Shown here piece by piece: positions 1 through 64,000 of a DNA stretch of 64,000 bases (the stretch's first letter is position 1; every line of letters begins with the position of its first letter). The position numbers were made by a program, and so were the translations under genes. The stretch comes from an uncultured Oscillospiraceae bacterium. Its GTDB lineage: Bacteria > Bacillota > Clostridia > Oscillospirales > Oscillospiraceae. Location of the stretch: the NCBI GenBank assembly GCA_944383165.1, contig CALWON010000004.1, forward strand, positions 1-64,000, in the 5' to 3' direction. Under the pieces are notes generated by a model that had not been told where the DNA came from, did not search any database, and saw only the letters and a list, made by a program, of their open reading frames with translations.

Positions 1-368
1 TGGTGGAGGCGGGGGGAGTCGAACCCCCGTCCGAAAATCCTTCCATGAAAACTTCTCCGGGTGCAGACGGTTATTGTGGGCAGCGTGACTGCCCCGTTCC
101 CTTCCTGACAGGCAAGCCGTCACGCCCGTCAGTCAGGTAAGCTTCATTGTACATGGTCAGCTCAAAGCTTTGCCGACGCACGTTCACCACAAAACGACGC
201 CTAATCCCAGACCGTGGTCCTTCTGGGTTAGACGGCTGCTGTTAATTAAGCAGCGTAAGCGTAATTTTCGTTGTTCTTTAATTTATAAAGAATGTCCGTT
301 TTAAGGTGGTCAGACGCCACCACCCGCTATTTTCACTTCCGTATCCCCGTCGAAACCGGTACGCCCCC
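1..368 (-). ncRNA. ssrA: transfer-messenger RNA (tmRNA)
   Basis: This is the trans-translation RNA that rescues stalled ribosomes and tags the nascent peptide. The 3' end, read on the minus strand, carries a TpsiC arm (GGTTCGACTCCCCCCGCC) and ends in CCA at position 1. The 5' end GGGGGCG at 368 pairs with CGCCTCC next to the 3' end, giving the alanyl acceptor stem. The tag reading frame ends ...NNENYAYAA followed by TAA near 245-270, so the proteolysis tag ends YAYAA rather than the commoner YALAA. The partner gene smpB lies two genes upstream on the same strand. I cannot fix the resume codon by eye. Confidence 0.95.
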
Positions 369-391
369 AGATAGAAAAGAGAGTTGGAAGC

Positions 392-422
392 CCCTTCTGT
401 GAAGGAAACCTTCACAGAAGGG
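392..422 (-). terminator. Perfect 14-bp hairpin between ppi and ssrA
   Basis: The inverted repeat CCCTTCTGTGAAGG / CCTTCACAGAAGGG has a 3-nt loop. It lies 16 nt after the cyclophilin stop and 24 nt before the tmRNA 5' end. No strong U-run follows on the minus strand, so it may be a weak terminator or a processing site for a smpB-ppi-ssrA transcript. I saw no clear separate ssrA promoter. Confidence 0.55.
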
Positions 423-437
423 AAAGTTTATATAGGA

Positions 438-959
438 TTAGCACTTCTCAGGTTCTGGATATTCCACACCAAAGGTATCTACTGTAACTTTTTTCATACG
501 CTGTACCTCACGGGGTCTGTCGTTCCAGTCACGTTTGGTATTCACAATGGCATCGGCAACCTCCATGCCTTCAATGACCTTGCCGAAGGAGGCATAGTCA
601 TCATCCAGATGGGGTGCATCTTCTACCATGATGAAAAACTGACTGCCGGCAGAGTTGGGAGCCATGGTGCGAGCCATGGACAAAACTCCACGGTGATGTT
701 TCAAATCATTCTGAAAACGGTTGTTGGTAAACTCACCCTTGATGCAGTAGCCAGGACCACCCATACCAGTTCCCTCAGGGCAGCCACCCTGAATCATAAA
801 ACCGGGGATGACACGGTGGAAGATGAGACCATCATAATATCCCTTTTGAATGAGACTGATAAAGTTGTTGACTGTGTTGGGTGCAACTTCAGGATAGAGT
901 TCCGCTTTCATTATTCCACCATTTTCCATTTCAATGGTGACAATAGGATTCTGAGCCAT
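438..959 (-). CDS. ppiB: Cyclophilin-type peptidyl-prolyl cis-trans isomerase
   Basis: This cytosolic prolyl isomerase assists protein folding. The single cyclophilin domain spans almost the whole 173 residues and shows the family core FHRVIPGFMIQGG, then GPGYCIKGEF, SMARTMAPNSAGSQFFI and a C-terminal YASFGKVIEGM. No signal peptide is visible. I chose the ATG at 959 (MAQNPIVTIEMENGG) because AGGAG lies 8 nt upstream. A GTG three codons earlier falls inside that ribosome-binding site. It is in the same orientation as smpB (12 nt or so away) and ssrA, probably on one transcript. Confidence 0.93.
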   Translation of the reverse strand: MAQNPIVTIEMENGGIMKAELYPEVAPNTVNNFISLIQKGYYDGLIFHRVIPGFMIQGGCPEGTGMGGPGYCIKGEFTNNRFQNDLKHHRGVLSMARTMAPNSAGSQFFIMVEDAPHLDDDYASFGKVIEGMEVADAIVNTKRDWNDRPREVQRMKKVTVDTFGVEYPEPEKC

Positions 960-980
960 TGGAAACACTCCTATTCTAGT

Positions 981-1448
981 TTAATATCTACTATTTTTAG
1001 ACTTCATGGTCCGGTCCATTTCACGTTTGGCATCCCGTTTGGCAGCCGATTCCCGCTTATCATAGAGTTTCTTACCCTTGGCAAGACCCAATTCCAATTT
1101 CACACGGGAACCACGAAAATAAATGGCAAGGGGAATCAGTGAATAGCCATCCTGTTTAATATGGGCAAAGAGTTTTAGGATTTCCCGCTTGTGCATAAGC
1201 AGCTTCCGCTGACGTAAAGGGTCTTTATTAAAAATATTCCCTTTCTCATATGGGCTGATGTGCATTCCAATGACCCACATTTGCCCATCTTTGATATGGC
1301 AGAAGGAGTCTTTTAAATTCACATGCCCCTGTCGAATGGACTTTACTTCAGTGCCTGCAAGTTCAATTCCGGCTTCATACTTTTCTTCAATGAAGTAATC
1401 GTGGAATGCTTTGCTGTTTTTTGCAACAATCTTGATTCCTTCTCCCAT
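981..1448 (-). CDS. smpB: SsrA-binding protein SmpB
   Basis: SmpB binds the tRNA-like domain of tmRNA and delivers it to stalled ribosomes. The 155 residues match the usual length. Diagnostic segments are [48 protein letters not shown] and the basic C-terminal tail ([19 protein letters not shown]), which is disordered until it enters the mRNA channel. The ATG is preceded by GAGGGGGG. It shares strand and neighbourhood with its RNA partner ssrA and has a well-formed promoter upstream at 1493-1521. Confidence 0.97.
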
Positions 1449-1492
1449 GCAGACACCCCCCTCTGTTTCAGTTTATCCAAATCAGGATACTC

Positions 1493-1521
1493 AGTATACC
1501 ATATAAAAAGAGAAAATACAA
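1493..1521 (-). promoter_or_regulatory. Promoter for smpB-ppi-(ssrA)
   Basis: On the minus strand, -35 TTGTAT (1521-1516) is followed by a 17-nt spacer and -10 TATACT (1498-1493), about 45 nt upstream of the smpB start. This is a good sigma-A match. Confidence 0.7.
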
Positions 1522-1539
1522 GTGTCAGAACACAGAAAG

Positions 1540-2277
1540 TTATGTATTTTGCAGTAGAATTTCCACTTCATGCAGTTGTTCCACTGTGTTGACCCCCAAC
1601 ATCTCTACAGGGGAGCAGGTATCACACAGCCCAACACGGTGCCCGGCTGCTTTCATCAGGGCGGGAACATCGGTGAGATACAATTCCCCCTGTGCGTTGT
1701 TGTTGGTCAGCTTTTGCAGAGCAGAGAGCAGTTCTGGGGCGTGGAATACATAAGTACCTGTATTGACCTCGCATACTGTTTTCTGTTCTGGTGTGCAGTC
1801 CTTATCTTCTACAATACAGGCAAAACTTCCATCTGCTTCACGGATGACACGACCATAGTTGCCGCCTTCTTCCAGATGTGCAGACAACAGGGTGCAGGCG
1901 TTTCCTTCTGTCAGGTGGGTATGTACCAATGATTGGAAGGTTTCACGCTTCATCATAGGTGCATCCCCGCAGCAGATAATCACATGACCGTCGTAGTGCT
2001 CCAACAGATGGGCAGCACACTGGACAGCATGACCAGTGCCGTGCTGTTCCTCTTGCAGTGCATAGGGATGGTTGGGATAGGCAGAGAGAACAGCCTCTTT
2101 TTTCCAGCCCACTACTAAAATTACATCTTCTTCTGGTAAAAAATCCAGTGCAGACAGAACATAGTGCAGGAGTGGTTTTCCGTTGGCTAAACGCATGACT
2201 TTAGGAAGGTCAATGCCCTCTGTCTGTAGCCGTGTTCCCTTTCCGGCAGCCAAAACCAATGCTTTTACCTGATTCAT
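1540..2277 (-). CDS. Nucleotidyltransferase, GlmU N-terminal-domain type
   Basis: The 245-residue protein is a stand-alone sugar-1-phosphate nucleotidyltransferase. It has the N-terminal signature LAAGKGTRL (residues 9-18), LPKVM, a Q-HGTGHAV segment, CGDAPMM, NYGRVIRE, EVNTGTYVF and NNAQGELYLTD, all as in the UDP-GlcNAc pyrophosphorylase half of GlmU. The left-handed beta-helix acetyltransferase domain of full GlmU is absent. It could therefore make UDP-GlcNAc only if an acetylated substrate is supplied, or use another sugar phosphate. Its start overlaps the end of thiN by 4 nt and is preceded by AGGGAGG, so the two are translationally coupled. Confidence 0.8.
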   Translation of the reverse strand: MNQVKALVLAAGKGTRLQTEGIDLPKVMRLANGKPLLHYVLSALDFLPEEDVILVVGWKKEAVLSAYPNHPYALQEEQHGTGHAVQCAAHLLEHYDGHVIICCGDAPMMKRETFQSLVHTHLTEGNACTLLSAHLEEGGNYGRVIREADGSFACIVEDKDCTPEQKTVCEVNTGTYVFHAPELLSALQKLTNNNAQGELYLTDVPALMKAAGHRVGLCDTCSPVEMLGVNTVEQLHEVEILLQNT

Positions 2278-2963
2278 TGGGCAGTATCCTCCCTATTTTT
2301 CTCTCTTGCCCAGAGTTGGGGCAGAATTTGATAGAAATTACCCTGGTCTCTCCAAAGCAATAATAAGGTGCCATCCTGTACTGTGACCTGGGCTGGTTTG
2401 TCCAGAAATTCATTGCTTACCCCAAGAGGAAAACTGGCAGAAAGGGTCTGCCCTTCCAGTTCAAACTTGAGATTTTTCAAAGTGACCCCATGGACTTCCC
2501 CACTGAGGCAGAAGGTGGAGAGAAATCCAGAGAGACCACTGGGAAATACCATGGTTTCATCGTGGAGCACAGTAGCAACGGTACCCTCTCCCGCAAGAAT
2601 GCCCTGTGCGCCTTGGGTGGTGAGCCATGCCAGTGCCTGTAAGTTGGCTAGAGTATGCTCTAAACGTCCTCCCACACCACCGAGCAGCACAAAGCGGCGA
2701 TACCCACGGTTCAGACCCTCACGCAAAGCGTATACCATGTCCGTGTCATCTTTGGCGGTGGGCAGCTGTACCACATTGGGGTGGTTGGGTTTATGTCCCA
2801 GAGAATCAAAATCGCCTACCACCAAATCAGGTGGCACACCATAGGCAGACAGTGCCTCATAGCCCTTATCGGCGGCAATGAGCATATCTTCAGAGCCGGG
2901 ATGTGGGCACAGAGACCAGGACAGGGGCATGGCCCCTACAACATAACAAATTGGCTGATACAA
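2274..2963 (-). CDS. thiN: Thiamine pyrophosphokinase
   Basis: This enzyme transfers pyrophosphate from ATP to thiamine to give thiamine diphosphate. Family motifs are AADKGYEAL, PDLVVGDFDSLG, LPTAKDDTDMVYAL and GGVGGRLEHTLANL, with a C-terminal substrate-binding beta domain ending in a tryptophan-rich strand. I chose the TTG at 2963 (giving (M)YQPICYVVGA, 229 residues), which lies about 7 nt after AAAGGGGGA and puts the first beta strand at the N-terminus as in the family. The longer reading from a TTG at 3059 overlaps a TTGACA promoter-like hexamer and lacks a ribosome-binding site. It overlaps the downstream nucleotidyltransferase by 4 nt. Confidence 0.9.
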   Translation of the reverse strand: MYQPICYVVGAMPLSWSLCPHPGSEDMLIAADKGYEALSAYGVPPDLVVGDFDSLGHKPNHPNVVQLPTAKDDTDMVYALREGLNRGYRRFVLLGGVGGRLEHTLANLQALAWLTTQGAQGILAGEGTVATVLHDETMVFPSGLSGFLSTFCLSGEVHGVTLKNLKFELEGQTLSASFPLGVSNEFLDKPAQVTVQDGTLLLLWRDQGNFYQILPQLWAREKNREDTAQ

Positions 2964-3122
2964 AGAAAGTTCCCCCTTTCGTGAACTGGCTCCATCAGCA
3001 GAGGTAGACATCTGATGGAGCAAAGAAATAGAATGATGACAGCAAAAGAAACCTGTCAATTTCTTGTTAAGCTGATTATAACACAGATGGCAGAGTTAGG
3101 GAATAGAATCTTATCGGTTCTC

Positions 3123-3151
3123 TTGACTTTCTTTGGGTAAGCGAATAGAAT
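3123..3151 (+). promoter_or_regulatory. Promoter for the cysteine desulfurase operon
   Basis: TTGACT (3123-3128), a 17-nt spacer and TAGAAT (3146-3151) precede the 3195 start by 44 nt. It lies in the 231-nt divergent gap between thiN and the desulfurase gene, which otherwise shows nothing distinctive. Confidence 0.65.
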
Positions 3152-3194
3152 GACAGTACTTTTTGAATTTGACAGAGGATGAGGAGAACAGAGA

Positions 3195-4334
3195 ATGGGA
3201 CATTATTTTGACTATGCAGCTACCACTCCCGTTTGTCGGGAAGCGGTAGAGGCGGCAGTAGATGCCATGACTGGCGGCTGGGGAAATCCCTCTGCCCGTT
3301 ATCCATTTGGCACAGATGCAGGCACAGCCACAGAGCGGTGGCGCAACGAAATTGCAAAGGCTTTGCATTGTCAAAAGGATGAGGTGTTTTTTACTTCCTG
3401 TGGCACAGAAGGGGACAACTGGGCCATATATGGAGCGGTAGAACTGAACCGCAGAGTGGGCAAACACATCATTACAACAGCCATAGAACACAGTGCTGTG
3501 CTGGAACCATGTAAGGAGCTGGAGCGCAGTGGTTATGAAGTGACCTACCTGAAACCAGACAGGCAGGGGAGAATCTCTGTCCAGCAGGTAGAGGAGGCAC
3601 TGCGAGAGGATACTGTTCTGGTTTCTATGATGCTGGTGAACAATGAACTGGGTACTATTTTGCCCATTGCTGAAGTGGGTCGGTGCTTAAAAGAGTACAA
3701 TAGCAGGGCACTGTTCCATTGTGATGGAGTACAGGGATTTTTGAAAGTACCATGTTATCCCAAAGAGCTGTGTGTAGATTTGTTGTCCATCAGTGGGCAT
3801 AAAGTTCATGCACCAAAAGGAATTGGTGCGCTGTACATCCGTAAAGGGGTAAAGCTGCCACCTATGATTCGTGGCGGAGGGCAGGAACATGGGTTGCGTT
3901 CCGGCACCGAGGCAACCGCACAGATTGCCGCTTTTGGAGCGGCGGTACAGGTGGGCTGTCAGCAAATGGAACAGATAGTTGCCCATATGAGAGAGCAAAA
4001 AGAACTGCTGTGGACACTATTACAGGAAAAACTGCCCAATGTAAAGCGAGTAGGGGAGGGAACAGCCCCACATATTTTGACTATCACCATGCCAGGCTAC
4101 AAAAGTGAAGTGGTGGTAAGGGTGTTGGGAGATATGGGGATTTGTGTCTCTTCTGGTTCTGCCTGCCACAAAGGGAAAGCCAGCCATGTCTATGCTGCTT
4201 TGGGACTTCCCAAAAAGGAGCTGGATGGGGTATTGCGTATCAGTTTTTCAAAAGAGACAACGAGAGAGGATGTAGAAGCACTGGCGGAGGGGCTGGTACA
4301 GGTAAGCAAGCAACTATTTATTAGTCTTTCCTAA
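3195..4334 (+). CDS. Cysteine desulfurase (NifS/IscS family)
   Basis: This PLP enzyme takes sulfur from cysteine for Fe-S cluster, thionucleoside or cofactor synthesis. The 379 residues start YFDYAATTPV. The PLP lysine is K203 in SGHKVHAPKG, and the persulfide-forming cysteine is C324 in SSGSACHKGKASHV, on the short active-site loop typical of group II/NifS-like enzymes. GGGQEHGLRSGTE is intact. A GAGGATGAGGAG ribosome-binding region precedes the ATG. It heads a three-gene unit with a MATE transporter and an MBL-fold gene. No iscU or thiI neighbour is present, so the sulfur acceptor is unknown. Confidence 0.92.
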   Translation: MGHYFDYAATTPVCREAVEAAVDAMTGGWGNPSARYPFGTDAGTATERWRNEIAKALHCQKDEVFFTSCGTEGDNWAIYGAVELNRRVGKHIITTAIEHSAVLEPCKELERSGYEVTYLKPDRQGRISVQQVEEALREDTVLVSMMLVNNELGTILPIAEVGRCLKEYNSRALFHCDGVQGFLKVPCYPKELCVDLLSISGHKVHAPKGIGALYIRKGVKLPPMIRGGGQEHGLRSGTEATAQIAAFGAAVQVGCQQMEQIVAHMREQKELLWTLLQEKLPNVKRVGEGTAPHILTITMPGYKSEVVVRVLGDMGICVSSGSACHKGKASHVYAALGLPKKELDGVLRISFSKETTREDVEALAEGLVQVSKQLFISLS

Positions 4335-4351
4335 AGAGGAGGAAGCATATC

Positions 4352-5752
4352 ATGTTTTCATATTTGCGTCGTGGAGGGAATTTCTATCGACGGGTAGGGG
4401 CGTTGGCAGCTCCTATGATTTTGCAGAATTTAATCACCAGTACACTGGCTATGGCTGATACCTTTATGGTGGGTATGTTGGGTGAGGAGCCTATGGCGGC
4501 GGTGACACTGGCGAATATCCCCGTTTTTGTCATTCAGCTCTTTTTCTTTGGTGTACAAAGTGGGTCTACGGTTTTGATTAGCCAATATTGGGGCAAAGGG
4601 GACCGGGATGCCATCAACCGAGTATTTGGTGTGGCTCTGTGGGCAGTCAATCTGGTGTCCATTACCTTTGCCCTGATTTTATGGATGTTTCCCATAGAAT
4701 TTCTGAGTTTCTTTGGAAATGAGCCAAAATTGATTGCATTGGCAGCAAAATATGCCCGTATTATTGGAATTTCCTATGTGCTCAATGGTGTTACATTGGT
4801 TTATATTGCCGCATGGCGCAGTATGGAGCGTCCCAAACTGGGTATGTATATTCTGGCAGCCTCTATGGGAACCAACACGTTTCTCAACTGGGTGCTGATT
4901 TTCGGAAATCTGGGCGCACCGAAATTGGGTGTAGAAGGGGCAGCCATTGCCACATTGATGGCCCGTATTGTGGAAATCTGTATTGTAGTGGTCCATATGG
5001 TGAGGACGAGCACCTTCCGTTTCCAGTTATCTGGTCTGCTCTGCCCTGGACGGTATATGGTGGGAAAATTCATCCGATATGGCGGTCCAGTGGTGTGCAA
5101 TGAAACCATGTGGGGTATGGGTACAGCAGTCTTTCCCACCATCATGGGGCATATGGAGGGCAGTACAGAAATTCTGGCAGCTTATACTATTGCAGGTAAC
5201 GTGGAAAAATTGTGCATGGTGGCAGCGTTTGGCATTGCTGGTACAGCCTCCATCATCATTGGCAGGGAAGTTGGGGCAGGTCGTTCCCATGTGGTATATG
5301 AAATTGGGCTGACCCTTAACACATTGGCAGCGGCGGCAGGAACTGTAATTGGTGGCGGTCTCTTGCTGTTTACCTATTTCGTTGCCCCCAAGTGGTTTTT
5401 CCCGCTGTTCCATCTGTCTCCAGGTGCCTGTCAGGTGGCAACCATGATGTTAACCGTGCTTGCCTTTGTCATGCCGGTACGAGATTTTAATAACTGTAAT
5501 ATTGTGGGTGTGTTGCGTGGTGGCGGCGATGTGAAAGCGGCCACACTCATTGACCTAATTCCACTGTGGCTGGTTGCCATTCCTCTGGCCGCTTTGGCTG
5601 GTGCTGTACTGCGGATGGAAATTTTGTGGGTGTATCTTGCCATGAGTGCAGAGGCGGCGTTTAAATGTGGAATTGGTGTCTGGAGATTGAAAAGCGGCAA
5701 GTGGATTCACGACTTGACAGGTTATGAGGGGAAAAAAGAGGATTTGACATGA
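4352..5752 (+). CDS. MATE family multidrug/cation efflux protein
   Basis: This 466-residue polytopic membrane protein belongs to the MATE (NorM/DinF) family, which exports drugs or metabolites in exchange for Na+ or H+. About 12 hydrophobic segments are visible. The N-terminal repeat has APMILQNLITSTLAMADTFMVG and the second half repeats the pattern around residues 240-260 (GGPVVCNETMWGMG). The AGAGGAGGAAG ribosome-binding site lies 8 nt before ATG. It follows the cysteine desulfurase by 17 nt and overlaps the next gene by 4 nt (ATGA), so the three form one operon. Substrate cannot be told. Confidence 0.9.
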   Translation: MFSYLRRGGNFYRRVGALAAPMILQNLITSTLAMADTFMVGMLGEEPMAAVTLANIPVFVIQLFFFGVQSGSTVLISQYWGKGDRDAINRVFGVALWAVNLVSITFALILWMFPIEFLSFFGNEPKLIALAAKYARIIGISYVLNGVTLVYIAAWRSMERPKLGMYILAASMGTNTFLNWVLIFGNLGAPKLGVEGAAIATLMARIVEICIVVVHMVRTSTFRFQLSGLLCPGRYMVGKFIRYGGPVVCNETMWGMGTAVFPTIMGHMEGSTEILAAYTIAGNVEKLCMVAAFGIAGTASIIIGREVGAGRSHVVYEIGLTLNTLAAAAGTVIGGGLLLFTYFVAPKWFFPLFHLSPGACQVATMMLTVLAFVMPVRDFNNCNIVGVLRGGGDVKAATLIDLIPLWLVAIPLAALAGAVLRMEILWVYLAMSAEAAFKCGIGVWRLKSGKWIHDLTGYEGKKEDLT

Positions 5753-6594
5753 AACTGACTGTGTTAATTGAGAATACTGCACCAGAGGGCTGTGGGTTGT
5801 GTGCAGAACATGGGCTATCCCTACATATTGAATATAGAGGAAAGAACATCTTATTGGATGCAGGCTCTTCTGGCAGTGCAATAGACAATGCCAAGGCGTT
5901 GGGCATTGATTTATCTACGGTTCAGTTTGGCGTACTTTCCCATGGGCACTATGACCATGCAGATGGATTCCGACGCTTTTTTCAGGAAAACACAACCGCA
6001 AAAGTGTATTTGAAACAGGGGGCAGAGTGTGCATATTTTTCTGTTTCCACAGGAGACCCCAGATTTGTGGGAATCCATCGGGAACTCTGGCAGCAGGAGC
6101 GGGAGCGATTTGAGCAGGTGACAGGAAAATATCAACTCAGTGATGGGGTTTGGTTGATTCCACAGGGGCACATTGACCCACAATTTGCCAGCCGGGAAAC
6201 TGCTTTACTGGAGAAGATGGCACAGGATACTTTCATCCCTGATACATTCCACCATGAACACTCCCTTGTGTTGGAGGGTGAGAGGGGGCTTGTGGTGTGT
6301 AACTCCTGTTCCCATAATGGAATTGTCAACATTGTGAGAACGGCGAAGGAGCAACTGCAAAAACCAATTTATGCCGTCATTGGAGGACTGCATCTGTTCA
6401 GCCGAACCAGTGAAAGTGGTATGAACTGTTCAGAGGAATATGTAAAGACCATAGCAGATGCACTCATTCAGGAGGGTGTGGAACAGGTGTATACAGGTCA
6501 CTGCACTGGAGATCAAGCCTTTGCCTTGCTCAAAACCTGTCTTGGAGAGCGGTTGCACCCACTGTTTTCTGGGCAGGTCATTTCCATTCCATAG
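5749..6594 (+). CDS. MBL-fold metallo-hydrolase
   Basis: This 281-residue cytosolic metallo-beta-lactamase-fold protein has the metal motif SHGHYDHADGF (H65, H67, D69, H70), a CNSCSHNGIVNIV segment carrying a further ligand, GGLHLF and a late YTGHCTGDQAF histidine. It resembles the archaeal/bacterial group annotated as dihydropterin-ribofuranosyl-aminobenzene-phosphate synthase-like hydrolases, whose role in bacteria is unsettled. It overlaps the MATE gene by ATGA and ends the operon at a strong hairpin. The physiological substrate is unknown. Confidence 0.85.
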   Translation: MKLTVLIENTAPEGCGLCAEHGLSLHIEYRGKNILLDAGSSGSAIDNAKALGIDLSTVQFGVLSHGHYDHADGFRRFFQENTTAKVYLKQGAECAYFSVSTGDPRFVGIHRELWQQERERFEQVTGKYQLSDGVWLIPQGHIDPQFASRETALLEKMAQDTFIPDTFHHEHSLVLEGERGLVVCNSCSHNGIVNIVRTAKEQLQKPIYAVIGGLHLFSRTSESGMNCSEEYVKTIADALIQEGVEQVYTGHCTGDQAFALLKTCLGERLHPLFSGQVISIP

Positions 6595-6598
6595 AGTA

Positions 6599-6634
6599 TA
6601 GATAAAAAGCTGCCTTTTGGCAGCTTTTTATCTA
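6599..6634 (+). terminator. Intrinsic terminator after the MBL gene
   Basis: A perfect 16-bp inverted repeat (TAGATAAAAAGCTGCC / GGCAGCTTTTTATCTA) with a TTTT loop starts 5 nt after the stop. The A/T-rich outer stem supplies the U tract. Confidence 0.88.
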
Positions 6635-6753
6635 TAAAGAACAGAAATTGGAAGGGGAAAGATTTTCAAAAAATCCATATTCATTTGTGTTTTTTTATGG
6701 TATGATAACAGACAGTGACGAGAAAAGCCAAATAGGAAATCGAGGTGAAGGCT

Positions 6754-8208
6754 GTGAAAAAAAGAGGGATCATACTGTGGATAGTCACAGTATGTGTGAT
6801 GACGCTGTTATCAGGCTGTTTTTTTCGCACACCGGAGGATCTCTACCAGAGCCCAGAGCGGTCAGCAGACTATTTGAGTCTGACACAGACCATAAAGGAT
6901 GTCAAAAATGCATTGGCGCAGGAATATGGTGCAGAGGTCAATGACACTTCTGTGATGAGTGGGGATAATACAGCCCTTGTACAGCTTCAGGATTTAGATG
7001 GAGACAAGGTCCGAGAAACTGCGGTGACCTTTTTCCGTATCCCAGAGGCAGAGAAACCTTTAAAAATCTGTTTCTTTACCAAAACAGCAGAGGACACCTA
7101 TCAAATGAGTGCTGTAGTGGAAGGGAATGGTTCTGCCATTTATCGGGTGGACTATGTGGATTTGGATGGCAGCGGTCATCAAGAAGTGGTGGTCAGTTGG
7201 CAAATGGGGACAGGGTCCTATCTGCTGGGGGCTTACTCTATAGAGGAAGCAGTTGAGCAGAATATCAACCGTTTATCCACCAAAGAGGTGGCAAAAGCCG
7301 CAACAACCCCGCAGATCCAACAGGAAAAGACATTAGACCTAAAAAAGTATCGGGCAACAGAGTTACTTTCCACAGCATATAGTGGATATACTTTGTGTGA
7401 TATTGATGAGGATACCAGGAATGAAATTGCCATTGCCCGTGTGGGGGTTGGTGGAACTGGGAGCGTAGTGGAAATTTATGGGTATCAAGAAGGCGCATTT
7501 GTGGTAGAGTCTACAGCCCCTCTGTCAACAGGGATTGAAAGCCTGGAAAAAAATGGGATTAAACAGAACTACATAGGAGGAAGTGTGCCTGTTCGTGCCA
7601 TTTATGTGTCCAGCAAATTGCAGGATGGACGGCATGTAGTGGATGTTCTGACCTATCAGGACAGCCAGTTTGTCAATGTCAGTCTGGGAGAACGGGGGAT
7701 CAGCGTAGAGCATTTGGACCGCTATGTGGATTTGGAGCCTTCCGATGTGAATGCAGATGGAATTTTGGAATTACCTGTACCTAGTGTGGCGCCTAGTGCT
7801 GGAGATTTGACTGCATCTGATTTTTGGTTGATAGACTGGTACCAGTATACCGCTAACGGGGGTAGGGTAAAAATGTGTACAACCCTCCACAATATTTCGG
7901 ATGGTTGGTACCTTATCATTCCTGAGAATTGGAAAAATCAGATTGTGTTGCGGAGAAATGACGGTACCAGTGGACAGAGAGCGGTGATTTTTTATCACAA
8001 AGATGGGGAGGACGAGGAGCCATTCCTTGTTGTTTACAAATTTACCAGTCAGTTTGAGCGGGCAACCCTTTCCAATCGGTTTGAGCTACGCAGGGAGAGT
8101 GATGCAGTATATGCAGCAGCCTTTTATGAAATCGACTGGGATTGGGGTATGAGTGAGGTGGACTTGCAGGCGGCGTTCCATCTGATTCAAAGCGATTGGG
8201 AAGATTAG
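6754..8208 (+). CDS. Lipoprotein with VCBS/FG-GAP-like acidic repeats
   Basis: The protein of 484 residues begins with a basic n-region, a hydrophobic core and the lipobox LLSGC, so it is an exported, lipid-anchored surface protein. Four acidic turns resembling calcium-binding FG-GAP/VCBS loops are visible: LQDLDGDKVRE, VDLDGSGHQE, CDIDEDTRNE and SDVNADGILE. A beta-propeller-like fold is plausible but inferred. The GTG at 6754 is favoured because GAGGTGA lies 5 nt upstream; an in-frame GTG at 6745 overlaps that site. It is followed by a two-component system 23 nt downstream, suggesting the three form a signalling unit. No assigned function. Confidence 0.75.
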   Translation: MKKRGIILWIVTVCVMTLLSGCFFRTPEDLYQSPERSADYLSLTQTIKDVKNALAQEYGAEVNDTSVMSGDNTALVQLQDLDGDKVRETAVTFFRIPEAEKPLKICFFTKTAEDTYQMSAVVEGNGSAIYRVDYVDLDGSGHQEVVVSWQMGTGSYLLGAYSIEEAVEQNINRLSTKEVAKAATTPQIQQEKTLDLKKYRATELLSTAYSGYTLCDIDEDTRNEIAIARVGVGGTGSVVEIYGYQEGAFVVESTAPLSTGIESLEKNGIKQNYIGGSVPVRAIYVSSKLQDGRHVVDVLTYQDSQFVNVSLGERGISVEHLDRYVDLEPSDVNADGILELPVPSVAPSAGDLTASDFWLIDWYQYTANGGRVKMCTTLHNISDGWYLIIPENWKNQIVLRRNDGTSGQRAVIFYHKDGEDEEPFLVVYKFTSQFERATLSNRFELRRESDAVYAAAFYEIDWDWGMSEVDLQAAFHLIQSDWED

Positions 8209-8231
8209 TAGAGATCAGTGAGAGGTTGATC

Positions 8232-8924
8232 ATGGTGAAGAAAGTTCTTGTATTAGAGGATGAGGAAAATATTCGCAGTTTTGTGGTTATTAACCTGAAG
8301 CGGGCAGGCTATGAGACCATAGAGGCAGGGACAGGAGAGGATGCACTTGCCATATTGAAGCAGAATCCGGGGATCAAAGTTGCCCTGCTGGATATTATGC
8401 TTCCAGGGATTGATGGTTTTGAAGTTTGTCGCCGTATTCGGGCAATGGACAACAAAATTGGCATTATCATGCTGACAGCCAGAACACAGGAGATGGACAA
8501 GGTCACTGGGCTGATGACCGGAGCCGATGACTATGTGACAAAGCCCTTTTCCCCGGCAGAGCTGACAGCCAGAGTGGATGCTCTGTTTCGGCGTACTGGT
8601 GGAGATGAGGAGGCAGCCGCTGCGGAAGAAATTGTCTATCCACCATTTCGCTTGAATACCAGAAACCGAACCTTGGAAAAAAATGACCAAAAGGTCAAGC
8701 TGACGCAGGTAGAGTATGGTATTGTAAAGCTTTTTATGGAAAACCAGGGAAAGGCACTGTCCAGAGAGGAAATTTTGGATGCAGTGTGGGGCAAGGACTA
8801 TTTTGGAGAGCTGAAAATTGTGGATGTGAACATTCGCAGACTGCGGATCAAAATTGAGGATAACCCAACAAAGCCCATCTATGTGAATACGGTGTGGGGT
8901 TATGGTTACAAGTGGGGCAGCTAA
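8232..8924 (+). CDS. Response regulator, OmpR/PhoB family
   Basis: The 230-residue protein is a DNA-binding response regulator. The receiver domain has acidic residues in VLEDEEN, phospho-acceptor D54 in ALLDIMLPG, the conserved threonine in MLTART and K in VTKPFSP. A winged-helix output domain occupies the C-terminal 100 residues (VEYGIVKLF...VDVNIRRLRIKIE...TVWGYGYKW). The ATG at 8232 has GAGAGG 6 nt upstream; a longer in-frame start at 8196 would overlap the lipoprotein. It is followed 20 nt later by the cognate kinase. Confidence 0.92.
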   Translation: MVKKVLVLEDEENIRSFVVINLKRAGYETIEAGTGEDALAILKQNPGIKVALLDIMLPGIDGFEVCRRIRAMDNKIGIIMLTARTQEMDKVTGLMTGADDYVTKPFSPAELTARVDALFRRTGGDEEAAAAEEIVYPPFRLNTRNRTLEKNDQKVKLTQVEYGIVKLFMENQGKALSREEILDAVWGKDYFGELKIVDVNIRRLRIKIEDNPTKPIYVNTVWGYGYKWGS

Positions 8925-8944
8925 AAAGAGGATGGCGATAGGGT

Positions 8945-10372
8945 ATGGCCAAAAAAATAGCGGTAACAGACAAAGTAAAAATAAGGGGTATTCGTCGCCG
9001 ATGGCTGATTAACAGTGTAGGTGTTGTGCTTGTGGTGCTGGCGGTGGCTTTGGGAACCTTTTCCACTGCTATGTGGGGTTATTATTACTCCACAACCATG
9101 AATGATTTAAAACGGAGAGCAGCGGATGATGCAGGAGGCTTTGCCTCTTTTACCAGCAGCCAGTATTGGAGCAGTGCCCAAAGTGCGGTACAGAAATTTG
9201 AAGGGAAAACAAAAATGGAGCTGCAATTTCTGGACACCACAGGGGCAGTACAATATTCCAGTAATGATTTGGCAGCGGGAACCACACCAGAGACACCAGA
9301 CATACAGGGAGCACTGAATAATCTGGATGCTACAGCATGGATGGGGACAGACCCCCACACTGGGGAACGGATTGTGGCAGCATCTGCACCCATTCTCTAT
9401 CATGGGCAGTTGGTGGCTGTAGTGCGATATGTCACCTCATTGGTTGGCATTGACTGGCAGTTTTTTCTCACCATTGCCATTGCCTGTTTGGCATGTGGCG
9501 GTATTTTGGCTTTGGTGTACTTCTCTAACCTGTATTTTGTACGCTCTATTGTAGAGCCATTGGCCAGCATTACAGATACAGCCCGCCTGATTGCAGATGG
9601 CAGTTACGGCATACAGATTGAAAAAAAGTATGATGATGAAATTGGGGAACTGACTGATACCATCAACAATATGTCTATGAAAATCAGGCAATCGGAGAAG
9701 ACACAGTCGGAATTTATTTCTTCTGTGTCCCATGAATTGCGCACCCCATTGACTGCCATTACCGGATGGGCAGAGACCATCCAGAGTGGAGAGTTGCGAG
9801 ACGCCAAAGATGTGAAAAAGGGTCTGGATATCATTGTCTCTGAGGCAAGAAGATTGACCAACATGGTGGAGGAGTTGCTGGAATTTTCCAGAATGTCCGA
9901 TGGTCGCTTTACCTTGTCGGTGGAGTTGATGGATCTGAAGGCAGAGCTGGAGGATGCAGTCTACACATACAGGGAATTTTTCCGACGTGAGGGCATTGAG
10001 TTAAACTATCAGGACTGCCCAGAGGAGATGGTACCCATCAGCGGCGACCCAGAACGGTTGAGACAGGTGTTCTGTAACCTGCTGGACAATGCTGCAAAAC
10101 ATGGTGGCTCAGGAAAGCGGATTGATGTGACACTGGTACAGAATGGGGAGTCAGCTTCTATTTTCATTCGAGATTATGGACCAGGAATCCCAGAAGAAGA
10201 ACTGCCCCACGTCAAATATAAATTTTACAAGGGCAGTTCCAAAGCCAGAGGTTCCGGGATTGGTCTTGCAGTCTGTGAGGAAATTGTCACACGCCATGAG
10301 GGTGTGTTGGAAATTGGAAATGCACAGGGCGGCGGCTGTCAGGTGACAGTGACACTGCCAGTTGAAACGTAA
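8945..10372 (+). CDS. Membrane sensor histidine kinase
   Basis: This 475-residue kinase has one membrane segment at about 21-45, an extracytoplasmic sensor of about 125 residues, a second membrane segment at about 173-195 and a HAMP linker. The dimerisation/phospho-acceptor domain has H263 in SVSHELRTPLTAI. The ATPase domain shows the N-box NLLDNAAKHGG, G1 DYGPGIPEEE, and G2 GSGIGLAVCEEI. It pairs with the regulator immediately upstream. The signal is unknown; the preceding lipoprotein is a candidate accessory or target. Confidence 0.93.
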   Translation: MAKKIAVTDKVKIRGIRRRWLINSVGVVLVVLAVALGTFSTAMWGYYYSTTMNDLKRRAADDAGGFASFTSSQYWSSAQSAVQKFEGKTKMELQFLDTTGAVQYSSNDLAAGTTPETPDIQGALNNLDATAWMGTDPHTGERIVAASAPILYHGQLVAVVRYVTSLVGIDWQFFLTIAIACLACGGILALVYFSNLYFVRSIVEPLASITDTARLIADGSYGIQIEKKYDDEIGELTDTINNMSMKIRQSEKTQSEFISSVSHELRTPLTAITGWAETIQSGELRDAKDVKKGLDIIVSEARRLTNMVEELLEFSRMSDGRFTLSVELMDLKAELEDAVYTYREFFRREGIELNYQDCPEEMVPISGDPERLRQVFCNLLDNAAKHGGSGKRIDVTLVQNGESASIFIRDYGPGIPEEELPHVKYKFYKGSSKARGSGIGLAVCEEIVTRHEGVLEIGNAQGGGCQVTVTLPVET

Positions 10373-10386
10373 GTTCTAAAAATTCC

Positions 10387-10415
10387 TTGCATTTCAATCG
10401 AACATTTGATATAAT
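10387..10415 (+). promoter_or_regulatory. Promoter for the DUF1385-prmC-recA cluster
   Basis: TTGCAT, a 17-nt spacer and a perfect TATAAT at 10410-10415 lie 42 nt upstream of the next start. The spacer contains CGAACATTTGAT (from 10399), which resembles one half of a Gram-positive LexA box. Confidence 0.75.
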
Positions 10416-10456
10416 GGCGGGGAGGGACCTGCCAACGAAGAAGGAGACAGTGGTTG

Positions 10457-11446
10457 ATGCAGAAAGAACAATACAACCAATCCCCTGCCTGCCGGGTGAA
10501 GGGGTTTAAGACTATGTGTGGAGGACAGGCACTGATTGAGGGGATTATGATGAGAGGTCCCAAAAAGCAGGCTGTGGTTGTCCGAAAACCAGATGGAGAG
10601 CTTGCCATCCAGGAAACAGAGTTGAAATGGATTAAGGATAGGATTCCTGTGCTTGGGTTGCCTCTCATCCGTGGCGTCGTCACATTTTTGGCTTCTATGG
10701 TAGAGGGTGTGAAAGCCCTGATGTTTTCCGCGGAGTTTTATCCAGAAGATGGGGAGGAGGAAGCGGAACCCTCTAAACTGGAACAGTGGCTGGAAAATAA
10801 GCTGGGGGATGAAAAAGCAGTGTCCTTTTTTACCACACTGTCTGTGGTATTGGGTATTGTAATGTCCATTGGTCTTTTTTTTCTGCTCCCAACCCTGCTG
10901 GGTACCGTGGTGACTTTATTCACAGATTCCATGTTGGTACGCAATGTGGCGGAAAGTGTGTTTAAACTGGCGATTTTTGTGGGATATTTGGCACTGTGTT
11001 CTCAACTGAAAGAAATTCACCGTGTGTTTCAATATCATGGGGCAGAGCACAAGACGATTTTCTGCTATGAGGCAGGTCTGCCGCTGACTGTGGAAAATGT
11101 GCGGAAACAGCCCTGTCATCACCCCAGATGTGGCACCAGTTTTCTTTTTATGGTGATTGCCATTTCGATTCTCGTATCCACGATTGTATTTGCATTGTAT
11201 CCCATTGACCATGTTTTGCTTCGCTTTCTTGCACACCTTGTCATGCTTCCTGTGATTGTGGGGGTAAGCTATGAGTTCAACCGCTGGGCAGGGCGTCACG
11301 ATGGACCCATTACCAGTTTTATGACTGCACCAGGGCTTTGGCTGCAAAATTTCACCACTTTTGAGCCAGATGACTCTATGATTGAAGTGGGAATTAAGGC
11401 GTTGGAGCTGGTGTTACCAGAGCGCAAAGGTGAGGACGCATGGTAG
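10457..11446 (+). CDS. DUF1385 family membrane protein (YqhQ-like)
   Basis: This protein of about 329 residues has the family opening GGQALIEGIMMRGPK, a MRG-type motif conserved in DUF1385 proteins, then four or so hydrophobic segments (residues about 125-185 and 220-260). The central motif FQYHGAEHKTIFCYE is followed by HHPRCGTSFLF. The histidines and cysteines suggest metal binding, hence the family's frequent 'predicted metal-dependent enzyme' label; the actual function is unknown. ATG at 10457 and a TTG one codon earlier both follow AAGGAGA. In Firmicutes this gene commonly sits next to prmC or prfA, as here. Confidence 0.88.
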   Translation: MQKEQYNQSPACRVKGFKTMCGGQALIEGIMMRGPKKQAVVVRKPDGELAIQETELKWIKDRIPVLGLPLIRGVVTFLASMVEGVKALMFSAEFYPEDGEEEAEPSKLEQWLENKLGDEKAVSFFTTLSVVLGIVMSIGLFFLLPTLLGTVVTLFTDSMLVRNVAESVFKLAIFVGYLALCSQLKEIHRVFQYHGAEHKTIFCYEAGLPLTVENVRKQPCHHPRCGTSFLFMVIAISILVSTIVFALYPIDHVLLRFLAHLVMLPVIVGVSYEFNRWAGRHDGPITSFMTAPGLWLQNFTTFEPDDSMIEVGIKALELVLPERKGEDAW

Positions 11447-11486
11447 GTCGGTGCGATAGGATGGGAGAGAAAGAGAGTGTGTCTGA

Positions 11487-12350
11487 ATGGCAATTACATA
11501 TAACAACCTGTATTTAGATATGAGGGCTGACTTGAAAAAAAGGGGGATCGAAGGGGCACAGTTGGAAGCCAGGGAGATTCTCTGTTGTGCTGCTGGGAAG
11601 ACAAAGGAACAATTTTTACGCGATTTACCCCTATATGTGTCAGAGGAAGTGAAGCAAAAGGCAGAAAAGCTGCTAGAGCGGCGGCTGGCTGGGGAACCGG
11701 TGGCATATCTGGTGGGAGAGTGGGAATTTTATGGGATTCCCCTGTATGTGTCCTCTGATGTGCTCATTCCCCGTATGGATACAGAGGTACTGGCAGAGAG
11801 AGCCATTGAAAAAGCAAGAGCCAGTGGAGCAGGGGCAAGGGTACTGGATTTGTGTGCCGGCAGTGGCTGTATTGGGATTGCCGTTGCAGTCCATGTCCCG
11901 GAAAGTCGTGTGATTTTGGGGGAATTTTCTGAGGATGCTCTGCGTATTTGTAAACAGAATGTACGCAGGCATGATTTGAATGCCAGAGTGACCTGTGCCT
12001 CTGTCAATGCACTGGAAATGCCAAGTTCGACGATGTGGGACTTTGATGTGATTGTCAGCAATCCACCCTACATTCCCACAGACGAAATTGAAACACTGGA
12101 GGAGACAGTCAAGGGGTATGAGCCATGGATGGCGTTGGATGGTGGTATAGATGGGCTGGATTTTTACCGATTTATTGCTGCCAACTGGAAAAATGCCCTG
12201 TGTTTGGGAGGCAGTCTGCTGTTTGAAGTGGGGATTGGTCAGGCAGAGGATGTAGCTGATATTTTGAGGAACAACGGGTTTGAACAAGTTAAAATCACGG
12301 CTGATACCCAAGGAATTGGTCGTGTGGTAGAGGGAATAATCAATGGATAA
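11487..12350 (+). CDS. prmC: Release factor glutamine N5-methyltransferase
   Basis: PrmC methylates the GGQ glutamine of peptide-release factors RF1 and RF2, using S-adenosylmethionine. The 287-residue protein has an N-terminal helical domain, the linker GEPVAYLVGEWEFYG, LIPRMDTEVL, SAM-binding VLDLCAGSGCIGIAVA and the catalytic NPPYIP motif, all diagnostic. The start ATG at 11487 is 40 nt after the DUF1385 stop. prfA itself is not in the window. Confidence 0.94.
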   Translation: MAITYNNLYLDMRADLKKRGIEGAQLEAREILCCAAGKTKEQFLRDLPLYVSEEVKQKAEKLLERRLAGEPVAYLVGEWEFYGIPLYVSSDVLIPRMDTEVLAERAIEKARASGAGARVLDLCAGSGCIGIAVAVHVPESRVILGEFSEDALRICKQNVRRHDLNARVTCASVNALEMPSSTMWDFDVIVSNPPYIPTDEIETLEETVKGYEPWMALDGGIDGLDFYRFIAANWKNALCLGGSLLFEVGIGQAEDVADILRNNGFEQVKITADTQGIGRVVEGIING

Positions 12351-12384
12351 ACCACAAAAAAGTTGTGGTTGGAAAGGATGAATT

Positions 12385-13554
12385 ATGGTTATGGCAACAG
12401 GAAAACGACCCATGACAGAGAGTGCAGCACCTGCTGCGGACAAGAAAAAGGCACTGGAGACAGCAATGGCACAGATTGAGCGTGCCTATGGCAAAGGCTC
12501 TATCATGCGTCTGGGTGAAAATGCAAATGTAATGGTAGAGGCGATTCCCACAGGCTCCCTGTCTCTGGATTTGGCTCTGGGTATTGGCGGTCTGCCCAAG
12601 GGACGTATCATTGAAATTTATGGTCCAGAATCTTCTGGTAAGACCACACTTGCCCTGCATGTGGTGGCAGAAGCACAAAAGCGTGGCGGTGAAGTGGCGT
12701 TTATTGATGCAGAACATGCGCTGGACCCCACCTATGCCCGTGCATTGGGAGTGGACATTGACTCCATGTTGATTTCCCAGCCTGACACTGGTGAGCAGGG
12801 TCTGGAAATTTGTGAAGCACTGGTGCGCTCTGGTGCCATTGATGTAGTGGTTGTGGACTCTGTGGCAGCCCTCACCCCTCGGGCAGAAATTGAAGGTGAT
12901 ATGGGTGACTCCCATGTGGGTCTGCTGGCACGTCTCATGAGTCAGGCTTTGAGAAAGCTGGCTGGTTCCATTGCAAAAACCAACTGTATTGTCATTTTTA
13001 TCAACCAGCTCCGTGAAAAAGTGGGTGTGATGTACGGAAACCCAGAAGTGACCACCGGTGGACGGGCATTGAAATTCTATTCCTCTGTACGTATTGATGT
13101 ACGAAAGGTAGAAGCACTGAAAAGCGGCTCTGAGGTGATTGGCAGCCGCACCCGTACCAAAATTGTGAAAAACAAGGTGGCTCCTCCCTTCCGTGAAGCA
13201 GAGTTTGATATTATGTATGGTGAGGGCATCTCAAAATTGGGAGAAATTTTGGACCTGGGTGTGAAGTTGGACCTGATTCAAAAAAGCGGCTCCTGGTATG
13301 CCATGGATGACCTGAGACTGGGACAGGGCAGAGATGCAGCCAAGCAGTATCTCCGTGATAACCCCGATTTGATGGAGGAGCTGGAGGCAAAAATCCGCCA
13401 GAACTCCTTTAAGCTCCTGTCCAAGCAGGCACAGGCAGCAGCCCGGGCGGCTGGTCGTGCTGTGGATGTGTCTGCGGAGGATTTTGAGGACAAAGAGGAA
13501 CCAGCCTCTGCGCCTGTGATGGCTCCCACACCAGTGAGTGAAACAGAGGAATAA
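12385..13554 (+). CDS. recA: Recombinase RecA
   Basis: RecA forms ATP-dependent filaments on single-stranded DNA, drives homologous strand exchange and promotes LexA self-cleavage. The 389-residue sequence has Walker A GPESSGKT (residues 80-87), the [10 protein letters not shown] Walker B strand, the L1/L2 DNA-binding loops ([29 protein letters not shown]) and an acidic, proline-rich C-terminal tail that regulates filament formation. The start could be ATG 12385 or 12391. The gene stops one base before recX starts, giving tight coupling. A short AACCACAA hairpin sits between prmC and recA at 12350-12370. Confidence 0.98.
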
Positions 13555-14181
13555 ATGAGACTGCAACAGTTAAAACCTTCCCAGCGTGTGCAGGGCAGAT
13601 GGCTTGCACAGATGGAAGATGGAACTCTGCTTCGTATTTCAGAACATGAGGTGATTCAGTTTTCCCTGTATGAAGGGAAAGAATTGGAGCAGGAGATAGT
13701 AGAACAGCTCCAGCAGTCTGCACATACCAGTAAGTTAAAGGAAAAGGCTTTGCAGTTATTGGCTGCAAAGCCTGTATCCCGTAGGGATTTAAAACAAAAA
13801 CTGATAAGCTGGGAGGCAGGAGAAGGGGAAGCAGAGGAAATCTGTCAGCGGCTGGAGGAGCTGGGACTGCTCAATGACCGAGAATATGGTGCCATGTTGG
13901 TTGGGCACTATCTCCGTAAAGGCTATGGTCAGGGCAAACTCAAAGAGGAGCTGTACCGACGCGGTGTTCCACGGGAGCTATGGGACGAAATTCTGGAGCA
14001 GTCAGAGCAGTCAGATGATGTGCTGGATGCACTGATTGCAAAGAAATTAAAGGGAACAGTACCCCAAACACCACGGGAGTGGAAAAAAGTATCAGATGCC
14101 CTTTTACGCAGAGGCTATTCATGGTCGGAGGTGTCACAGGCACTGAGGCGGTATGGGGCAGAAATGGAAGAATCATATTAA
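13555..14181 (+). CDS. recX: Regulatory protein RecX
   Basis: RecX binds within the RecA filament groove and limits its activity. The 208-residue protein is built of three-helix repeats. Visible family segments are ALQLLAAKPVSRRDLKQKL, LEELGLLNDREYGAMLVGHYLRKGYGQ, KLKEELYRRGVP and a final repeat ending RRGYSWSEVSQALRRYG. The ATG follows the recA stop directly, a classic arrangement. It ends one base before the rimO frame opens. Confidence 0.93.
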   Translation: MRLQQLKPSQRVQGRWLAQMEDGTLLRISEHEVIQFSLYEGKELEQEIVEQLQQSAHTSKLKEKALQLLAAKPVSRRDLKQKLISWEAGEGEAEEICQRLEELGLLNDREYGAMLVGHYLRKGYGQGKLKEELYRRGVPRELWDEILEQSEQSDDVLDALIAKKLKGTVPQTPREWKKVSDALLRRGYSWSEVSQALRRYGAEMEESY

Positions 14182-14196
14182 ATGGAGCGAACTTGT

Positions 14197-15522
14197 ATGC
14201 CATATAAAGTAGCGTTTGTCTCTTTGGGCTGTGCCAAAAATCTGGTGAATACAGAACAGATGATGGCACTGTGTCAGGAGGCGGGACATTGTGTGACTGG
14301 GGAGCCAGAGGGGGCTGATGTAGCAGTTCTGAATACCTGTGGTTTCATCGAGTCAGCCAAAAGTGAAGCAATTGAGAATATTTTAGAACTTGCCAAGCTG
14401 AAAGAACAGGGAAAGCTAAAAAAACTGCTGGTGGCAGGCTGTCTGACACAGCGGTATGCAGAGGAAATCCGTCAGGAACTGCCAGAGGTAGATGGAATGT
14501 TGGGTACAGGCAGTTACACCGATGTAGTGACCGCAGTGGAGGAACTGATGGCAGGAGGTCAGGCAGAGCATTTTGCCAGTGTGCATCAAGCCTATGATGA
14601 TGGAGAGCGTCTTGTAACAACACCATCTTACACTGCTTACCTGAAAATTGCAGAGGGATGCAGCAATGGCTGTGCCTTCTGTATCATTCCAAAGCTTCGA
14701 GGGAAATACCGCAGCCGCTCTGTGGAGGCAATTTTGCATGAGGCAAAAGAGCTGGAGCAGAGAGGGGTGCAGGAGCTGATTGTGATTGCACAGGACATCA
14801 CCCGTTATGGGCAGGATTTGGAGGAAAAAACCACCCTTGCAGCCCTGTTGCGTGAACTGTGCAAATTAAATTTCCATTGGATTCGTCTGCACTACCTCTA
14901 TCCAGAGGCAATTACAGAGGAACTTATTGAAGTGATTGCAACAGAAAAGAAAATTGTACATTATCTAGATATTCCCATGCAGCATTGTAATGATGGAATT
15001 CTCACAGCCATGCGGCGGAAAAGTACAAAAGCAGAGTTGGAAGCCCTGCTTGCAAAGCTGCGTAAAGAAATTCCGGACGTGGTTATCCGTACCTCTCTCA
15101 TTTGTGGGCTGCCCGGTGAAGGGGAGCAGGAGTTTGAGGAACTGTGTGCTTTCCTGCGTGAGCAAAAGATCCAGCGTGCAGGGGTGTTCCAGTTTTCACC
15201 AGAGGAGGGCACCCTTGCCTATGAGATGGAGCCTCAGGTAGAAAGCGATGTGGCAGCCCGCCGCGTAGAATTGGTGGTGGATTTGCAGTCACGGGTTATG
15301 GACACCTATAATGAACAGAGACTGGGGACCGTGATGGAGGTGCTCTGTGAGGGCTTTGACAGTCAGGCAGGGTGTTTTGTAGGTCGTACCTATGCAGATT
15401 CTGTGGAAATTGATGGTCATGTGTACTTTACAGCTGCTGGGATGATTCCAGCCGGTACCTTTGTCTGGGTGCGTATCACAGGGGTATCCGATGGGGACCT
15501 GACAGGAGAAATTGAGGAGTAA
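14197..15522 (+). CDS. rimO: Ribosomal protein S12 methylthiotransferase
   Basis: This radical-SAM enzyme adds a methylthio group to the beta carbon of an aspartate of ribosomal protein uS12. The first Fe-S cluster is bound by C12, C48 and C82 in the N-terminal domain (SLGCAKN; LNTCGF; GCLTQR). The radical-SAM cluster is bound by CSNGCAFC (C155, C159, C162). A TRAM domain closes the 441 residues (CFVGRTYADS...WVRITG). I favour ATG 14197, giving MPYKVAFVSLGC with GGAG 8-9 nt upstream; an in-frame ATG at 14182 abuts the recX stop. RimO is favoured over MiaB/MtaB from the SLGCAKNLVNTE opening. Confidence 0.9.
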   Translation: MPYKVAFVSLGCAKNLVNTEQMMALCQEAGHCVTGEPEGADVAVLNTCGFIESAKSEAIENILELAKLKEQGKLKKLLVAGCLTQRYAEEIRQELPEVDGMLGTGSYTDVVTAVEELMAGGQAEHFASVHQAYDDGERLVTTPSYTAYLKIAEGCSNGCAFCIIPKLRGKYRSRSVEAILHEAKELEQRGVQELIVIAQDITRYGQDLEEKTTLAALLRELCKLNFHWIRLHYLYPEAITEELIEVIATEKKIVHYLDIPMQHCNDGILTAMRRKSTKAELEALLAKLRKEIPDVVIRTSLICGLPGEGEQEFEELCAFLREQKIQRAGVFQFSPEEGTLAYEMEPQVESDVAARRVELVVDLQSRVMDTYNEQRLGTVMEVLCEGFDSQAGCFVGRTYADSVEIDGHVYFTAAGMIPAGTFVWVRITGVSDGDLTGEIEE

Positions 15523-15525
15523 ACA

Positions 15526-16050
15526 ATGAATACAGCCAATAAACTGACAATATTGCGTGTACTCATGATTCCGGCATTTTTACTGGTGCTCTATTTACGA
15601 GTACCATATGCAAATTATTGGGCACTGGGTATTTTTGCAGTGGCAAGTCTAACGGATATGCTGGATGGCTACATTGCCAGACATTACAACCAGATTACCG
15701 ATTTCGGCAAGTTTATGGACCCACTGGCAGATAAATGTCTGGTGACAGCCGCTCTGCTGTGGTTTGTGGAAATTGGGCAGATGCCTGCATGGGTAGTGCT
15801 GGTGGTCATTGTGCGTGAGTTTGGTGTATCTGGATTGAGAATGGTGGCAGCCGACAAGGGACGGGTCATTGCTGCCGGCTGGTCAGGCAAGGTCAAAACA
15901 GCATCCACTATGGTGTGTATTGTTTTGATGTTATTGCCTATTTCCATCTGGATTAACAACATCTGTGTGGCAGTGATTGTATTGACAACGCTGTACTCTG
16001 GTGTAGAATATTTTATGAAAAATATGGATGTGCTTTCAGAGGTCAAGTAA
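15526..16050 (+). CDS. pgsA: CDP-diacylglycerol-glycerol-3-phosphate phosphatidyltransferase
   Basis: PgsA makes phosphatidylglycerol phosphate, the committed step of anionic phospholipid synthesis, in the membrane. The 174 residues include the CDP-alcohol phosphotransferase signature from DMLDGYIAR through GKFMDPLADK (D-G-x2-A-R...G-x3-D-x3-D). About five hydrophobic segments are seen. The start lies 3 nt after the rimO stop. The order rimO-pgsA after recA/recX is common in this group of Clostridia. Confidence 0.94.
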   Translation: MNTANKLTILRVLMIPAFLLVLYLRVPYANYWALGIFAVASLTDMLDGYIARHYNQITDFGKFMDPLADKCLVTAALLWFVEIGQMPAWVVLVVIVREFGVSGLRMVAADKGRVIAAGWSGKVKTASTMVCIVLMLLPISIWINNICVAVIVLTTLYSGVEYFMKNMDVLSEVK

Positions 16051-16068
16051 GAACAGAAGGTGGTAGTG

Positions 16069-16941
16069 ATGCACAGCAGCATATCATGGCAGGAAAAACC
16101 AGTCATCCGTGTTTTGGTGATTTTTGCAGCCTCTCTCCTGATGGCAGTGAATCTCAATACCTTTGTCTATGCTGGAGATTTATTTCCAGGTGGATTTACA
16201 GGACTTGCACGGTTGATTTTGCGATGTTTGGAACAGTATTGGGGAATTGTGATCCCCTTTAGTGTGGTCAATCTGGTTGTGAATGCAGTTCCTGCCATCA
16301 TCAGTTTTTGCTTTATTGGTCGCAGATTTACCCTGTATTCCTGCCTGATGATTGTGTTGACCAGTTTGTTGACTGGGATTGTACCTGTGATTCCCATTAC
16401 AGAGGATATGTTGCTGGTGTCTGTATTTGGGGGTATTGTGAATGGTCTTTCTGTGACACTCTGCCTCTATGTACGCACCACATCAGGCGGAACCGATTTC
16501 TTAGCCATTGCTCTGGCAGAGCGGAAAAATATTGACGCATGGAGCTATATTTTGCTGGGAAATGCCATGATGTTGTCTATTGCAGGTCTGCTGTTTGGTT
16601 GGGATAAAGCCATGTATTCCATTATTTTTCAGTTCTCTGCCACACAGGTGCTGAAAATGCTGGACCCAGAGAGCAAACGGGTGACCGTTCTGATTGTGGT
16701 CAGAGAAGCCTGTCTGAATCAGGTCTGTGACAGTATTCGGGCCACCAACCATACCGCCACACTGTTGGAAGGAACCGGGCTGTATGATGGCGAAAAGAGA
16801 ATGATGTTGTATACTGTCATCTCCAATGGGCAGGTGAGAGGGTTGACACATCAGGTGAAAGCCATAGATCAACAGGCGTTTATCAATGTCATTCCCACGG
16901 AAAAAGTGGTTGGAAGGTTTTATCATCCACCAAGGAATTGA
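16069..16941 (+). CDS. YitT family membrane protein (DUF2179)
   Basis: This protein of 290 residues has an N-terminal half with five or six membrane segments (ILRCLEQYWGIVIPFS..., GGIVNGLSVTLCLY, TSGGTDFLAIAL) and a cytosolic C-terminal DUF2179 domain (RVTVLIVVREACLNQVCDSI...GQVRGLTHQVKAIDQQAFINV). Function in the family is unknown. ATG at 16069 is preferred because AGAAGGTGG lies 5 nt upstream; GTG 16060 is inside that site. It ends the run that began at 10457, just before a strong bidirectional terminator. Confidence 0.85.
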   Translation: MHSSISWQEKPVIRVLVIFAASLLMAVNLNTFVYAGDLFPGGFTGLARLILRCLEQYWGIVIPFSVVNLVVNAVPAIISFCFIGRRFTLYSCLMIVLTSLLTGIVPVIPITEDMLLVSVFGGIVNGLSVTLCLYVRTTSGGTDFLAIALAERKNIDAWSYILLGNAMMLSIAGLLFGWDKAMYSIIFQFSATQVLKMLDPESKRVTVLIVVREACLNQVCDSIRATNHTATLLEGTGLYDGEKRMMLYTVISNGQVRGLTHQVKAIDQQAFINVIPTEKVVGRFYHPPRN

Positions 16942-16955
16942 ACACAATCCATACA

Positions 16956-17001
16956 AAAAGCCAGTAGGAAGTGATGTTGCACCCACTTCCTGCTGGCTTT
17001 T
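16956..17001. terminator. Bidirectional terminator between yitT-like gene and araC
   Basis: AAAAGCCAGTAGGAAGTG pairs with CACTTCCTGCTGGCTTTT (18 bp, one G-U) around a 10-nt loop. T tracts follow on both strands. It serves the convergent genes on either side. Confidence 0.88.
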
Positions 17002-17013
17002 CTTGTTTATATT

Positions 17014-17862
17014 TTAGTTTTGCTGATTTTCATTGGAAAACAGGTGGAGCTGGTTTTGATGTTGGTATTCCCTGGCATAACGCCCAGGTGAAGTCCCAGT
17101 CAAATGCCCAAAGGTACGGATAAAGTGGGAGTTATCAGAAAAACCGGAACGCTCCCCGGCTTGTTGCACACTTACCCCTTCTTTTAACAGTTGCCTTGCC
17201 CGCAAAACACGGCTATAGATGATGTATTCCATCACAGAAAACCCGGTGGCGGTTTTAAAAATGCGACAGAGATAGTGTTTGCTGATGTAAAATTCGTTCG
17301 CAATCTGGTCAAGGGTCAGTGGTTCGGTCAGGTTATCCCGGATGTAGTCCAAAATCGGGGACACCCGTATAAAATCCTTGTTTTGAATGGATTCCCCCGC
17401 GGTGGCAGCGTTCAAAATCGGGGCAACCTGGATCAGTAAATCCAACAATGCACCAATTTGCCGGATATCACTTCCAAAACGACCGTCATTTTTGTTGCGT
17501 TCCAGGGACTGGAACTGTTCAATCAAGCCGATCATCTGTTCATTGTCCATGGTGGAGCGGGAAAAGTTCTGTTTGGTGAGTTGCATAAAATCGGTTTGGG
17601 ATGTGGACAGGTCAGAGAGTGTTTGGCGGCTGATGTGGAGTACATAGCGGGCATGAGAACCATCTGAGATGGTGCGGTGCAAGGTGTTTTCTCCAATCAG
17701 ATAGAGTGTACCACGGCAGAGAGGATAGACTTGGTCATTGACAAAAATATTGCCTGGGCTTGTCAAGGGAAGCAGCAGTTCATAGTAATCGTGAAAGTGC
17801 AGACGGCTCATGCTCCAGCTCTCATTGTGGTTTAATTGAAGGTGGAAGTCAACATGAATCAT
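17014..17862 (-). CDS. AraC family transcriptional regulator
   Basis: This 282-residue regulator has an N-terminal cupin-like ligand domain (HFHDYYELLLPLTSPGNIFV; GTLYLIGENTLHR) and a C-terminal double helix-turn-helix (LTLDQIANEFYISKHYLCRIFK; VQQAGERSGFSDNSHFIRTFG). It is transcribed divergently from the gctA operon across 261 nt, so it is a candidate regulator of the hydroxyglutarate pathway. That link is inferred from position only. Activators of this class usually respond to a small metabolite. Confidence 0.9.
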   Translation of the reverse strand: MIHVDFHLQLNHNESWSMSRLHFHDYYELLLPLTSPGNIFVNDQVYPLCRGTLYLIGENTLHRTISDGSHARYVLHISRQTLSDLSTSQTDFMQLTKQNFSRSTMDNEQMIGLIEQFQSLERNKNDGRFGSDIRQIGALLDLLIQVAPILNAATAGESIQNKDFIRVSPILDYIRDNLTEPLTLDQIANEFYISKHYLCRIFKTATGFSVMEYIIYSRVLRARQLLKEGVSVQQAGERSGFSDNSHFIRTFGHLTGTSPGRYAREYQHQNQLHLFSNENQQN

Positions 17863-17919
17863 AAAATTTGAATTCTCCTGATAAAATACACAATTTCTGA
17901 AAAAATACAGAGGAAAGTC

Positions 17920-17948
17920 TTGTCTGATTTACCGTACTGTGGTATTAT
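17920..17948 (+). promoter_or_regulatory. Candidate promoter of the gct-gcd-hgd operon
   Basis: TTGTCT (17920-17925), a 17-nt spacer and TATTAT (17943-17948) are present. If used, the gctA mRNA has a leader of about 165 nt. The leader carries a short GC-rich foldback near 18027-18050 and two similar TTTTGC-containing segments near 17970 and 17997. Confidence 0.55.
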
Positions 17949-18123
17949 AGCATGGGAAGCGAAGATATGCAAACTTTTTGCTAAGTTCCCAAAAGAAGTT
18001 TTGCAGATGTTGTGCTACACTGACAGGCGATGAGCGGCGTACTCGCTGAGAACAGTGCCGTTACAACAGAAAAAAACAAGAAACCGTACGTCGAAAGACA
18101 AAAGTGTAATGGGGGTTTTTATT

Positions 18124-19221
18124 ATGAACAAAGTGTACACCTTGCACGATGCGGTGGAAAAATTCGTTGAAAATGGAGATTGTATCTCTTTCGGCGGCTT
18201 TACCACCAACCGTAAGCCCTATGCGGCTGTGTTTGAGATTCTCCGTCAGGGTCAGAAGGACTTTACTGTATGGGCTGGTCCTGCTGGTGGTGACTGGGAT
18301 ATGCTCATTGGTGAGAAGCGTGTCAAGGCATATATTAACTGCTACACTGCAAACTCCGGCTATACCAATGTGTCCCGTCGTTTCCGTGCTGCCATTGAGA
18401 AGGGCGAGCTGACTTATGAGGACTACTCTCAGGATGTGCTGATGCTTCAGCTCCATGCCGCTTCCCTTGGTCTGCCCTTCCTGCCTGTGCGTCTGATGCA
18501 GGGTTCTGGTCTGATGAAGTACTGGGGCATTAGCGAGGAGCAGAGAAAAACTCTGGACAAGGTGGACAACCTGAAGTGTGTTGAGATGGAGAACCCCTTT
18601 AATCCTGGTGAGAAGATTGTGGGCGTTCCTGTGCCTAAGCTGGATACCGCAATTATCCATGTGCAGAAGGCAAGCCCCGATGGAACCTGCATCATTGAGG
18701 GTGACGAGTTCCACGATGTAGATATTGCTGTAGCTGCCCGCAAGGTCATTGTCACCTGTGAGGATCTGGTCAGCGATGAGTACATCCGTCAGGACCCCAC
18801 TCTGACCCGTATTTTTGGTCAGTGTGTCAGTGCTGTGGTTCACTGCCCCTATGGTGCATGGCCCTCTCAGTGCTACAACTACTATGACAACGACTCCCAC
18901 AACCTGAAGGAGTATGACAAGGCTTCCAAGTATCTGGATGCTGAGGATGCTAAGGCACAGCTTGCCAAGGCTGCTGACAAGGCTGCTAAGGCTGCCGCTG
19001 CAAAGCCTGAGGATGAGAAGCTGGCAGAGGCTGCTGCAAAGGCAAAGAAGGTGGCAGAGGATGCCGCTGCTGGTGTGGCAATCCCTGAGACCTTTGCGGA
19101 TTACCTGAACAAGTGGGTCTATGAAGTAAAGGATCATGAGGAGCTGCTGGACCGTATCGGTGGTGCTCAGCTCATGCGTCTGAAGAATGAGCCTCACCTG
19201 GGCTATTCCACCAGACACTAA
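18124..19221 (+). CDS. gctA: Glutaconate CoA-transferase, subunit A
   Basis: GctAB moves CoA from acetyl-CoA to (R)-2-hydroxyglutarate in the 2-hydroxyglutarate route of glutamate fermentation. From memory of the Acidaminococcus fermentans enzyme, the sequence matches closely: GGFTTNRKPYAAVFEILRQG, AGGDWDMLIG, YINCYTANSG, NVSRRFR and LMQGSGL. The 365 residues are about 45 longer than that protein (about 320). The excess is a lysine/alanine-rich helical stretch at residues about 272-322, near the C-terminus. ATG 18124 follows ATGGGGG by 8 nt; upstream in-frame starts lack a site. Codon choice is strongly biased (AAG, CTG, GGT), as in highly expressed genes. Confidence 0.95.
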   Translation: MNKVYTLHDAVEKFVENGDCISFGGFTTNRKPYAAVFEILRQGQKDFTVWAGPAGGDWDMLIGEKRVKAYINCYTANSGYTNVSRRFRAAIEKGELTYEDYSQDVLMLQLHAASLGLPFLPVRLMQGSGLMKYWGISEEQRKTLDKVDNLKCVEMENPFNPGEKIVGVPVPKLDTAIIHVQKASPDGTCIIEGDEFHDVDIAVAARKVIVTCEDLVSDEYIRQDPTLTRIFGQCVSAVVHCPYGAWPSQCYNYYDNDSHNLKEYDKASKYLDAEDAKAQLAKAADKAAKAAAAKPEDEKLAEAAAKAKKVAEDAAAGVAIPETFADYLNKWVYEVKDHEELLDRIGGAQLMRLKNEPHLGYSTRH

Positions 19222-19241
19222 GAGTAGGGAGGTACATTGTC

Positions 19242-20045
19242 ATGGCTGATTATACTAAATACACAAAACAAGAAATGCAGGCTTATGCCATTGCAAAGAA
19301 TATCAAAGAGAACCAGATTGTCATTGTTGGTACTGGTCTCCCCCTCATTGGTGCTTCCCTCGCAAAGCGCGTGGTTTGCCCCTCCTGCCATCCCATCGTA
19401 GAGAGCGGTCTGATGGACTGTGATCCTGTTGAGGTGCCCCGTTCTGTAGGTGATAACCGCTTTATGGCTCACTGTGCTGTTCAGTGGCCCAACATCCGCT
19501 TCATTGGCTTTGAGGCAAATGAGTGGTTGCATGATGAGGATCGTCTGATTGCCTTCATCGGTGGTGCTCAGATTGACCCATACGGCAACGTGAACTCCAC
19601 CTGTATCTACGGCAAGGGTGACTATGTAAAGCCACAGACCCGTTTCACAGGTTCCGGTGGTGCAAACGGTATTGCTACTTACTGCAACACCATCATCATG
19701 ATGCAGCACCAGAAACGCCGCTTCATGGACAAGATTGACTACATCACTTCCTGTGGATGGATGGATGGTCCTGGCGGTCGTGAGAAGGTGGGTCTGCCTG
19801 GCAACCGTGGTCCTCAGATGGTAGTAACCGATTTGGGTATCATGAAGTTTGACGAGGAGACCAAGCGCATGTACCTGGCTTATTACTATCCCTTCTCCAG
19901 CCCAGAGATGGTACAGGAGAACACTGGTTTCGAGATTGATGTATCCCGTGCCCAGCTCTTTGAGGGTCCCTCTCCTGAAATTATCCGTATCATCCGTGAG
20001 GAGATTGACCCTGGTCAGGCCTTTATCAAGGTTCCCAAGGAGTAA
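19242..20045 (+). CDS. gctB: Glutaconate CoA-transferase, subunit B
   Basis: This is the catalytic half of the GctA2B2-type transferase (cytosolic). The CoA-thioester-forming glutamate is E54 in IVESGLMDC, the same numbering as in A. fermentans. Other conserved stretches are VGTGLPLIGASLAKR, EVPRSVGDNRFMAHC, FIGGAQIDPYGNVNST and GSGGANGIATYCNT. At 267 residues it is full length. It starts 20 nt after gctA with AGGGAGG upstream, and is followed by a small membrane ORF before gcdA. Confidence 0.96.
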   Translation: MADYTKYTKQEMQAYAIAKNIKENQIVIVGTGLPLIGASLAKRVVCPSCHPIVESGLMDCDPVEVPRSVGDNRFMAHCAVQWPNIRFIGFEANEWLHDEDRLIAFIGGAQIDPYGNVNSTCIYGKGDYVKPQTRFTGSGGANGIATYCNTIIMMQHQKRRFMDKIDYITSCGWMDGPGGREKVGLPGNRGPQMVVTDLGIMKFDEETKRMYLAYYYPFSSPEMVQENTGFEIDVSRAQLFEGPSPEIIRIIREEIDPGQAFIKVPKE

Positions 20046-20052
20046 AAACGAG

Positions 20053-20190
20053 ATGAGAGGTCGAGATGGAATCCTATGGATTTTGCTGCTCCTGCTGCTG
20101 TTGCTGGGTATCTGGTTGAAACCTGTACAGTTGTGTGAGTTTTGGGAGCAGCCATCTCACCTTGCCCAGTCTGTGACTGAATATTTTTGA
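20053..20190 (+). CDS. Small single-pass membrane protein, 45 residues, unknown
   Basis: This short frame is MRGRDGILW followed by a run of eight leucines, GIWLKPVQLC, and an acidic/polar tail ending VTEYF. It predicts one membrane helix (about residues 7-21) with a basic N-terminus inside. The ATG lies 10 nt after AAGGAG (which overlaps the gctB stop). The stop is immediately followed by the GGAGG of gcdA, so spacing fits a translated cistron rather than random sequence. I do not recognise it. It is not OadG/GcdD, since that homologue is encoded at 26104. A small accessory of the membrane decarboxylase is possible but unproven. Confidence 0.6.
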   Translation: MRGRDGILWILLLLLLLLGIWLKPVQLCEFWEQPSHLAQSVTEYF

Positions 20191-20203
20191 GGAGGAATTT
20201 AAA

Positions 20204-21967
20204 TTGGGTAACTATTCCATGCCCCGTTATTTTCAGAATATGCCCGTAGTTGGAAAGCCCGTTCGTCCCAATCCTGAGAACGTGGCTGAGCTGAAGGCGA
20301 TTGAAGAAGAAATTCACAATAAAGTTGTGGATGCACTTGCCAACGGCAAGAAGGATGAGGATATGAATGCAAAGGGTCAGTTGACCGCAATGCAGCGTAT
20401 TTCTCTGCTGGTGGACGCTGGTACTTGGTGCCCCCTCAACAGCCTCTACAATCCAGAGGATAATAAGACTGGCACAACCTCTATTGTAAAGGGGTTGGGG
20501 CGTGTCAATGGCAAGTGGTGTGTTATCATTGCTTCCGATAACAAGAAGCACGCTGGTACTTGGGTGCCTGGTCAGGCGGATAACCTACTGCGCGGCAGTG
20601 ACACTGCAAAGCGTCTGCGCATCCCCCTGATTTACCTGTTGGAGTGTGCCGGCGTTGAGCTGGACCAGCAGGAGAAGGTATATCCCAACCGCCGTGGTGG
20701 TGGTACTCCCTTCTACCGCAATTCTGAGCTGAACCAGATGGGCATCCCTGTGATTGTTGGCATCCATGGTACCAACCCCGCTGGTGGTGGCTATCACTCC
20801 ATCAGCCCAACCATCCTGCTGGCTCATGAGAAGGCCAACATGGCCGTGGGCGGCGCTGGTATTGTCGGCGGCATGAACCCCAAGCCCCATGTGGATATGG
20901 AAGCTGCCCTGGCTCAGATTGAGGCTACCAAGGGGCTGCGTGCCGATCCTCCCGGATCTGTAGCCATCCACTATGGTCAGACAGGCTTCTTCCGTGAAGT
21001 GTACACTGAGCAGGAGGGTGTGATTGCAGCCATCAAGAAGTATGTGGACATGCTGCCCTCCTTTGACCTGGAGTTCTTCCGTGTGGATACTCCCCAGTCT
21101 CCTGCAATGTCTGATGCAGAGCTGTATGATTTGGTTCTGAATAACAAGAACCGCCCCTATGATATGTACTCTGTACTGGGTCGTCTCTTTGATGGCAGCC
21201 AGTTTAGGGAGTATAAAAAGGGCTACGGTCCTGAGATGATTACTGGTCTTGCCAAGCTGGATGGTCTGTTGGTGGGCGTGGTTGCCAACCAGCAGGGCGT
21301 ATTCCCCAACTATCCTGAGTATAAGATGGAGAAGTATGGTCAGTCTATGGGTGCTGGCGGCAAGCTGTATCGCCAAGGTCTCATTAAGATGAATGAGTTT
21401 GTGACCTTGTGTGCCCGTGACCGTATCCCAATGGTGTGGATTCAGGATACCACTGGTATTGACGTGGGTGACGATGCTGAAGTGGCTGAGCTGCTGGGTC
21501 TGGGGCAGTCCCTCATCTACTCCATCCAGAGCAGTGGTCTGCCCATGATGGAAATCACACTGCGCCGTGGTACTGCTGCCGCTCACTATGTGCTGGGTGG
21601 TCCTCAGGGCAATGACAACAACGCATTCTCTCTGGGCACTGCTGCTACTGAGATTAACGTTATGAATGGTAAGACTGCTGCCAACGCCATGTACACCGGA
21701 CGCCTTGCAAAGGACCAGAAGGCTGGCAAGGACTTGCAGCCCACCATCGACAAGATGAATGCGCTGATTGACGACTATGATGTGAAGTCCAAGCCTTTCT
21801 TCTGTGCAAAGGCTGGCTTTGTAGATGAGATTGTGGATCTGCCCATGATGCGTAACTATCTGGTGGCTTTTGCTGATTCCTGTTATCAGAATCCTGAGTC
21901 CATCTGCCCCTTCCATCAGATGATTCTCCCCCGTGCCATTCGGGAGTTTGAGACATTTAAGAAGTAA
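20204..21967 (+). CDS. gcdA: Glutaconyl-CoA decarboxylase, alpha (carboxyltransferase) subunit
   Basis: GcdA transfers the delta-carboxylate of glutaconyl-CoA to protein-bound biotin, releasing crotonyl-CoA. The 587-residue protein has both crotonase-like halves of acyl-CoA carboxyltransferases: KGLGRVNGKWCVIIASDNKK, the YPNRRGGGTPFYRN, NPAGGGYHSISPT and GGAGIVGGMNPK segments, then VTLCARDRIPMVWIQDTTGIDVGDDAE and AAAHYVLGGPQGND. The start is TTG at 20204, 8 nt after GGAGG; the first ATG (20219) is too far away. It matches A. fermentans GcdA almost end to end. Confidence 0.96.
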   Translation: MGNYSMPRYFQNMPVVGKPVRPNPENVAELKAIEEEIHNKVVDALANGKKDEDMNAKGQLTAMQRISLLVDAGTWCPLNSLYNPEDNKTGTTSIVKGLGRVNGKWCVIIASDNKKHAGTWVPGQADNLLRGSDTAKRLRIPLIYLLECAGVELDQQEKVYPNRRGGGTPFYRNSELNQMGIPVIVGIHGTNPAGGGYHSISPTILLAHEKANMAVGGAGIVGGMNPKPHVDMEAALAQIEATKGLRADPPGSVAIHYGQTGFFREVYTEQEGVIAAIKKYVDMLPSFDLEFFRVDTPQSPAMSDAELYDLVLNNKNRPYDMYSVLGRLFDGSQFREYKKGYGPEMITGLAKLDGLLVGVVANQQGVFPNYPEYKMEKYGQSMGAGGKLYRQGLIKMNEFVTLCARDRIPMVWIQDTTGIDVGDDAEVAELLGLGQSLIYSIQSSGLPMMEITLRRGTAAAHYVLGGPQGNDNNAFSLGTAATEINVMNGKTAANAMYTGRLAKDQKAGKDLQPTIDKMNALIDDYDVKSKPFFCAKAGFVDEIVDLPMMRNYLVAFADSCYQNPESICPFHQMILPRAIREFETFKK

Positions 21968-21975
21968 TGTTACAT

Positions 21976-22006
21976 CTGGGTGCGGGGAAATCTTCCACGC
22001 ACCCAG
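21976..22006 (+). promoter_or_regulatory. Intercistronic hairpin between gcdA and hgdC
   Basis: CTGGGTGCG (21976-21984) and CGCACCCAG (21998-22006) form a perfect 9-bp GC-rich stem with a 13-nt loop, 9 nt after the gcdA stop, in a 120-nt gap. No U-run follows, so partial attenuation or mRNA 3'-end protection is more likely than full termination. Confidence 0.6.
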
Positions 22007-22087
22007 AATGGTAAACATGACAGCGCAGAGTGTTTTGGAGTATGCGCCAGGACCTTGTGCAAATTTAACTGTGGAGAAGCAGAATGT

Positions 22088-22879
22088 ATGAGTATTTATA
22101 CCTTAGGAATTGATATTGGTTCTACTGCATCTAAGTGTGTCATGCTTGCGGATGGCAAAGAGATTGTCAGTAAGTCTTTGATTTCAGTAGGTGCAGGGAC
22201 CAGCGGACCTCAGCGTGCCATTGCTGAGGTATTGGAAAAGGCAAATATGTCAAAAGAGGACATGGCATATGTGCTGGCAACAGGGTATGGTCGTAATTCC
22301 CTGGAGGAAATCGCAGACCACCAGATGAGCGAGTTGAGTTGCCATGCAAAGGGAGCCAGCTTCCTCTTTCCAGATGTCCACACAGTCATTGACATCGGCG
22401 GGCAGGACGTGAAGGTCCTGCAAATTGAAAATGGTGTTATGACCAATTTTGTTATGAATGACAAATGTGCCGCTGGTACAGGTCGTTTTCTGGATGTAAT
22501 GGCCCGTGTGCTGGAAGTGAAAGTGGATGACCTTGGCATGTTGGGTGCAAAATCTACCAAGCGTGTGGCAATCAGCTCCACCTGTACTGTGTTTGCAGAA
22601 AGTGAGGTTATCAGCCAGCTGGCCCAGGACACAGATAAGTGTGATATCATCAATGGGATTCACCATTCTGTGGCTGCCCGTGTGGCTGGTCTTGCTCACC
22701 GTGTTGGAGTAAAAGATTTGGTGGTCATGACCGGCGGTGTGGCACAGAATGCCGGTGTGGTGGGTGCCTTACAGGAGGAACTGGGACACACCATCCATAC
22801 TTCACCGCTGACCCAGTATAATGGTGCTTTGGGTGCCGCTCTGTTCGCCTATCAGAGATATTTGAAAGAACAAAAGTAA
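22088..22879 (+). CDS. hgdC: 2-hydroxyglutaryl-CoA dehydratase activator (component A)
   Basis: HgdC is the homodimeric [4Fe-4S] ATPase that injects one electron into the dehydratase, enabling ketyl-radical chemistry. The 263-residue ASKHA-fold protein has [25 protein letters not shown] and [12 protein letters not shown]. The cluster-bridging cysteines C127 (NDKCAAGTG) and C166 ([11 protein letters not shown]) sit at the A. fermentans positions. ATG 22088 has GGAGAAG 8-9 nt upstream; the longer frame from 21980 runs through the intercistronic hairpin and is not credible. Confidence 0.96.
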
Positions 22880-22915
22880 TCCGTTTGATATAACTAAAGT
22901 AGGGAGGAAATTCCA

Positions 22916-24364
22916 ATGGCAAAAACAGTAAGTCCTGGCGTTCTTGCACTGCGCAAGGTCGTTGAGGATGTGTATGCAGATGCCCGTACTGCCAAGGCTG
23001 AGGGCAAGCTGGTTGGTTGGTCTAGCTCCAAGTTCCCCTGTGAACTGGCTGAGGCTTTCGATCTGAACGTGATGTACCCTGAAAATCAGGCCGCTGGTAT
23101 CGCTGCCAACCGTGACGGTGAGATTATGTGTAAGGCTGCTGAGGATCTGGGCTTTGATAACGATATCTGTGGTTATGCCCGTATCAGCCTTGCCTATGCA
23201 GCTGGCAAGCGTGCATCCCGCAAGCTGGATCTGGAAACTGGTGAGTATGTGATCGACCCCACCAGCGGAAAGCCTTTGAAGGATGAAAACGGCAATGTGG
23301 TCATTGACCCTGAGACTGGTAAGCCCAAGAAGGACCCCAAGACCATGCAGCCCTATACTGTGATTGATGACATTCACGAGATTGAGGCTCTGCCTGAAGG
23401 TCGTGAAAAGGAGCTGCGTAAGGCTGCTATTAAGCCTTATCGTCAGATGCAGATGCCCCAGCCTGACTTTGTGCTGTGCTGCAACAACATCTGTAACTGT
23501 ATGACCAAGTGGTACGAGAATATTGCCCGTATGTGCAATATTCCACTGATCATGATTGATATTCCTTACAACAATACAGTGGAAGTGGCAGATACCAACG
23601 TAGCCTACATCCGCAGCCAGTTTGATGCTGCCATCAAGCAGTTGGAGGAACTGACCGGCAAGAAGTTCGACGAGAAGAAGTTTGAGCATGCCTGTGCCAA
23701 CGCAAACCGCACTGCTCAGAACTGGCTGAAGGTCTGCGACTACTTGCAGTATAAGCCCGCACCCATGAGCGGATTTGACCTGTTCAACCACATGGCTGAC
23801 GTGGTGACTGCCCGTGGCAAGACAGAGGCTGCTGATGCCTTTGAACTGCTGGAGCAGGATTTGGAGGAGAATATCAAGAATGGCACCAGCACACTGCCTT
23901 TCCCTGAGCAGTACCGTGTCATGTTTGAAGGTATTCCCTGCTGGCCCAAGCTGCCCAACCTCTTTAAGCCTCTGAAGGAGAATGGTGTCAACGTCACCGC
24001 TGTTGTATATGCGCCTGCTTTTGGTTTTGTGTACAACAACATGGATGAGATGGTGCGCGCCTACTGTAAGGCTCCTAACTCTGTGTGTATTGAGCAGGGT
24101 GTTGACTGGCGTGAGGGCATTTGTAAGGCAAACAAGGTGGACGGTGTACTGGTTCACTACAACCGTTCCTGTAAGCCTTGGTCTGGCTACATGGCAGAGA
24201 TGCAGCGTCGCTTCACTGCTGATTTGGGCATTCCCTGCGCTGGCTTTGATGGTGACCAGGCTGACCCCCGTAACTTCAATGAGGCCCAGTATATGACCCG
24301 TGTACAGGGCTTGGTAGAGGCTATGGAAGCAAATAAAACACTGAAGGAGGGGGAAGACAAATGA
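22916..24364 (+). CDS. hgdA: (R)-2-hydroxyglutaryl-CoA dehydratase, alpha subunit
   Basis: HgdAB (component D) removes water from 2-hydroxyglutaryl-CoA to give glutaconyl-CoA by a radical mechanism. This 482-residue subunit carries VGWSSSKFPCELAEAF, YPENQAAGIAANRDGE, DFVLCCNNICNCMTKWYE (cluster and substrate cysteines), WLKVCDYLQYKPAP, MFEGIPCWPKLPNL and VHYNRSCKPWSGYM. A lysine-rich, variable stretch at about 90-150 corresponds to a similar insert in A. fermentans HgdA. The GGGAGGAAATTCC leader gives a strong ribosome-binding site. It overlaps hgdB by 4 nt. Confidence 0.96.
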   Translation: MAKTVSPGVLALRKVVEDVYADARTAKAEGKLVGWSSSKFPCELAEAFDLNVMYPENQAAGIAANRDGEIMCKAAEDLGFDNDICGYARISLAYAAGKRASRKLDLETGEYVIDPTSGKPLKDENGNVVIDPETGKPKKDPKTMQPYTVIDDIHEIEALPEGREKELRKAAIKPYRQMQMPQPDFVLCCNNICNCMTKWYENIARMCNIPLIMIDIPYNNTVEVADTNVAYIRSQFDAAIKQLEELTGKKFDEKKFEHACANANRTAQNWLKVCDYLQYKPAPMSGFDLFNHMADVVTARGKTEAADAFELLEQDLEENIKNGTSTLPFPEQYRVMFEGIPCWPKLPNLFKPLKENGVNVTAVVYAPAFGFVYNNMDEMVRAYCKAPNSVCIEQGVDWREGICKANKVDGVLVHYNRSCKPWSGYMAEMQRRFTADLGIPCAGFDGDQADPRNFNEAQYMTRVQGLVEAMEANKTLKEGEDK

Positions 24365-25497
24365 GCACCGAAATCCTGTTAAATGAGTTTAAAGAAGTTT
24401 CTGAGCACCCCTATAAGGTTCTCTCCCAGTATAAGCAGGAGGGCAAAAAGGTCATTGGCGTTTTGCCCTACTTTGCCCCTGTAGAACTGGTTGTGGCTGC
24501 TGGCATGGTACCTATGGGTATTTGGGGCAGCAACAATAAGACCATTGCTCTGGCAAAAGAATATTGTGCCACTTTCTATTGCACCATTGCCCAGCTGGCT
24601 TTGGAAATGCTGCTGGATGGCACCATGGACCAGTTGGACGGCATTATCACTCCCACCATCTGTGATACCCTGCGTCCCATGAGCCAGAATATCCGTGTGG
24701 CTATGAGTGAGAAGCTGCCCTGCATCTTCCTGGCACATCCCCAGTACCGTAAGCCTGCATTTGGTCTCCAGTTTACAGTTGACCAGTATACCCATGTGAA
24801 GAAGGAGCTGGAGAAGATTTCCGGCACTGCAATCACAGATGAGGCTCTGCGTGAGGCAATTAAGGTAATGAACCGCAGCCGTGCTGCTCGTCGTGCGTTT
24901 GTCAAGCTGGCAAGCGACCACTGTGATGTGATTACCGCTGTGAAGCGTTCTGCTGTGCTGCGTGCTGCATGGTTTATGGAGCCTGCTGTATTTGCCGAGA
25001 AGCTGGAGGCTCTGAATGCTGAGCTGGCTCAGCTGCCTGTGGCTGACTGGAAGGGTAAGAAGATTGTGACTTCTGGTATTATCTGCGACAACCCCAAGCT
25101 GCTTCAGATTTTTGACGACAATCAGATTGCCATTGCTGCCGACGATGTGGCTCAGGAGAGCCGTTCCTTCCGTGTGGATGCCAGCGAGGAGGGCGATCCT
25201 ATGATGGCTCTGGCTCAGCAGTTTGCTGACCAGGATTATGAGATTCTCCTGTATGATGAGCATTCCAACCAGAACCGCCGTGGTGAGTTTGTAGCCAACC
25301 TGGTGAAGAAATCTGGTGCACAGGGTCTGGTACTCTTTATGCAGCAGTTCTGTGACCCAGAGGAGATGGAGTATCCCTACCTGAAGAAGGCTCTGGATGA
25401 GGCCGGTGTACCACACATCAAGTTGGGTGTGGACCAGCAGATGCGTGATTTTGGTCAGGCAAACACTGCAATTCAGGCATTTGCTGAAGTTCTGTAA
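24361..25497 (+). CDS. hgdB: (R)-2-hydroxyglutaryl-CoA dehydratase, beta subunit
   Basis: This is the second subunit of component D, with its own [4Fe-4S] cluster. The 378 residues show KKVIGVLPYFAPVELVVAAG, KEYCATFYCTIAQLALE, ITPTICDTLRPMSQN, SGIICDNPKLLQIF and the C-terminal QQFCDPEEMEYPYLKKALDEAG typical of HgdB/FldC-type subunits. The ATG overlaps the hgdA TGA (ATGA), ensuring 1:1 synthesis. This is the last gene of the first transcription unit; a new promoter follows at 25539. Confidence 0.96.
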   Translation: MSTEILLNEFKEVSEHPYKVLSQYKQEGKKVIGVLPYFAPVELVVAAGMVPMGIWGSNNKTIALAKEYCATFYCTIAQLALEMLLDGTMDQLDGIITPTICDTLRPMSQNIRVAMSEKLPCIFLAHPQYRKPAFGLQFTVDQYTHVKKELEKISGTAITDEALREAIKVMNRSRAARRAFVKLASDHCDVITAVKRSAVLRAAWFMEPAVFAEKLEALNAELAQLPVADWKGKKIVTSGIICDNPKLLQIFDDNQIAIAADDVAQESRSFRVDASEEGDPMMALAQQFADQDYEILLYDEHSNQNRRGEFVANLVKKSGAQGLVLFMQQFCDPEEMEYPYLKKALDEAGVPHIKLGVDQQMRDFGQANTAIQAFAEVL

Positions 25498-25538
25498 AGA
25501 AAGATGTTTGAATTTCGTAAAATTTTGACATAAAATTC

Positions 25539-25568
25539 TTGACAGATATCTTGCAAAAATGGTACAAT
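25539..25568 (+). promoter_or_regulatory. Promoter for the gcdC-gcdD-gcdB unit
   Basis: A consensus TTGACA (25539-25544), an 18-nt spacer and TACAAT (25563-25568) follow hgdB by 41 nt. A second TTGACA at 25525-25530 has no matching -10. Confidence 0.75.
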
Positions 25569-25581
25569 GACTGCGATTTAA

Positions 25582-25613
25582 CCCCCGTCTGCAAGTTTCC
25601 TTTCAGACGGGGG
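25582..25613 (+). promoter_or_regulatory. Leader hairpin of the gcdC transcript
   Basis: CCCCCGTCTG and CAGACGGGGG form a perfect 10-bp stem with a 12-nt loop, starting a few bases after the predicted transcription start. There is no U tract. A 5'-terminal stabilising hairpin fits best; a terminator of hgdB is the alternative. Confidence 0.6.
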
Positions 25614-25669
25614 AACTGATACCAGGGGAAATTATGGTATCAATCAACTTGAAAAGGGGTAAACAAACT

Positions 25670-26089
25670 ATGAACTATAATGTTACCGTAAATGGCAAGG
25701 TTTACAGTGTTACCGTTGAAAAGACTGGTGCTGCTGCTCCTGCTGCCGTGGCTCCTGTTGCTGCACCTGTAGCTGCTCCTGTTGCCGCACCTGTGGCAGC
25801 TCCCGCCCCTGCCGCTGCTCCTGCTCCCGCTGCTGCCCCAGCTCCTGCTGCCGCTCCTGCCGCTGTGGCTGCTGGTGAGACTGCTGTCAACAGCCCCATG
25901 CCTGGCAACGTATTCAAGGTAGAGTGCAAGGTGGGTCAGGCTGTGAAAGCTGGCGATGTACTGGTGGTTCTGGAAGCCATGAAGATGGAAATTGAAGTTT
26001 CCGCTCCTGTGGACGGCACCGTAAAGGCTGTCTCCGCTACTGTGGGTACTGCTGTCAATACCGATGATCTGCTGGTCACCCTGGGCTAA
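25670..26089 (+). CDS. gcdC: Glutaconyl-CoA decarboxylase, gamma (biotin carrier) subunit
   Basis: GcdC carries carboxybiotin from GcdA to the GcdB membrane pump. The 139 residues are an N-terminal beta segment ([18 protein letters not shown]), an alanine/proline linker from about 21 to 67, and a biotinyl domain with the lysine K105 in [11 protein letters not shown] 25670 follows AAGGGG by about 10 nt; the longer frame from 25634 starts in the leader. The last 76 codons are almost identical to the end of the next gene. Linkers of this kind are known in Gcd enzymes and let the carrier swing between active sites. Confidence 0.95.
25862..26089 (+). repeat. Biotinyl-domain repeat, copy 1
   Basis: This 228-bp stretch pairs with 26515-26742 without any insertion or deletion (constant offset 653). 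The encoded 75 residues differ at only three positions (S/A, T/S, L/I). Many third-base differences are clustered at the 3' end while the middle is nearly identical, as after recent duplication or gene conversion. Confidence 0.85.
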
Positions 26090-26103
26090 GGGGAGGAAGC
26101 AAT

Positions 26104-26742
26104 ATGCCTAGTGTAGAAAAAGCAATTCTGAACCCCAATAATCCACTGAGCGTTCCTGAGGCATTGATGGTTGCTGTATGTGGTATGGTGGTTGTCTTTA
26201 TGATGCTGGCGATTCTGGCGGCTGTCATCATTGTGATTTCCAAAATTGTTGCCAGTATGGAAGGCTCTAAAAAGCCTGCTGCTGCTCCAGCCAAAAGTGC
26301 TGCACCTTCTGCCCCTGCCCCGGCGGCTCCTGCTGCACCAGCAGTGGATGAGGGTGAGCTGGTGGCTGTGATGATGGCAGCCATTGCAGAGGAGTCCGGC
26401 ATGTCTCCTAATTCCTTCCGTATTACCAATGTGTCTGCGGATCCTGTTGCTGCACCTGTGGCAGCTCCCGCTCCAGCTCCTGCACCTGTGGCAGCTCCTG
26501 CTGCCGCTCCTGCGGCTGTGGCTGCTGGTGAAACTGCTGTCAACAGCCCTATGCCTGGCAACGTATTCAAGGTAGAGTGCAAGGTGGGTCAGGCTGTAAA
26601 AGCTGGCGATGTGCTGGTGGTTCTGGAAGCCATGAAAATGGAAATTGAAGTTTCTGCTCCTGTAGATGGCACTGTAAAAGCAGTGGCGGCAACTGTGGGC
26701 AGTGCAGTAAACACCGATGACCTGCTGGTTACCATCGGTTGA
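26104..26742 (+). CDS. Membrane-anchored biotin carrier: GcdD/OadG-like anchor fused to biotinyl domain
   Basis: The 212-residue protein starts like the small delta/OadG subunit of Na+-pumping decarboxylases: one membrane helix at about 20-48 (ALMVAVCGMVVVFMMLAI), a basic/Ala-Pro region, then ELVAVMMAAIAEESG followed by FRI. A second Ala-Pro linker leads to a biotinyl domain with K178 in LEAMKMEI, near-identical to GcdC. It therefore combines the anchor and a second carrier. In A. fermentans GcdD is a separate protein of about 107 residues with no biotin domain. The fusion is read directly; the proposal that both carriers work in one complex is inference. Confidence 0.88.
   Translation: MPSVEKAILNPNNPLSVPEALMVAVCGMVVVFMMLAILAAVIIVISKIVASMEGSKKPAAAPAKSAAPSAPAPAAPAAPAVDEGELVAVMMAAIAEESGMSPNSFRITNVSADPVAAPVAAPAPAPAPVAAPAAAPAAVAAGETAVNSPMPGNVFKVECKVGQAVKAGDVLVVLEAMKMEIEVSAPVDGTVKAVAATVGSAVNTDDLLVTIG
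26515..26742 (+). repeat. Biotinyl-domain repeat, copy 2
   Basis: This is the second copy of the 228-bp direct repeat described at 25862, forming the 3' end of the gcdD-biotinyl fusion gene. Confidence 0.85.
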
Positions 26743-26757
26743 GAGGAGGGGTAAAGT

Positions 26758-27909
26758 ATGAATTTCTTCGCTGAAGTATTGATTGCAATTTTCGGAGGTT
26801 CCGGCTTTGCCGCTCTTCCCACTGACTGGCGTCAGGTTGTCATGATTGCTGTTGCCTGTGTGCTGCTGTATATGGGTATTGGCAAGGGCTTTGAACCTCT
26901 GCTGCTGGTTCCCATCGCCTTTGGTATGCTCCTCGCAAACCTGCCCTTGACTGGCTTGTTCAATCCCCCTGATGCTGCCAGCCACAGTGTTGGTTTCATG
27001 TGGGTGCTCTATCAGGGTGTGCAATACGCCATCTATCCATCCATCATCTTTATGGGCATTGGTGCGATGACAGACTTTGGTCCTCTGCTGGCAAACCCCA
27101 TGTCCCTGTTGTTGGGTGCTGCTGCTCAGCTTGGTATTTTTACTGCTTTCCTGCTGGCTCTGGTGCTGGGCTTTACTCCTGCTGAAGCTGCTGCCATTGG
27201 TGTCATCGGTGGTGCTGACGGTCCTACTGCTATCTTGACCGCTTCTAAGTTGGCTTCCCGACTGATGCCGGCCATTGCCATTGCGGCATACTCCTATATG
27301 GCTTTGATTCCAATGATTCAGCCTCCTCTGATGAAGACTCTCACTACAAAGGAAGCCCGCAAGGTCAAGATGAGCCAGCTGCGTGTGGTTTCTAAGACTG
27401 AGAAGATTATCTTCCCCATTGCAGTTACCATCTTTGTCATTCTGCTAATTCCTGATACCGCTCCTCTGATTGGTATGCTGATGCTGGGCAACCTGTTCCG
27501 TGAGTGTGGTGTGACTGAGCGTCTTTCTGATACTGCTCAAAATGCCCTGATCAATATTGTCACCATCCCTCTGGGTCTGTCTGTTGGCTTCAAGGCCACT
27601 TATGACAGCTTCCTGACAGTGGAGACACTTTCCATCATTGCTCTGGGTCTGACCGCATTCCTGCTGTCCACTGCTGGTGGTCTGCTGTTTGGTAATGTGA
27701 TGTATGTCCTCACCGGTGGTAAGGTGAACCCCCTCATCGGTTCCGCTGGTGTGTCTGCTGTGCCTATGGCTGCCCGTGTTTCCCAGACTGTTGGTCAGAA
27801 GGAGAACCCCTCCAACTTCCTGCTCATGCACGCTATGGGTCCCAACGTGGCCGGTGTCATCGGCTCCGCTGTTGCCGCAGGTTTCTTGATCAAGGTGTTT
27901 GGTGGCTAA
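26758..27909 (+). CDS. gcdB: Glutaconyl-CoA decarboxylase, beta subunit (Na+ pump)
   Basis: GcdB decarboxylates carboxybiotin in the membrane and exports Na+. The 383-residue protein belongs to the OadB/GcdB/MmdB family, with about nine to eleven membrane segments. Conserved regions are PLLLVPIAFGMLLANLP, IFMGIGAMTDFGPLLANP, the key acidic motif GGADGPTAI, then IAAYSYMALIPMIQPPLMK and MGPNVAGVIGSAVAAG. It follows the fusion gene by 15 nt with GAGAGGAGGGG upstream, and closes the operon at a strong hairpin. Confidence 0.96.
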   Translation: MNFFAEVLIAIFGGSGFAALPTDWRQVVMIAVACVLLYMGIGKGFEPLLLVPIAFGMLLANLPLTGLFNPPDAASHSVGFMWVLYQGVQYAIYPSIIFMGIGAMTDFGPLLANPMSLLLGAAAQLGIFTAFLLALVLGFTPAEAAAIGVIGGADGPTAILTASKLASRLMPAIAIAAYSYMALIPMIQPPLMKTLTTKEARKVKMSQLRVVSKTEKIIFPIAVTIFVILLIPDTAPLIGMLMLGNLFRECGVTERLSDTAQNALINIVTIPLGLSVGFKATYDSFLTVETLSIIALGLTAFLLSTAGGLLFGNVMYVLTGGKVNPLIGSAGVSAVPMAARVSQTVGQKENPSNFLLMHAMGPNVAGVIGSAVAAGFLIKVFGG

Positions 27910-27936
27910 TCAAACTCCACAAACAGTTTACATGTA

Positions 27937-27970
27937 CAACGCAGATGTCTTTGAAAAGACATCTGCGTTG
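27937..27970 (+). terminator. Intrinsic terminator after gcdB
   Basis: CAACGCAGATGTCTT and AAGACATCTGCGTTG form a 15-bp perfect stem with a 4-nt loop, followed by a T-rich tract (CTCTATTTCTCTGTTT). Confidence 0.88.
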
Positions 27971-27983
27971 CTCTATTTCTCTG

Positions 27984-28012
27984 TTTACAAAAAGTGGGGA
28001 AGTTAGTATAAT
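27984..28012 (+). promoter_or_regulatory. Promoter for the metal ABC transporter
   Basis: TTTACA, a 17-nt spacer and a perfect TATAAT (28007-28012) lie 69 nt before the ATG. I did not find a convincing Zur-type palindrome beside it. Confidence 0.72.
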
Positions 28013-28080
28013 AAAGCCTGCGGTGTCAGTTCAGAATTCCGCAATTTGGATGCCAAATTCACGAAAGGATTTTTATAACC

Positions 28081-29094
28081 ATGAATTTTAAAGCCATGTT
28101 TGCACTGTGTACTGCTTCTCTGCTTCTGTTGGCAGGATGCTCCAACAAGCCAGCCAGTTCACAGGAATCTGTACAGAGTACAGCAAGTGGAACAACACAA
28201 AGTACCCAATTACAGACAGAGGATACAGTCGATTTAGTGGCAACCACTTATCCTGTCTATCTGTTGGCAAGTGCTATCACAGAACATGTAGAAGGTGTTC
28301 AAGTAACAAGGCTGAACACTGGTGCAGTTTCCTGTTTACATGATTATACCCTCAGTGTCAATGATATGAAGCAGATTGAGGGTGCTGACATCATTGTGAT
28401 GAATGGGGCAGGGTTGGAAGAATTTATGGATGATGCACTGGAACGAACCACTGGTACTGTGGTGGACTGTTCTGTCAATGTGCCACTGCTGGAAAGTGAG
28501 GGACATGTGCATGTAGAAGGGGATGAGAATGACCATGACCATGGGCATTGGGACCCACACTATTGGATGAATCCAGAAAATATGGTGATTGCAGCCGAGA
28601 ATATTTATAATAAAATGGTTGAGCTGGATGCAGACAATACTCAACAGTATCAGGAGAATTTACTGACGGTAACTACAATGATGAATAGTTGGAAAAGTAA
28701 TTTTCAGGATATATTTCAGGTAGAAGAAGGACCAGAAATCACAGGTCTTATTACCTTCCATGATGGGTTCCGCTATTTTGCAGATGCCTATGATTTGCCC
28801 CTGCTTGCTGCCATCGAGGAGGAGGAAGGCAGTGAGGCAAGTGCCAAAGAAATCAACGAAATCACCCAGTTGGTACAGGAATACCAGATTCCTGTGATTT
28901 TTACAGAGGTCAATGGTTCCGATGCCACCGCACAAGCCATTGCAAGAGAAACTGGCTGTCAGGTGGCACAACTCAACATGTTAATGGATGGACCAGAATA
29001 CAGTGAGCTGGATGACTACTATGATGTGATGATTGCCAATGTTCAGGCGATTGTGAATGGATTTGCAGGAGAGGAAGTATTGGTAACAGAATGA
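28081..29094 (+). CDS. znuA: Zinc/manganese ABC transporter substrate-binding lipoprotein
   Basis: This cluster 9 solute-binding protein captures Zn2+ (or Mn2+) outside the cell. The 337 residues begin with a signal peptide and lipobox LLLLAGCSN, followed by a Ser/Thr/Gln-rich linker. A metal-binding histidine occurs in CLHDYTLSV; an acidic/His loop (VHVEGDENDHDHGHW) leads into DPHYWMNPEN, then ITFHDGFRYFADAY and FTEVNGSDATAQAIA. The His-rich loop favours zinc. It overlaps the ATPase gene by ATGA. Confidence 0.92.
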   Translation: MNFKAMFALCTASLLLLAGCSNKPASSQESVQSTASGTTQSTQLQTEDTVDLVATTYPVYLLASAITEHVEGVQVTRLNTGAVSCLHDYTLSVNDMKQIEGADIIVMNGAGLEEFMDDALERTTGTVVDCSVNVPLLESEGHVHVEGDENDHDHGHWDPHYWMNPENMVIAAENIYNKMVELDADNTQQYQENLLTVTTMMNSWKSNFQDIFQVEEGPEITGLITFHDGFRYFADAYDLPLLAAIEEEEGSEASAKEINEITQLVQEYQIPVIFTEVNGSDATAQAIARETGCQVAQLNMLMDGPEYSELDDYYDVMIANVQAIVNGFAGEEVLVTE

Positions 29095-29894
29095 GAAAAA
29101 TCAAACATGGAGCCTTAGCAGGGGGGTGCGGGGACTCCTGCTGTCTGAAACTGGACGGCTTAAATGTACGCATTCAGGGGGAAGAAATTTTAGAAGATGT
29201 GTCCTTTCATCTCCACTGTGGTGAAATTGCAGCCCTCATTGGACCAAATGGGGCAGGAAAATCCACCCTATTTCGCAGTATTTTAGGGCAAATTTCCTAT
29301 TCTGGTACCATTTCTTTTACACAGGTGGGAGGACCTGCAATTCGTCTTGCAGATGGTACTACAATTGGGGGAACACGTCCACTGATTGGATATGTCCCCC
29401 AGTCTCCCAGCTTTGACCGTGGTGATCCTGTGACTGTGCTGGATTTCTTCACCGCTGCAACGGCGAAATGGCCGGTCTGGCTGCCCATTCCTAAAAAATA
29501 TCGGGACCAATGCCGTAGAAGTTTAGAGCGCGTCCATGGAGAGGATTTGCTGGACAAACCCATGGGAGGATTGTCTGGAGGACAGCTGCAACGTGTACTC
29601 TTGGCATTGGCATTGGAACCAGTACCCCATATTTTGATTTTAGATGAGCCACTATCCGGTGTGGATATTGAGGGTGAACATCAGTTGTTGGATATGTTGG
29701 ACGAAATTCGTACCAAATATGACCTATCAATTCTTCTGTCCACCCACGATTTTGCAACTTTGACTACTTTTGCAGATAAGGTTATTCTATTAAATAAAAA
29801 AGTGCTCAAAGCAGGTGCGCCAGAAGAAGTGGTTGCTTCCCCCGAATTTTATGAAACATTTCATTTGAAAATGGGTAGAAAGGGGGAAAATTGA
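29091..29894 (+). CDS. znuC: Metal ABC transporter ATP-binding protein
   Basis: This 267-residue cytosolic ATPase powers the importer. Walker A is GPNGAGKST, the Q-loop is YVPQSP, the ABC signature is LSGGQLQRVLLALA, Walker B is ILILDEPLSGVD and the switch histidine is in LSTHDF. A short N-terminal cysteine-containing extension (GGCGDSCCLKLDGL) precedes the ATPase fold. It overlaps znuA and meets znuB at TGATGG. Confidence 0.94.
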   Translation: MRKIKHGALAGGCGDSCCLKLDGLNVRIQGEEILEDVSFHLHCGEIAALIGPNGAGKSTLFRSILGQISYSGTISFTQVGGPAIRLADGTTIGGTRPLIGYVPQSPSFDRGDPVTVLDFFTAATAKWPVWLPIPKKYRDQCRRSLERVHGEDLLDKPMGGLSGGQLQRVLLALALEPVPHILILDEPLSGVDIEGEHQLLDMLDEIRTKYDLSILLSTHDFATLTTFADKVILLNKKVLKAGAPEEVVASPEFYETFHLKMGRKGEN

Positions 29895-30739
29895 TGGAGA
29901 TTTGGTATCAGCTTGTGAGTTTATTGCCTTTTGAATGGGCAGAACCGGACTCTATGTTCTTTATGAAGCATGCCTTGCTGGCTGTGCTGGTGATTTCTCC
30001 CCTGTTTGGAATTCTTTCCACTATGGTGGTTCATAGTCGCATGTCCTTTTTTTCCGATGCGTTGGGTCATTCTGCCTTTACAGGTATGGCAATTGGTGCC
30101 ATTTGTGGGTATCAGGAGCCAACATGGGCAGCCGTAATTTTTGCAGTAATCTTTGCATTACTTTTTAATGTGGTGCGTCGACGCTCTGCCCTTGCCAGTG
30201 ATACAGTCATTGGTGTATTTTCTTCCACAGCGGTGGCACTGGGTATTTTTCTGTCTACCATGGGGGGACGTTCGTTTACCAAATTCAACAACCTGTTAAT
30301 TGGTGATATTTTATCCGTGGAGCCATCAAAAATTGGATTGTTGGCAATCATTTTGCTGGCAGTTCTGATGCTGTGGGCGTATTCTTTTAATGATTTGATG
30401 CTCTCTGCTGTCCATCCGGCTCTGGCAGACAGTAGAGGGATTAAAGTATTTTGGCAAGAGACCTGTTTTTCCATTGCCATTGCAGTGGTAGTTACCATTT
30501 CTATGACATGGGTTGGTCTGTTGGTCATCAATTCTCTGCTTGTACTGCCTGCCGCGGCTTCACGCAATGTTGCCAGAAGTATGTTCCAGTATCATCTACT
30601 GTCACTAGTGGGAGCTGTGGTGGCTGGAATTGCAGGGCTGATGACATCCTACTATATAGGAGCTTCAGCAGGTGCAGCCATCACCCTGTATCTGGCAGTA
30701 TGGTTTTTATTGACCTTCTGTGTGGGAAAACGTGGATAA
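29894..30739 (+). CDS. znuB: Metal ABC transporter permease
   Basis: The 281-residue ABC-3 family permease has eight or nine membrane segments. It includes MVVHSRMSFFSDALGHSAFTG near the N-terminus, the cytosolic coupling region and LPAAASRNVARSM near residue 220. ATG 29894 is chosen with GGGGG 7 nt upstream; the TTG just before it is possible. It ends the three-gene operon at a long hairpin. Confidence 0.92.
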   Translation: MEIWYQLVSLLPFEWAEPDSMFFMKHALLAVLVISPLFGILSTMVVHSRMSFFSDALGHSAFTGMAIGAICGYQEPTWAAVIFAVIFALLFNVVRRRSALASDTVIGVFSSTAVALGIFLSTMGGRSFTKFNNLLIGDILSVEPSKIGLLAIILLAVLMLWAYSFNDLMLSAVHPALADSRGIKVFWQETCFSIAIAVVVTISMTWVGLLVINSLLVLPAAASRNVARSMFQYHLLSLVGAVVAGIAGLMTSYYIGASAGAAITLYLAVWFLLTFCVGKRG

Positions 30740-30757
30740 CAACGGTATGTTACATCA

Positions 30758-30806
30758 AAAATACCCAGCTTTTGTACATAATTTGTTGTACAAAAGCTGG
30801 GTATTT
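30758..30806. terminator. Bidirectional terminator between znuB and the chemoreceptor gene
   Basis: The 20-bp arms AAATACCCAGCTTTTGTACA and TGTACAAAAGCTGGGTATTT flank a 7-9 nt loop. U tracts exist in both directions. It serves both convergent genes. Confidence 0.88.
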
Positions 30807-30818
30807 ACTTATGTAAAA

Positions 30819-32819
30819 TTATGTTTTAGTGGAAAAACGGGTCAGCAATTCCTGTAACATCAGGGATTGTTGTGTCATTTCCTGGCTGGTAGCAGCATTT
30901 TCCTCGGCGGTAGTGGCATTGAGTTGGATGGCCTGGGAAAATTCAGAAATAGTGTGGGTAATATTGTCCAATTCCTTGCTTTGTTCCTGGGCAAGCAGGG
31001 AAATTTGTGTGGCATTTTCTGCAACCACAGAAGCAGAGGAGACAGCATCCAGCAATGCATGTTCAGTTTGTACTGCCACCTTGTTGCCGCGATGGATGGT
31101 ATCAATGGAGGATGAAATCAGTGAGGCGGTGTTTTGTGCCGCAAGGGAAGATTTCATGGCAAGTTCACGGACCTCATCAGCCACAACTGCAAATCCCTTT
31201 CCAGCCTCTCCAGCCCGGGCGGCTTCAATGGCTGCATTTAAAGCCAGTATGTTGGTCTGGAATGCAATGTCCTCAATGGTCTTGATAATTTGCCGGATTT
31301 GTTCAGAGGCGTCGTTGATATTTGCCATTTCCTTCATCATCTCTGTCATACGCACTTTGCTGTCCTGTAATTTATTAGATAGTTCCTGTGTTACAGTGCC
31401 AGTTTGTATGGTGCGCTGTGTGGTTTCTTCTACCGTTTTTTGAATGAGATTCATTTCCTGTGAAATAGAATCCACCTGAGAAGATTGTTTGATGGAATTT
31501 TCTGAAATGGTCTGAGCATATTCTGCTGTCTGTTTTGCACCCATAGAAACCTGCTGGCAGGCAGTTTCAATTTTGGAGATAATGTCATTCATCTGAGAAA
31601 TGATTTTATGAATGGATTGCTCAACGGTGACAAATTCACCACGGTATTCCTGAGAAGGTTGAACTTGGAGATTACCCTGAGAGATTTGTTGTAAGATGTG
31701 AGAGATTTCCTCAATCATAGAGCGCAGATATTTTCCTGTATCCTGAAAGGAGGAGGACAGCAGACCAAGTTCGTCTTTGGAATCCACATGTAGCTGAAAA
31801 TTAAAGTTACCCTGTTCCAAGTCCTGAGCAGCCTCGGTAATTTGTGCGATGGGTGCAAATTTGCGACGCATTACAACGAACAATGCAGCCAAACCTAATA
31901 CGATGGCGAGCAGAAATACAATAAAATTTCCAAAGAGCTGCTGAATCAAAGCCTGATGAATTAGACTTTGAGGGTAGACAAGACCTACAATCCATTGGCT
32001 GGATGGTTCCCTCTGAGCATAAAAATATTTGGTATTTCCATCATAATCTTTGGTTAAAGTCAGATTGTCACAGGATTCCTCCAGCGCACCAATCCCAACA
32101 TCACCTACTGTGACCATTTGTGTATCAGAAGTCTGGAGAGAGGGGTTTTCATGACTGAGTACATAGCCTGTGGCATCCACAAGGTAGAGATAACTTCCAT
32201 CGGATGGCTGATAGGTTTCCAGAATACTTTGAATTTCCTCTATGTACAGATCACGACCTACAATCCCATAAAAAGTCCCATCAATGTGGATGGGAACAGA
32301 GATGGTAATGACAAAATTTCCTGTGGTTGCATCCAGATAGGGACTGCTGATGTAAAGTTCAGATGTTTTGGCTTGTGTGTAGTACTCATTTTGTGTGGGG
32401 TCATAGTCAGCATCGGGAATCCAACCATCACCGGAAATCATGGTTTTGTCCCTCAGAACCACATAGTCAGAAATGACACCATAAGAAGCGGCATATTCAG
32501 TGGAATTTTCCAAAATACCGTAGAGATTGTCATAGGTCAGTTCTTGAGGGGAGAGAGCTTGTAAAGTATTTTGCAATACCCTCAATTGTTCAATACGCAC
32601 ATCCAGCCAACCAGAGATACTGGAGTTATAATATCGCACCGTCTGCATCATCCAACTGGCACGGTCTGTTTCAATGGACGATTTGGTAGAAAGTGTGCTA
32701 AAGAGGAACAGACTGGTGGCAGCCAGACAAAAAATAAACACCACAATTTTAAGCAGTGCACCAGCCAGAGAGGGAGATTTCCCTACCCCTCTTTTGTGAA
32801 ACACAGTAGTATGTAGCAT
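30819..32819 (-). CDS. Methyl-accepting chemotaxis protein
   Basis: This 666-residue chemoreceptor has a membrane segment at about 19-40, a large periplasmic-type double-Cache sensor (about 45-300, with [30 protein letters not shown] and [11 protein letters not shown]), a second membrane segment at about 303-325, a HAMP domain, and a long coiled-coil signalling domain. The signalling tip [20 protein letters not shown]...[14 protein letters not shown] is intact. The ligand is unknown; dCache receptors often sense amino acids or organic acids. No che or flagellar genes are in the window. Confidence 0.94.
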
Positions 32820-33132
32820 AACAATTCTCCTTACGTTGAGATCTCTCTTATGAGTGTAGTGGTCTTTTGCATTTTGATTTTATTTTATAAACACAGATTC
32901 ATTGTGCCAGTACCAAAAATGACATAACAAATGTCAAAACTGGTACTTGAGAAATGAATGGGTTTCTGTATAGATATAACAGAAAAATAGTCAATATGCA
33001 ATAATATATACCATATATGACCTACAATAGACTTTATATACACTTTACCACATTAGGAAAAGTTTAACATACTATAAACAATTCGTCAAATAGGAAATTA
33101 CAGGGATGCTAGATTGATTTATCAATGAAAGA
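32820..33132. other. AT-rich intergenic region upstream of the chemoreceptor
   Basis: No credible ORF or RNA gene is visible here. The stretch holds the chemoreceptor ribosome-binding site (AAGGAGAA), a gapped palindrome at 32909-32947 and a very AT-rich tract at 32980-33110. Confidence 0.6.
32909..32947. promoter_or_regulatory. Two-part gapped palindrome upstream of the chemoreceptor
   Basis: AGTACCA-4-TGACAT-5-ATGTCA-4-TGGTACT is symmetric in both the inner and outer arms. The minus-strand copy of the inner arm supplies a TTGACA hexamer, so it may overlap the promoter. It could be an operator or a hairpin. Confidence 0.45.
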
Positions 33133-33173
33133 CATCTGCCTCTTGCCATGTTTTACATGGTAAGAGGCAGATG
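33133..33173 (-). terminator. Terminator after the 137-residue unknown gene
   Basis: CATCTGCCTCTTGCCATG pairs with CATGGTAAGAGGCAGATG (18 bp, one G-U), loop TTTTA, just downstream of the stop at 33178 on the minus strand. Confidence 0.8.
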
Positions 33174-33177
33174 TGGC

Positions 33178-33591
33178 TTAGGATTCAAATTCTACGCAAA
33201 TGTGCTCTGTTCCATATTCTTCAAATTCTGCAATATAAGTTTCGATACGGCTGGCAAGTTCTGTATAGTTACTTTCGTCAATGTCTGCATGGTCCATGTC
33301 TCGTCTGGCAAGTTCTTCAGCCAAAATATCGAAAAAGACATTGTTTTCATACTCTACAATGACCTCGTGTATGCCACCCTCCACAAAAGCGTGGGATGGA
33401 ACAATTTCTCCATCCAAATCTTCAGCCAGAGCGGTCATCCCCTCGTCCAGCGCACGCCCAAACAATAAACTTTCCACCTCATCATAGTCGGGGAAGCGCT
33501 GATCTCCACGGGTAGAATTTAAAATCCAGTTTCCAATGTAAACTAAATCTAACAACCGTCGAAATTGTTTGGATGATAGTTCCACATTCAT
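33178..33591 (-). CDS. Hypothetical acidic protein, 137 residues
   Basis: I do not recognise this protein. It is strongly acidic (many Asp/Glu, e.g. DMDHADIDESNYTE), with no signal peptide, membrane helix or cysteine motif. The N-terminal MNVELSSKQFRRLLDLVYIGNWILNST is amphipathic and helical-looking. It has its own promoter (33653-33680), a structured leader, a strong ribosome-binding site (AAGGAGG) before ATG 33591 and its own terminator, so it is a real monocistronic gene. An upstream in-frame start at 33612 lies in the leader and is less likely. Confidence 0.7.
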   Translation of the reverse strand: MNVELSSKQFRRLLDLVYIGNWILNSTRGDQRFPDYDEVESLLFGRALDEGMTALAEDLDGEIVPSHAFVEGGIHEVIVEYENNVFFDILAEELARRDMDHADIDESNYTELASRIETYIAEFEEYGTEHICVEFES

Positions 33592-33613
33592 AAAAAAACC
33601 TCCTTGTTTCAAC

Positions 33614-33646
33614 CAGAACAGGGACGGGAGAGTTCTGCATCCCTGT
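33614..33646 (-). promoter_or_regulatory. Leader with overlapping alternative stems
   Basis: On the minus strand ACAGGGA pairs with TCCCTGT, and CAGAAC, which lies inside that loop, pairs with GTTCTG, which overlaps the 3' arm by two bases. The two helices are mutually exclusive or weakly pseudoknotted and end 18 nt before the Shine-Dalgarno sequence. It matches no riboswitch class that I recognise. Confidence 0.35.
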
Positions 33647-33652
33647 GTCTCT

Positions 33653-33680
33653 ATTATAGTCTATATGTCTCCATTTTCAA
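33653..33680 (-). promoter_or_regulatory. Promoter for the 137-residue unknown gene
   Basis: On the minus strand TTGAAA (33680-33675), a 16-nt spacer and TATAAT (33658-33653). The gene therefore has a leader of about 55 nt. Confidence 0.7.
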
Positions 33681-33759
33681 AGGGAGAAAATAAAAAATTT
33701 TCTCCAAATCTATTGTCATTTTTTCAGATTTATCATACAATAAATAACCAGTCTCCCCC

Positions 33760-33788
33760 TTTACAGATGAAATGATCCAGTGTATAAT
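33760..33788 (+). promoter_or_regulatory. Promoter for the DUF1934-argS operon
   Basis: TTTACA (33760-33765), a 17-nt spacer and TATAAT (33783-33788), 62 nt upstream of the ATG. Confidence 0.75.
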
Positions 33789-33850
33789 ACGTCCGCCCAT
33801 TTTCTATTAAAGAGAGTGGAGATAGATTCAGATACGGTGGAGATGTTTCC

Positions 33851-34291
33851 ATGGATATGGAGAAGAATGTGATCATCTCAATCAAAGGGATGCAAAAATA
33901 TGACCAGATGCCTGCGGATTCCATTGAACTGGTGACAGAGGGTAAGCTGGAGCGAGAGGGGATTAGTTATACCCTCTCTTATCAGGAGAGCAAGTTGACT
34001 GGTATGGAGGGGACTTTGACCACCTTCCAGGTTGAGCCGGAACGAGTCACCTTGATGCGAGTGGGGGAGTTCAATTCCCAGATGGTTTTTGAGGAGGGGC
34101 GCAGACATATGTCTATGTATCAAACCCCACACGGTTCTATGACAGTAGGTGTGAATACACGGCATCTGATGGCAGATTTGACAGATCAGGGCGGCGAGAT
34201 TGAAATTGACTATGCCATTGAAATCGATCATGCGATGACAGGTCGCAGTGTATTTCAGATTTATGTGAAGGAAGCAGAATCACAGACTTAA
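33851..34291 (+). CDS. DUF1934 (YwiB-like) beta-barrel protein
   Basis: The 146 residues match the DUF1934 family, small calycin-like beta-barrels of unknown ligand: a sequence of amphipathic strands (VIISIKGMQKY, ISYTLSYQESKLTGMEG, LTTFQVEPERVTLMRVG, QMVFEEGRRHMSMYQTPHG, VTGVNT-like TVGVNTRHL, EIEIDYAIEID). The gene lies directly upstream of argS, the same pairing as ywiB-argS in Bacillus. No catalytic motif is visible. Confidence 0.87.
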   Translation: MDMEKNVIISIKGMQKYDQMPADSIELVTEGKLEREGISYTLSYQESKLTGMEGTLTTFQVEPERVTLMRVGEFNSQMVFEEGRRHMSMYQTPHGSMTVGVNTRHLMADLTDQGGEIEIDYAIEIDHAMTGRSVFQIYVKEAESQT

Positions 34292-34335
34292 CAATACAGA
34301 TTTGAATGATGAGAGAAAAGGTGTGAATCAACAAT

Positions 34336-36084
34336 ATGTCCAACAAAATTCAAGAGGCACGTGCACAAATTGCAGAATTGACACAGCAGGCATATTTGCG
34401 TGCAGTAGAGGCGGGGAAACTGCCTGAGGGGGCAGAGGTAAAGGCAACCATTGAAATCCCCAAAGATACTGCTCATGGAGATTATGCCTCCTCCTACGCA
34501 ATGGCAGGAGCAAAGGCAATGCACATGGCACCTCGAGCCATTGCACAGACCATTGTGGACAATTTGAAGCTGGAAGGCAGCTATTTTGAGAAGGTTGAGA
34601 TTGCAGGTCCTGGCTTTTTGAACTTCACTTTGGGAGCCAAATGGTATGGGGATGTGCTGGCTGATGTGGAGAAAGAGGGGGCTGAGTATGGCTCCAACAC
34701 AGAGGGCAATGGGGAAAAAGTGATGGTGGAGTTTGTCTCTGCCAACCCTACAGGACCGATGCATATGGGCAACGCCCGTGGTGGTGTGCTGGGAGATACA
34801 CTGGCAAACGTGTTGAAGCGGGATGGTTGCAACACATGGAAAGAATTTTATGTGAATGATGCAGGCAATCAGGTCAATAAATTTGCTGTTTCCATCAATG
34901 CCCGCTATATGCAGATGATCTTTGGGGAGGAAGCAGTTCCATTCCCAGAGGAAGGTTATCACGGGGATGATATTAAGGCACTGGCTCAGGCAGTGTATGA
35001 CCTACACGGTGATAGCTGGAAAGACCTGCTAGAACAGGAGCGGCTGGACAAATTGGCAGAGTATGGCTTGTCTGTCAATATCCCACGCATGAAAGAGGAT
35101 TTGAAGCGGTATGGAATTGAATATGACCAGTGGTTTTTTGAGTCTGAACTGCATAACTCCGGCTATGTTGCACAGACTGTGGATATGCTGACGGAAAAAG
35201 GCTGGACCTATGAAAAAGATGGTGCCCTGTGGCTGAATACCACCCAACTGCTCAAAGAGAAGTTTATGCGGGAGGGGAAGACACAGGAGCAGGTAGATAA
35301 ACTGGACCTGAAAGATGATGTACTCCGCCGTGCCAATGGCTTCTATACCTATTTTGCCGCAGATATTGCCTACCACCGCAACAAACTGGAGGTGCGTGGC
35401 TTTGATAAGGTCATCAATGTGTGGGGTGCTGACCACCACGGTCATGTGGCACGTTTGCAGTCTGCACTGGATGGGTTAGGGCTGGATGGTTCCCATCGTC
35501 TGGTGGTGGTGCTGATGCAGCTGGTGAATCTGATGCAGGATGGAAAGCCTGTGCGTATGTCCAAGCGGTCCGGCAAAACCATTGCACTGCATGATTTGTT
35601 GGATGAAATCAGTGTGGATGCTGCCCGCTATTTCTTCAATTCCCGTGCCGCTACCACACCTCTGGATTTTGATTTGGATTTGGCAGTCCGTCAGGACAGT
35701 GAAAACCCAGTCTATTATGTGCAGTATGCCCATGCACGAATTTGCTCTCTGGTGTCCCGTTTGCGGGAGGAGGGGGCAAAGGTGCCTCAGGCTGCTCAGA
35801 CAGATGCAAGCGTTCTCACAACACCGGAAGAGATTGCACTGATAAAAGCCATTGCCCAATATCCTCAGGAAATCCATCTGGCTGCCCGTGATTACGACCC
35901 CAGCCGGATTAACCGCTATCTGGTGGCATTGGCAGGTGATTTCCATCGTTTCTACAACGCCTGCCGCATCAAAGGGGAGGAGACAAAGGTGCTGGAAGCA
36001 CGGCTGAAGCTGGCAGACACGGTGCGGGCTGTGCTGGCAAATGGTATGAATCTTCTGGGAATTTCTGCACCAGAGAAGATGTAA
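34336..36084 (+). CDS. argS: Arginyl-tRNA synthetase
   Basis: This class I aminoacyl-tRNA synthetase charges tRNA-Arg. The 582 residues comprise the N-terminal Add-1 domain, the HIGH-like motif in ANPTGPMHMGNARGGVLGD (HMGN), WGADHHGHVARLQSAL, the KMSKS-like RMSKRSGK and a C-terminal DALR anticodon-binding domain (YVQYAHARICSLVSRL...DFHRFYNACRIKGEE). It starts 44 nt after the DUF1934 gene. Confidence 0.97.
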   Translation: MSNKIQEARAQIAELTQQAYLRAVEAGKLPEGAEVKATIEIPKDTAHGDYASSYAMAGAKAMHMAPRAIAQTIVDNLKLEGSYFEKVEIAGPGFLNFTLGAKWYGDVLADVEKEGAEYGSNTEGNGEKVMVEFVSANPTGPMHMGNARGGVLGDTLANVLKRDGCNTWKEFYVNDAGNQVNKFAVSINARYMQMIFGEEAVPFPEEGYHGDDIKALAQAVYDLHGDSWKDLLEQERLDKLAEYGLSVNIPRMKEDLKRYGIEYDQWFFESELHNSGYVAQTVDMLTEKGWTYEKDGALWLNTTQLLKEKFMREGKTQEQVDKLDLKDDVLRRANGFYTYFAADIAYHRNKLEVRGFDKVINVWGADHHGHVARLQSALDGLGLDGSHRLVVVLMQLVNLMQDGKPVRMSKRSGKTIALHDLLDEISVDAARYFFNSRAATTPLDFDLDLAVRQDSENPVYYVQYAHARICSLVSRLREEGAKVPQAAQTDASVLTTPEEIALIKAIAQYPQEIHLAARDYDPSRINRYLVALAGDFHRFYNACRIKGEETKVLEARLKLADTVRAVLANGMNLLGISAPEKM

Positions 36085-36106
36085 CTGTGGAAAAGGGGGC
36101 AGTGAA

Positions 36107-36721
36107 ATGGACATAGAACAGTGGAAAACTGCCCTTGCAGAGAGAGAACCCACTTTAATGGACGCAACAGGGCGGTATGCTGTGCTTGTACCGCTGGTAG
36201 AGTATGAGGGAAAGTGGAATTTGCTGTATGAAGTGCGTGCAAGTTCCCTCAAGCGACAGCCGGGGGAGGTGTGCTTTCCAGGTGGTCGCATAGAGCAGGG
36301 GGAAACCCATATGGAGTGTGCATTGCGTGAGACATGGGAAGAACTCGGGATTCCAAAAGAGGAAATTGAGGTACTGGGTCCTCTGGATTTCATTGCCCAC
36401 CGAGCCAATTTTATCCTCTATCCCATACTGGCAAAGGTGTCACAAAGAGGATTTGCTCAGATGAGACCCAGTAAAACAGAGGTAGACACTACCTTTCTGG
36501 TTCCGTTGGAGCATCTGCAAAAGACACAGCCATTGGAGTATGAGTATCAGCTCGTTCCACATACAGATGAAAACTTTCCCTATGAACTATTGAGGATTCC
36601 ACGAGATTACCAATGGCAAATTGGGGGAGAGAATGTGGCAGTTTATCCCTGGAAGGACTATGCTATCTGGGGATTGACTGGGCGTATTACAAGACATGTG
36701 GTATTACGGATTCCAAAATGA
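36107..36721 (+). CDS. NUDIX hydrolase (CoA pyrophosphatase-like)
   Basis: The 204-residue protein has a NUDIX box GRIEQGETHMECALRETWEELGI at about residues 65-87, preceded by RQPGEVCFPGG, which resembles the CoA-pyrophosphatase (NudL/YeaB) UPF0035 motif. It would cleave CoA or related dinucleotides to 4'-phosphopantetheine and 3',5'-ADP. Start ATG 36107 follows GGAAAAGGGGG. A terminator follows 2 nt after the stop, yet the next gene begins only 14 nt beyond it. Confidence 0.85.
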   Translation: MDIEQWKTALAEREPTLMDATGRYAVLVPLVEYEGKWNLLYEVRASSLKRQPGEVCFPGGRIEQGETHMECALRETWEELGIPKEEIEVLGPLDFIAHRANFILYPILAKVSQRGFAQMRPSKTEVDTTFLVPLEHLQKTQPLEYEYQLVPHTDENFPYELLRIPRDYQWQIGGENVAVYPWKDYAIWGLTGRITRHVVLRIPK

Positions 36722-36722
36722 G

Positions 36723-36757
36723 AAAAGGCGGTGCAGTTTGGACTGCACCGCCTTTTT
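36723..36757 (+). terminator. Intrinsic terminator between NUDIX and methyltransferase genes
   Basis: AAAAGGCGGTGCAGT and ACTGCACCGCCTTTTT form a 14-15-bp stem with a 4-nt loop ending in a T5 tract, a textbook rho-independent terminator. The next ATG is 14 nt downstream, so it probably works as an attenuator for the following genes unless another promoter exists. Confidence 0.85.
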
Positions 36758-36770
36758 GGAAGGGATTGTT

Positions 36771-37421
36771 ATGAACACAGAGGAGCATTTGGGACAGTGG
36801 AAACTGATGCAGCGACAGGGAGTGTTTCCCCTTGGAGTAGACAGTTTGAAACTGGCAGCGTTTGCAACCGTAAAACGGGGATGGCAGGTATGTGACTTAG
36901 GGACTGGAAGTGGGGTTTTGTTGCTCCTTCTGGCACAGAGGGAGCGGTCTATCACCCTTTCTGGCATTGATATGCAGACAGAGGCGGTGCAGCTTACACA
37001 GGACAACCTAGCCTGCAACGGACTGGCTGGAGAAATCAGGCAGGAGTCCTTTCAAACATGTACATTACCAGCAGGAATGTATGATTTGGTGATTTCCAAT
37101 CCACCATATTTCCAAACAGGGCAGGGAGGCTTTGGAGGGAATAGTCGTATGGGAGAGGAGAACGACTTGCAGTGCCTCTGTACATGTGCAGCCAAGCGGT
37201 TGAAAAATGGGGGTAGGTTTGCCCTGTCTTTTCGACCGGAGCGGTTGGCAGAGTTGTTTGCCACATTACAATCTGTGGGGATAGAGCCAAAACGGCTGCA
37301 GTTTGTGGCACATACTGCAAAACATACACCATCTATTGTGCTGGTGGAGGGCATGAAACAGGGAAAACCTGGGCTTCAGGTTCTGCCATTGGCAGTGATA
37401 CAATCACAGGAGGAAAGGTGA
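36771..37421 (+). CDS. tRNA1(Val) N6-adenine methyltransferase-like (TrmN6)
   Basis: The 216-residue SAM-dependent methyltransferase has motif I VCDLGTGSGVLLLLLA, an acidic loop (GIDMQTEAVQLTQDN) and the amino-methyltransferase motif NPPYF (LVISNPPYFQTGQGG), typical of the YfiC/TrmN family that modifies A37 of tRNA1(Val). ATG 36771 is supported by GGAAGGG upstream; the longer frame starts inside the NUDIX gene and crosses the terminator. In Firmicutes this gene is often followed by rsmI, as here (yabB-yabC style). Confidence 0.85.
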   Translation: MNTEEHLGQWKLMQRQGVFPLGVDSLKLAAFATVKRGWQVCDLGTGSGVLLLLLAQRERSITLSGIDMQTEAVQLTQDNLACNGLAGEIRQESFQTCTLPAGMYDLVISNPPYFQTGQGGFGGNSRMGEENDLQCLCTCAAKRLKNGGRFALSFRPERLAELFATLQSVGIEPKRLQFVAHTAKHTPSIVLVEGMKQGKPGLQVLPLAVIQSQEER

Positions 37422-37426
37422 ATGCT

Positions 37427-38266
37427 ATGAGTGGAATATTATATCTGGTACCCACACCCATTGGAAATCTGGGTGATATTTCTCAACGTATGGCAGAGAC
37501 ATTGGAGCAGGTGGATTTTATTGCAGCAGAGGACACAAGAGTTACCATCAAGCTGCTCAATCATCTGGAATTGAAAAAGCCTATGATATCCTATCATAGA
37601 CACAATACAGAACAGAGTGGACGGGAGATTTTAAGCCGCATTTTGCATGGGGAGCACTGTGCCCTTGTAACCGATGCAGGGACACCTGCCATTTCAGACC
37701 CCGGTGAGGAGCTGGTGGCATTGTGTGCTGCAAATGATGTCACTGTGGTGTCTATTCCTGGACCATGTGCCTTGGTGACTGCTTTGGCAGCCTCTGGACA
37801 GCCCACAGGGCGGTTCACGTTTGAAGGATTTCTGGCTATGAATAAGAAAAACCGCCGAAGACATTTGGAGCAACTGAAGGGGGAGGAGCGCACCATGATT
37901 TTTTATGAGGCTCCCCACAAGCTGTTGGCTACCTTGAAAGATTTTCAGAGTGCATTTGGTGGAGAGCGTTCCATTTCTCTGTGCCGTGAGATGACCAAAC
38001 TCCATGAGGAAGTGCTTCGTATGACCCTTGCCGAGGCGGTACAGTTTTATGAAAACAATCAGCCTAAGGGGGAGTTTGTATTGGTTTTGCATGGGGCAGA
38101 ACCACAGCAGGAGCAGGAATTGACACTGGAGGATGGGTTGGAACAGGTAGAGAAATTGAAAGCAGAGGAAGGGTTGTCTCTGCGTGATGCAGTGAAGCGA
38201 GTGGCAAAAGAAATGGGATTTTCCCGCAATGAACTCTATCAGGCTGCATTGGAACAACAACAATAA
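37427..38266 (+). CDS. rsmI: 16S rRNA (cytidine-1402 2'-O)-methyltransferase
   Basis: RsmI 2'-O-methylates C1402 in the decoding centre of 16S rRNA. The 279 residues show the tetrapyrrole-methylase-like fold: LYLVPTPIGNLGDIS, AAEDTRVTIKLLNHL, SYHRHN, VTDAGTPAISDPGEELV, SIPGPCALVTALAASG and FYEAPHKLLATL. ATG 37427 follows AAGGTGA by 5 nt; GTG 37418 is an alternative. It overlaps no gene but lies 5 nt after the TrmN stop. Confidence 0.94.
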   Translation: MSGILYLVPTPIGNLGDISQRMAETLEQVDFIAAEDTRVTIKLLNHLELKKPMISYHRHNTEQSGREILSRILHGEHCALVTDAGTPAISDPGEELVALCAANDVTVVSIPGPCALVTALAASGQPTGRFTFEGFLAMNKKNRRRHLEQLKGEERTMIFYEAPHKLLATLKDFQSAFGGERSISLCREMTKLHEEVLRMTLAEAVQFYENNQPKGEFVLVLHGAEPQQEQELTLEDGLEQVEKLKAEEGLSLRDAVKRVAKEMGFSRNELYQAALEQQQ

Positions 38267-38303
38267 AATCATTGGAAGATGAGGCGATTCTGCCATACAA
38301 AGC

Positions 38304-38346
38304 CAACAGGGAACGGTAACAAAAGAGTGGTTACCGTTCCCTGTTG
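38304..38346. terminator. Bidirectional terminator between rsmI and abrB
   Basis: CAACAGGGAACGGTAAC and GTTACCGTTCCCTGTTG form a perfect 17-bp stem with a 9-nt loop between convergent genes. Confidence 0.85.
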
Positions 38347-38364
38347 TACTTCATCCCAAAGCGA

Positions 38365-38619
38365 TTATGCCTGTTCCATGCTCTCCTGAAGTGCCTTGAT
38401 GCACTTGGGACAGATGTTCTTGCCGTGGAACACCACAATATCCTTTGCATCATCGCAGAAAATGCAGGCGGGCTGGTACTTCTTCAATACAATGGAAGAA
38501 CCATCCATATAAATTTCCAAAGAGTCCTTTTCTGCAATGTCCAAGGTACGACGCAGCTCGATGGGCAGCACAATGCGCCCCAGTTCATCTACTTTACGTA
38601 CAATGCCTGTAGATTTCAA
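38365..38619 (-). CDS. abrB: AbrB family transition-state regulator with C-terminal zinc ribbon
   Basis: The 84-residue protein opens with the AbrB swapped-hairpin DNA-binding domain (MKSTGIVRKVDELGRIVLPI...ELRRTLDIAEKDSLEIY), nearly identical to Bacillus AbrB. Its C-terminal half is different: C52, C55, C70 and C73 (CIFC...CPKC) make a probable zinc ribbon. AbrB represses post-exponential genes. The start is TTG at 38619, with AAAGGAA about 10 nt upstream. A palindrome ACACTAAAGTGT at 38673-38684 lies between the promoter and the start and may be an autoregulatory site. Confidence 0.92.
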   Translation of the reverse strand: MKSTGIVRKVDELGRIVLPIELRRTLDIAEKDSLEIYMDGSSIVLKKYQPACIFCDDAKDIVVFHGKNICPKCIKALQESMEQA

Positions 38620-38710
38620 CTTCGATCATTCCTTTCCCTGTGATTCACTATTACAAAACAGAATAATAGTTGACACTAAAGTGTAAAAAATTACCGAAAA
38701 CGGCAATATA

Positions 38711-38738
38711 ATTATACTACAAAGATCTCATATGTCAA
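38711..38738 (-). promoter_or_regulatory. Promoter for abrB
   Basis: On the minus strand TTGACA (38738-38733), a 16-nt spacer and TATAAT (38716-38711): both hexamers are perfect. The rest of the 265-nt abrB-spmA gap is very AT-rich, and I could not identify the spmA promoter. Confidence 0.78.
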
Positions 38739-38884
38739 CTACATAATGTGAAATTATTGCAAAAATAGCTAAATAAATTCCATAATTAACGAATATCTAG
38801 AAATTGAACTTTGTTTTTGTCAAAAGAGAAGGTGGTATGATTTTACATTACATCCAGTATATATAGAGGCAGGGAGGCGAGACT

Positions 38885-39463
38885 ATGGTAATGGCATTTT
38901 TATGGACCGGAATGATTCTGATTTCCATTTTGTGTGGGGCATCCACAGGGCGGGAAGGGGAGGTTGCCCTGGCAGCAGTAGAAGGAGCCCAAGCGGCGGT
39001 TCAGCTTTGTATTTCACTGGCAGGCATGATGTGTCTGTGGACAGGCGTGATGGAGATTATGAGGCAGTCAGGGCTGGCAGAGAAGCTGTCCAGACTGTTA
39101 AAACCGGTTCTTTCTGTCTTATTTCCACAGGTGGCACAGGACCGCACCATTATGGACAGTATTTCTGCCAATGTATCTGCCAATTTATTGGGATTGGGCA
39201 ATGCAGCCACACCTCTGGGCATTGAAGCAGTCAAAGGGATGGCAAAGCGTTCCCCACACATTGCATCCGATGCCATGTGTATGCTGGTGGTCTGCAATAC
39301 AGCCTCTCTGCAACTGATCCCGACCACTGTGGCAGCTGTGAGGGCAGCGGAGGGGGCAGGCAATCCGTTTGATATTCTGCCAGCAGTGTGGCTGGCGTCC
39401 GTCTGTTCTGTCATTGTAGGGATTACCATGTGTAAGGTTTTTTCCCATATTTGGAGGTCGTAG
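38885..39463 (+). CDS. spmA: Spore maturation protein A
   Basis: This 192-residue membrane protein has a Gate (nucleoside-recognition) domain. SpmA and SpmB act in spore core dehydration in Bacillus. Visible landmarks are a first helix (MVMAFLWTGMILISILCG), AAVEGAQAAVQLCISLAGMMCLWTG, DSISANVSANLLGLGNAATPLGIEA and NTASLQLIPTTVAA. It follows GGCAGGGAGG and starts immediately before spmB, which lies 1 nt after its stop. The gene marks the organism as a spore former. Confidence 0.94.
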   Translation: MVMAFLWTGMILISILCGASTGREGEVALAAVEGAQAAVQLCISLAGMMCLWTGVMEIMRQSGLAEKLSRLLKPVLSVLFPQVAQDRTIMDSISANVSANLLGLGNAATPLGIEAVKGMAKRSPHIASDAMCMLVVCNTASLQLIPTTVAAVRAAEGAGNPFDILPAVWLASVCSVIVGITMCKVFSHIWRS

Positions 39464-39464
39464 T

Positions 39465-39989
39465 ATGGATTTTTTGCTGACAATGGTGGTTCCATTGACC
39501 ATTGGAATGGTGGCTGTGTATGGGTTAAGTCAAAAAATTGATGTTTATGGGGCGTTGATTCATGGAGCTGGAGAGGGTTTGCAGATTTTAGTCAGGATTT
39601 TACCTGCTTTGGTGGGGCTGGTCACAGCCGTTCACATGCTGAGAGCCTCTGGAGCCATAGAGATGGCAGCTCAATGCCTCTCTCCTCTCTTGGAACGGCT
39701 GGGTCTGCCGGCAGAATTACTTCCCCTGATGCTGGTGCGACCCATCAGCGGTTCAGCCGCTTTGGGAGTCGGTTCAGAAATCATTGGAACTTATGGACCC
39801 GATTCCTATCTGGGGCGGGTGGCAGCGGTGATGCTGGGGTCAACAGAAACCACATTCTATACCATTGCAGTCTATTTTGGAGCGGTGGGCATTAGTAAGA
39901 CCCGCTATGCAGTGCCAGCTGCTTTGGCAGCGGATTTGACTGGTTTTCTTATGGCTGCATGGGCAGTCCGTTTCTTTTTTGGGAGTTAG
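39465..39989 (+). CDS. spmB: Spore maturation protein B
   Basis: The 174-residue partner of SpmA also has a Gate domain: VPLTIGMVAVYGLSQKIDVYGALIHGAGEGLQ, ILPALVGLVTAVHMLRASGA, MLVRPISGSAALGV and MLGSTETTFYTIAVYFGAVG. It is coupled to spmA. Its last 4 nt overlap the tail of the convergent alaX gene. Confidence 0.94.
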   Translation: MDFLLTMVVPLTIGMVAVYGLSQKIDVYGALIHGAGEGLQILVRILPALVGLVTAVHMLRASGAIEMAAQCLSPLLERLGLPAELLPLMLVRPISGSAALGVGSEIIGTYGPDSYLGRVAAVMLGSTETTFYTIAVYFGAVGISKTRYAVPAALAADLTGFLMAAWAVRFFFGS

Positions 39990-41131
39990 AGTGCGGTAAA
40001 AAAGGATTCAATTTCTCTACGGGTGGCAGAGACAGCTCCCTGCACAAAATCTGGTTTTCCACCACCACGCCCTGAGAGTGTCTGGTTGAGCTGTGTACAG
40101 AGTGGACGCAAGTTTCCATTTGGTTCCCCCATTACATATTGATACCCTGTCTGGTCAGAGCCGGAAAAGCAAGCACAGCGGCCAGAGCATAGGGCGGTCA
40201 CCTTGGAACAGAGATGGCGTAGACCATCGGGGGAGACACCTTCTACAAAGAGCAGTGGATTGGTGCTCCCCATGTATTGCTGGGCTAACTGTTGGAAGAT
40301 TTGTTCCTCCAGTGTGGCAATTTTGGCTTTTAACTGCTGTGTTTCATCTAAAAGTCTGGTGACTGCCTGAGCCGTTTCCAGAGGTTTTGCAGATAGCTGG
40401 GTGGAAATGTTATGGTTTTGTTGGTAGATATGGGAGAGATAGTTCACAGCACGCTGCCCACACACCAGTTCAATTCGTACTCCATTGCGAAAGGTTTGAC
40501 AGGAGAGCAGTTTGACAAGACCGATTTGCCCAGAGCTGGAGACATGGGTACCACAGCAGGCGCAAGTATCTGCACCAGGAAAAGAGACAATGCGAACTTC
40601 ACCACTTAATTCTTTTTTACTGCGATAGGACAATACAGACAGCGCTTCAGGGGAGGGATAGGTAATTTCTACTGGATGGTCCTCCCAAATATACTGGTTT
40701 GCCTGCTGTTCAATCTCTTGAACCTGCTCTTTTGTGAGAGGTCGGTCAAAGTCGATGGTAATGGTGTCGCTACCCATATGGAAGCCCACATTTTCACACC
40801 CATAGTTTTGATGGGCAATCCCAGAGACAATATGCTCTCCTGAGTGCTGTTGCATCAGGTCAAAGCGGCGTGACCATACAATGCTGCAATCCACAGGTTG
40901 CCCAACAGGAAGGGGACCGTCACAGGTGTGGATGATATCCTGATTACGGCGGTGTACAGCAGTAACATGAACATTGCCAATGGTTCCAAGGTCATAAGGC
41001 TGACCACCACCTTCAGGGTAGAAAGCAGTCTGGTCCAATGTGACCTCATAACCCTGTTTGGCTGGTGTACATCCTGTCACAGTGGCGGAAAAGGTTTTTG
41101 TATATGGGTCTAACTCGTATAAATGCTTCAT
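39986..41131 (-). CDS. alaX: Alanyl-tRNA editing protein (AlaX, long form)
   Basis: This free-standing editing enzyme hydrolyses mischarged Ser- or Gly-tRNA(Ala). The 381-residue protein has an N-terminal AlaRS-like beta-barrel (AFYPEGGGQPYDLG) and zinc ligands H96 and H100 (HSGEHIVSGI), plus C192 and H196 (CCGTH). It ends in a DHHA1 domain (GRCACFSGSD...SGRGGGKPDFVQGAV), the GGKPDFVQG motif matching the AlaRS C-terminus. It has its own promoter and converges with spmB, overlapping by 4 nt. Confidence 0.92.
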   Translation of the reverse strand: MKHLYELDPYTKTFSATVTGCTPAKQGYEVTLDQTAFYPEGGGQPYDLGTIGNVHVTAVHRRNQDIIHTCDGPLPVGQPVDCSIVWSRRFDLMQQHSGEHIVSGIAHQNYGCENVGFHMGSDTITIDFDRPLTKEQVQEIEQQANQYIWEDHPVEITYPSPEALSVLSYRSKKELSGEVRIVSFPGADTCACCGTHVSSSGQIGLVKLLSCQTFRNGVRIELVCGQRAVNYLSHIYQQNHNISTQLSAKPLETAQAVTRLLDETQQLKAKIATLEEQIFQQLAQQYMGSTNPLLFVEGVSPDGLRHLCSKVTALCSGRCACFSGSDQTGYQYVMGEPNGNLRPLCTQLNQTLSGRGGGKPDFVQGAVSATRREIESFFTAL

Positions 41132-41171
41132 TTTACACCTCGAATTTCACTTATGGTTTGGAATAGATAAG

Positions 41172-41200
41172 ATTATAGCACAGAGTTTATTTGAATTCAA
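41172..41200 (-). promoter_or_regulatory. Promoter for alaX
   Basis: On the minus strand TTGAAT (41200-41195), a 17-nt spacer and a perfect TATAAT (41177-41172). Confidence 0.75.
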
Positions 41201-41249
41201 AGAAAAGAGGAATTTTTTCAAAATCATGGAAGATATCATCTCATAGCAC

Positions 41250-41278
41250 TTGCCACAAAACAAAAAAAGGAGTATGAT
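41250..41278 (+). promoter_or_regulatory. Promoter for the fruK-fruA-ptsH-ptsI operon
   Basis: TTGCCA (41250-41255), a 17-nt A-rich spacer and TATGAT (41273-41278), 35 nt upstream of fruK. I see no obvious catabolite-repression (cre) site or regulator gene next to it. Confidence 0.7.
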
Positions 41279-41313
41279 AAAAGTGGAAGGAAATCGCAAG
41301 GGGAAGATATGTC

Positions 41314-42252
41314 ATGCTCTACACCATTACCTGTAATCCAGCACTGGACTATGTGGTGCACTTGAATGACGTTCAGTTAGGTGCTGTCAACCGAATCCAG
41401 AGGGATAGTGTGCAGTATGGAGGAAAGGGAATCAATGTGTCCAGGATGCTCAAAGAATTGGGTATGGATAGTGTTGCATTGGGTTTCGTGGCAGGGTTTA
41501 CAGGCAGAGCACTGGAGCAAGGTCTAAGGGAACTTGGACTGCACACAGATTTTGTGCGGATGGAGACAGGGCTTACCCGAATCAATGTCAAAATCAAAAG
41601 CAGAGAAGAAAGTGAACTCAATGGGTCAGGTCCCACACCGACTGAGGAAGATTTGGCAGTATTTTGGAGCAAGCTGGATGCCATACAGAAAGATGATTGG
41701 GTGGTGTTGTCTGGTTCCTGCCCCAAAAGATTGCCACAGGACTTTGAGAAACAGATTTTGGAGCATCTGCACGAAAAGCAGGTTCACACCATATTGGATA
41801 CCACTGGGGAGCGATTAAAACAAGGCTGTCAGGCACACCCATTTCTCATCAAACCCAATCGACAGGAGTTGGAGGAGATTTGTGGGTATCCTGTTTCCAC
41901 ATGGGAACTTTGTGTTCAGGCTGCACAGGAACTACAAAAATTGGGAGCTAGAAATGTGCTTGTGTCAAACGGTGCAGAAGGTGCAATTCTGTTGGATGAA
42001 CAGGGAAATTGCTTCCAGCAGGATGCGGCACAAGGTCAGGTGTGTAACAGTGTGGGAGCGGGGGACTCCATGGTAGCTGGGGTTCTGACAGGTCTGTTGA
42101 AAACAGAACATTGGAATACAGCACTCTGTCTGGGGGCAGCGGCTGGTGGAGCCACTGCCTTTGCAGAGGGAATTGGGACATATGAAGTAGTCAAAGAGTT
42201 ATATACACAACTCAGACACGGGCGCATGGAGGTGCTGCCGTGGATATTTTAA
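41314..42252 (+). CDS. fruK: 1-phosphofructokinase
   Basis: FruK phosphorylates fructose-1-phosphate, the product of the EII encoded next to it, to fructose-1,6-bisphosphate. The 312-residue PfkB-family protein has LYTITCNPALDYVVHL, the GGKGINVSRMLKELG substrate/nucleotide segment, NGSGPTPTEED and the catalytic GAGDSMVAGVLTG motif near the C-terminus. The ATG follows AGGGGAAG. It overlaps the EII gene by 13 nt. Confidence 0.92.
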   Translation: MLYTITCNPALDYVVHLNDVQLGAVNRIQRDSVQYGGKGINVSRMLKELGMDSVALGFVAGFTGRALEQGLRELGLHTDFVRMETGLTRINVKIKSREESELNGSGPTPTEEDLAVFWSKLDAIQKDDWVVLSGSCPKRLPQDFEKQILEHLHEKQVHTILDTTGERLKQGCQAHPFLIKPNRQELEEICGYPVSTWELCVQAAQELQKLGARNVLVSNGAEGAILLDEQGNCFQQDAAQGQVCNSVGAGDSMVAGVLTGLLKTEHWNTALCLGAAAGGATAFAEGIGTYEVVKELYTQLRHGRMEVLPWIF

Positions 42253-44186
42253 CATTATTCAGTCCCGAGCGCATGGTATTGGGTGCGAAAGCCCAGACCA
42301 AAGAACAGGTGCTTGACTTGCTCATCTCCTTACAGGCACAAGGTGGAGCCTTGGCAGATGTAGAGGAGTACCGTAGGGCAGTTTGGTCACGAGAGGAGCA
42401 AGGCAGTACCGCAGTGGAGGCAGGTGTTGCAGTTCCTCACGCAAAATCGGACAGTGTCCGTTTTGCAAGCCTTGCATTGGTCACATTACAGACCGGTGTG
42501 GAGTATGGGGCGGTAGATGGTGTGCCTTCAGATGTATTTTTTCTGATTGCCACCCCATCAGAAGGGGAGGCACATCTGGAAATTTTATCTGCACTAATGA
42601 AGTTGCTCATGAATCCAACCTTTGTGGCTAAGATACGCACAGCAGGCACTGTGGAACAGGTATTTTCCATATTGAAAGGGACCGTACAGGAAACAGAAGC
42701 AACGCAGCCTGAGACGTTTTCTTGTGAACAACCTATAGGGTCCTGTGTTTTAGCAGTCACCGCATGCCCAACAGGCATTGCCCACACCTATCTGGCTGCG
42801 GAGGCTTTGGAGCGGGCTGGAGAGAAGATGGGGGTTTCCATACATGTGGAGACAAGAGGTTCCTCTAAAATTCACAATCCACTGACACAGGATGAAATTG
42901 CCTCCTGTATGGGTGTAATTGTAGCCGCAGACCGGGATGTCCCAATGGAGCGGTTTGAAGGGAAAGCGGTGGTGCAGGTGCCGGTCTCAGATGGGATACA
43001 CCATCCAGAACAGTTGATTCAGAAAATTTTGGATGGGACAGCACCTATTTACCACCCAAAAACGAAAAACAGGAGAGAGGTCCTTACCCAGGAGTGGGGG
43101 CACACACTTTATAAACACTTGATGAATGGGGTCAGTTTTATGCTCCCCTTTGTCATCGCTGGTGGTTTGTTGACCGCATTATCCTACTTTTTGGATAATC
43201 ACACATTGGGGTATTTGACCTTGGGGAGCAATACACCAATCTCTGTATGGCTGGGTGGTGTGGGACAAGCAGCTTTCGATTTTATGATGCCAGTGCTTGC
43301 TGCCTTTATTGCAATGGCGATTGCTGGTCGTCCGGGATTTATGGTGGGATTTGTGGGGGGCTTGCTGGCCATGTCAGGAGCTACCCTGGATCAGCCTATG
43401 GGTTCCGAGGGTACGGCTGGTTTTTTGGGGGCATTGATTGCCGGTTTTGTGGCTGGATATCTAATGTTGGCATTGGAACGATTGCTGGACGGTCTGCCGG
43501 AAGTTTTGGATGGTATCAAAACGATTTTGATTTACCCTATTGTTGGTCTGGTGATTTTAGGGCTTTTTATGTGTATTGTCAATCCCTTTGTGGGAGAACT
43601 GAATGCGATGCTCTACCGGGGATTAGAACGGATGGATGGTGAGAGCAAGGTGGCATTTGGGATGCTGCTGGGCGGTATGATGGCAGTGGATATGGGAGGA
43701 CCCTTCAACAAGGCCGCCTATGTCTTTGGCACTTCCACACTGGCAGCATTGCATAGTGGACAGGGCTCAGACATTATGGCAGCTGTCATGGTGGGTGGTA
43801 TGGTTCCACCGCTAGTCGTTGCATTGGCAACCACCCTGTTTCCGAATGATTTCAGTATGTCCGAGCGTAAATCGGGTGCGGTAAACTACATATTGGGACT
43901 TTGTTTTATCACAGAAGGGGCAATCCCCTTTGCAGCCAGTGACCCACTTCGGGTATTGCCTGCCTGTGTGGTGGGATCCAGTATTGCAGGAGGGATTTCT
44001 ATGTGGAGAGGATGTACCATCCCTGCCCCACATGGGGGTGCGTTGCTGCTTCCAGTGATGCACAACCCAGGCAGTTACTTACTGGCTCTGGTGGTTGGTG
44101 CTTTTGTTGGTATGATTTTATTGATTCTCATGAAGCATGGAAAGAATGCAGTCAGAAAGGATGACAAAGAATGGTATCAAAAGTAG
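42240..44186 (+). CDS. fruA: PTS fructose transporter, EIIABC
   Basis: This 648-residue permease imports and phosphorylates fructose to fructose-1-phosphate. Domain order is IIA (1-145; phospho-His H67 in AVPHAKSD), IIB (about 165-265; phospho-Cys C176 in AVTACPTGIAHTYLAAEAL) and IIC (about 290-640; eight or so membrane segments with VDMGGPFNKAAY and EGAIPFAASDP). The GTG start at 42240 is preceded by GGAGGTG inside the end of fruK. Its 3' end overlaps ptsH by 16 nt. Confidence 0.95.
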   Translation: MDILTLFSPERMVLGAKAQTKEQVLDLLISLQAQGGALADVEEYRRAVWSREEQGSTAVEAGVAVPHAKSDSVRFASLALVTLQTGVEYGAVDGVPSDVFFLIATPSEGEAHLEILSALMKLLMNPTFVAKIRTAGTVEQVFSILKGTVQETEATQPETFSCEQPIGSCVLAVTACPTGIAHTYLAAEALERAGEKMGVSIHVETRGSSKIHNPLTQDEIASCMGVIVAADRDVPMERFEGKAVVQVPVSDGIHHPEQLIQKILDGTAPIYHPKTKNRREVLTQEWGHTLYKHLMNGVSFMLPFVIAGGLLTALSYFLDNHTLGYLTLGSNTPISVWLGGVGQAAFDFMMPVLAAFIAMAIAGRPGFMVGFVGGLLAMSGATLDQPMGSEGTAGFLGALIAGFVAGYLMLALERLLDGLPEVLDGIKTILIYPIVGLVILGLFMCIVNPFVGELNAMLYRGLERMDGESKVAFGMLLGGMMAVDMGGPFNKAAYVFGTSTLAALHSGQGSDIMAAVMVGGMVPPLVVALATTLFPNDFSMSERKSGAVNYILGLCFITEGAIPFAASDPLRVLPACVVGSSIAGGISMWRGCTIPAPHGGALLLPVMHNPGSYLLALVVGAFVGMILLILMKHGKNAVRKDDKEWYQK

Positions 44187-44434
44187 TAAAGGTGGTCAAT
44201 CCACATGGGATTCATATGCGACCTGCACAGATCTTTGTGGCAGCGGTGCAGAAATATCCATGTGACATATTCTTTCAATATGGAAATAAGAGAATCAATG
44301 CCAAAAGCCTGATGAATTTGATGGCAGCCTGTATCAAGTGCGGAAGTGAATTGACCGTTGTTTGTTCTGGAGATCAAGAGGAGGAGGCCATGGCAGAAGC
44401 AGTTGCATTGATTCAATCCGGGTTAGGTGAGTAA
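44171..44434 (+). CDS. ptsH: HPr family phosphocarrier protein
   Basis: HPr relays phosphate from EI to EII. The 87 residues have the active-site histidine H15 (NPHGIHMRPAQ; Met replaces the usual Ala after His) and the regulatory serine S46 (NAKSLMNLMAACIK), so HPr kinase control is possible. Its location inside a fructose operon, next to ptsI, means the transport chain is complete here. Whether it is the cell's only HPr cannot be told from one window. Confidence 0.92.
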   Translation: MVSKVVKVVNPHGIHMRPAQIFVAAVQKYPCDIFFQYGNKRINAKSLMNLMAACIKCGSELTVVCSGDQEEEAMAEAVALIQSGLGE

Positions 44435-44467
44435 AGCAAGATGAAGTCAAACAAAGGAGATCCTCCG

Positions 44468-46180
44468 ATGATTTTGCGTGGAATTGGTGCATCTGAAGGC
44501 ATTGGTGTAGGACAGGCCGTCTGCATCAAGGAAGAAATCTTTGACTATTCCCATGTAGTCTATAGTGGGGCAGAAAAAGAAAAACTGCGCCTTGGCAAAG
44601 CGGTGGAACAATTTTTGGAAAAAACAGCCGGTCTCTTGGGGCGTAAGGGGAAAATAGCAAGCCAAGAGGAGACTGATATCCTCAATGGGCAGAGTGCCAT
44701 GCTGCAGGACCCATTTTTGCGTTCCCAGATGGATGAGAAAATGGAGACGGGGCAGTGTGCAGAGGCAGCAGTGGATGAAATTTGTACCATGTATGTGGAG
44801 ATGTTTGAAGGGGCAGAGGAGGAACTGATCCGGCAACGTGCCACAGATGTAAAAGATATGCGCAGCAGGTTGCTTTCCCTGTTGCTTGGGCGGGAGAGTG
44901 TGGATTTAACTGGGATACCAAAGGGCAGTATCCTAGTGGTTCATGACTTAACCCCATCTATGACAGTAGGGCTGAACCGGGAACAGGTCCATGGCATTGT
45001 CACAGAGAGCGGAGGCAGGACCAGCCATGCAGCTATCTTGGCAAGGGCATTGGAGCTTCCGGCTGTGTTGGGTGTGGAACATGCCTGTGAAAACATTCAG
45101 GATGGGGACCATATGATCATTGATGGAGGGAAAGGGGATGTATTGCTGAAACCAGCATCAGATACCTGCCTCCACTATCAAAAACGGCAAGTGCGGTATC
45201 AACAGGAGAGAAGCCGGTTGGAGGTCTACCGGAATCGGTCTACTGTAGATGGGGATGGTCGCCCCATCCATCTGTTTGGGAATATTGCGATGCCTCATGA
45301 AGTGGATGCCGTGTTGAAAGAACAGGGGGCTGGGATTGGGCTATTTCGCAGTGAGTTTTTGTTTTTAAGCCGCAACTCTATCCCAGATGAACAGGAGCAG
45401 TTCCTTGCCTATCAACAGGTTTCCAATAAGATGGGGGACCGCCCTGTGATGATTCGTACCTTGGATTTGGGTGGCGATAAACAGGCGGATTGTCTGCACA
45501 TAGGAAAAGAGGAAAACCCTTTTTTGGGATTCCGAGCTATCCGGGTGTGTCTGAAACGTCCAGATATGTTTTGTATGCAGTTAAGAGCCATCCTCAGGGC
45601 AGGGGCACAACAAAAAAACCTGCAAATTGTTTTACCCATGGTCACATCTGTACAGGAAGTAAGGGAGACAAAGAGGTTACTGGAGCAATGTAAAGAGGGG
45701 CTGCTGCAAGAAGGGGTGCCAATCCAGGAAGATATTCCACTGGGTGTAATGATTGAGACACCAGCAGCGGTTTGGATTGCAGACCGTCTGGCAAAAGAGT
45801 GTGACTTTTTTTCCATTGGTACCAATGATTTGATTCAATATACAGTGGCAGCAGACCGGGGGAATACAAATGTGGAACAGCTTTATTCCTGCTTCCATCC
45901 AGCAGTTCTGAGAGAGATCCAAAGGACCATCCAAGTGGCAAAGTCTGCAAACATCCTAGTGGGGATGTGCGGTGAGGCGGCAGCAGACCCACGGCTTACC
46001 CCTCTTTTGCTGGCATGGGGGCTGGATGGCTTTTCAGTCAACGCATCTTCCATTCTTCCCATGCGCCGCCAGCTCTCCCTTTGGAAAAAAGAGCAAGCCC
46101 AGACGGTGGCAAATGATGTGATGCAACTGGAAACAGCAGAGGAAATTGAACAATATTTACAACAAGTACAGATACAATGA
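44468..46180 (+). CDS. ptsI: PTS enzyme I (phosphoenolpyruvate-protein phosphotransferase)
   Basis: EI takes phosphate from PEP and passes it to HPr. The 570 residues include the N-terminal swivelling domain with phospho-His H187 in SGGRTSHAAILARAL, and a TIM-barrel PEP domain with GIGLFRSEFLFL, MIRTLDLGGDKQADCL, FFSIGTNDLIQYTVAADRGN and the catalytic cysteine in GMCGEAAADP. I favour ATG 44468 (MILRGIGASEG) with GGAG 8 nt upstream, rather than ATG 44441. The ribosome-binding site is part of a small GGAGATCCTCC foldback. A terminator follows 2 nt after the stop. Confidence 0.94.
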   Translation: MILRGIGASEGIGVGQAVCIKEEIFDYSHVVYSGAEKEKLRLGKAVEQFLEKTAGLLGRKGKIASQEETDILNGQSAMLQDPFLRSQMDEKMETGQCAEAAVDEICTMYVEMFEGAEEELIRQRATDVKDMRSRLLSLLLGRESVDLTGIPKGSILVVHDLTPSMTVGLNREQVHGIVTESGGRTSHAAILARALELPAVLGVEHACENIQDGDHMIIDGGKGDVLLKPASDTCLHYQKRQVRYQQERSRLEVYRNRSTVDGDGRPIHLFGNIAMPHEVDAVLKEQGAGIGLFRSEFLFLSRNSIPDEQEQFLAYQQVSNKMGDRPVMIRTLDLGGDKQADCLHIGKEENPFLGFRAIRVCLKRPDMFCMQLRAILRAGAQQKNLQIVLPMVTSVQEVRETKRLLEQCKEGLLQEGVPIQEDIPLGVMIETPAAVWIADRLAKECDFFSIGTNDLIQYTVAADRGNTNVEQLYSCFHPAVLREIQRTIQVAKSANILVGMCGEAAADPRLTPLLLAWGLDGFSVNASSILPMRRQLSLWKKEQAQTVANDVMQLETAEEIEQYLQQVQIQ

Positions 46181-46182
46181 AA

Positions 46183-46227
46183 AACTCGCCCCTTTGTGCC
46201 AAACAAAATCGCACAGAGGGGCAAGTT
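46183..46227. terminator. Bidirectional terminator between ptsI and azlD
   Basis: AACTCGCCCCTTTGTGC pairs with GCACAGAGGGGCAAGTT (G-U and one mismatch allowed) around an 11-nt loop between convergent genes. Confidence 0.8.
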
Positions 46228-46232
46228 CTGTT

Positions 46233-46589
46233 TTATACAACAAAAACAGCCTGAACCAAAAACATATAGAGAATGGTACTTCCAAAAATAGACAGCAGAG
46301 TGTTGCGTTTCCAAAGATGAAGGATAATTGCCACTGTAATGGAAATCAATGCTGGCAGCCATGTTTCATATCCTTGCAGGGGATGCAGTTCCAGTGCCAA
46401 CAGGCTGTCTTTCAAGCAATACACAATCAACATGGCAATGATTGCCGGAGGAAGGACACGCCCCAAATAGAGAACCAATCTGGGAGGGTTTCCCTTTCGG
46501 TCAAACAGCAGGAAAGGCAAGGCACGGGTGAGAAAGGTGACAACTGCCATGACTGCAATGGCAGCAAGGGTTTCGGTGGTACTTAACAT
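46233..46589 (-). CDS. azlD: AzlD family branched-chain amino acid transport protein
   Basis: The 118-residue protein has four hydrophobic helices (AAIAVMAVVTFLTRALPFLLF, LPPAIIAMLIVYCLKDS, and two C-terminal segments) and the family motif TRALPFLLF. AzlD partners AzlC to export branched-chain amino acids or analogues. It overlaps azlC by 7 nt. Confidence 0.9.
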   Translation of the reverse strand: MLSTTETLAAIAVMAVVTFLTRALPFLLFDRKGNPPRLVLYLGRVLPPAIIAMLIVYCLKDSLLALELHPLQGYETWLPALISITVAIILHLWKRNTLLSIFGSTILYMFLVQAVFVV

Positions 46590-47308
46590 GGAGGTTCCCC
46601 CTTTTCTTCTGTGTGGGCATGGTTTTCCTTTTGTTCCAGATGTTTACGCAAGAAAAGCAGAGCCAACACAATAGCACAAAGGGCAGGCAGCAGCATATTG
46701 TCTGCCCCTACCAATGTGAGACTGACCAAAGTAAAAACAGCACCCAGTATGGCAGGTAAATGGTCAGAATAGGAGGTCCACTGTTCCACTGCAATCACAA
46801 TAAAAAGGGCTGTCATGGCAAAGTCAATCCCCTTGGTATCAATGGGCAAAATCGCACCAGCCACAGCACCAATCACGGAACCAGCAATCCAATAGAAATG
46901 GTTGAGCAGTGCAATGGCGAAATAAAAATCCCGTGGTTCTACATCAGGTGGGGCTTCCACAGAGCTGAGCAGGGCGTATGTTTCATCTGTAAGGGAAAAC
47001 ATCATGTACACTTTTCTTAATCCCATACCACGGAATTTTTCCAGCAGGGAAAGACCATAGACCAGATGACGGAAGTTAATCAGCAAGGTCATAACTGCGA
47101 TTGTCCCCAATGTGGCACAGGTTGCCAGGAGATCAACCCCCAAATATTGCCCAGAACCGGCGTAAATGGTTAAACTCATAAAAAAAGCCCAGATGGCATC
47201 ATAGCCAATCCCTTGCAGCATAAACCCAAAAGCCATCCCAATCGCCAGATAACCCATTAAGACAGGGACAGTAACAGGAAATGCGGCAGAAAGTACCTTA
47301 CGATTCAT
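46583..47308 (-). CDS. azlC: AzlC family transporter
   Basis: This 241-residue membrane protein has about six helices and the AzlC hallmarks AFPVTVPVLMGYLAIGMAFGFML, FFMSLTIYAGSGQYLGV and LLINFRHLVYGLSL. It is the main subunit of the AzlCD exporter. It is in the same orientation as dacF (34 nt upstream) and may be co-transcribed. The C-terminal tail is charged (HLEQKENHAHTEEKGE). Confidence 0.91.
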   Translation of the reverse strand: MNRKVLSAAFPVTVPVLMGYLAIGMAFGFMLQGIGYDAIWAFFMSLTIYAGSGQYLGVDLLATCATLGTIAVMTLLINFRHLVYGLSLLEKFRGMGLRKVYMMFSLTDETYALLSSVEAPPDVEPRDFYFAIALLNHFYWIAGSVIGAVAGAILPIDTKGIDFAMTALFIVIAVEQWTSYSDHLPAILGAVFTLVSLTLVGADNMLLPALCAIVLALLFLRKHLEQKENHAHTEEKGEPPC

Positions 47309-47342
47309 GAAAATCCCTCATAACACAACACAAAATAGAACC

Positions 47343-48704
47343 TTATCGACTTCTGCGACCGCTATATCGACCACGGCGGCTACTAGAAGTGGAGCGATAA
47401 CGGCGTTTTTTCTGAAATACAAAGATACGCAGTAGGAGCAGGACCACTACAGCCAGAACAGCCACAAGCGCCACCTTCACACCAGACTGCTGGAAGAAAG
47501 ATGAAATCTGGTCCATACGGTACAGAAGTTCAGAACGGGATACGCTGGTATCGGCCACCAAATCCAAGGTTCCATAAATTTCCCCTTCATAGGACAATGT
47601 CATAGTGCCCAGTACTTGCCCAGCCTCCACCGGTGCAGCCACTTCATCACGGAACAGTTGAATTTTCTGTTCCATGTTTTCTATATCAATCTCCTTTGGC
47701 AGGGTGCGGCTAATACTGCCTTGTGGCTTCACCATCACTTGATCTGTTTCAGTGGACAAGGTGACGCGGACAGATGCCACAGGTTCTGAATCCCCTGAAA
47801 TGGTTGTGTGATGGAAATTGTCAAAACCCCAGTCCAGCAGACGGATGGTTTCAGAAAATTGACGGCGGTCTGTGGTGCCGTCTCCCTGTTCTACTTCTTC
47901 CGCCCCCATAATGACAGAGATTAAGTAGGTGTCATCATCTTTTGCAGCCTGTACAAGGCAGTGCCCGGCTTCTGGTGTTGTACCAGTTTTGCCACCAATC
48001 CCCTTGTCTAAGTAGAGATACCCCAGGTATTTGAAATTGGATACCAGACCATTGGTGTTCCGTACAATTCGCTTTTCTGAGAGGTTAGTAGCAGGGATTT
48101 CAAAGTTTGGCTTTGAGATAATGGTCTGGAACAGGTCATACTCCATGGCTGCTTTCATGTATAGGGTAATGTCATAGGGTGTGGTATAGTGGTTGTCATC
48201 ATGGAGACCATGTGGATTGACAAAATGGGTGCCTTCACAGCCCAGCTCTTTTGCCTTCTGATTCATAGCATCCACAAAGGCACTTTGGGAACCACTGACT
48301 GCTTCCGCTAAGATTTGAGCCGCCTCATTGGCAGATGGGAGCAAAAGGCAGTAGAGAAGCTGTTCTACCGTGAGGACTTCACCAGCCTGAATGTTGGCAG
48401 TGGAACTGCCAGAGGGAATATCTGCTGCTTCAGCAGATGCAGTCACTGGGGTTGAAGGAGCCAAAGAACCAGACTTTATGGCATCCAGCACCAAAAGTGC
48501 GGTCATGACCTTTGTGATGCTGGCGGGGTACACCTTTTCATGTGCCCCCTTTTCATATAGAATTTCATCGTATTGTGCATCCACCAAAATGGCATTGCGG
48601 CAGGTTAACGTGGGTTCTTCCAAGGCAAAAGCGGAGAAGGGAAGAAAAAGAGTAATTATCATAGACAATATAACAGGCAGTATCAAAAAGTTTGATTTTT
48701 TCAT
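47343..48704 (-). CDS. D-alanyl-D-alanine carboxypeptidase (DacF/PBP5 family)
   Basis: This enzyme removes the terminal D-Ala of peptidoglycan stem peptides outside the membrane. The 453 residues have a signal peptide (ending near SAFA), the S62-I-T-K65 catalytic tetrad, S123-A-N and K238-T-G motifs, then the beta-rich PBP5 C-terminal domain. After that come a membrane helix at about 412-432 and a cytoplasmic Arg/Ser/Tyr-rich tail (KKRRYRSTSSSRRGRYSGRR). A transmembrane C-terminus replaces the usual amphipathic anchor. ATG 48704 follows AAGGAG; the longer frame from 48818 lacks one. Confidence 0.92.
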   Translation of the reverse strand: MKKSNFLILPVILSMIITLFLPFSAFALEEPTLTCRNAILVDAQYDEILYEKGAHEKVYPASITKVMTALLVLDAIKSGSLAPSTPVTASAEAADIPSGSSTANIQAGEVLTVEQLLYCLLLPSANEAAQILAEAVSGSQSAFVDAMNQKAKELGCEGTHFVNPHGLHDDNHYTTPYDITLYMKAAMEYDLFQTIISKPNFEIPATNLSEKRIVRNTNGLVSNFKYLGYLYLDKGIGGKTGTTPEAGHCLVQAAKDDDTYLISVIMGAEEVEQGDGTTDRRQFSETIRLLDWGFDNFHHTTISGDSEPVASVRVTLSTETDQVMVKPQGSISRTLPKEIDIENMEQKIQLFRDEVAAPVEAGQVLGTMTLSYEGEIYGTLDLVADTSVSRSELLYRMDQISSFFQQSGVKVALVAVLAVVVLLLLRIFVFQKKRRYRSTSSSRRGRYSGRRSR

Positions 48705-48836
48705 TAGAAAATTCTCCTTATGTGTGATACAATGGAAGTCATAAAACGGGATATTCGCAAACACTCCCTGAAAATTCGACAACACTGCTATTATAACAAA
48801 GCAATACCCATCCCGCAAGCAGTAGAAGGAGGAAAT

Positions 48837-49247
48837 ATGTCTGGAATCTCACGGTTTGAACGGTACATTTTGTTGATTAGTGCAGGGACACTCCTATTTA
48901 CGGCTGGGTGGTTTGCTGCCAGACATTTTATGGTGGCACCATATGCCATTGTGGTAGAGAAAAATGAGCAGGCATTGACAACTCCAGTAGAAGAAGTGGA
49001 AGATATGGAAGAAAGTCTGCCAGAAGGGATACTAGAAGGAGAAAAAATCAACATCAATACAGCTAGTATCTATGAACTGGATCGGCTGCCCAACATTGGA
49101 CCATCTAAGGCGGAGGCCATTGTGGCATATCGGACAGAACATGGCACATTCGAGCGGATTGAGGACTTGATGGAAGTGTCTGGCATTGGTGAGGCAACCT
49201 TTGAGGAACTGAAGGAGTATGTTACAGTAGTAGCGGAAAATCAATAG
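48837..49247 (+). CDS. ComEA-like helix-hairpin-helix protein
   Basis: The 136 residues have an N-terminal membrane anchor (about 8-28), a short acidic spacer, and a ComEA-type tandem helix-hairpin-helix (ININTASIYELDRLPNIGPSKAEAIVAYR; FERIEDLMEVSGIGEATFEELK). ComEA proteins bind incoming DNA during transformation. No other com genes are nearby, so a competence role is only suggested. ATG 48837 follows AGAAGGAGG. The next gene is a response regulator 16 nt away. Confidence 0.86.
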   Translation: MSGISRFERYILLISAGTLLFTAGWFAARHFMVAPYAIVVEKNEQALTTPVEEVEDMEESLPEGILEGEKININTASIYELDRLPNIGPSKAEAIVAYRTEHGTFERIEDLMEVSGIGEATFEELKEYVTVVAENQ

Positions 49248-49263
49248 GAGAGGAACAGGAACA

Positions 49264-49968
49264 ATGGCAAAAATTCTGGTGGTAGATGACGAAAAAGTTC
49301 TGGTCAAAGGGATTACCTTCAATTTAAAGCATGAGGGTTATCAGGTAGAAGCTGGCTATGATGGAGAAGAAGCGGTAGAGCTGGCAAGGGAAGGAAATTT
49401 TGACCTGATTATCTTGGATTTGATGATGCCAAAATTGGATGGATTACAGGCGTGTATGAGAATTCGGGAATTTTCCGATGTACCCATAATTATGTTAACA
49501 GCACGCAGTGAGGATACGGATAAAATCATAGGCTTTGAGTGTGGAGCAGATGACTATCTCACAAAGCCATTCAATCTTTTGGAATTAAAGGCGCGAGTGC
49601 GGGCATTGCTGCGGCGTTCTGGGGCAACTGGGCAGAAACTGGCACAAAATCAATCCCTTTCTGTGGGTCATATCCGTTTGGAACCAGCTCAACGGGCTGC
49701 ATGGAAAGGGGATGAGGCAGTGGATTTGACGGCAAAAGAATTCGATTTGATGGAATTGCTGATGCGCAATCCAGGACGGGTTTACAGCCGTGAAAATTTG
49801 CTGAATGTGGTGTGGGGCTATGAATACATTGGAGATTATCGTACTGTTGATGTCCATGTGCGTCGATTGCGTGAGAAATTAGAGCTAGACCCAGCCAATC
49901 CAGAGTATATTCGGACCAAATGGGGTATTGGTTATTATCTAAGTAACCGCACCCCAAATGTAACCTGA
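49264..49968 (+). CDS. Response regulator, PhoB/WalR family
   Basis: The 234-residue regulator has a receiver domain (VVDDEK, phospho-acceptor D52 in ILDLMMPKLDG, LTARSED, YLTKPF) and a winged-helix output domain (LTAKEFDLMELLMRNPGRVYSRENLL; TVDVHVRRLREKLE; KWGIGYYL). The match to the WalR/PhoP type is good. It is followed by its kinase 13 nt downstream. Confidence 0.93.
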   Translation: MAKILVVDDEKVLVKGITFNLKHEGYQVEAGYDGEEAVELAREGNFDLIILDLMMPKLDGLQACMRIREFSDVPIIMLTARSEDTDKIIGFECGADDYLTKPFNLLELKARVRALLRRSGATGQKLAQNQSLSVGHIRLEPAQRAAWKGDEAVDLTAKEFDLMELLMRNPGRVYSRENLLNVVWGYEYIGDYRTVDVHVRRLREKLELDPANPEYIRTKWGIGYYLSNRTPNVT

Positions 49969-49981
49969 GGAGAGACTGTGC

Positions 49982-51454
49982 GTGTATACCAATACAGGAT
50001 TAAAAGAACAACAAAAAATCCCATTTTTTTCCCGCTTACAGGTGAAGTATGCTATGAGTTATCTGGCAATTTTGGCAGTGGTACTGGTTTTGTTAAACAG
50101 CTACCCTCTCATTGTATCTCAGGATTTGCTGTTTTCCTCAAAACAGGATTCTCTGAAAAGCCAGACAGCGGTGATGTCGTCCGCTCTGATGGAGTTGGAA
50201 CAGCTCACATCTGAGCAGGTGGTGCGTGTGATGACTATGCTGGATAGTATGGGTCTGGAGCGGATTCTGGTCACAGATCCAGCAGGGTTGATTTTATACG
50301 ACAGTGATACACAGGCAGACACCACAACAGACCAGACCACAGGAAAATATGCACTGGTGCAGGAAGTGGTGCTGGCTCTGGAAGGAAACGATGTGTTTCA
50401 CACCAATTTTGAAAAAGATACATTTTTTTCCACAGCCGCCGCCCCCATTGTGTATCGAGGCATGACCATTGGAGCCATCTATATCTATGATGAGGACAGC
50501 ACACAGGGGGCGTTGCTGCTTAGTCTGCAACAAAATCTGAGAACCATTTCCATTGTATTGATTCTCATTGCACTGGTGATTGCCTTCTTATTTTCCAAAA
50601 TCCTGACGGCACGCATTGGCGCATTGCTTGGTGCCATTCGGATTGTGGGAGAAGGGGAATATGGGCACCGGCTTCAGCCAGAGGGAAAAGATGAACTTGC
50701 CTATCTTGCCCATGAGTTCAACCATCTCACAGACCGGCTGCAAACCACAGAGGAAGTGAGACGCCGTTTTGTGTCGGATGCGTCCCACGAGTTGAAAACG
50801 CCGCTGGCCTCCATTCGGCTGTTGAGTGAATCTATTTTGCAAAGTGACTATATGGATTTGGAAACGGTGCGTGATTTTGTCTCTGATATTGGGGAAGAAT
50901 CGGAGCGTTTGACCCGTATCACAGAACATTTATTGGCATTGACCAGATTGGACAGCCTTCCAGTGGGGGAGACACAGGTGATAGATTGTGCCTGTGTTAT
51001 TCAACGTGCGGTCAATATGCTGACCCCAGTTGCCGATGCAGCTCAGGTGACACTGGAAACAAATTTTTGTAAAGGGGGAACCATCCGCTGTACACAGGAT
51101 GATTTTCATCAGATTAGCTATAATTTAATCGAAAATGCCATTAAGTATAATTATCCCGGCGGAAAGGTGATGATTTCTACCCAGCAGCAGGGAGACCAGG
51201 TGATTTTTCAGGTGGAGGATACCGGAGTTGGAATTCCAGAGGAGGAACTTCCCAAGGTGTTCAACCGCTTCTATCGAGTGGATAAGGCACGTTCTAGAGC
51301 GGCTGGCGGCACAGGTCTGGGGCTGTCCATTGTACGGGATACCGTGCGCAGACATGGCGGCTGGGTGACAGCACAACAGAGACAACCAGAGGGCAGTATT
51401 TTTATGGTAGGGTTTCCTTATGAAGTACCAGAAGTGGGAGAAGGTGGGACATGA
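49982..51454 (+). CDS. Membrane sensor histidine kinase
   Basis: This 490-residue kinase has a first membrane helix at about 25-43, an extracytoplasmic domain to about 187, a second helix at about 189-207, a HAMP domain, a phospho-acceptor H269 in DASHELKTPLASIRL, the N-box NLIENAIKYNY, and G boxes DTGVGIPEEEL and GGTGLGLSIV. The GTG start at 49982 is 8 nt after GAGGAGA. It overlaps the GerMN gene by 4 nt, tying sensor and lipoprotein together. Confidence 0.92.
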   Translation: MYTNTGLKEQQKIPFFSRLQVKYAMSYLAILAVVLVLLNSYPLIVSQDLLFSSKQDSLKSQTAVMSSALMELEQLTSEQVVRVMTMLDSMGLERILVTDPAGLILYDSDTQADTTTDQTTGKYALVQEVVLALEGNDVFHTNFEKDTFFSTAAAPIVYRGMTIGAIYIYDEDSTQGALLLSLQQNLRTISIVLILIALVIAFLFSKILTARIGALLGAIRIVGEGEYGHRLQPEGKDELAYLAHEFNHLTDRLQTTEEVRRRFVSDASHELKTPLASIRLLSESILQSDYMDLETVRDFVSDIGEESERLTRITEHLLALTRLDSLPVGETQVIDCACVIQRAVNMLTPVADAAQVTLETNFCKGGTIRCTQDDFHQISYNLIENAIKYNYPGGKVMISTQQQGDQVIFQVEDTGVGIPEEELPKVFNRFYRVDKARSRAAGGTGLGLSIVRDTVRRHGGWVTAQQRQPEGSIFMVGFPYEVPEVGEGGT

Positions 51455-51927
51455 AAAAGAAGCTGGGTGCGTTTATGATGCTGCTTTTGCTCAGTGGCTG
51501 TGCAACGCAGAAGGTGGAAAGTGATTACCAACTTTATTTTTGCAGTTCCTCAGAACAGGCACACGGTTCTGCCATTGTGGCTGAAAACTATGCTGGGGCA
51601 GAAGTTCCAACAGTAGAGCAGTTGATGGATGCACTGTTACAAGGTCCAGAACAAGATACCCTGCGCTCTCCATTTCCCAAAGGGCTGACCATGCGTAGCT
51701 GGAATCTGGATGAGGGGCTGTTGACCATCCAGTTTTCAGAACACTATGGAGGGCTGACCGATATTGATTTGACACTGGCGGATTATTGTGTGGTATTGAC
51801 CATGACACAGTTACAGGAGGTAGAACTTGTGCAAATACAGTCGGTGGGACAGGATGCACAGGTGCGCAGTCACCCTATGATGAGTGGGGATGAGGTGCTG
51901 GAGCAACTGTCAGTCCAGGTGGATTGA
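51451..51927 (+). CDS. GerMN domain lipoprotein
   Basis: The 158-residue protein has a signal peptide with lipobox LLLLSGCAT and one GerMN domain (VPTVEQLMDALLQGPEQDTLRSPFPKG...NLDEGLLTIQFSEHYGGL...LTMTQLQEVELVQIQ). GerMN domains occur in spore germination protein GerM and in LpqB-like partners of two-component kinases. The ATGA overlap with the kinase gene supports a role in that signalling system, as with MtrAB-LpqB; this parallel is inference. Confidence 0.87.
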   Translation: MKKKLGAFMMLLLLSGCATQKVESDYQLYFCSSSEQAHGSAIVAENYAGAEVPTVEQLMDALLQGPEQDTLRSPFPKGLTMRSWNLDEGLLTIQFSEHYGGLTDIDLTLADYCVVLTMTQLQEVELVQIQSVGQDAQVRSHPMMSGDEVLEQLSVQVD

Positions 51928-51993
51928 ACTTGACAAATGAAATCATGAGAGATAAGATAAAAGGCAATGATGCAATAGAAAGAGGGATTTACC

Positions 51994-53277
51994 ATGAGCG
52001 AATATCAGATTTCTACGGACTGCCTCCACGCTGGCTACCGTCCAGCCAATGGGGAGCCAAGAAATCCACCCATTGTGCAATCCACCACATTCCGCTATGA
52101 GAGCAGTGAGGAGATGGGGAAACTGTTTGATTTGGAGGCAAGTGGCTATTTTTATACCCGTCTCCAAAATCCCACCAATGATACAGTAGCAGCAAAAATC
52201 TGTGCATTAGAGGGTGGCAGTGCAGCTATGCTCCTATCCTCTGGGCAGGCAGCCAATTTCTATGCCATTTTCAATCTTGCAAGCTGTGGCGACCATATCG
52301 TTGCTTCTGCTTCCATTTATGGCGGTACCTATAACTTGTTTGCAGTTACCATGAAGCGAATGGGGATTGAGTTCACTTTTGTTGACCCTGAGTGCAGTGA
52401 GGAGGAGCTGAATGCAGCCTTCCGCCCCAATACCAAAGCGGTATTTGGTGAGTCCATTGCAAATCCTGCATTGACTGTACTGGATATTGAAAAATTTGCA
52501 AAGGCAGCCCATGCCCATGGTGTTCCACTAATTATGGATAATACCTTTGCTACTCCTGTGAATTGCCGTCCTTTTGAGTGGGGCTGTGACATTGTGACCC
52601 ACTCCACCACAAAATATATGGACGGTCATGCTCTGACAGTGGGTGGTGCCATTGTAGACAGCGGAAAGTTTGACTGGACAGCCCATAAAGACAAATTCCC
52701 TGGTTTGACCACTCCAGATGAGAGCTACCACGGCGTCACTTATGCAGAGCGGTTTGGTCTGGAAGGTGCATTCATTACCAAAGCCACCGTTCAGTTGATG
52801 CGTGATTTGGGTTCTATCCCATCCCCACACAACTGCTTTTTGTTGAATGTGGGTCTGGAGACACTGCCCCTGCGAATGAAGAAGCATTGCGAAAATGCAC
52901 AGGCAGTGGCAGAGTATTTACAGGGTCATGAGAAAATTGCATGGGTTCAGTATGCAGGTCTGCCCAATGACACTTACCATGAGAGAGCTAAAAAGTATAT
53001 GCCAAACGGAACCTGCGGTGTGGTCATTTTTGGTGTAAAGGGCGGGCGTGCAGCCGCTGAAAAGTTTATGGCAGGGCTGAAACTGGCTTCCATTGCTACC
53101 CATGTGGCAGATGCCAAGACCTGCGTTCTGCATCCTGCTTCCTCTACCCACCGTCAGATGTCTGATGCTGAACTGGCAGCGGCAGGCGTTTCCCCTGATT
53201 TGGTGCGTTTTTCCGTTGGAATTGAAGATATTGCAGATATTCTGGCAGATTTAAAGCAGGCTTTAGAGCGTGTGTAA
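51994..53277 (+). CDS. metY: O-acetylhomoserine sulfhydrylase
   Basis: This PLP enzyme condenses O-acetyl-L-homoserine with sulfide to homocysteine (or with methanethiol to methionine). The 427 residues follow the Cys/Met metabolism family: YTRLQNPTNDTVAAKICALEGG, SSGQAANFYAI, SASIYGGTYNLF, MDNTFATPVNCRPFEWGCDIV and the PLP lysine K207 in HSTTKYMDGH. The C-terminus has THVADAKTCVLHPASSTHRQMS, specific to the sulfhydrylase rather than the cystathionine synthase branch. AAGAGGG lies before the ATG. Confidence 0.93.
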   Translation: MSEYQISTDCLHAGYRPANGEPRNPPIVQSTTFRYESSEEMGKLFDLEASGYFYTRLQNPTNDTVAAKICALEGGSAAMLLSSGQAANFYAIFNLASCGDHIVASASIYGGTYNLFAVTMKRMGIEFTFVDPECSEEELNAAFRPNTKAVFGESIANPALTVLDIEKFAKAAHAHGVPLIMDNTFATPVNCRPFEWGCDIVTHSTTKYMDGHALTVGGAIVDSGKFDWTAHKDKFPGLTTPDESYHGVTYAERFGLEGAFITKATVQLMRDLGSIPSPHNCFLLNVGLETLPLRMKKHCENAQAVAEYLQGHEKIAWVQYAGLPNDTYHERAKKYMPNGTCGVVIFGVKGGRAAAEKFMAGLKLASIATHVADAKTCVLHPASSTHRQMSDAELAAAGVSPDLVRFSVGIEDIADILADLKQALERV

Positions 53278-53281
53278 GCGT

Positions 53282-53322
53282 CATTTGGGTTGGATGGGTG
53301 GATTGCCTGTCCAACCCAAATG
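53282..53322 (+). terminator. Hairpin after metY
   Basis: CATTTGGGTTGGA and TCCAACCCAAATG form a perfect 13-bp stem with a 15-nt loop 4 nt after the stop. The U-run is weak, and the next gene starts 24 nt later, so read-through is likely. Confidence 0.6.
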
Positions 53323-53345
53323 TATATAAGAAAGGAATATAAAGT

Positions 53346-53705
53346 ATGGAAGCGGTGTTGCTCTATCAGTGCAAGGGTGCTGAATTTCAAAAGCTGAGAC
53401 AGATTTTTATGATGTTGCGTGTGCGTATGATACCAGTAGAACCGGAACAGTATGGACTGTCACTGGAACAGGTTTTACAGGGGGAGCGTACACATGCACC
53501 TGTGGAGGAGTTATTGGAAGAACCAATGCTGGTGTTTTGTGGGATCGGAGACCAAAAACTGGACCAGATTTTAATGACCATTCGCCGTGCCAAATTGCCA
53601 CCCATTGGGTTGAAGGCTATGCTGACCCCTCATAATGTACAGTGGACCAGTCAACAGCTGTGGACTGAACTGAGGCAGGAGCGGGAGCGTTTGAAAAACG
53701 GATAA
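53346..53705 (+). CDS. DUF3783 domain protein
   Basis: The 119-residue cytosolic protein begins MEAVLLYQCKGAEFQKLRQIFM and has a C-terminal DUF3783 motif (EPMLVFCGIGDQKLDQILMTIRR, LPPIGLKAMLTPHNVQWTSQQLWTEL). The family is common in Clostridia and has no established function. AAGGAAT precedes the ATG. It is followed by a tRNA gene. Confidence 0.83.
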   Translation: MEAVLLYQCKGAEFQKLRQIFMMLRVRMIPVEPEQYGLSLEQVLQGERTHAPVEELLEEPMLVFCGIGDQKLDQILMTIRRAKLPPIGLKAMLTPHNVQWTSQQLWTELRQERERLKNG

Positions 53706-53720
53706 TTTTCCAAAAAACAG

Positions 53721-53749
53721 TTGACAAAATGCCAGATATAGCTTATAAT
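53721..53749 (+). promoter_or_regulatory. Perfect-consensus promoter for tRNA-Leu
   Basis: TTGACA (53721-53726), exactly 17 nt, and TATAAT (53744-53749), with the tRNA 5' end 28 nt further on. This is an ideal sigma-A promoter. Confidence 0.9.
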
Positions 53750-53776
53750 AGCTAAGCAGTCTTGAGATTGCTCTTT

Positions 53777-53863
53777 GCGGCTGTGCTGGAATTGGTAGAC
53801 TGGCAAGCTTGAGGTGCTTGTGTCCGGACGGGCGTACGGGTTCGACTCCCGTCAGCCGCACCA
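53777..53863 (+). tRNA. tRNA-Leu (anticodon GAG)
   Basis: A seven-base acceptor stem GCGGCTG/CAGCCGC ends in A plus encoded CCA at 53861-53863. The anticodon loop TTGAGGT gives GAG (reads CUC/CUU). A long variable arm (TGTCCGGACGGGCGTAC) marks it as a class II tRNA, and GGTTCGACTCC is the T arm. Confidence 0.93.
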
Positions 53864-53866
53864 GGG

Positions 53867-53894
53867 AACGACTACATCTTTCGATGTGGTCGTT
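53867..53894 (+). terminator. Terminator of tRNA-Leu
   Basis: AACGACTACATC and GATGTGGTCGTT (one G-U) with a 4-nt loop, followed by TTTTATTTTTA. Confidence 0.85.
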
Positions 53895-53922
53895 TTTTAT
53901 TTTTATATTAAAAATAGAAACC

Positions 53923-53956
53923 CAGAGAGAAACACATCTTAGAGTTGTTCTCTCTG
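53923..53956 (-). terminator. Terminator of the gntR gene
   Basis: On the minus strand CAGAGAGAA and TTCTCTCTG form a 9-bp stem 21 nt after the stop, followed by GGTTTCTATTTTT. Confidence 0.65.
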
Positions 53957-53976
53957 AGTTTTTGACATCTTTTGTC

Positions 53977-54657
53977 TTAGTCCACAAAGTAATCTGGATG
54001 CAGAGCCATGAGTTCTTCCTTTTCCATGCGGTGTCGGGTCAGATGGCGAGTCAACAGCATTTCAGCCAGTTCTGCGTCCTGACGGCGGATGGCGTATAAA
54101 ATGTCCTCATGGTCCTGAATGGTGTGCCGGCTGGCACCAGAGGTTGTAGATAGGGTGCGCAGCCGGTCAAATTGGAGCATCTCCCGTTTGATGACATGAT
54201 AGGTGCGGAGTTTATTCACAGATTCAAAAATGAGGCGGTGGAACTCATCGTCAATTTGCAGGGAGAGTTCAATATTTTCCTTGGAATGGCAACTGCGTTG
54301 TCGATTCAAGTTGTCCTCAAACGCATCTAAGTAACTTTGAGAAATTCCCTGTTGGCAAACCAGTTTTAAAACAGCCGTTTCCATAACAAGGCGGATGAAG
54401 CGGGATTCCTCAATTTGTTCATAGCTGATTTTTGAGACATAGCTCCCACGTTGTGGCAAAATTTCCACCAGTTCCAGGCGGGATAGCTCAATCAATGCCT
54501 CACGTATGGGGGTACGGGACAGGGAGAGGGCGATGGACAGCTCATTTTCACTAATGGAACTGCCAGGAACCAGCTCCAGATTGACAATGTTGTAGAGCAG
54601 CACACGCACAGCGTATGCCCGGGCATTTTCATGGCTGAGACGGGGCAGAATTTTCAT
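53977..54657 (-). CDS. GntR family transcriptional regulator, FCD subfamily
   Basis: The 226-residue regulator has an N-terminal winged helix (VLLYNIVNLELVPGSSISENELSIALSLSRTPIREALIELSRLELVEILPQRGSYV) and an all-helical FCD ligand domain with DDEFHRLIFE (metal-coordinating Asp/His) and HEDILYAIRRQDAELAEMLLTRHLTRH. FCD regulators of sugar-acid catabolism bind uronates or aldonates. It probably controls the adjacent dehydrogenase and TRAP genes through the repeated motif at 55907, 55959 and 56098. Confidence 0.92.
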   Translation of the reverse strand: MKILPRLSHENARAYAVRVLLYNIVNLELVPGSSISENELSIALSLSRTPIREALIELSRLELVEILPQRGSYVSKISYEQIEESRFIRLVMETAVLKLVCQQGISQSYLDAFEDNLNRQRSCHSKENIELSLQIDDEFHRLIFESVNKLRTYHVIKREMLQFDRLRTLSTTSGASRHTIQDHEDILYAIRRQDAELAEMLLTRHLTRHRMEKEELMALHPDYFVD

Positions 54658-54820
54658 GGGTTGTATCCTTCCTCATGTATATAAATGGTTTGGGGTGAGT
54701 GGCAACTATGCATCTGGTGCAAGTTGCTCGGATGCCAGCTCCAATATCCAATAAAATACAGGCATAAGATAAGAATACCACCAATTCCAGCTGAATGCCA
54801 GTCTTTTTTTATGTTAGCAA

Positions 54821-55843
54821 TCAAAAATCAAAGGTCAGCACAATTTTACGAATGGAGGGGTCTTTGGAATCAATGAAATCAAAGGCCTCCTGTGCTTTGA
54901 TGAGAGGATAAGTATGGGAAATGGAACCGGACAAATCCAATTTGCCAGCCTTGATCAGTTCAATGGCTTTGCCAAACATCTTATTTTGCAGACGGGAGCC
55001 ACGCACTTCCAGTTCCTTAGAGGTAATGAGGAACTGATTGACCACAGTGGGAGCAGTGGAAAAGCCCATTGTGACCACACGACCAGCGTTGCCAGTGGCT
55101 TTCAACAGGTTGAGCAGGGAATCTTTTACACAGGCGGCATCAATGGACACAGTGGCACCACGCCCATGGGTGTATTCCAGCACCTTTTCCAGAAAATTCT
55201 CCTTAGCAGTGTTGATGGTATACTTGGCACCGGCAGCCTTAGCTTCCTCTAACTTGTCATCCATAATATCTGCCACAATGATATGGTCGCACATCTGGCG
55301 GGCAATGCGCAGAATGGAGGAACCCAATGCACCAGCTCCATAGAGCAGTAACATATCATCCTGTTCCAGTCCAGCACGGCTACAGCTTTGGATTGCAATG
55401 GTGGTTGGCTCAATCATCACAGCATCCTGGTCAGAAATGGAATCAGGCAGGATGTAACAGTCACTTTCTGAAACTGCAATGAACTCACGGAACCCACCAT
55501 CAATGTGGACACCACGGGCAGCCAGATGGTCACATACATTGCCGCGGTTTTTGCGGCAGGGGTAACAGGTGCCACAACTGGTGACTTGGTTCACAATCAC
55601 ACGGTCGCCCACTTTTACATGAGTCACATCACTGCCAATCTCAGCGACTACACCCACCATCTCATGACCAATGATACGGGGGTAGGTAGCAGCCGCATTG
55701 GTACCATGATAGATCCCTACATCAGAGCCACAGATGCCGGCAGCAGTCATTTTCACCAATACATTATTTTTTGTGTCCAGTACAGGCTTTTCTACCTCAA
55801 TAATCTCTAGTTGCTCTGGTTTTACAATTTGTACAGCTTTCAT
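54821..55843 (-). CDS. Zinc-dependent medium-chain dehydrogenase
   Basis: This 340-residue NAD(P)-dependent alcohol/polyol dehydrogenase has catalytic zinc ligands in GICGSDVGIYHG and GHEMVG, the structural zinc lobe CGTCYPCRKNRGNVC, and a Rossmann GAGALG at about 170. It is closest in appearance to L-idonate, galactitol-1-phosphate, L-galactonate or threonine dehydrogenases. Association with a TRAP importer and an FCD regulator favours oxidation of an imported sugar acid or polyol; the substrate is not determined. It reads toward gntR, 163 nt away, and diverges from the TRAP operon. Confidence 0.87.
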   Translation of the reverse strand: MKAVQIVKPEQLEIIEVEKPVLDTKNNVLVKMTAAGICGSDVGIYHGTNAAATYPRIIGHEMVGVVAEIGSDVTHVKVGDRVIVNQVTSCGTCYPCRKNRGNVCDHLAARGVHIDGGFREFIAVSESDCYILPDSISDQDAVMIEPTTIAIQSCSRAGLEQDDMLLLYGAGALGSSILRIARQMCDHIIVADIMDDKLEEAKAAGAKYTINTAKENFLEKVLEYTHGRGATVSIDAACVKDSLLNLLKATGNAGRVVTMGFSTAPTVVNQFLITSKELEVRGSRLQNKMFGKAIELIKAGKLDLSGSISHTYPLIKAQEAFDFIDSKDPSIRKIVLTFDF

Positions 55844-55906
55844 TTGAATAACTCCCTTTCATTGAAATTGGATTCGATGGGGTTATCAACCCAAATTATC
55901 CAATAT

Positions 55907-55919
55907 CTAATATACAAGT
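55907..55919 (+). promoter_or_regulatory. Candidate GntR operator, copy 1
   Basis: CTAATATACAAGT, exact match to copy 2 at 55959; 64 nt upstream of the dehydrogenase start. Confidence 0.55.
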
Positions 55920-55958
55920 TTAGATACGTTTTGAAGGCAAGTTGGCGTGTTCGCAGAA

Positions 55959-55971
55959 CTAATATACAAGT
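55959..55971 (+). promoter_or_regulatory. Candidate GntR operator, copy 2
   Basis: CTAATATACAAGT, identical to copy 1; it runs into GTATGGTAGTA, whose reverse complement overlaps copy 3. Confidence 0.55.
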
Positions 55972-56097
55972 ATGGTAGTACTGTTTCTCTTTAAAGTCAA
56001 TATAAAAACGTGCAACAAAGAAAAAATAGGAAAATTGCACAAAATAATGAAAGAAAAGTCGTGCGATATTCCGTGTTGCAAAATTTTGCTGAATATA

Positions 56098-56110
56098 CTA
56101 CCATACAAGT
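56098..56110 (+). promoter_or_regulatory. Candidate GntR operator, copy 3
   Basis: CTACCATACAAGT, two mismatches to copies 1 and 2; 66 nt upstream of the TRAP solute-binding gene. Confidence 0.5.
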
Positions 56111-56175
56111 CGAAGGTAAGCGGTATTCCTTGTATTGGTTTGCAGGGAGAATGAAAAGGTAGGAGGAAATCAATT

Positions 56176-57195
56176 ATGAAGTATGGCAACCTGGCGAAAT
56201 GCGGGCTCAGTTTGAGTGTTGCGACGCTGATTGCACTGGGTACCTTATCAGGCTGCTCCAGCGACACTGGCTCCGGTGGTAAGTTGGTGAAGTTGTCCGT
56301 TTGTGTGTCTGATATGACACCCGCAGCGGCAGCTTTGAGAGAAGTGTTTGAACCTATGGTAGAGGAACAGACCGATGGTCGGTTCAATGTACAAATTTAT
56401 ACCTCTGGTGTACTGGGGGCAGAGAAGGTTACCTACGACTATACCCGCAGTGGCATTATTGAGCTATGCATGGTTGGTACACCCATGTGGTCTGAGACAC
56501 CTAAGATGACCATTCCAGATTTTCCTTTTGTGTTCCGGGATGTGGAACATGCCCGTACCTGTTATCAGGGGGAACTGGGTGAGTATATTGCAGAAGATAT
56601 TGAGTCCAGTCAGCCAGTGGAATTGATTGGCTGGTATCCCAACGGCTCCCGTGTCTTTACCTCCAATAAAAAGCTGACGGGGCTGGATGATTTTAAGGGG
56701 CAGAAATTGAGGATGCCCAATAACCCCATCCATGTGAAACTGGCAGAAAGCCTGGGAGCTAATGTAGTGATCATGGATATGGGTGAGGTGTTCACAGCCC
56801 TGGAACAGGGTGTGGCAGATGGACAAGACAATCCGTTGGCAACGGTACGCAATGAGGGCTGGTATGAGGTGCAAGATTATGCCTATCTGACCAATCATAT
56901 TGTGGCATCCCTGGAGCTGTTTGCCAGTGAGGAGTTCTGGGATTCTCTCAGTGAGGAGGATCAGAAGATTTTTGAGGAGGCAGCCAAAGCGGCCTCTGAC
57001 TATGCATGGGACATCTATATTGAACAGCTGGAAGATGACAAGCAATTCATGATTGACAACGGGATGACAGTGACAGAGATGACAGAAGAAGAACGTCAGA
57101 AGATGTTGGAAATGATTCAGCCTGTGTATGACTATCTGGATTCTGAGTATGAGTGGGCACCAGAAGTCCGTGACATGATTGCAGCCATTGAGTGA
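56176..57195 (+). CDS. dctP: TRAP transporter solute-binding lipoprotein (DctP)
   Basis: This 339-residue extracytoplasmic receptor captures an organic or sugar acid. It has a signal peptide with lipobox TLSGCSS, then the DctP fold: EQTDGRFNVQIYTSGVLGAE, IPDFPFVFRDVEHAR, NGSRVFTSNKKL, FKGQKLRMPNNPIHV (with the arginine that usually binds the carboxylate) and GQDNPLATVRN. Presence of a lipobox is usual for Gram-positive TRAP systems. It heads a dctP-dctQ-dctM operon. Confidence 0.93.
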   Translation: MKYGNLAKCGLSLSVATLIALGTLSGCSSDTGSGGKLVKLSVCVSDMTPAAAALREVFEPMVEEQTDGRFNVQIYTSGVLGAEKVTYDYTRSGIIELCMVGTPMWSETPKMTIPDFPFVFRDVEHARTCYQGELGEYIAEDIESSQPVELIGWYPNGSRVFTSNKKLTGLDDFKGQKLRMPNNPIHVKLAESLGANVVIMDMGEVFTALEQGVADGQDNPLATVRNEGWYEVQDYAYLTNHIVASLELFASEEFWDSLSEEDQKIFEEAAKAASDYAWDIYIEQLEDDKQFMIDNGMTVTEMTEEERQKMLEMIQPVYDYLDSEYEWAPEVRDMIAAIE

Positions 57196-57206
57196 GGTGA
57201 CAGACA

Positions 57207-57794
57207 ATGAAAAATGCAACAATGGATAAATTGTTTAAAGGGATTGACTATTTAACCGGTATTCTCACCGGCTTAATGGTGTTGTTTGTGTTCCTGAATG
57301 TGGTGCTGCGTACCTGTTTTAATTCTGGTCTTACTTGGTCTGAGGAGCTATCCCGTTATTTGTTTGTATTTGTAACCTATGTGGGAGCAATCAGTGCTAT
57401 GCGGGTGAATGGGCATTTGGGCGTGGATACCCTGATTTCCAGAGTGCCTCCCCAGCTTCAGATGTTGATGTATGTGGTGTCTCAACTGCTGATTGCAACT
57501 TTGATGTGTATTCTGGTGCATGGTTCTGGTAAAATGGTGCTGCAAAATACAGAATCCCGCACTGCGGCGTTGGGGATTTCCTATGCACTGCTCTATTCTG
57601 TTGGTATCCTGACGGGAGCATCTATTGCTGCTATGGCAATTGCTAATATTGTTTATGCAGTGACACACCCCTCTGAAATTGGAAAAATTGTCACTATGGT
57701 GACAGATGAGGATGAAATTATGGAGGAGGCTGGCAGTGAATCTCTCTCTGATGAGGAGTATGCCAAGCGGCTGAATGAAGAGGGAGGAAAGTAA
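57207..57794 (+). CDS. dctQ: TRAP transporter small permease (DctQ)
   Basis: The 195-residue protein has four membrane helices in about the first 155 residues with the family core NSGLTWSEELSRYLFVFVTYVGA and GHLGVDTLI. It has an unusually long acidic C-terminal tail (about 35 residues, DEDEIMEEAGSESLSDEEYAK). It is 11 nt downstream of dctP and 3 nt before dctM. Confidence 0.9.
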   Translation: MKNATMDKLFKGIDYLTGILTGLMVLFVFLNVVLRTCFNSGLTWSEELSRYLFVFVTYVGAISAMRVNGHLGVDTLISRVPPQLQMLMYVVSQLLIATLMCILVHGSGKMVLQNTESRTAALGISYALLYSVGILTGASIAAMAIANIVYAVTHPSEIGKIVTMVTDEDEIMEEAGSESLSDEEYAKRLNEEGGK

Positions 57795-57797
57795 CCC

Positions 57798-59081
57798 ATG
57801 ACATTGATTGTATTTCTGGCTGCCCTGATTGGCGGCATGCTCATTGGATTACCCGTGTGTTTTTCGCTGATGTTCAGCGGTGTATGTATGATGTTGTTCC
57901 TGGATGGATTCAACTCACAGATTTTGGCGCAAAACCTGTTTTCCGGTGCAGATTCCTTTTCTATGATGGCAGTTCCATTTTTCATCATGGCAGGCGAATT
58001 TATGAACCGTGGTGGCATTACCAAGCGCATTGTCAATACAGCCAATGCACTGGTAGGCTGGGTTCGTGGTGGTTTGGGCTATGTGTCCATTCTGGCCATT
58101 CTGGTGTTTGCCAGTATGGTAGGTTCTGCTGTGGCATCTACTGCCTTTTTGGGTGCCATTCTCATTCCCATGATGGTGCGTGCCGGTTATAAGCGTGATA
58201 CCTGTACTGGTTTGATTGCAGCTGGAAACATTCTGTCTCCCATTATGCCCCCTTCTGTACCTATGATTATTTTTGGTGTACAGGCTGGTGTGTCTGTTAC
58301 TGAGTTGTTTATGGGTGGTATTGCACCTGCATTCTATCTGTCTGCCGCTCTGTGTATTCTGTGGTTTTTCATTGCCAGACGGGACAAGCTGCCAACTGCA
58401 CCCCGTCAGAGTGCAAAGCAGGTGGGGAAGGCCATTGTAGATGGTCTGTGGGCTTTGGCGCTGCCTCTCTTTATCCTGTATGGACTGCGTAGCGGTAAAT
58501 TTACCCCCACTGAGGCAGGCGTGATTGCTGCTGTGTATGCCCTGTTTGTGGGTATGGTGATTTATCGTGAGTTGAAAGTTACTATGATTATGGATTGTCT
58601 GGTAGCTGCTGCAAAGTCATCCTCTATTATTATGTTCCTGGCTGCTGCCGCTATGGTGTCCTCTTGGATGATGACAGTGGCAAATGTGCCTGCCATTGTG
58701 ACTACCATTTTGGCTCCCTTCATTGCACATCCTACCCTGTTGATGCTGGTCACAACTGGTATTGTGCTGCTGGTGGGAACTTCTATGGACGTAACCCCTT
58801 CTATTATGATTCTTACCCCTGTTTTGCTGCCTGCCGTGAAAGCTGCTGGTATTGATACCGGCTACTTTGGTGTGGTGTTTATCCTTATGTGTGTGCTGGG
58901 ACTGCTGACCCCTCCAGTGGGTACGGTGCTTAATGTGGCGTGTGGTGCTGGTAAAATCAACATGGAACGTATTGTCAAAGCCATTTGGCCATTCCTGCTG
59001 GCTGAAGTGATTATCCTGTTACTGATGGTATGTTTCCCCAGTTTGATTATTGTACCCATGAATTTCTTTACGGGTGGATAA
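57798..59081 (+). CDS. dctM: TRAP transporter large permease (DctM)
   Basis: The 427-residue subunit carries the Na+-driven transport pathway, with about 12 membrane segments. Conserved parts include GMLIGLPVCFSLMFSG, MAVPFFIMAGEFMNRGGITKRI, STAFLGAILIPMM, GNILSPIMPPSVPMIIFG and LGLLTPPVGTVLNVACGAG. The operon ends at the hairpin 30 nt later. Confidence 0.93.
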   Translation: MTLIVFLAALIGGMLIGLPVCFSLMFSGVCMMLFLDGFNSQILAQNLFSGADSFSMMAVPFFIMAGEFMNRGGITKRIVNTANALVGWVRGGLGYVSILAILVFASMVGSAVASTAFLGAILIPMMVRAGYKRDTCTGLIAAGNILSPIMPPSVPMIIFGVQAGVSVTELFMGGIAPAFYLSAALCILWFFIARRDKLPTAPRQSAKQVGKAIVDGLWALALPLFILYGLRSGKFTPTEAGVIAAVYALFVGMVIYRELKVTMIMDCLVAAAKSSSIIMFLAAAAMVSSWMMTVANVPAIVTTILAPFIAHPTLLMLVTTGIVLLVGTSMDVTPSIMILTPVLLPAVKAAGIDTGYFGVVFILMCVLGLLTPPVGTVLNVACGAGKINMERIVKAIWPFLLAEVIILLLMVCFPSLIIVPMNFFTGG

Positions 59082-59110
59082 TCTGAAAACAGGACATAGG
59101 AAACAATAAA

Positions 59111-59158
59111 ACAAGGCAAAGGAAACCTGTTTCAATGGTTCCTTTGCTTTGTGTTTTT
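59111..59158. terminator. Terminator after dctM
   Basis: ACAAGGCAAAGGAAACC pairs with GGTTCCTTTGCTTTGT (one unpaired/bulged position) and is followed by GTTTTTAT. It may also serve the convergent MATE gene. Confidence 0.78.
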
Positions 59159-59247
59159 ATATGGTGGCTCAGGATTTTATCAATAGCACGAGTACAGTTA
59201 TAACATAGAGAGAAACCATTTTTGAGAAAAGGAAGGTTACATGAGAA

Positions 59248-60666
59248 TTATGAGACAGGGTTCATGTGCCTGTTTTTCCCAGTGGTTATGTGCATGGGTT
59301 CCTTGACTGAAAATTTCCTCCATTCAGGCATGATGATGACAAGTGCAAGCACAAAAGCAAGGGTATCAGCAACTGGTCCAGCCCACAAAACCCCCATAAT
59401 TCCAAATAGATGGCTCAAGATGAGTTCGGCGGGCAGCAAGAAGACAATTTGTCTGGATAGAGAAATAATAGCTGCTTTGACTGCCTTCCCAATGGACTGC
59501 GCAAATAGTCCAGAAACGGTCTGAAAACCATTTAAAATTGTAGCCAACAGGAAAATCCGAAAACACTTTTCTGCAAATTCATTATACAATCCATTTTCTT
59601 TGCCAAAGATAGAAATGATTTGTACGGGTACTATTTGATATGCAATAAGTGCAATGACAGCTAAAATTTCCGCACAGATTACTACATACAAAAATGTCTG
59701 TTGCACACGCTTCTGGTTTCCTGCCCCATAATTGAAGCCTATGATGGGCTGTGCCCCAGATGCAATCCCTACAGTAGCAGCGATGACCAGCTGATTGACT
59801 TTAATCACAATTCCAATAACTGCAATGGGGATTTCAGAACCATATTGGGATTGTGCCCCATAGTTTGTGAGCAAGTTGTTGATGACTGCCATAACAATTA
59901 CAATGGACATCTGTGTAATAAAACTGGAGATACCCAAAGTAATGACCTTTTTACAATAGGACCACCGGACCATATAATCTTGTTTTTTAGGGGCAATGGT
60001 TTTAAACCGTTTTATATAATAAATGCCCATAAAGCAGGTCAACATTTGACCAATGATAGTTGCAATGGCGGCGCCCTCTAACCCCCATTTAAAAATGAAA
60101 ATAAAGATAGGGTCTAAAATAGTATTGGTCACAGCACCCACAACCAATGACATCATAGAATATTTTGGGCTTCCATCTGCCCGTTCAATTGCAGTAAGCA
60201 CGGTCCCCACCAGCACAAATGGCAATCCAATGATGATGATTCTACCATAACCAATAGCATAAGGGTATAATGTTTCAGTACATCCAAATAGATACACCAA
60301 ATCATCCAGGAAAATTGCCATGAGGGCAGCCATCACAAGTCCAATGATTATAGAAAATGTAATTGCACTGCCAATGCCTATGGTTGCCTCCCTAGTTCGA
60401 TTCTCCCCCAAACGTATGCTTAAAAAGGATGCAGAACCATCACCGAGCATCAATGCAACTGAGAGAACAATGATAGTAAGCGGGTAAATAATATTGGTTG
60501 CTCCATTTCCTAAATAGCCAACACCTTGACCAATAAAAATCTGATCAACCATGTTGTAGAGTGAGTTGACTAACAGGAAAATGACACAGGGGATAGCATA
60601 TTTGCCAAGTAGCTTCCAAATAGATTCCATAGCCAACGGATTGTGTAAGGTTTCGCTGGTCTGCAT
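59248..60666 (-). CDS. MATE family efflux transporter
   Basis: This 472-residue MATE protein has about 12 membrane segments (YAIPCVIFLLVNSLYNMVDQIFIG at the start, AQPIIGFNYGAGNQKRV in the second half, typical of the MepA-like branch). It is the third gene of the marR-NmrA-MATE group. The 38-nt gap before it contains the shared palindrome at 60684. It is a candidate drug exporter under MarR control. Its sequence is clearly different from the MATE protein at 4352. Confidence 0.92.
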   Translation of the reverse strand: MQTSETLHNPLAMESIWKLLGKYAIPCVIFLLVNSLYNMVDQIFIGQGVGYLGNGATNIIYPLTIIVLSVALMLGDGSASFLSIRLGENRTREATIGIGSAITFSIIIGLVMAALMAIFLDDLVYLFGCTETLYPYAIGYGRIIIIGLPFVLVGTVLTAIERADGSPKYSMMSLVVGAVTNTILDPIFIFIFKWGLEGAAIATIIGQMLTCFMGIYYIKRFKTIAPKKQDYMVRWSYCKKVITLGISSFITQMSIVIVMAVINNLLTNYGAQSQYGSEIPIAVIGIVIKVNQLVIAATVGIASGAQPIIGFNYGAGNQKRVQQTFLYVVICAEILAVIALIAYQIVPVQIISIFGKENGLYNEFAEKCFRIFLLATILNGFQTVSGLFAQSIGKAVKAAIISLSRQIVFLLPAELILSHLFGIMGVLWAGPVADTLAFVLALVIIMPEWRKFSVKEPMHITTGKNRHMNPVS

Positions 60667-60683
60667 GATGGTATCCTCCTTTC

Positions 60684-60697
60684 AGTCGTAAGCGACT
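60684..60697. promoter_or_regulatory. Candidate MarR operator before the MATE gene
   Basis: AGTCGTAAGCGACT, the reverse complement of the site at 62137; arms AGTCG/CGACT around TAAG. It lies between the NmrA-like stop and the MATE ribosome-binding site (AAAGGAGG). Confidence 0.65.
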
Positions 60698-60704
60698 TAT
60701 TAGT

Positions 60705-61664
60705 TCAAAATAGATCACGCCAGTGGCTGACTTTATTTTCCCATACATAACGATACTGGTCTAATAAATCTTCCACCTCTAATGGCTTTCTTCCAGTCAG
60801 TAGTTCAACATCATGAGATACAACACCCATTTGCCCTTCTGAAATTCCAGCCTCATTGGTGATCATGTCATTGCTGCAAAATGGGACTGGGGACTGGGAG
60901 AAATTTCCATCTGTTGTTTCGGGAATATGCAATGCTTCTAAATAGGCTTTGAATTCCTGTGCATCCATGGGTTGATAGATGAAGGGGATTCCAGATTTTT
61001 CTGCAATCATAGTACAAATTTCTCTTTGACTTACTGGTTTTGTGCTAGTCAAATCATATGCTCTGTTTGGCTCTCCCTTACCCAAAAGTAAAGCGGCACC
61101 GCATCTTGCACTGTCATCTTTCGCAATGCTGGTCACTTTTCCTTCTCCAGCAGTTGTTCCCCAGATATTGTGACTGAGCATAGCTAGCATCACAGAGGTT
61201 GTAAGATAATTTTCCATATATAAATTATTTCGCATAATATTATATGGTATGCCACATTCTCTTAACATTGTTTCAGTAGCCCGATGATCAGGAAGTACAT
61301 ATTGATGGTATCCCTCTCTATCAGCACCGAAAAAAGATGTATAGGTGATATGCTCTACTCCAGCTTGTTTACATGCCTCAATTACATTTTTATGTTGTTG
61401 AACACGTTTGGGACCGTTGAGTATGCTGGAAATAAAGAATAATCTGTTTGCTCCACAAAATGTTTTTGACATGCTGTCTACATCATCATAATTTGCTTGC
61501 CTTAATGTAACCCCTTTAGACTCCCAAAGAGTTTTTTTCTTCTCTGGTATTCTGGACAGATTTGGGCAGGTAAAAATTAACTGCTCTGGGGAGACTGTAT
61601 TCAACATAGTTTCGGCAACACGTCCTGATAATTTTCCATCCACACCTGTAATTAGATACCTCAT
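60705..61664 (-). CDS. NmrA-like NAD(P)-binding protein (atypical SDR)
   Basis: This 319-residue protein has an N-terminal Rossmann segment (MRYLITGVDGKLSGRVAETML; GVDGKLSG replaces the usual GATGxxG), NRLFFISSILNGPKRVQQHKNVIEACKQAGVEHITYTSFFGAD and HRATETMLRECGIPYNIMRNNLYMENY, as in the NmrA/QOR2 family of NADPH-sensing or quinone-reducing proteins. It sits between marR and a MATE exporter with its own upstream palindrome, so it may be a detoxification or redox-sensing enzyme. Confidence 0.87.
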   Translation of the reverse strand: MRYLITGVDGKLSGRVAETMLNTVSPEQLIFTCPNLSRIPEKKKTLWESKGVTLRQANYDDVDSMSKTFCGANRLFFISSILNGPKRVQQHKNVIEACKQAGVEHITYTSFFGADREGYHQYVLPDHRATETMLRECGIPYNIMRNNLYMENYLTTSVMLAMLSHNIWGTTAGEGKVTSIAKDDSARCGAALLLGKGEPNRAYDLTSTKPVSQREICTMIAEKSGIPFIYQPMDAQEFKAYLEALHIPETTDGNFSQSPVPFCSNDMITNEAGISEGQMGVVSHDVELLTGRKPLEVEDLLDQYRYVWENKVSHWRDLF

Positions 61665-61678
61665 GTAGTTCCCCTTTC

Positions 61679-61690
61679 GTCGCTTACGAC
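61679..61690. promoter_or_regulatory. Candidate MarR operator before the NmrA-like gene
   Basis: GTCGCTTACGAC, matching the core of the sites at 60684 and 62137, in the 42-nt gap between marR and the NmrA-like gene. Confidence 0.65.
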
Positions 61691-61706
61691 CTATTTATGA
61701 AATCTT

Positions 61707-62117
61707 TTATTTTATGTTTTTTATGATTTGTGCAATCATATTGCCTAATTGTGTTTGTTGTTGTGCATCCAATCCCTGAAAGACACGACTGCTTATTTTT
61801 TCTATTTTTTCTTTGATGGCTATGGTCATCTTTTCACTCTTATTTGTAAGAACAATTTTTTTATATCGTCTATCAGAAAATAATGGTGTGGTATAAATCA
61901 AATTTTTTTCCTCTAGCCGATGCAAAATACTACTGACTGTGGGATGTGTCAACCCCAGACCGATTTCAATATCCTTCTGACAGATTTCCAGCTCTTTGTG
62001 CATACTCAAGTAGCCAATAACTGTTGCTTGAGTATATGTGATGTCTAATTCAGCCATTTCTTGATTTAAAATTCGTTCAATGGCTGTATTTAAAATCTTA
62101 AATTCCATAATGTCCAT
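61707..62117 (-). CDS. MarR family transcriptional regulator
   Basis: The 136-residue regulator has a MarR winged helix (YTQATVIGYLSMHKELEICQKDIEIGLGLTHPTVSSILHRLEEKNLIYTTPLFSDRRYKKIVLT) flanked by dimerisation helices. ATG 62117 (MDIMEFKILN) follows AAGGTAGGTGA; the longer frame from 62180 runs through the palindrome and is rejected. The palindrome 20 nt upstream implies autorepression. Confidence 0.92.
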   Translation of the reverse strand: MDIMEFKILNTAIERILNQEMAELDITYTQATVIGYLSMHKELEICQKDIEIGLGLTHPTVSSILHRLEEKNLIYTTPLFSDRRYKKIVLTNKSEKMTIAIKEKIEKISSRVFQGLDAQQQTQLGNMIAQIIKNIK

Positions 62118-62136
62118 ATAATCACCTACCTTATTT

Positions 62137-62150
62137 AGTCGCTTACGACT
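62137..62150. promoter_or_regulatory. Candidate MarR operator before marR
   Basis: AGTCGCTTACGACT with TTATTT/TATTTT flanks; the fullest of three copies. Confidence 0.68.
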
Positions 62151-62273
62151 TATTTTATCAGAAAAGAAGCTTCGTGTCAAGAGCCTAAACTACCTCTTGA
62201 CATTTTGGGAAGCAAAAAATTGCTATATTTTCCGATAAAAATGAGTTTTGTGTTTATTGTGAAGTTAAATATA

Positions 62274-62319
62274 GAATGACTGGCACTGTCTAGGTTATCC
62301 CAAACAGTACCAGTCATTC
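62274..62319 (-). terminator. Hairpin downstream of the V-ATPase operon
   Basis: GAATGACTGGCACTGT pairs with ACAGTACCAGTCATTC (16 bp, one mismatch), loop 14 nt, 71 nt after the subunit D stop on the minus strand. The U tract is weak. Confidence 0.6.
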
Positions 62320-62389
62320 ACATGTTATTCCATCGTAGAAGCGGTAAAAATACAGTATAAATCACAACTTATCCAGAATCAGAAAGTAC

Positions 62390-63079
62390 CTACTCCTCGG
62401 ACTCCATTGTGGCTCTTAGGGTTTCCTCCCGTCGCTCCTCAATGGCTTCCTTCAGAAGCATATCCTTCACCTTCATCAGTCGAATGGTGTTGGCACGCTC
62501 GTTTTCGTCCAGCTTCATGGTGATATACTTGATGTTTTCCTGCATCTGAGGAATTTTTACATACTCCAACGCATTGACACGGCGACGTGTTTTTTCGATT
62601 TCCTCAGCCAGCAGTTGACTGGTCTTTTCAATTTCTGCCAGTTTCAGCATATCTTGAAAGACACGGGACAGGGCATCCACAGCATCATCCAGTTCACCAC
62701 TGGTCTGTGCAAAACCATAGGGGTAAACTTCGCCGGGGTCCTGACTTTTGGTGTGGAAACGATACTGAGGCACATCCACAGACATGACATTCTGGAATGT
62801 CATATCTAGTTCTACTGACTGTTTGGGGTAGAGCAGGGACTGTTCCAATATTTCCGGGGACATAAGGGCAGAAGCCACTGTGAAGGAACTGTGAGCACGC
62901 ATCAATTCCTCCTCTACACGCTTTCTCAATGCCCGATTTTCACGCACCACATCCATAAACTGCTTCATCAGCTCGTCACGCTTGTCTTTCAACAGCTTGT
63001 GACCACGCTGGGCAGTTTTTAAGCGACCCTTGAGACGGGTCAATTCCATTCTGGTGGGGTTAATTGTTGAGGAAGGCAT
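62390..63079 (-). CDS. ntpD: V-type ATP synthase subunit D
   Basis: Subunit D is the central rotor shaft of V/A-type ATPases. The 229-residue protein has the family opening NPTRMELTRLKGRLKTAQRGHKLLKDKRDELM and a long coiled coil at both ends (EIEKTRRRVNALEYVKIPQMQENIKYI). ATG 63079 follows GGAGGGAG. It is 14 nt after subunit B, the usual A-B-D order. It is the last gene of the operon. Confidence 0.95.
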   Translation of the reverse strand: MPSSTINPTRMELTRLKGRLKTAQRGHKLLKDKRDELMKQFMDVVRENRALRKRVEEELMRAHSSFTVASALMSPEILEQSLLYPKQSVELDMTFQNVMSVDVPQYRFHTKSQDPGEVYPYGFAQTSGELDDAVDALSRVFQDMLKLAEIEKTSQLLAEEIEKTRRRVNALEYVKIPQMQENIKYITMKLDENERANTIRLMKVKDMLLKEAIEERREETLRATMESEE

Positions 63080-63093
63080 CTAAAACTCCCTCC

Positions 63094-64000
63094 TTAATCC
63101 TTTTTGGGTAAATACTTGTCGATATACTCAGGTTTAATACGCTTTAACTCACTTTTTGGCAGAATACTGAGCAATTCCCAACCCAAATCCAATGTATCGA
63201 AAATAGAGCGGTTTTCATCAGAACCCTGAGCCACATAGCGTTTTTCAAACTCATCGGCAAATCTTGCGTATTGCAAATCGGTGGGGCTGAGGGCAGCCTC
63301 ACCCAAAATGGACATCAATTCCTTGTTTTCCTTACCAGTTGCATAGGCAGCAAAGAGCTGGTTCATGGTGCCGGCGTGGTCCTCACGGGTTTTGCCTGCA
63401 CCAGTACCCTTATCCTTCAGACGAGACAGAGAGGGCAGAACATCTACAGGAGGAATGATACCCTTACGGTACAGCTCACGGGACAAAATAATCTGCCCCT
63501 CAGTGATATAACCGGTCAGGTCGGGGATGGGGTGTGTCTTGTCATCTTCTGGCATGGTCAAAATGGGAATCAGGGTGATAGAGCCTTCCCGGTCCATCTG
63601 ACGACCTGCACGTTCATACAGGGTTGCCAAGTTGGTGTACAGGTAGCCGGGATAGCCACGGCGACCGGGAACTTCCTTCTTAGCGGCGGAAATCTCACGC
63701 AGAGCCTCGGCATAGTTGGTAATATCCGTCATGATAACCAGAACGTGCATACCCTTTTCAAATGCCAGATACTCCGCAGCAGTCAAAGCCATACGGGGGG
63801 TTGCAATACGCTCAACGGCTGGGTCGTTTGCCAGATTGGTAAAGAGCACAGTACGGTCAATGGCACCAGTGCGCTTAAACTCACTGACGAAAAATTCAGA
63901 TTCTTCAAAGGTAATACCAATAGCAGCGAATACAACGGCGAAGTTACTTTCACCGTCCAGAACCTTTGCCTGACGGGCAATCTGAGCAGCCAGAGCAGCA
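63094..64000 (-). CDS. ntpB: V-type ATP synthase subunit B (partial)
   Basis: The frame continues beyond the right edge of the window, so the N-terminus is missing. About 302 C-terminal residues are visible. They include [122 protein letters not shown] and the C-terminal helical domain. An apparent start at 63849 is only an internal GTG. Subunit B is the non-catalytic nucleotide-binding subunit of V1. The complex may use H+ or Na+; the ion-binding subunit K is not in the window. Confidence 0.96.

Follow-up and report, generated by a model that had tools for sequence, protein, structure and literature searches.

Predicted MarR operators confined to a marR-NmrA-MATE gene cluster of an uncultured Oscillospiraceae bacterium

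In the 64,000-nucleotide stretch of DNA analysed here (hereafter 'the window'), which comes from a gut-type Clostridia genome, marR, NmrA-like and MATE exporter genes form a small drug-exporter cluster in tandem on the minus strand, and a short palindrome precedes each of them. We propose that this palindrome is very probably the operator of the locally encoded MarR protein: the copy at the marR promoter (operator 1) would repress the whole unit, and the copies in the two gaps between the genes (operators 2 and 3) would tighten that repression. Judged from sequence, this is a real and locus-specific set of predicted operators, well supported and ordinary in kind, that is, a MarR protein controlling its own exporter as in MepR-MepA. 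The original prediction had likewise read the palindromes as a MarR operator set, and this reading is now well supported by (i) the restriction of the sites to the locus, (ii) their overlap with a promoter and its expected start site, (iii) their conservation in an orthologous cluster, (iv) the matching pairs of sites in further relatives, and (v) MepR being the solved structure nearest to the MarR protein of the window. The features are, in order of transcription:

62175..62180, minus strand: -35 box TTGACA of the marR promoter (11/12 matches, 17-nt spacer)
62152..62157, minus strand: -10 box TAAAAT of the marR promoter (from the promoter scan)
62137..62150, no strand: predicted operator 1, AGTCG-CTTA-CGACT, over the expected marR transcription start; on the minus strand, with flanks, ATAAGTCGTAAGCGACTAAAT; same position in the orthologous cluster L006
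61707..62117, minus strand: marR gene, 136 aa, ATG start (Pfam MarR_2 37 bits, cut-off 27)
61679..61690, no strand: predicted operator 2, core GTCGCTTACGAC, in the marR-NmrA gap; equivalent site in L006
60705..61664, minus strand: gene for an NmrA-like NAD(P)-binding protein, 319 aa (Pfam NmrA 52.5 bits; nearest solved structures YtfG, 2zcu, and triphenylmethane reductase, 2jl1)
60684..60697, no strand: predicted operator 3, AGTCG-TAAG-CGACT, in the NmrA-MATE gap; equivalent site before the MATE gene in L094-L101
59248..60666, minus strand: gene for a MATE-family exporter, 472 aa (Pfam MatE 119.6 bits; TIGR00797 over cut-off; nearest solved structure BH2163, 4lz6/5c6o)

Three palindromes at a single locus

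The three copies read AGTCGTAAGCGACT (60684-60697), GTCGCTTACGAC (61679-61690) and AGTCGCTTACGACT (62137-62150), with the core GTCGCTTACGAC or its complement starting at positions 60685, 61679 and 62138 of the window. Each core copy is located in the gap 5' of one gene of the cluster, and the palindromes end 14-20 nt 5' of the start codons, ahead of ribosome sites of the AGGAGG, GGGG or GGTAGG type. The arrangement before all three genes, just ahead of their ribosome sites, is thus as originally predicted, except that the middle copy extends no further than its 12-bp core, the adjoining bases being unpaired. The full form of the operator is about ATAAGTCGYNNRCGACTTAT, and its 4-nt centre differs in orientation among the copies (CTTA versus TAAG).

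That the palindrome had been seen nowhere else in the window extends to the genome as a whole: its 2,382,048 bases (2.38 Mb) contain the exact core three times rather than dozens of times, always at this cluster, and a single copy with one mismatch is found at an unrelated site. A widespread repeat is thereby ruled out, and since simple arithmetic yields an expectation of only ~0.3 exact cores per genome, and ~2e-5 in the three gaps, chance is excluded as their origin. A degenerate motif has 55 matches in the rest of the genome, fewer than the 226 of a reversed control; these resemble background and do not support a second regulon member, and the most promising of them (C19) falls within a coding gene.

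The proteins of the cluster

The winged-helix domain of the MarR protein is recognised by PF12802 (37 bits, cut-off 27) and PF01047 (26.5 bits, cut-off 24.6), and the protein falls far short of the SlyA equivalog model (51 bits, cut-off 120). Quinone- or thiol-sensing MarR proteins of the MhqR, YodB or OhrR type have a conserved sensing residue or cysteine. The MarR of the window has one cysteine only, in EICQKDIE, which is also present in the relatives L006, L008, L009 and L053 and is replaced by Phe in L050 and by His in L094; the redox or quinone sensing suggested earlier is hence unsupported for this MarR. It is plausible, as a guess, that a quinone-type compound is a substrate of the NmrA-like enzyme. 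A search for plasmid carriage found no plasmid closely matching the cluster.

Operator 1 and the marR promoter

On the minus strand, the -35 and -10 boxes are separated by 17 nt and followed, 2 nt further on, by GTCGTAAGCGAC, that is, operator 1. The expected transcription start of marR falls within the palindrome, which is accordingly predicted to be a classic start-site operator, and a palindrome placed 2 nt past the -10 box of a promoter with 11/12 matches is what an autoregulatory MarR repressor gene would carry. Upstream, a 20-pair terminator-like hairpin is found on the minus strand at 62274-62319, between the gene for V-type ATP synthase subunit D (62390-63079) and the marR promoter; it likely ends the ATPase operon and insulates the marR cluster.

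The palindromes might instead act as RNA hairpins on translation or RNA processing, as each copy can form a stem of 4-5 bp with a 4-nt loop just ahead of the ribosome site, and a mismatch in the orthologous cluster L006 (GTTG) retains a G-U pair. However, because transcription is expected to start inside the palindrome, in the window as well as in L006, the marR transcript would lack the 5' arm and should not contain the complete hairpin. In addition, the CTTA/TAAG flip of the centre is what a DNA site contacted by a symmetric dimer would be predicted to show, and Rfam yielded no match. We therefore reject the hairpin reading as very unlikely, and consider operator 1 to be a putative repressor operator, since the promoter 2 nt upstream places the expected start under the palindrome.

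Conservation of the sites in related loci

An orthologous cluster, L006, is present in an uncultured Lachnospiraceae MAG, its MarR and NmrA proteins being 64% and 82% identical to those of the window. Its marR gene is preceded by TTGACA-17-TAAAAT-AA-GTTGTAAGCGAC, that is, by the same layout and spacing, although the palindrome has one mismatch (GTTG) and the 17-nt spacer is unlike that of the window, and its marR-NmrA gap carries a second site, AAGTCGCAAGCGACTG. No MATE gene follows in L006. Beyond this cluster, a protein search of 394 genomes of the order yielded no further close MarR, and a class-wide search for NmrA a single lone homologue devoid of marR. The latter (L051, in G839; 55% identical, with neither marR nor MATE) adjoins a gene whose product resembles a LysR-type regulator, with TetR-like genes nearby.

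More distant relatives likewise carry sets of sites. In L008 and L009, where MarR is ~50% identical and an MFS exporter is encoded by the next gene, sites of the ATCGYATGCGA type are found at the marR promoter (ATCGCATGCGAG) and before the MFS gene (ATCGCATACGAG or ATCGTATGCGAT); L050 (MarR 50% identical, MFS) has GTTGTATGCGAC at the marR promoter and GTCGTATACGAC just after marR. The marR-MATE pairs L094-L101 are from the same bacterial family as the window, and L094 from the same genus. In L094-L099 and L101 (MarR ~30% identical; MATE 52% identical for L094), GTAACTAGTTAC-type sites mark both the marR promoter and the stretch immediately ahead of MATE, and share the outer flanks ATARGT...ACTTA with the sites of the window. 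The sites thus match within each locus and vary in concert from one locus to another, which is the pattern predicted if all of them are bound by the local MarR.

Across 72 marR loci (the window and L006-L093), the broad motif GTMRYNNRYKAC is present upstream of marR in 35, against a mean of 0.47 in shuffles preserving base but not dinucleotide content; this enrichment is not independent, because those upstream sequences had themselves helped to define the motif. The better controls are the downstream flanks (14/72; shuffled mean 0.36) and the marR gene bodies (1/72; shuffled mean 1.61). Position 58 (query numbering) of the recognition helix follows the same division, with the motif accompanying 35 of the 51 proteins having His at this position and none of the other 21 in statistics that ignore relatedness, and His58 may set the GT...AC ends of the operator.

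Since the pairing of MarR with these sites is drawn from sequence, a regulator encoded elsewhere might be envisaged to use them. Yet they occur at the marR-NmrA-MATE locus only and accompany MarR in L006, and every related MarR locus has its own, differing version of a matching site. The other MarR loci found in the genome are devoid of GTCGCTTACGAC and hold just two imperfect matches to the broad motif. We consider such a regulator highly improbable.

Operators 2 and 3: possible roadblocks or local repression

The original prediction held that each gene would be controlled separately. This is only partly supported: a promoter is present at the operator of marR, but a scan for sigma-70 consensus promoters detected none in the NmrA and MATE gaps. 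The best promoter scores at the gap operators are 8/12 (NmrA) and 7/12 (MATE), and the relatives' gap sites, likewise devoid of a consensus promoter, score 5-9/12, all of which is comparable to random positions (mostly 5-8/12). In contrast, every scored marR-promoter site of the window and its relatives has a promoter of 10-12/12 ending 0-8 nt before the site.

A separate promoter repressed by each gap operator, so that the three genes are transcribed and controlled separately, would resemble mepA of S. aureus, whose operator overlaps its own -35 and -10 boxes (PMC3617543); the operators directly precede each ribosome site, and AATAA/AATAG at the start of the gap operators could act as a weak -10. 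Given that the scores are those of background, we regard this arrangement as rather unlikely. As a recognisable promoter accompanies the operator of marR alone, the gap sites are likelier to block read-through than to control promoters of their own, a small share being left for other roles; this preference for a roadblock builds on the negative outcome of a scan from which weak promoters could escape.

In all eight marR-MATE relatives (L094-L101), a stable hairpin, usually with a T-run, is located between marR and the gap operator; it is of the GGCAGTG...CACTGCC type and stands directly before the operator, mostly with the T-run following. This suggests termination coupled to MarR binding in these relatives. 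No such hairpin is present in the gaps of the window. It is thus tempting to speculate, if only tentatively, that many marR-exporter operons of this group possess a two-step lock consisting of an operator at the promoter and a promoterless roadblock in the gap, which in the marR-MATE relatives follows a hairpin and T-run and would give repressor-assisted termination before the exporter gene, with His58 possibly setting the GT...AC ends of the operators. DNA looping between operators is not supported, since no constant helical phase emerges from the centre-to-centre spacings (~459 and ~994 bp in the window, 463 in L006, ~482 in L008/L009, and 539-561 in the marR-MATE relatives).

Comparison with known systems

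In mepRAB of S. aureus, a MarR repressor gene likewise precedes a MATE exporter gene and operators precede both. According to reviews, the target of MepR at its own gene is an inverted repeat over the mepR start site, immediately after the -10 box, as predicted here for operator 1, and MepR binds further sites at mepA (PMC3617543, PMC8698293). The window shares this order of genes and operators, and differs in that an NmrA-like gene with an operator of its own is inserted, the operator sequence is not that of MepR with its GTTAG motif, and the gap operators lack the recognisable promoter that the mepA operator overlaps. Moreover, the MATE protein is closer to BH2163 than to MepA and scores 94.5 bits with the NCBIfam MepA equivalog model, far under the curated cut-off of 850.

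The marR-MATE pairs L094-L101, of which a literature search found no description, resemble the window in the placement of their palindromes and in their flanks, but have AA/TT in place of CG/CG as the inner dinucleotide, no NmrA gene, and the hairpin before the gap operator. SlyA belongs to the MarR family as well, and some related marR genes carry GTAGCNNGCTAC-type sites that resemble the SlyA box, TTAGCAAGCTAA, from which the window operator is distinguished by its CG inner step.

Proposed mechanism and implications

We infer that a MarR dimer bound to operator 1 would cover the -10 and start-site region of the single strong promoter, and would thereby repress the entire tandem unit, including marR itself. 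Dimers on operators 2 and 3 would tighten the repression of the NmrA-like enzyme and the exporter, most likely by blocking polymerase that has escaped from the marR promoter and less likely by repressing weak local promoters. Induction would ensue when a ligand, probably one that the exporter or the enzyme accepts as substrate, releases MarR from all three sites.

For this uncharacterised exporter cluster, the palindromes provide a complete set of predicted operators that can be tested. The layout recurs across the relatives, in which the marR promoter has an operator and each gene further downstream is preceded by another, the gap sites appearing to be promoterless. If these gap sites are indeed roadblocks, they would explain how exporters encoded in tandem operons can be tightly silenced.
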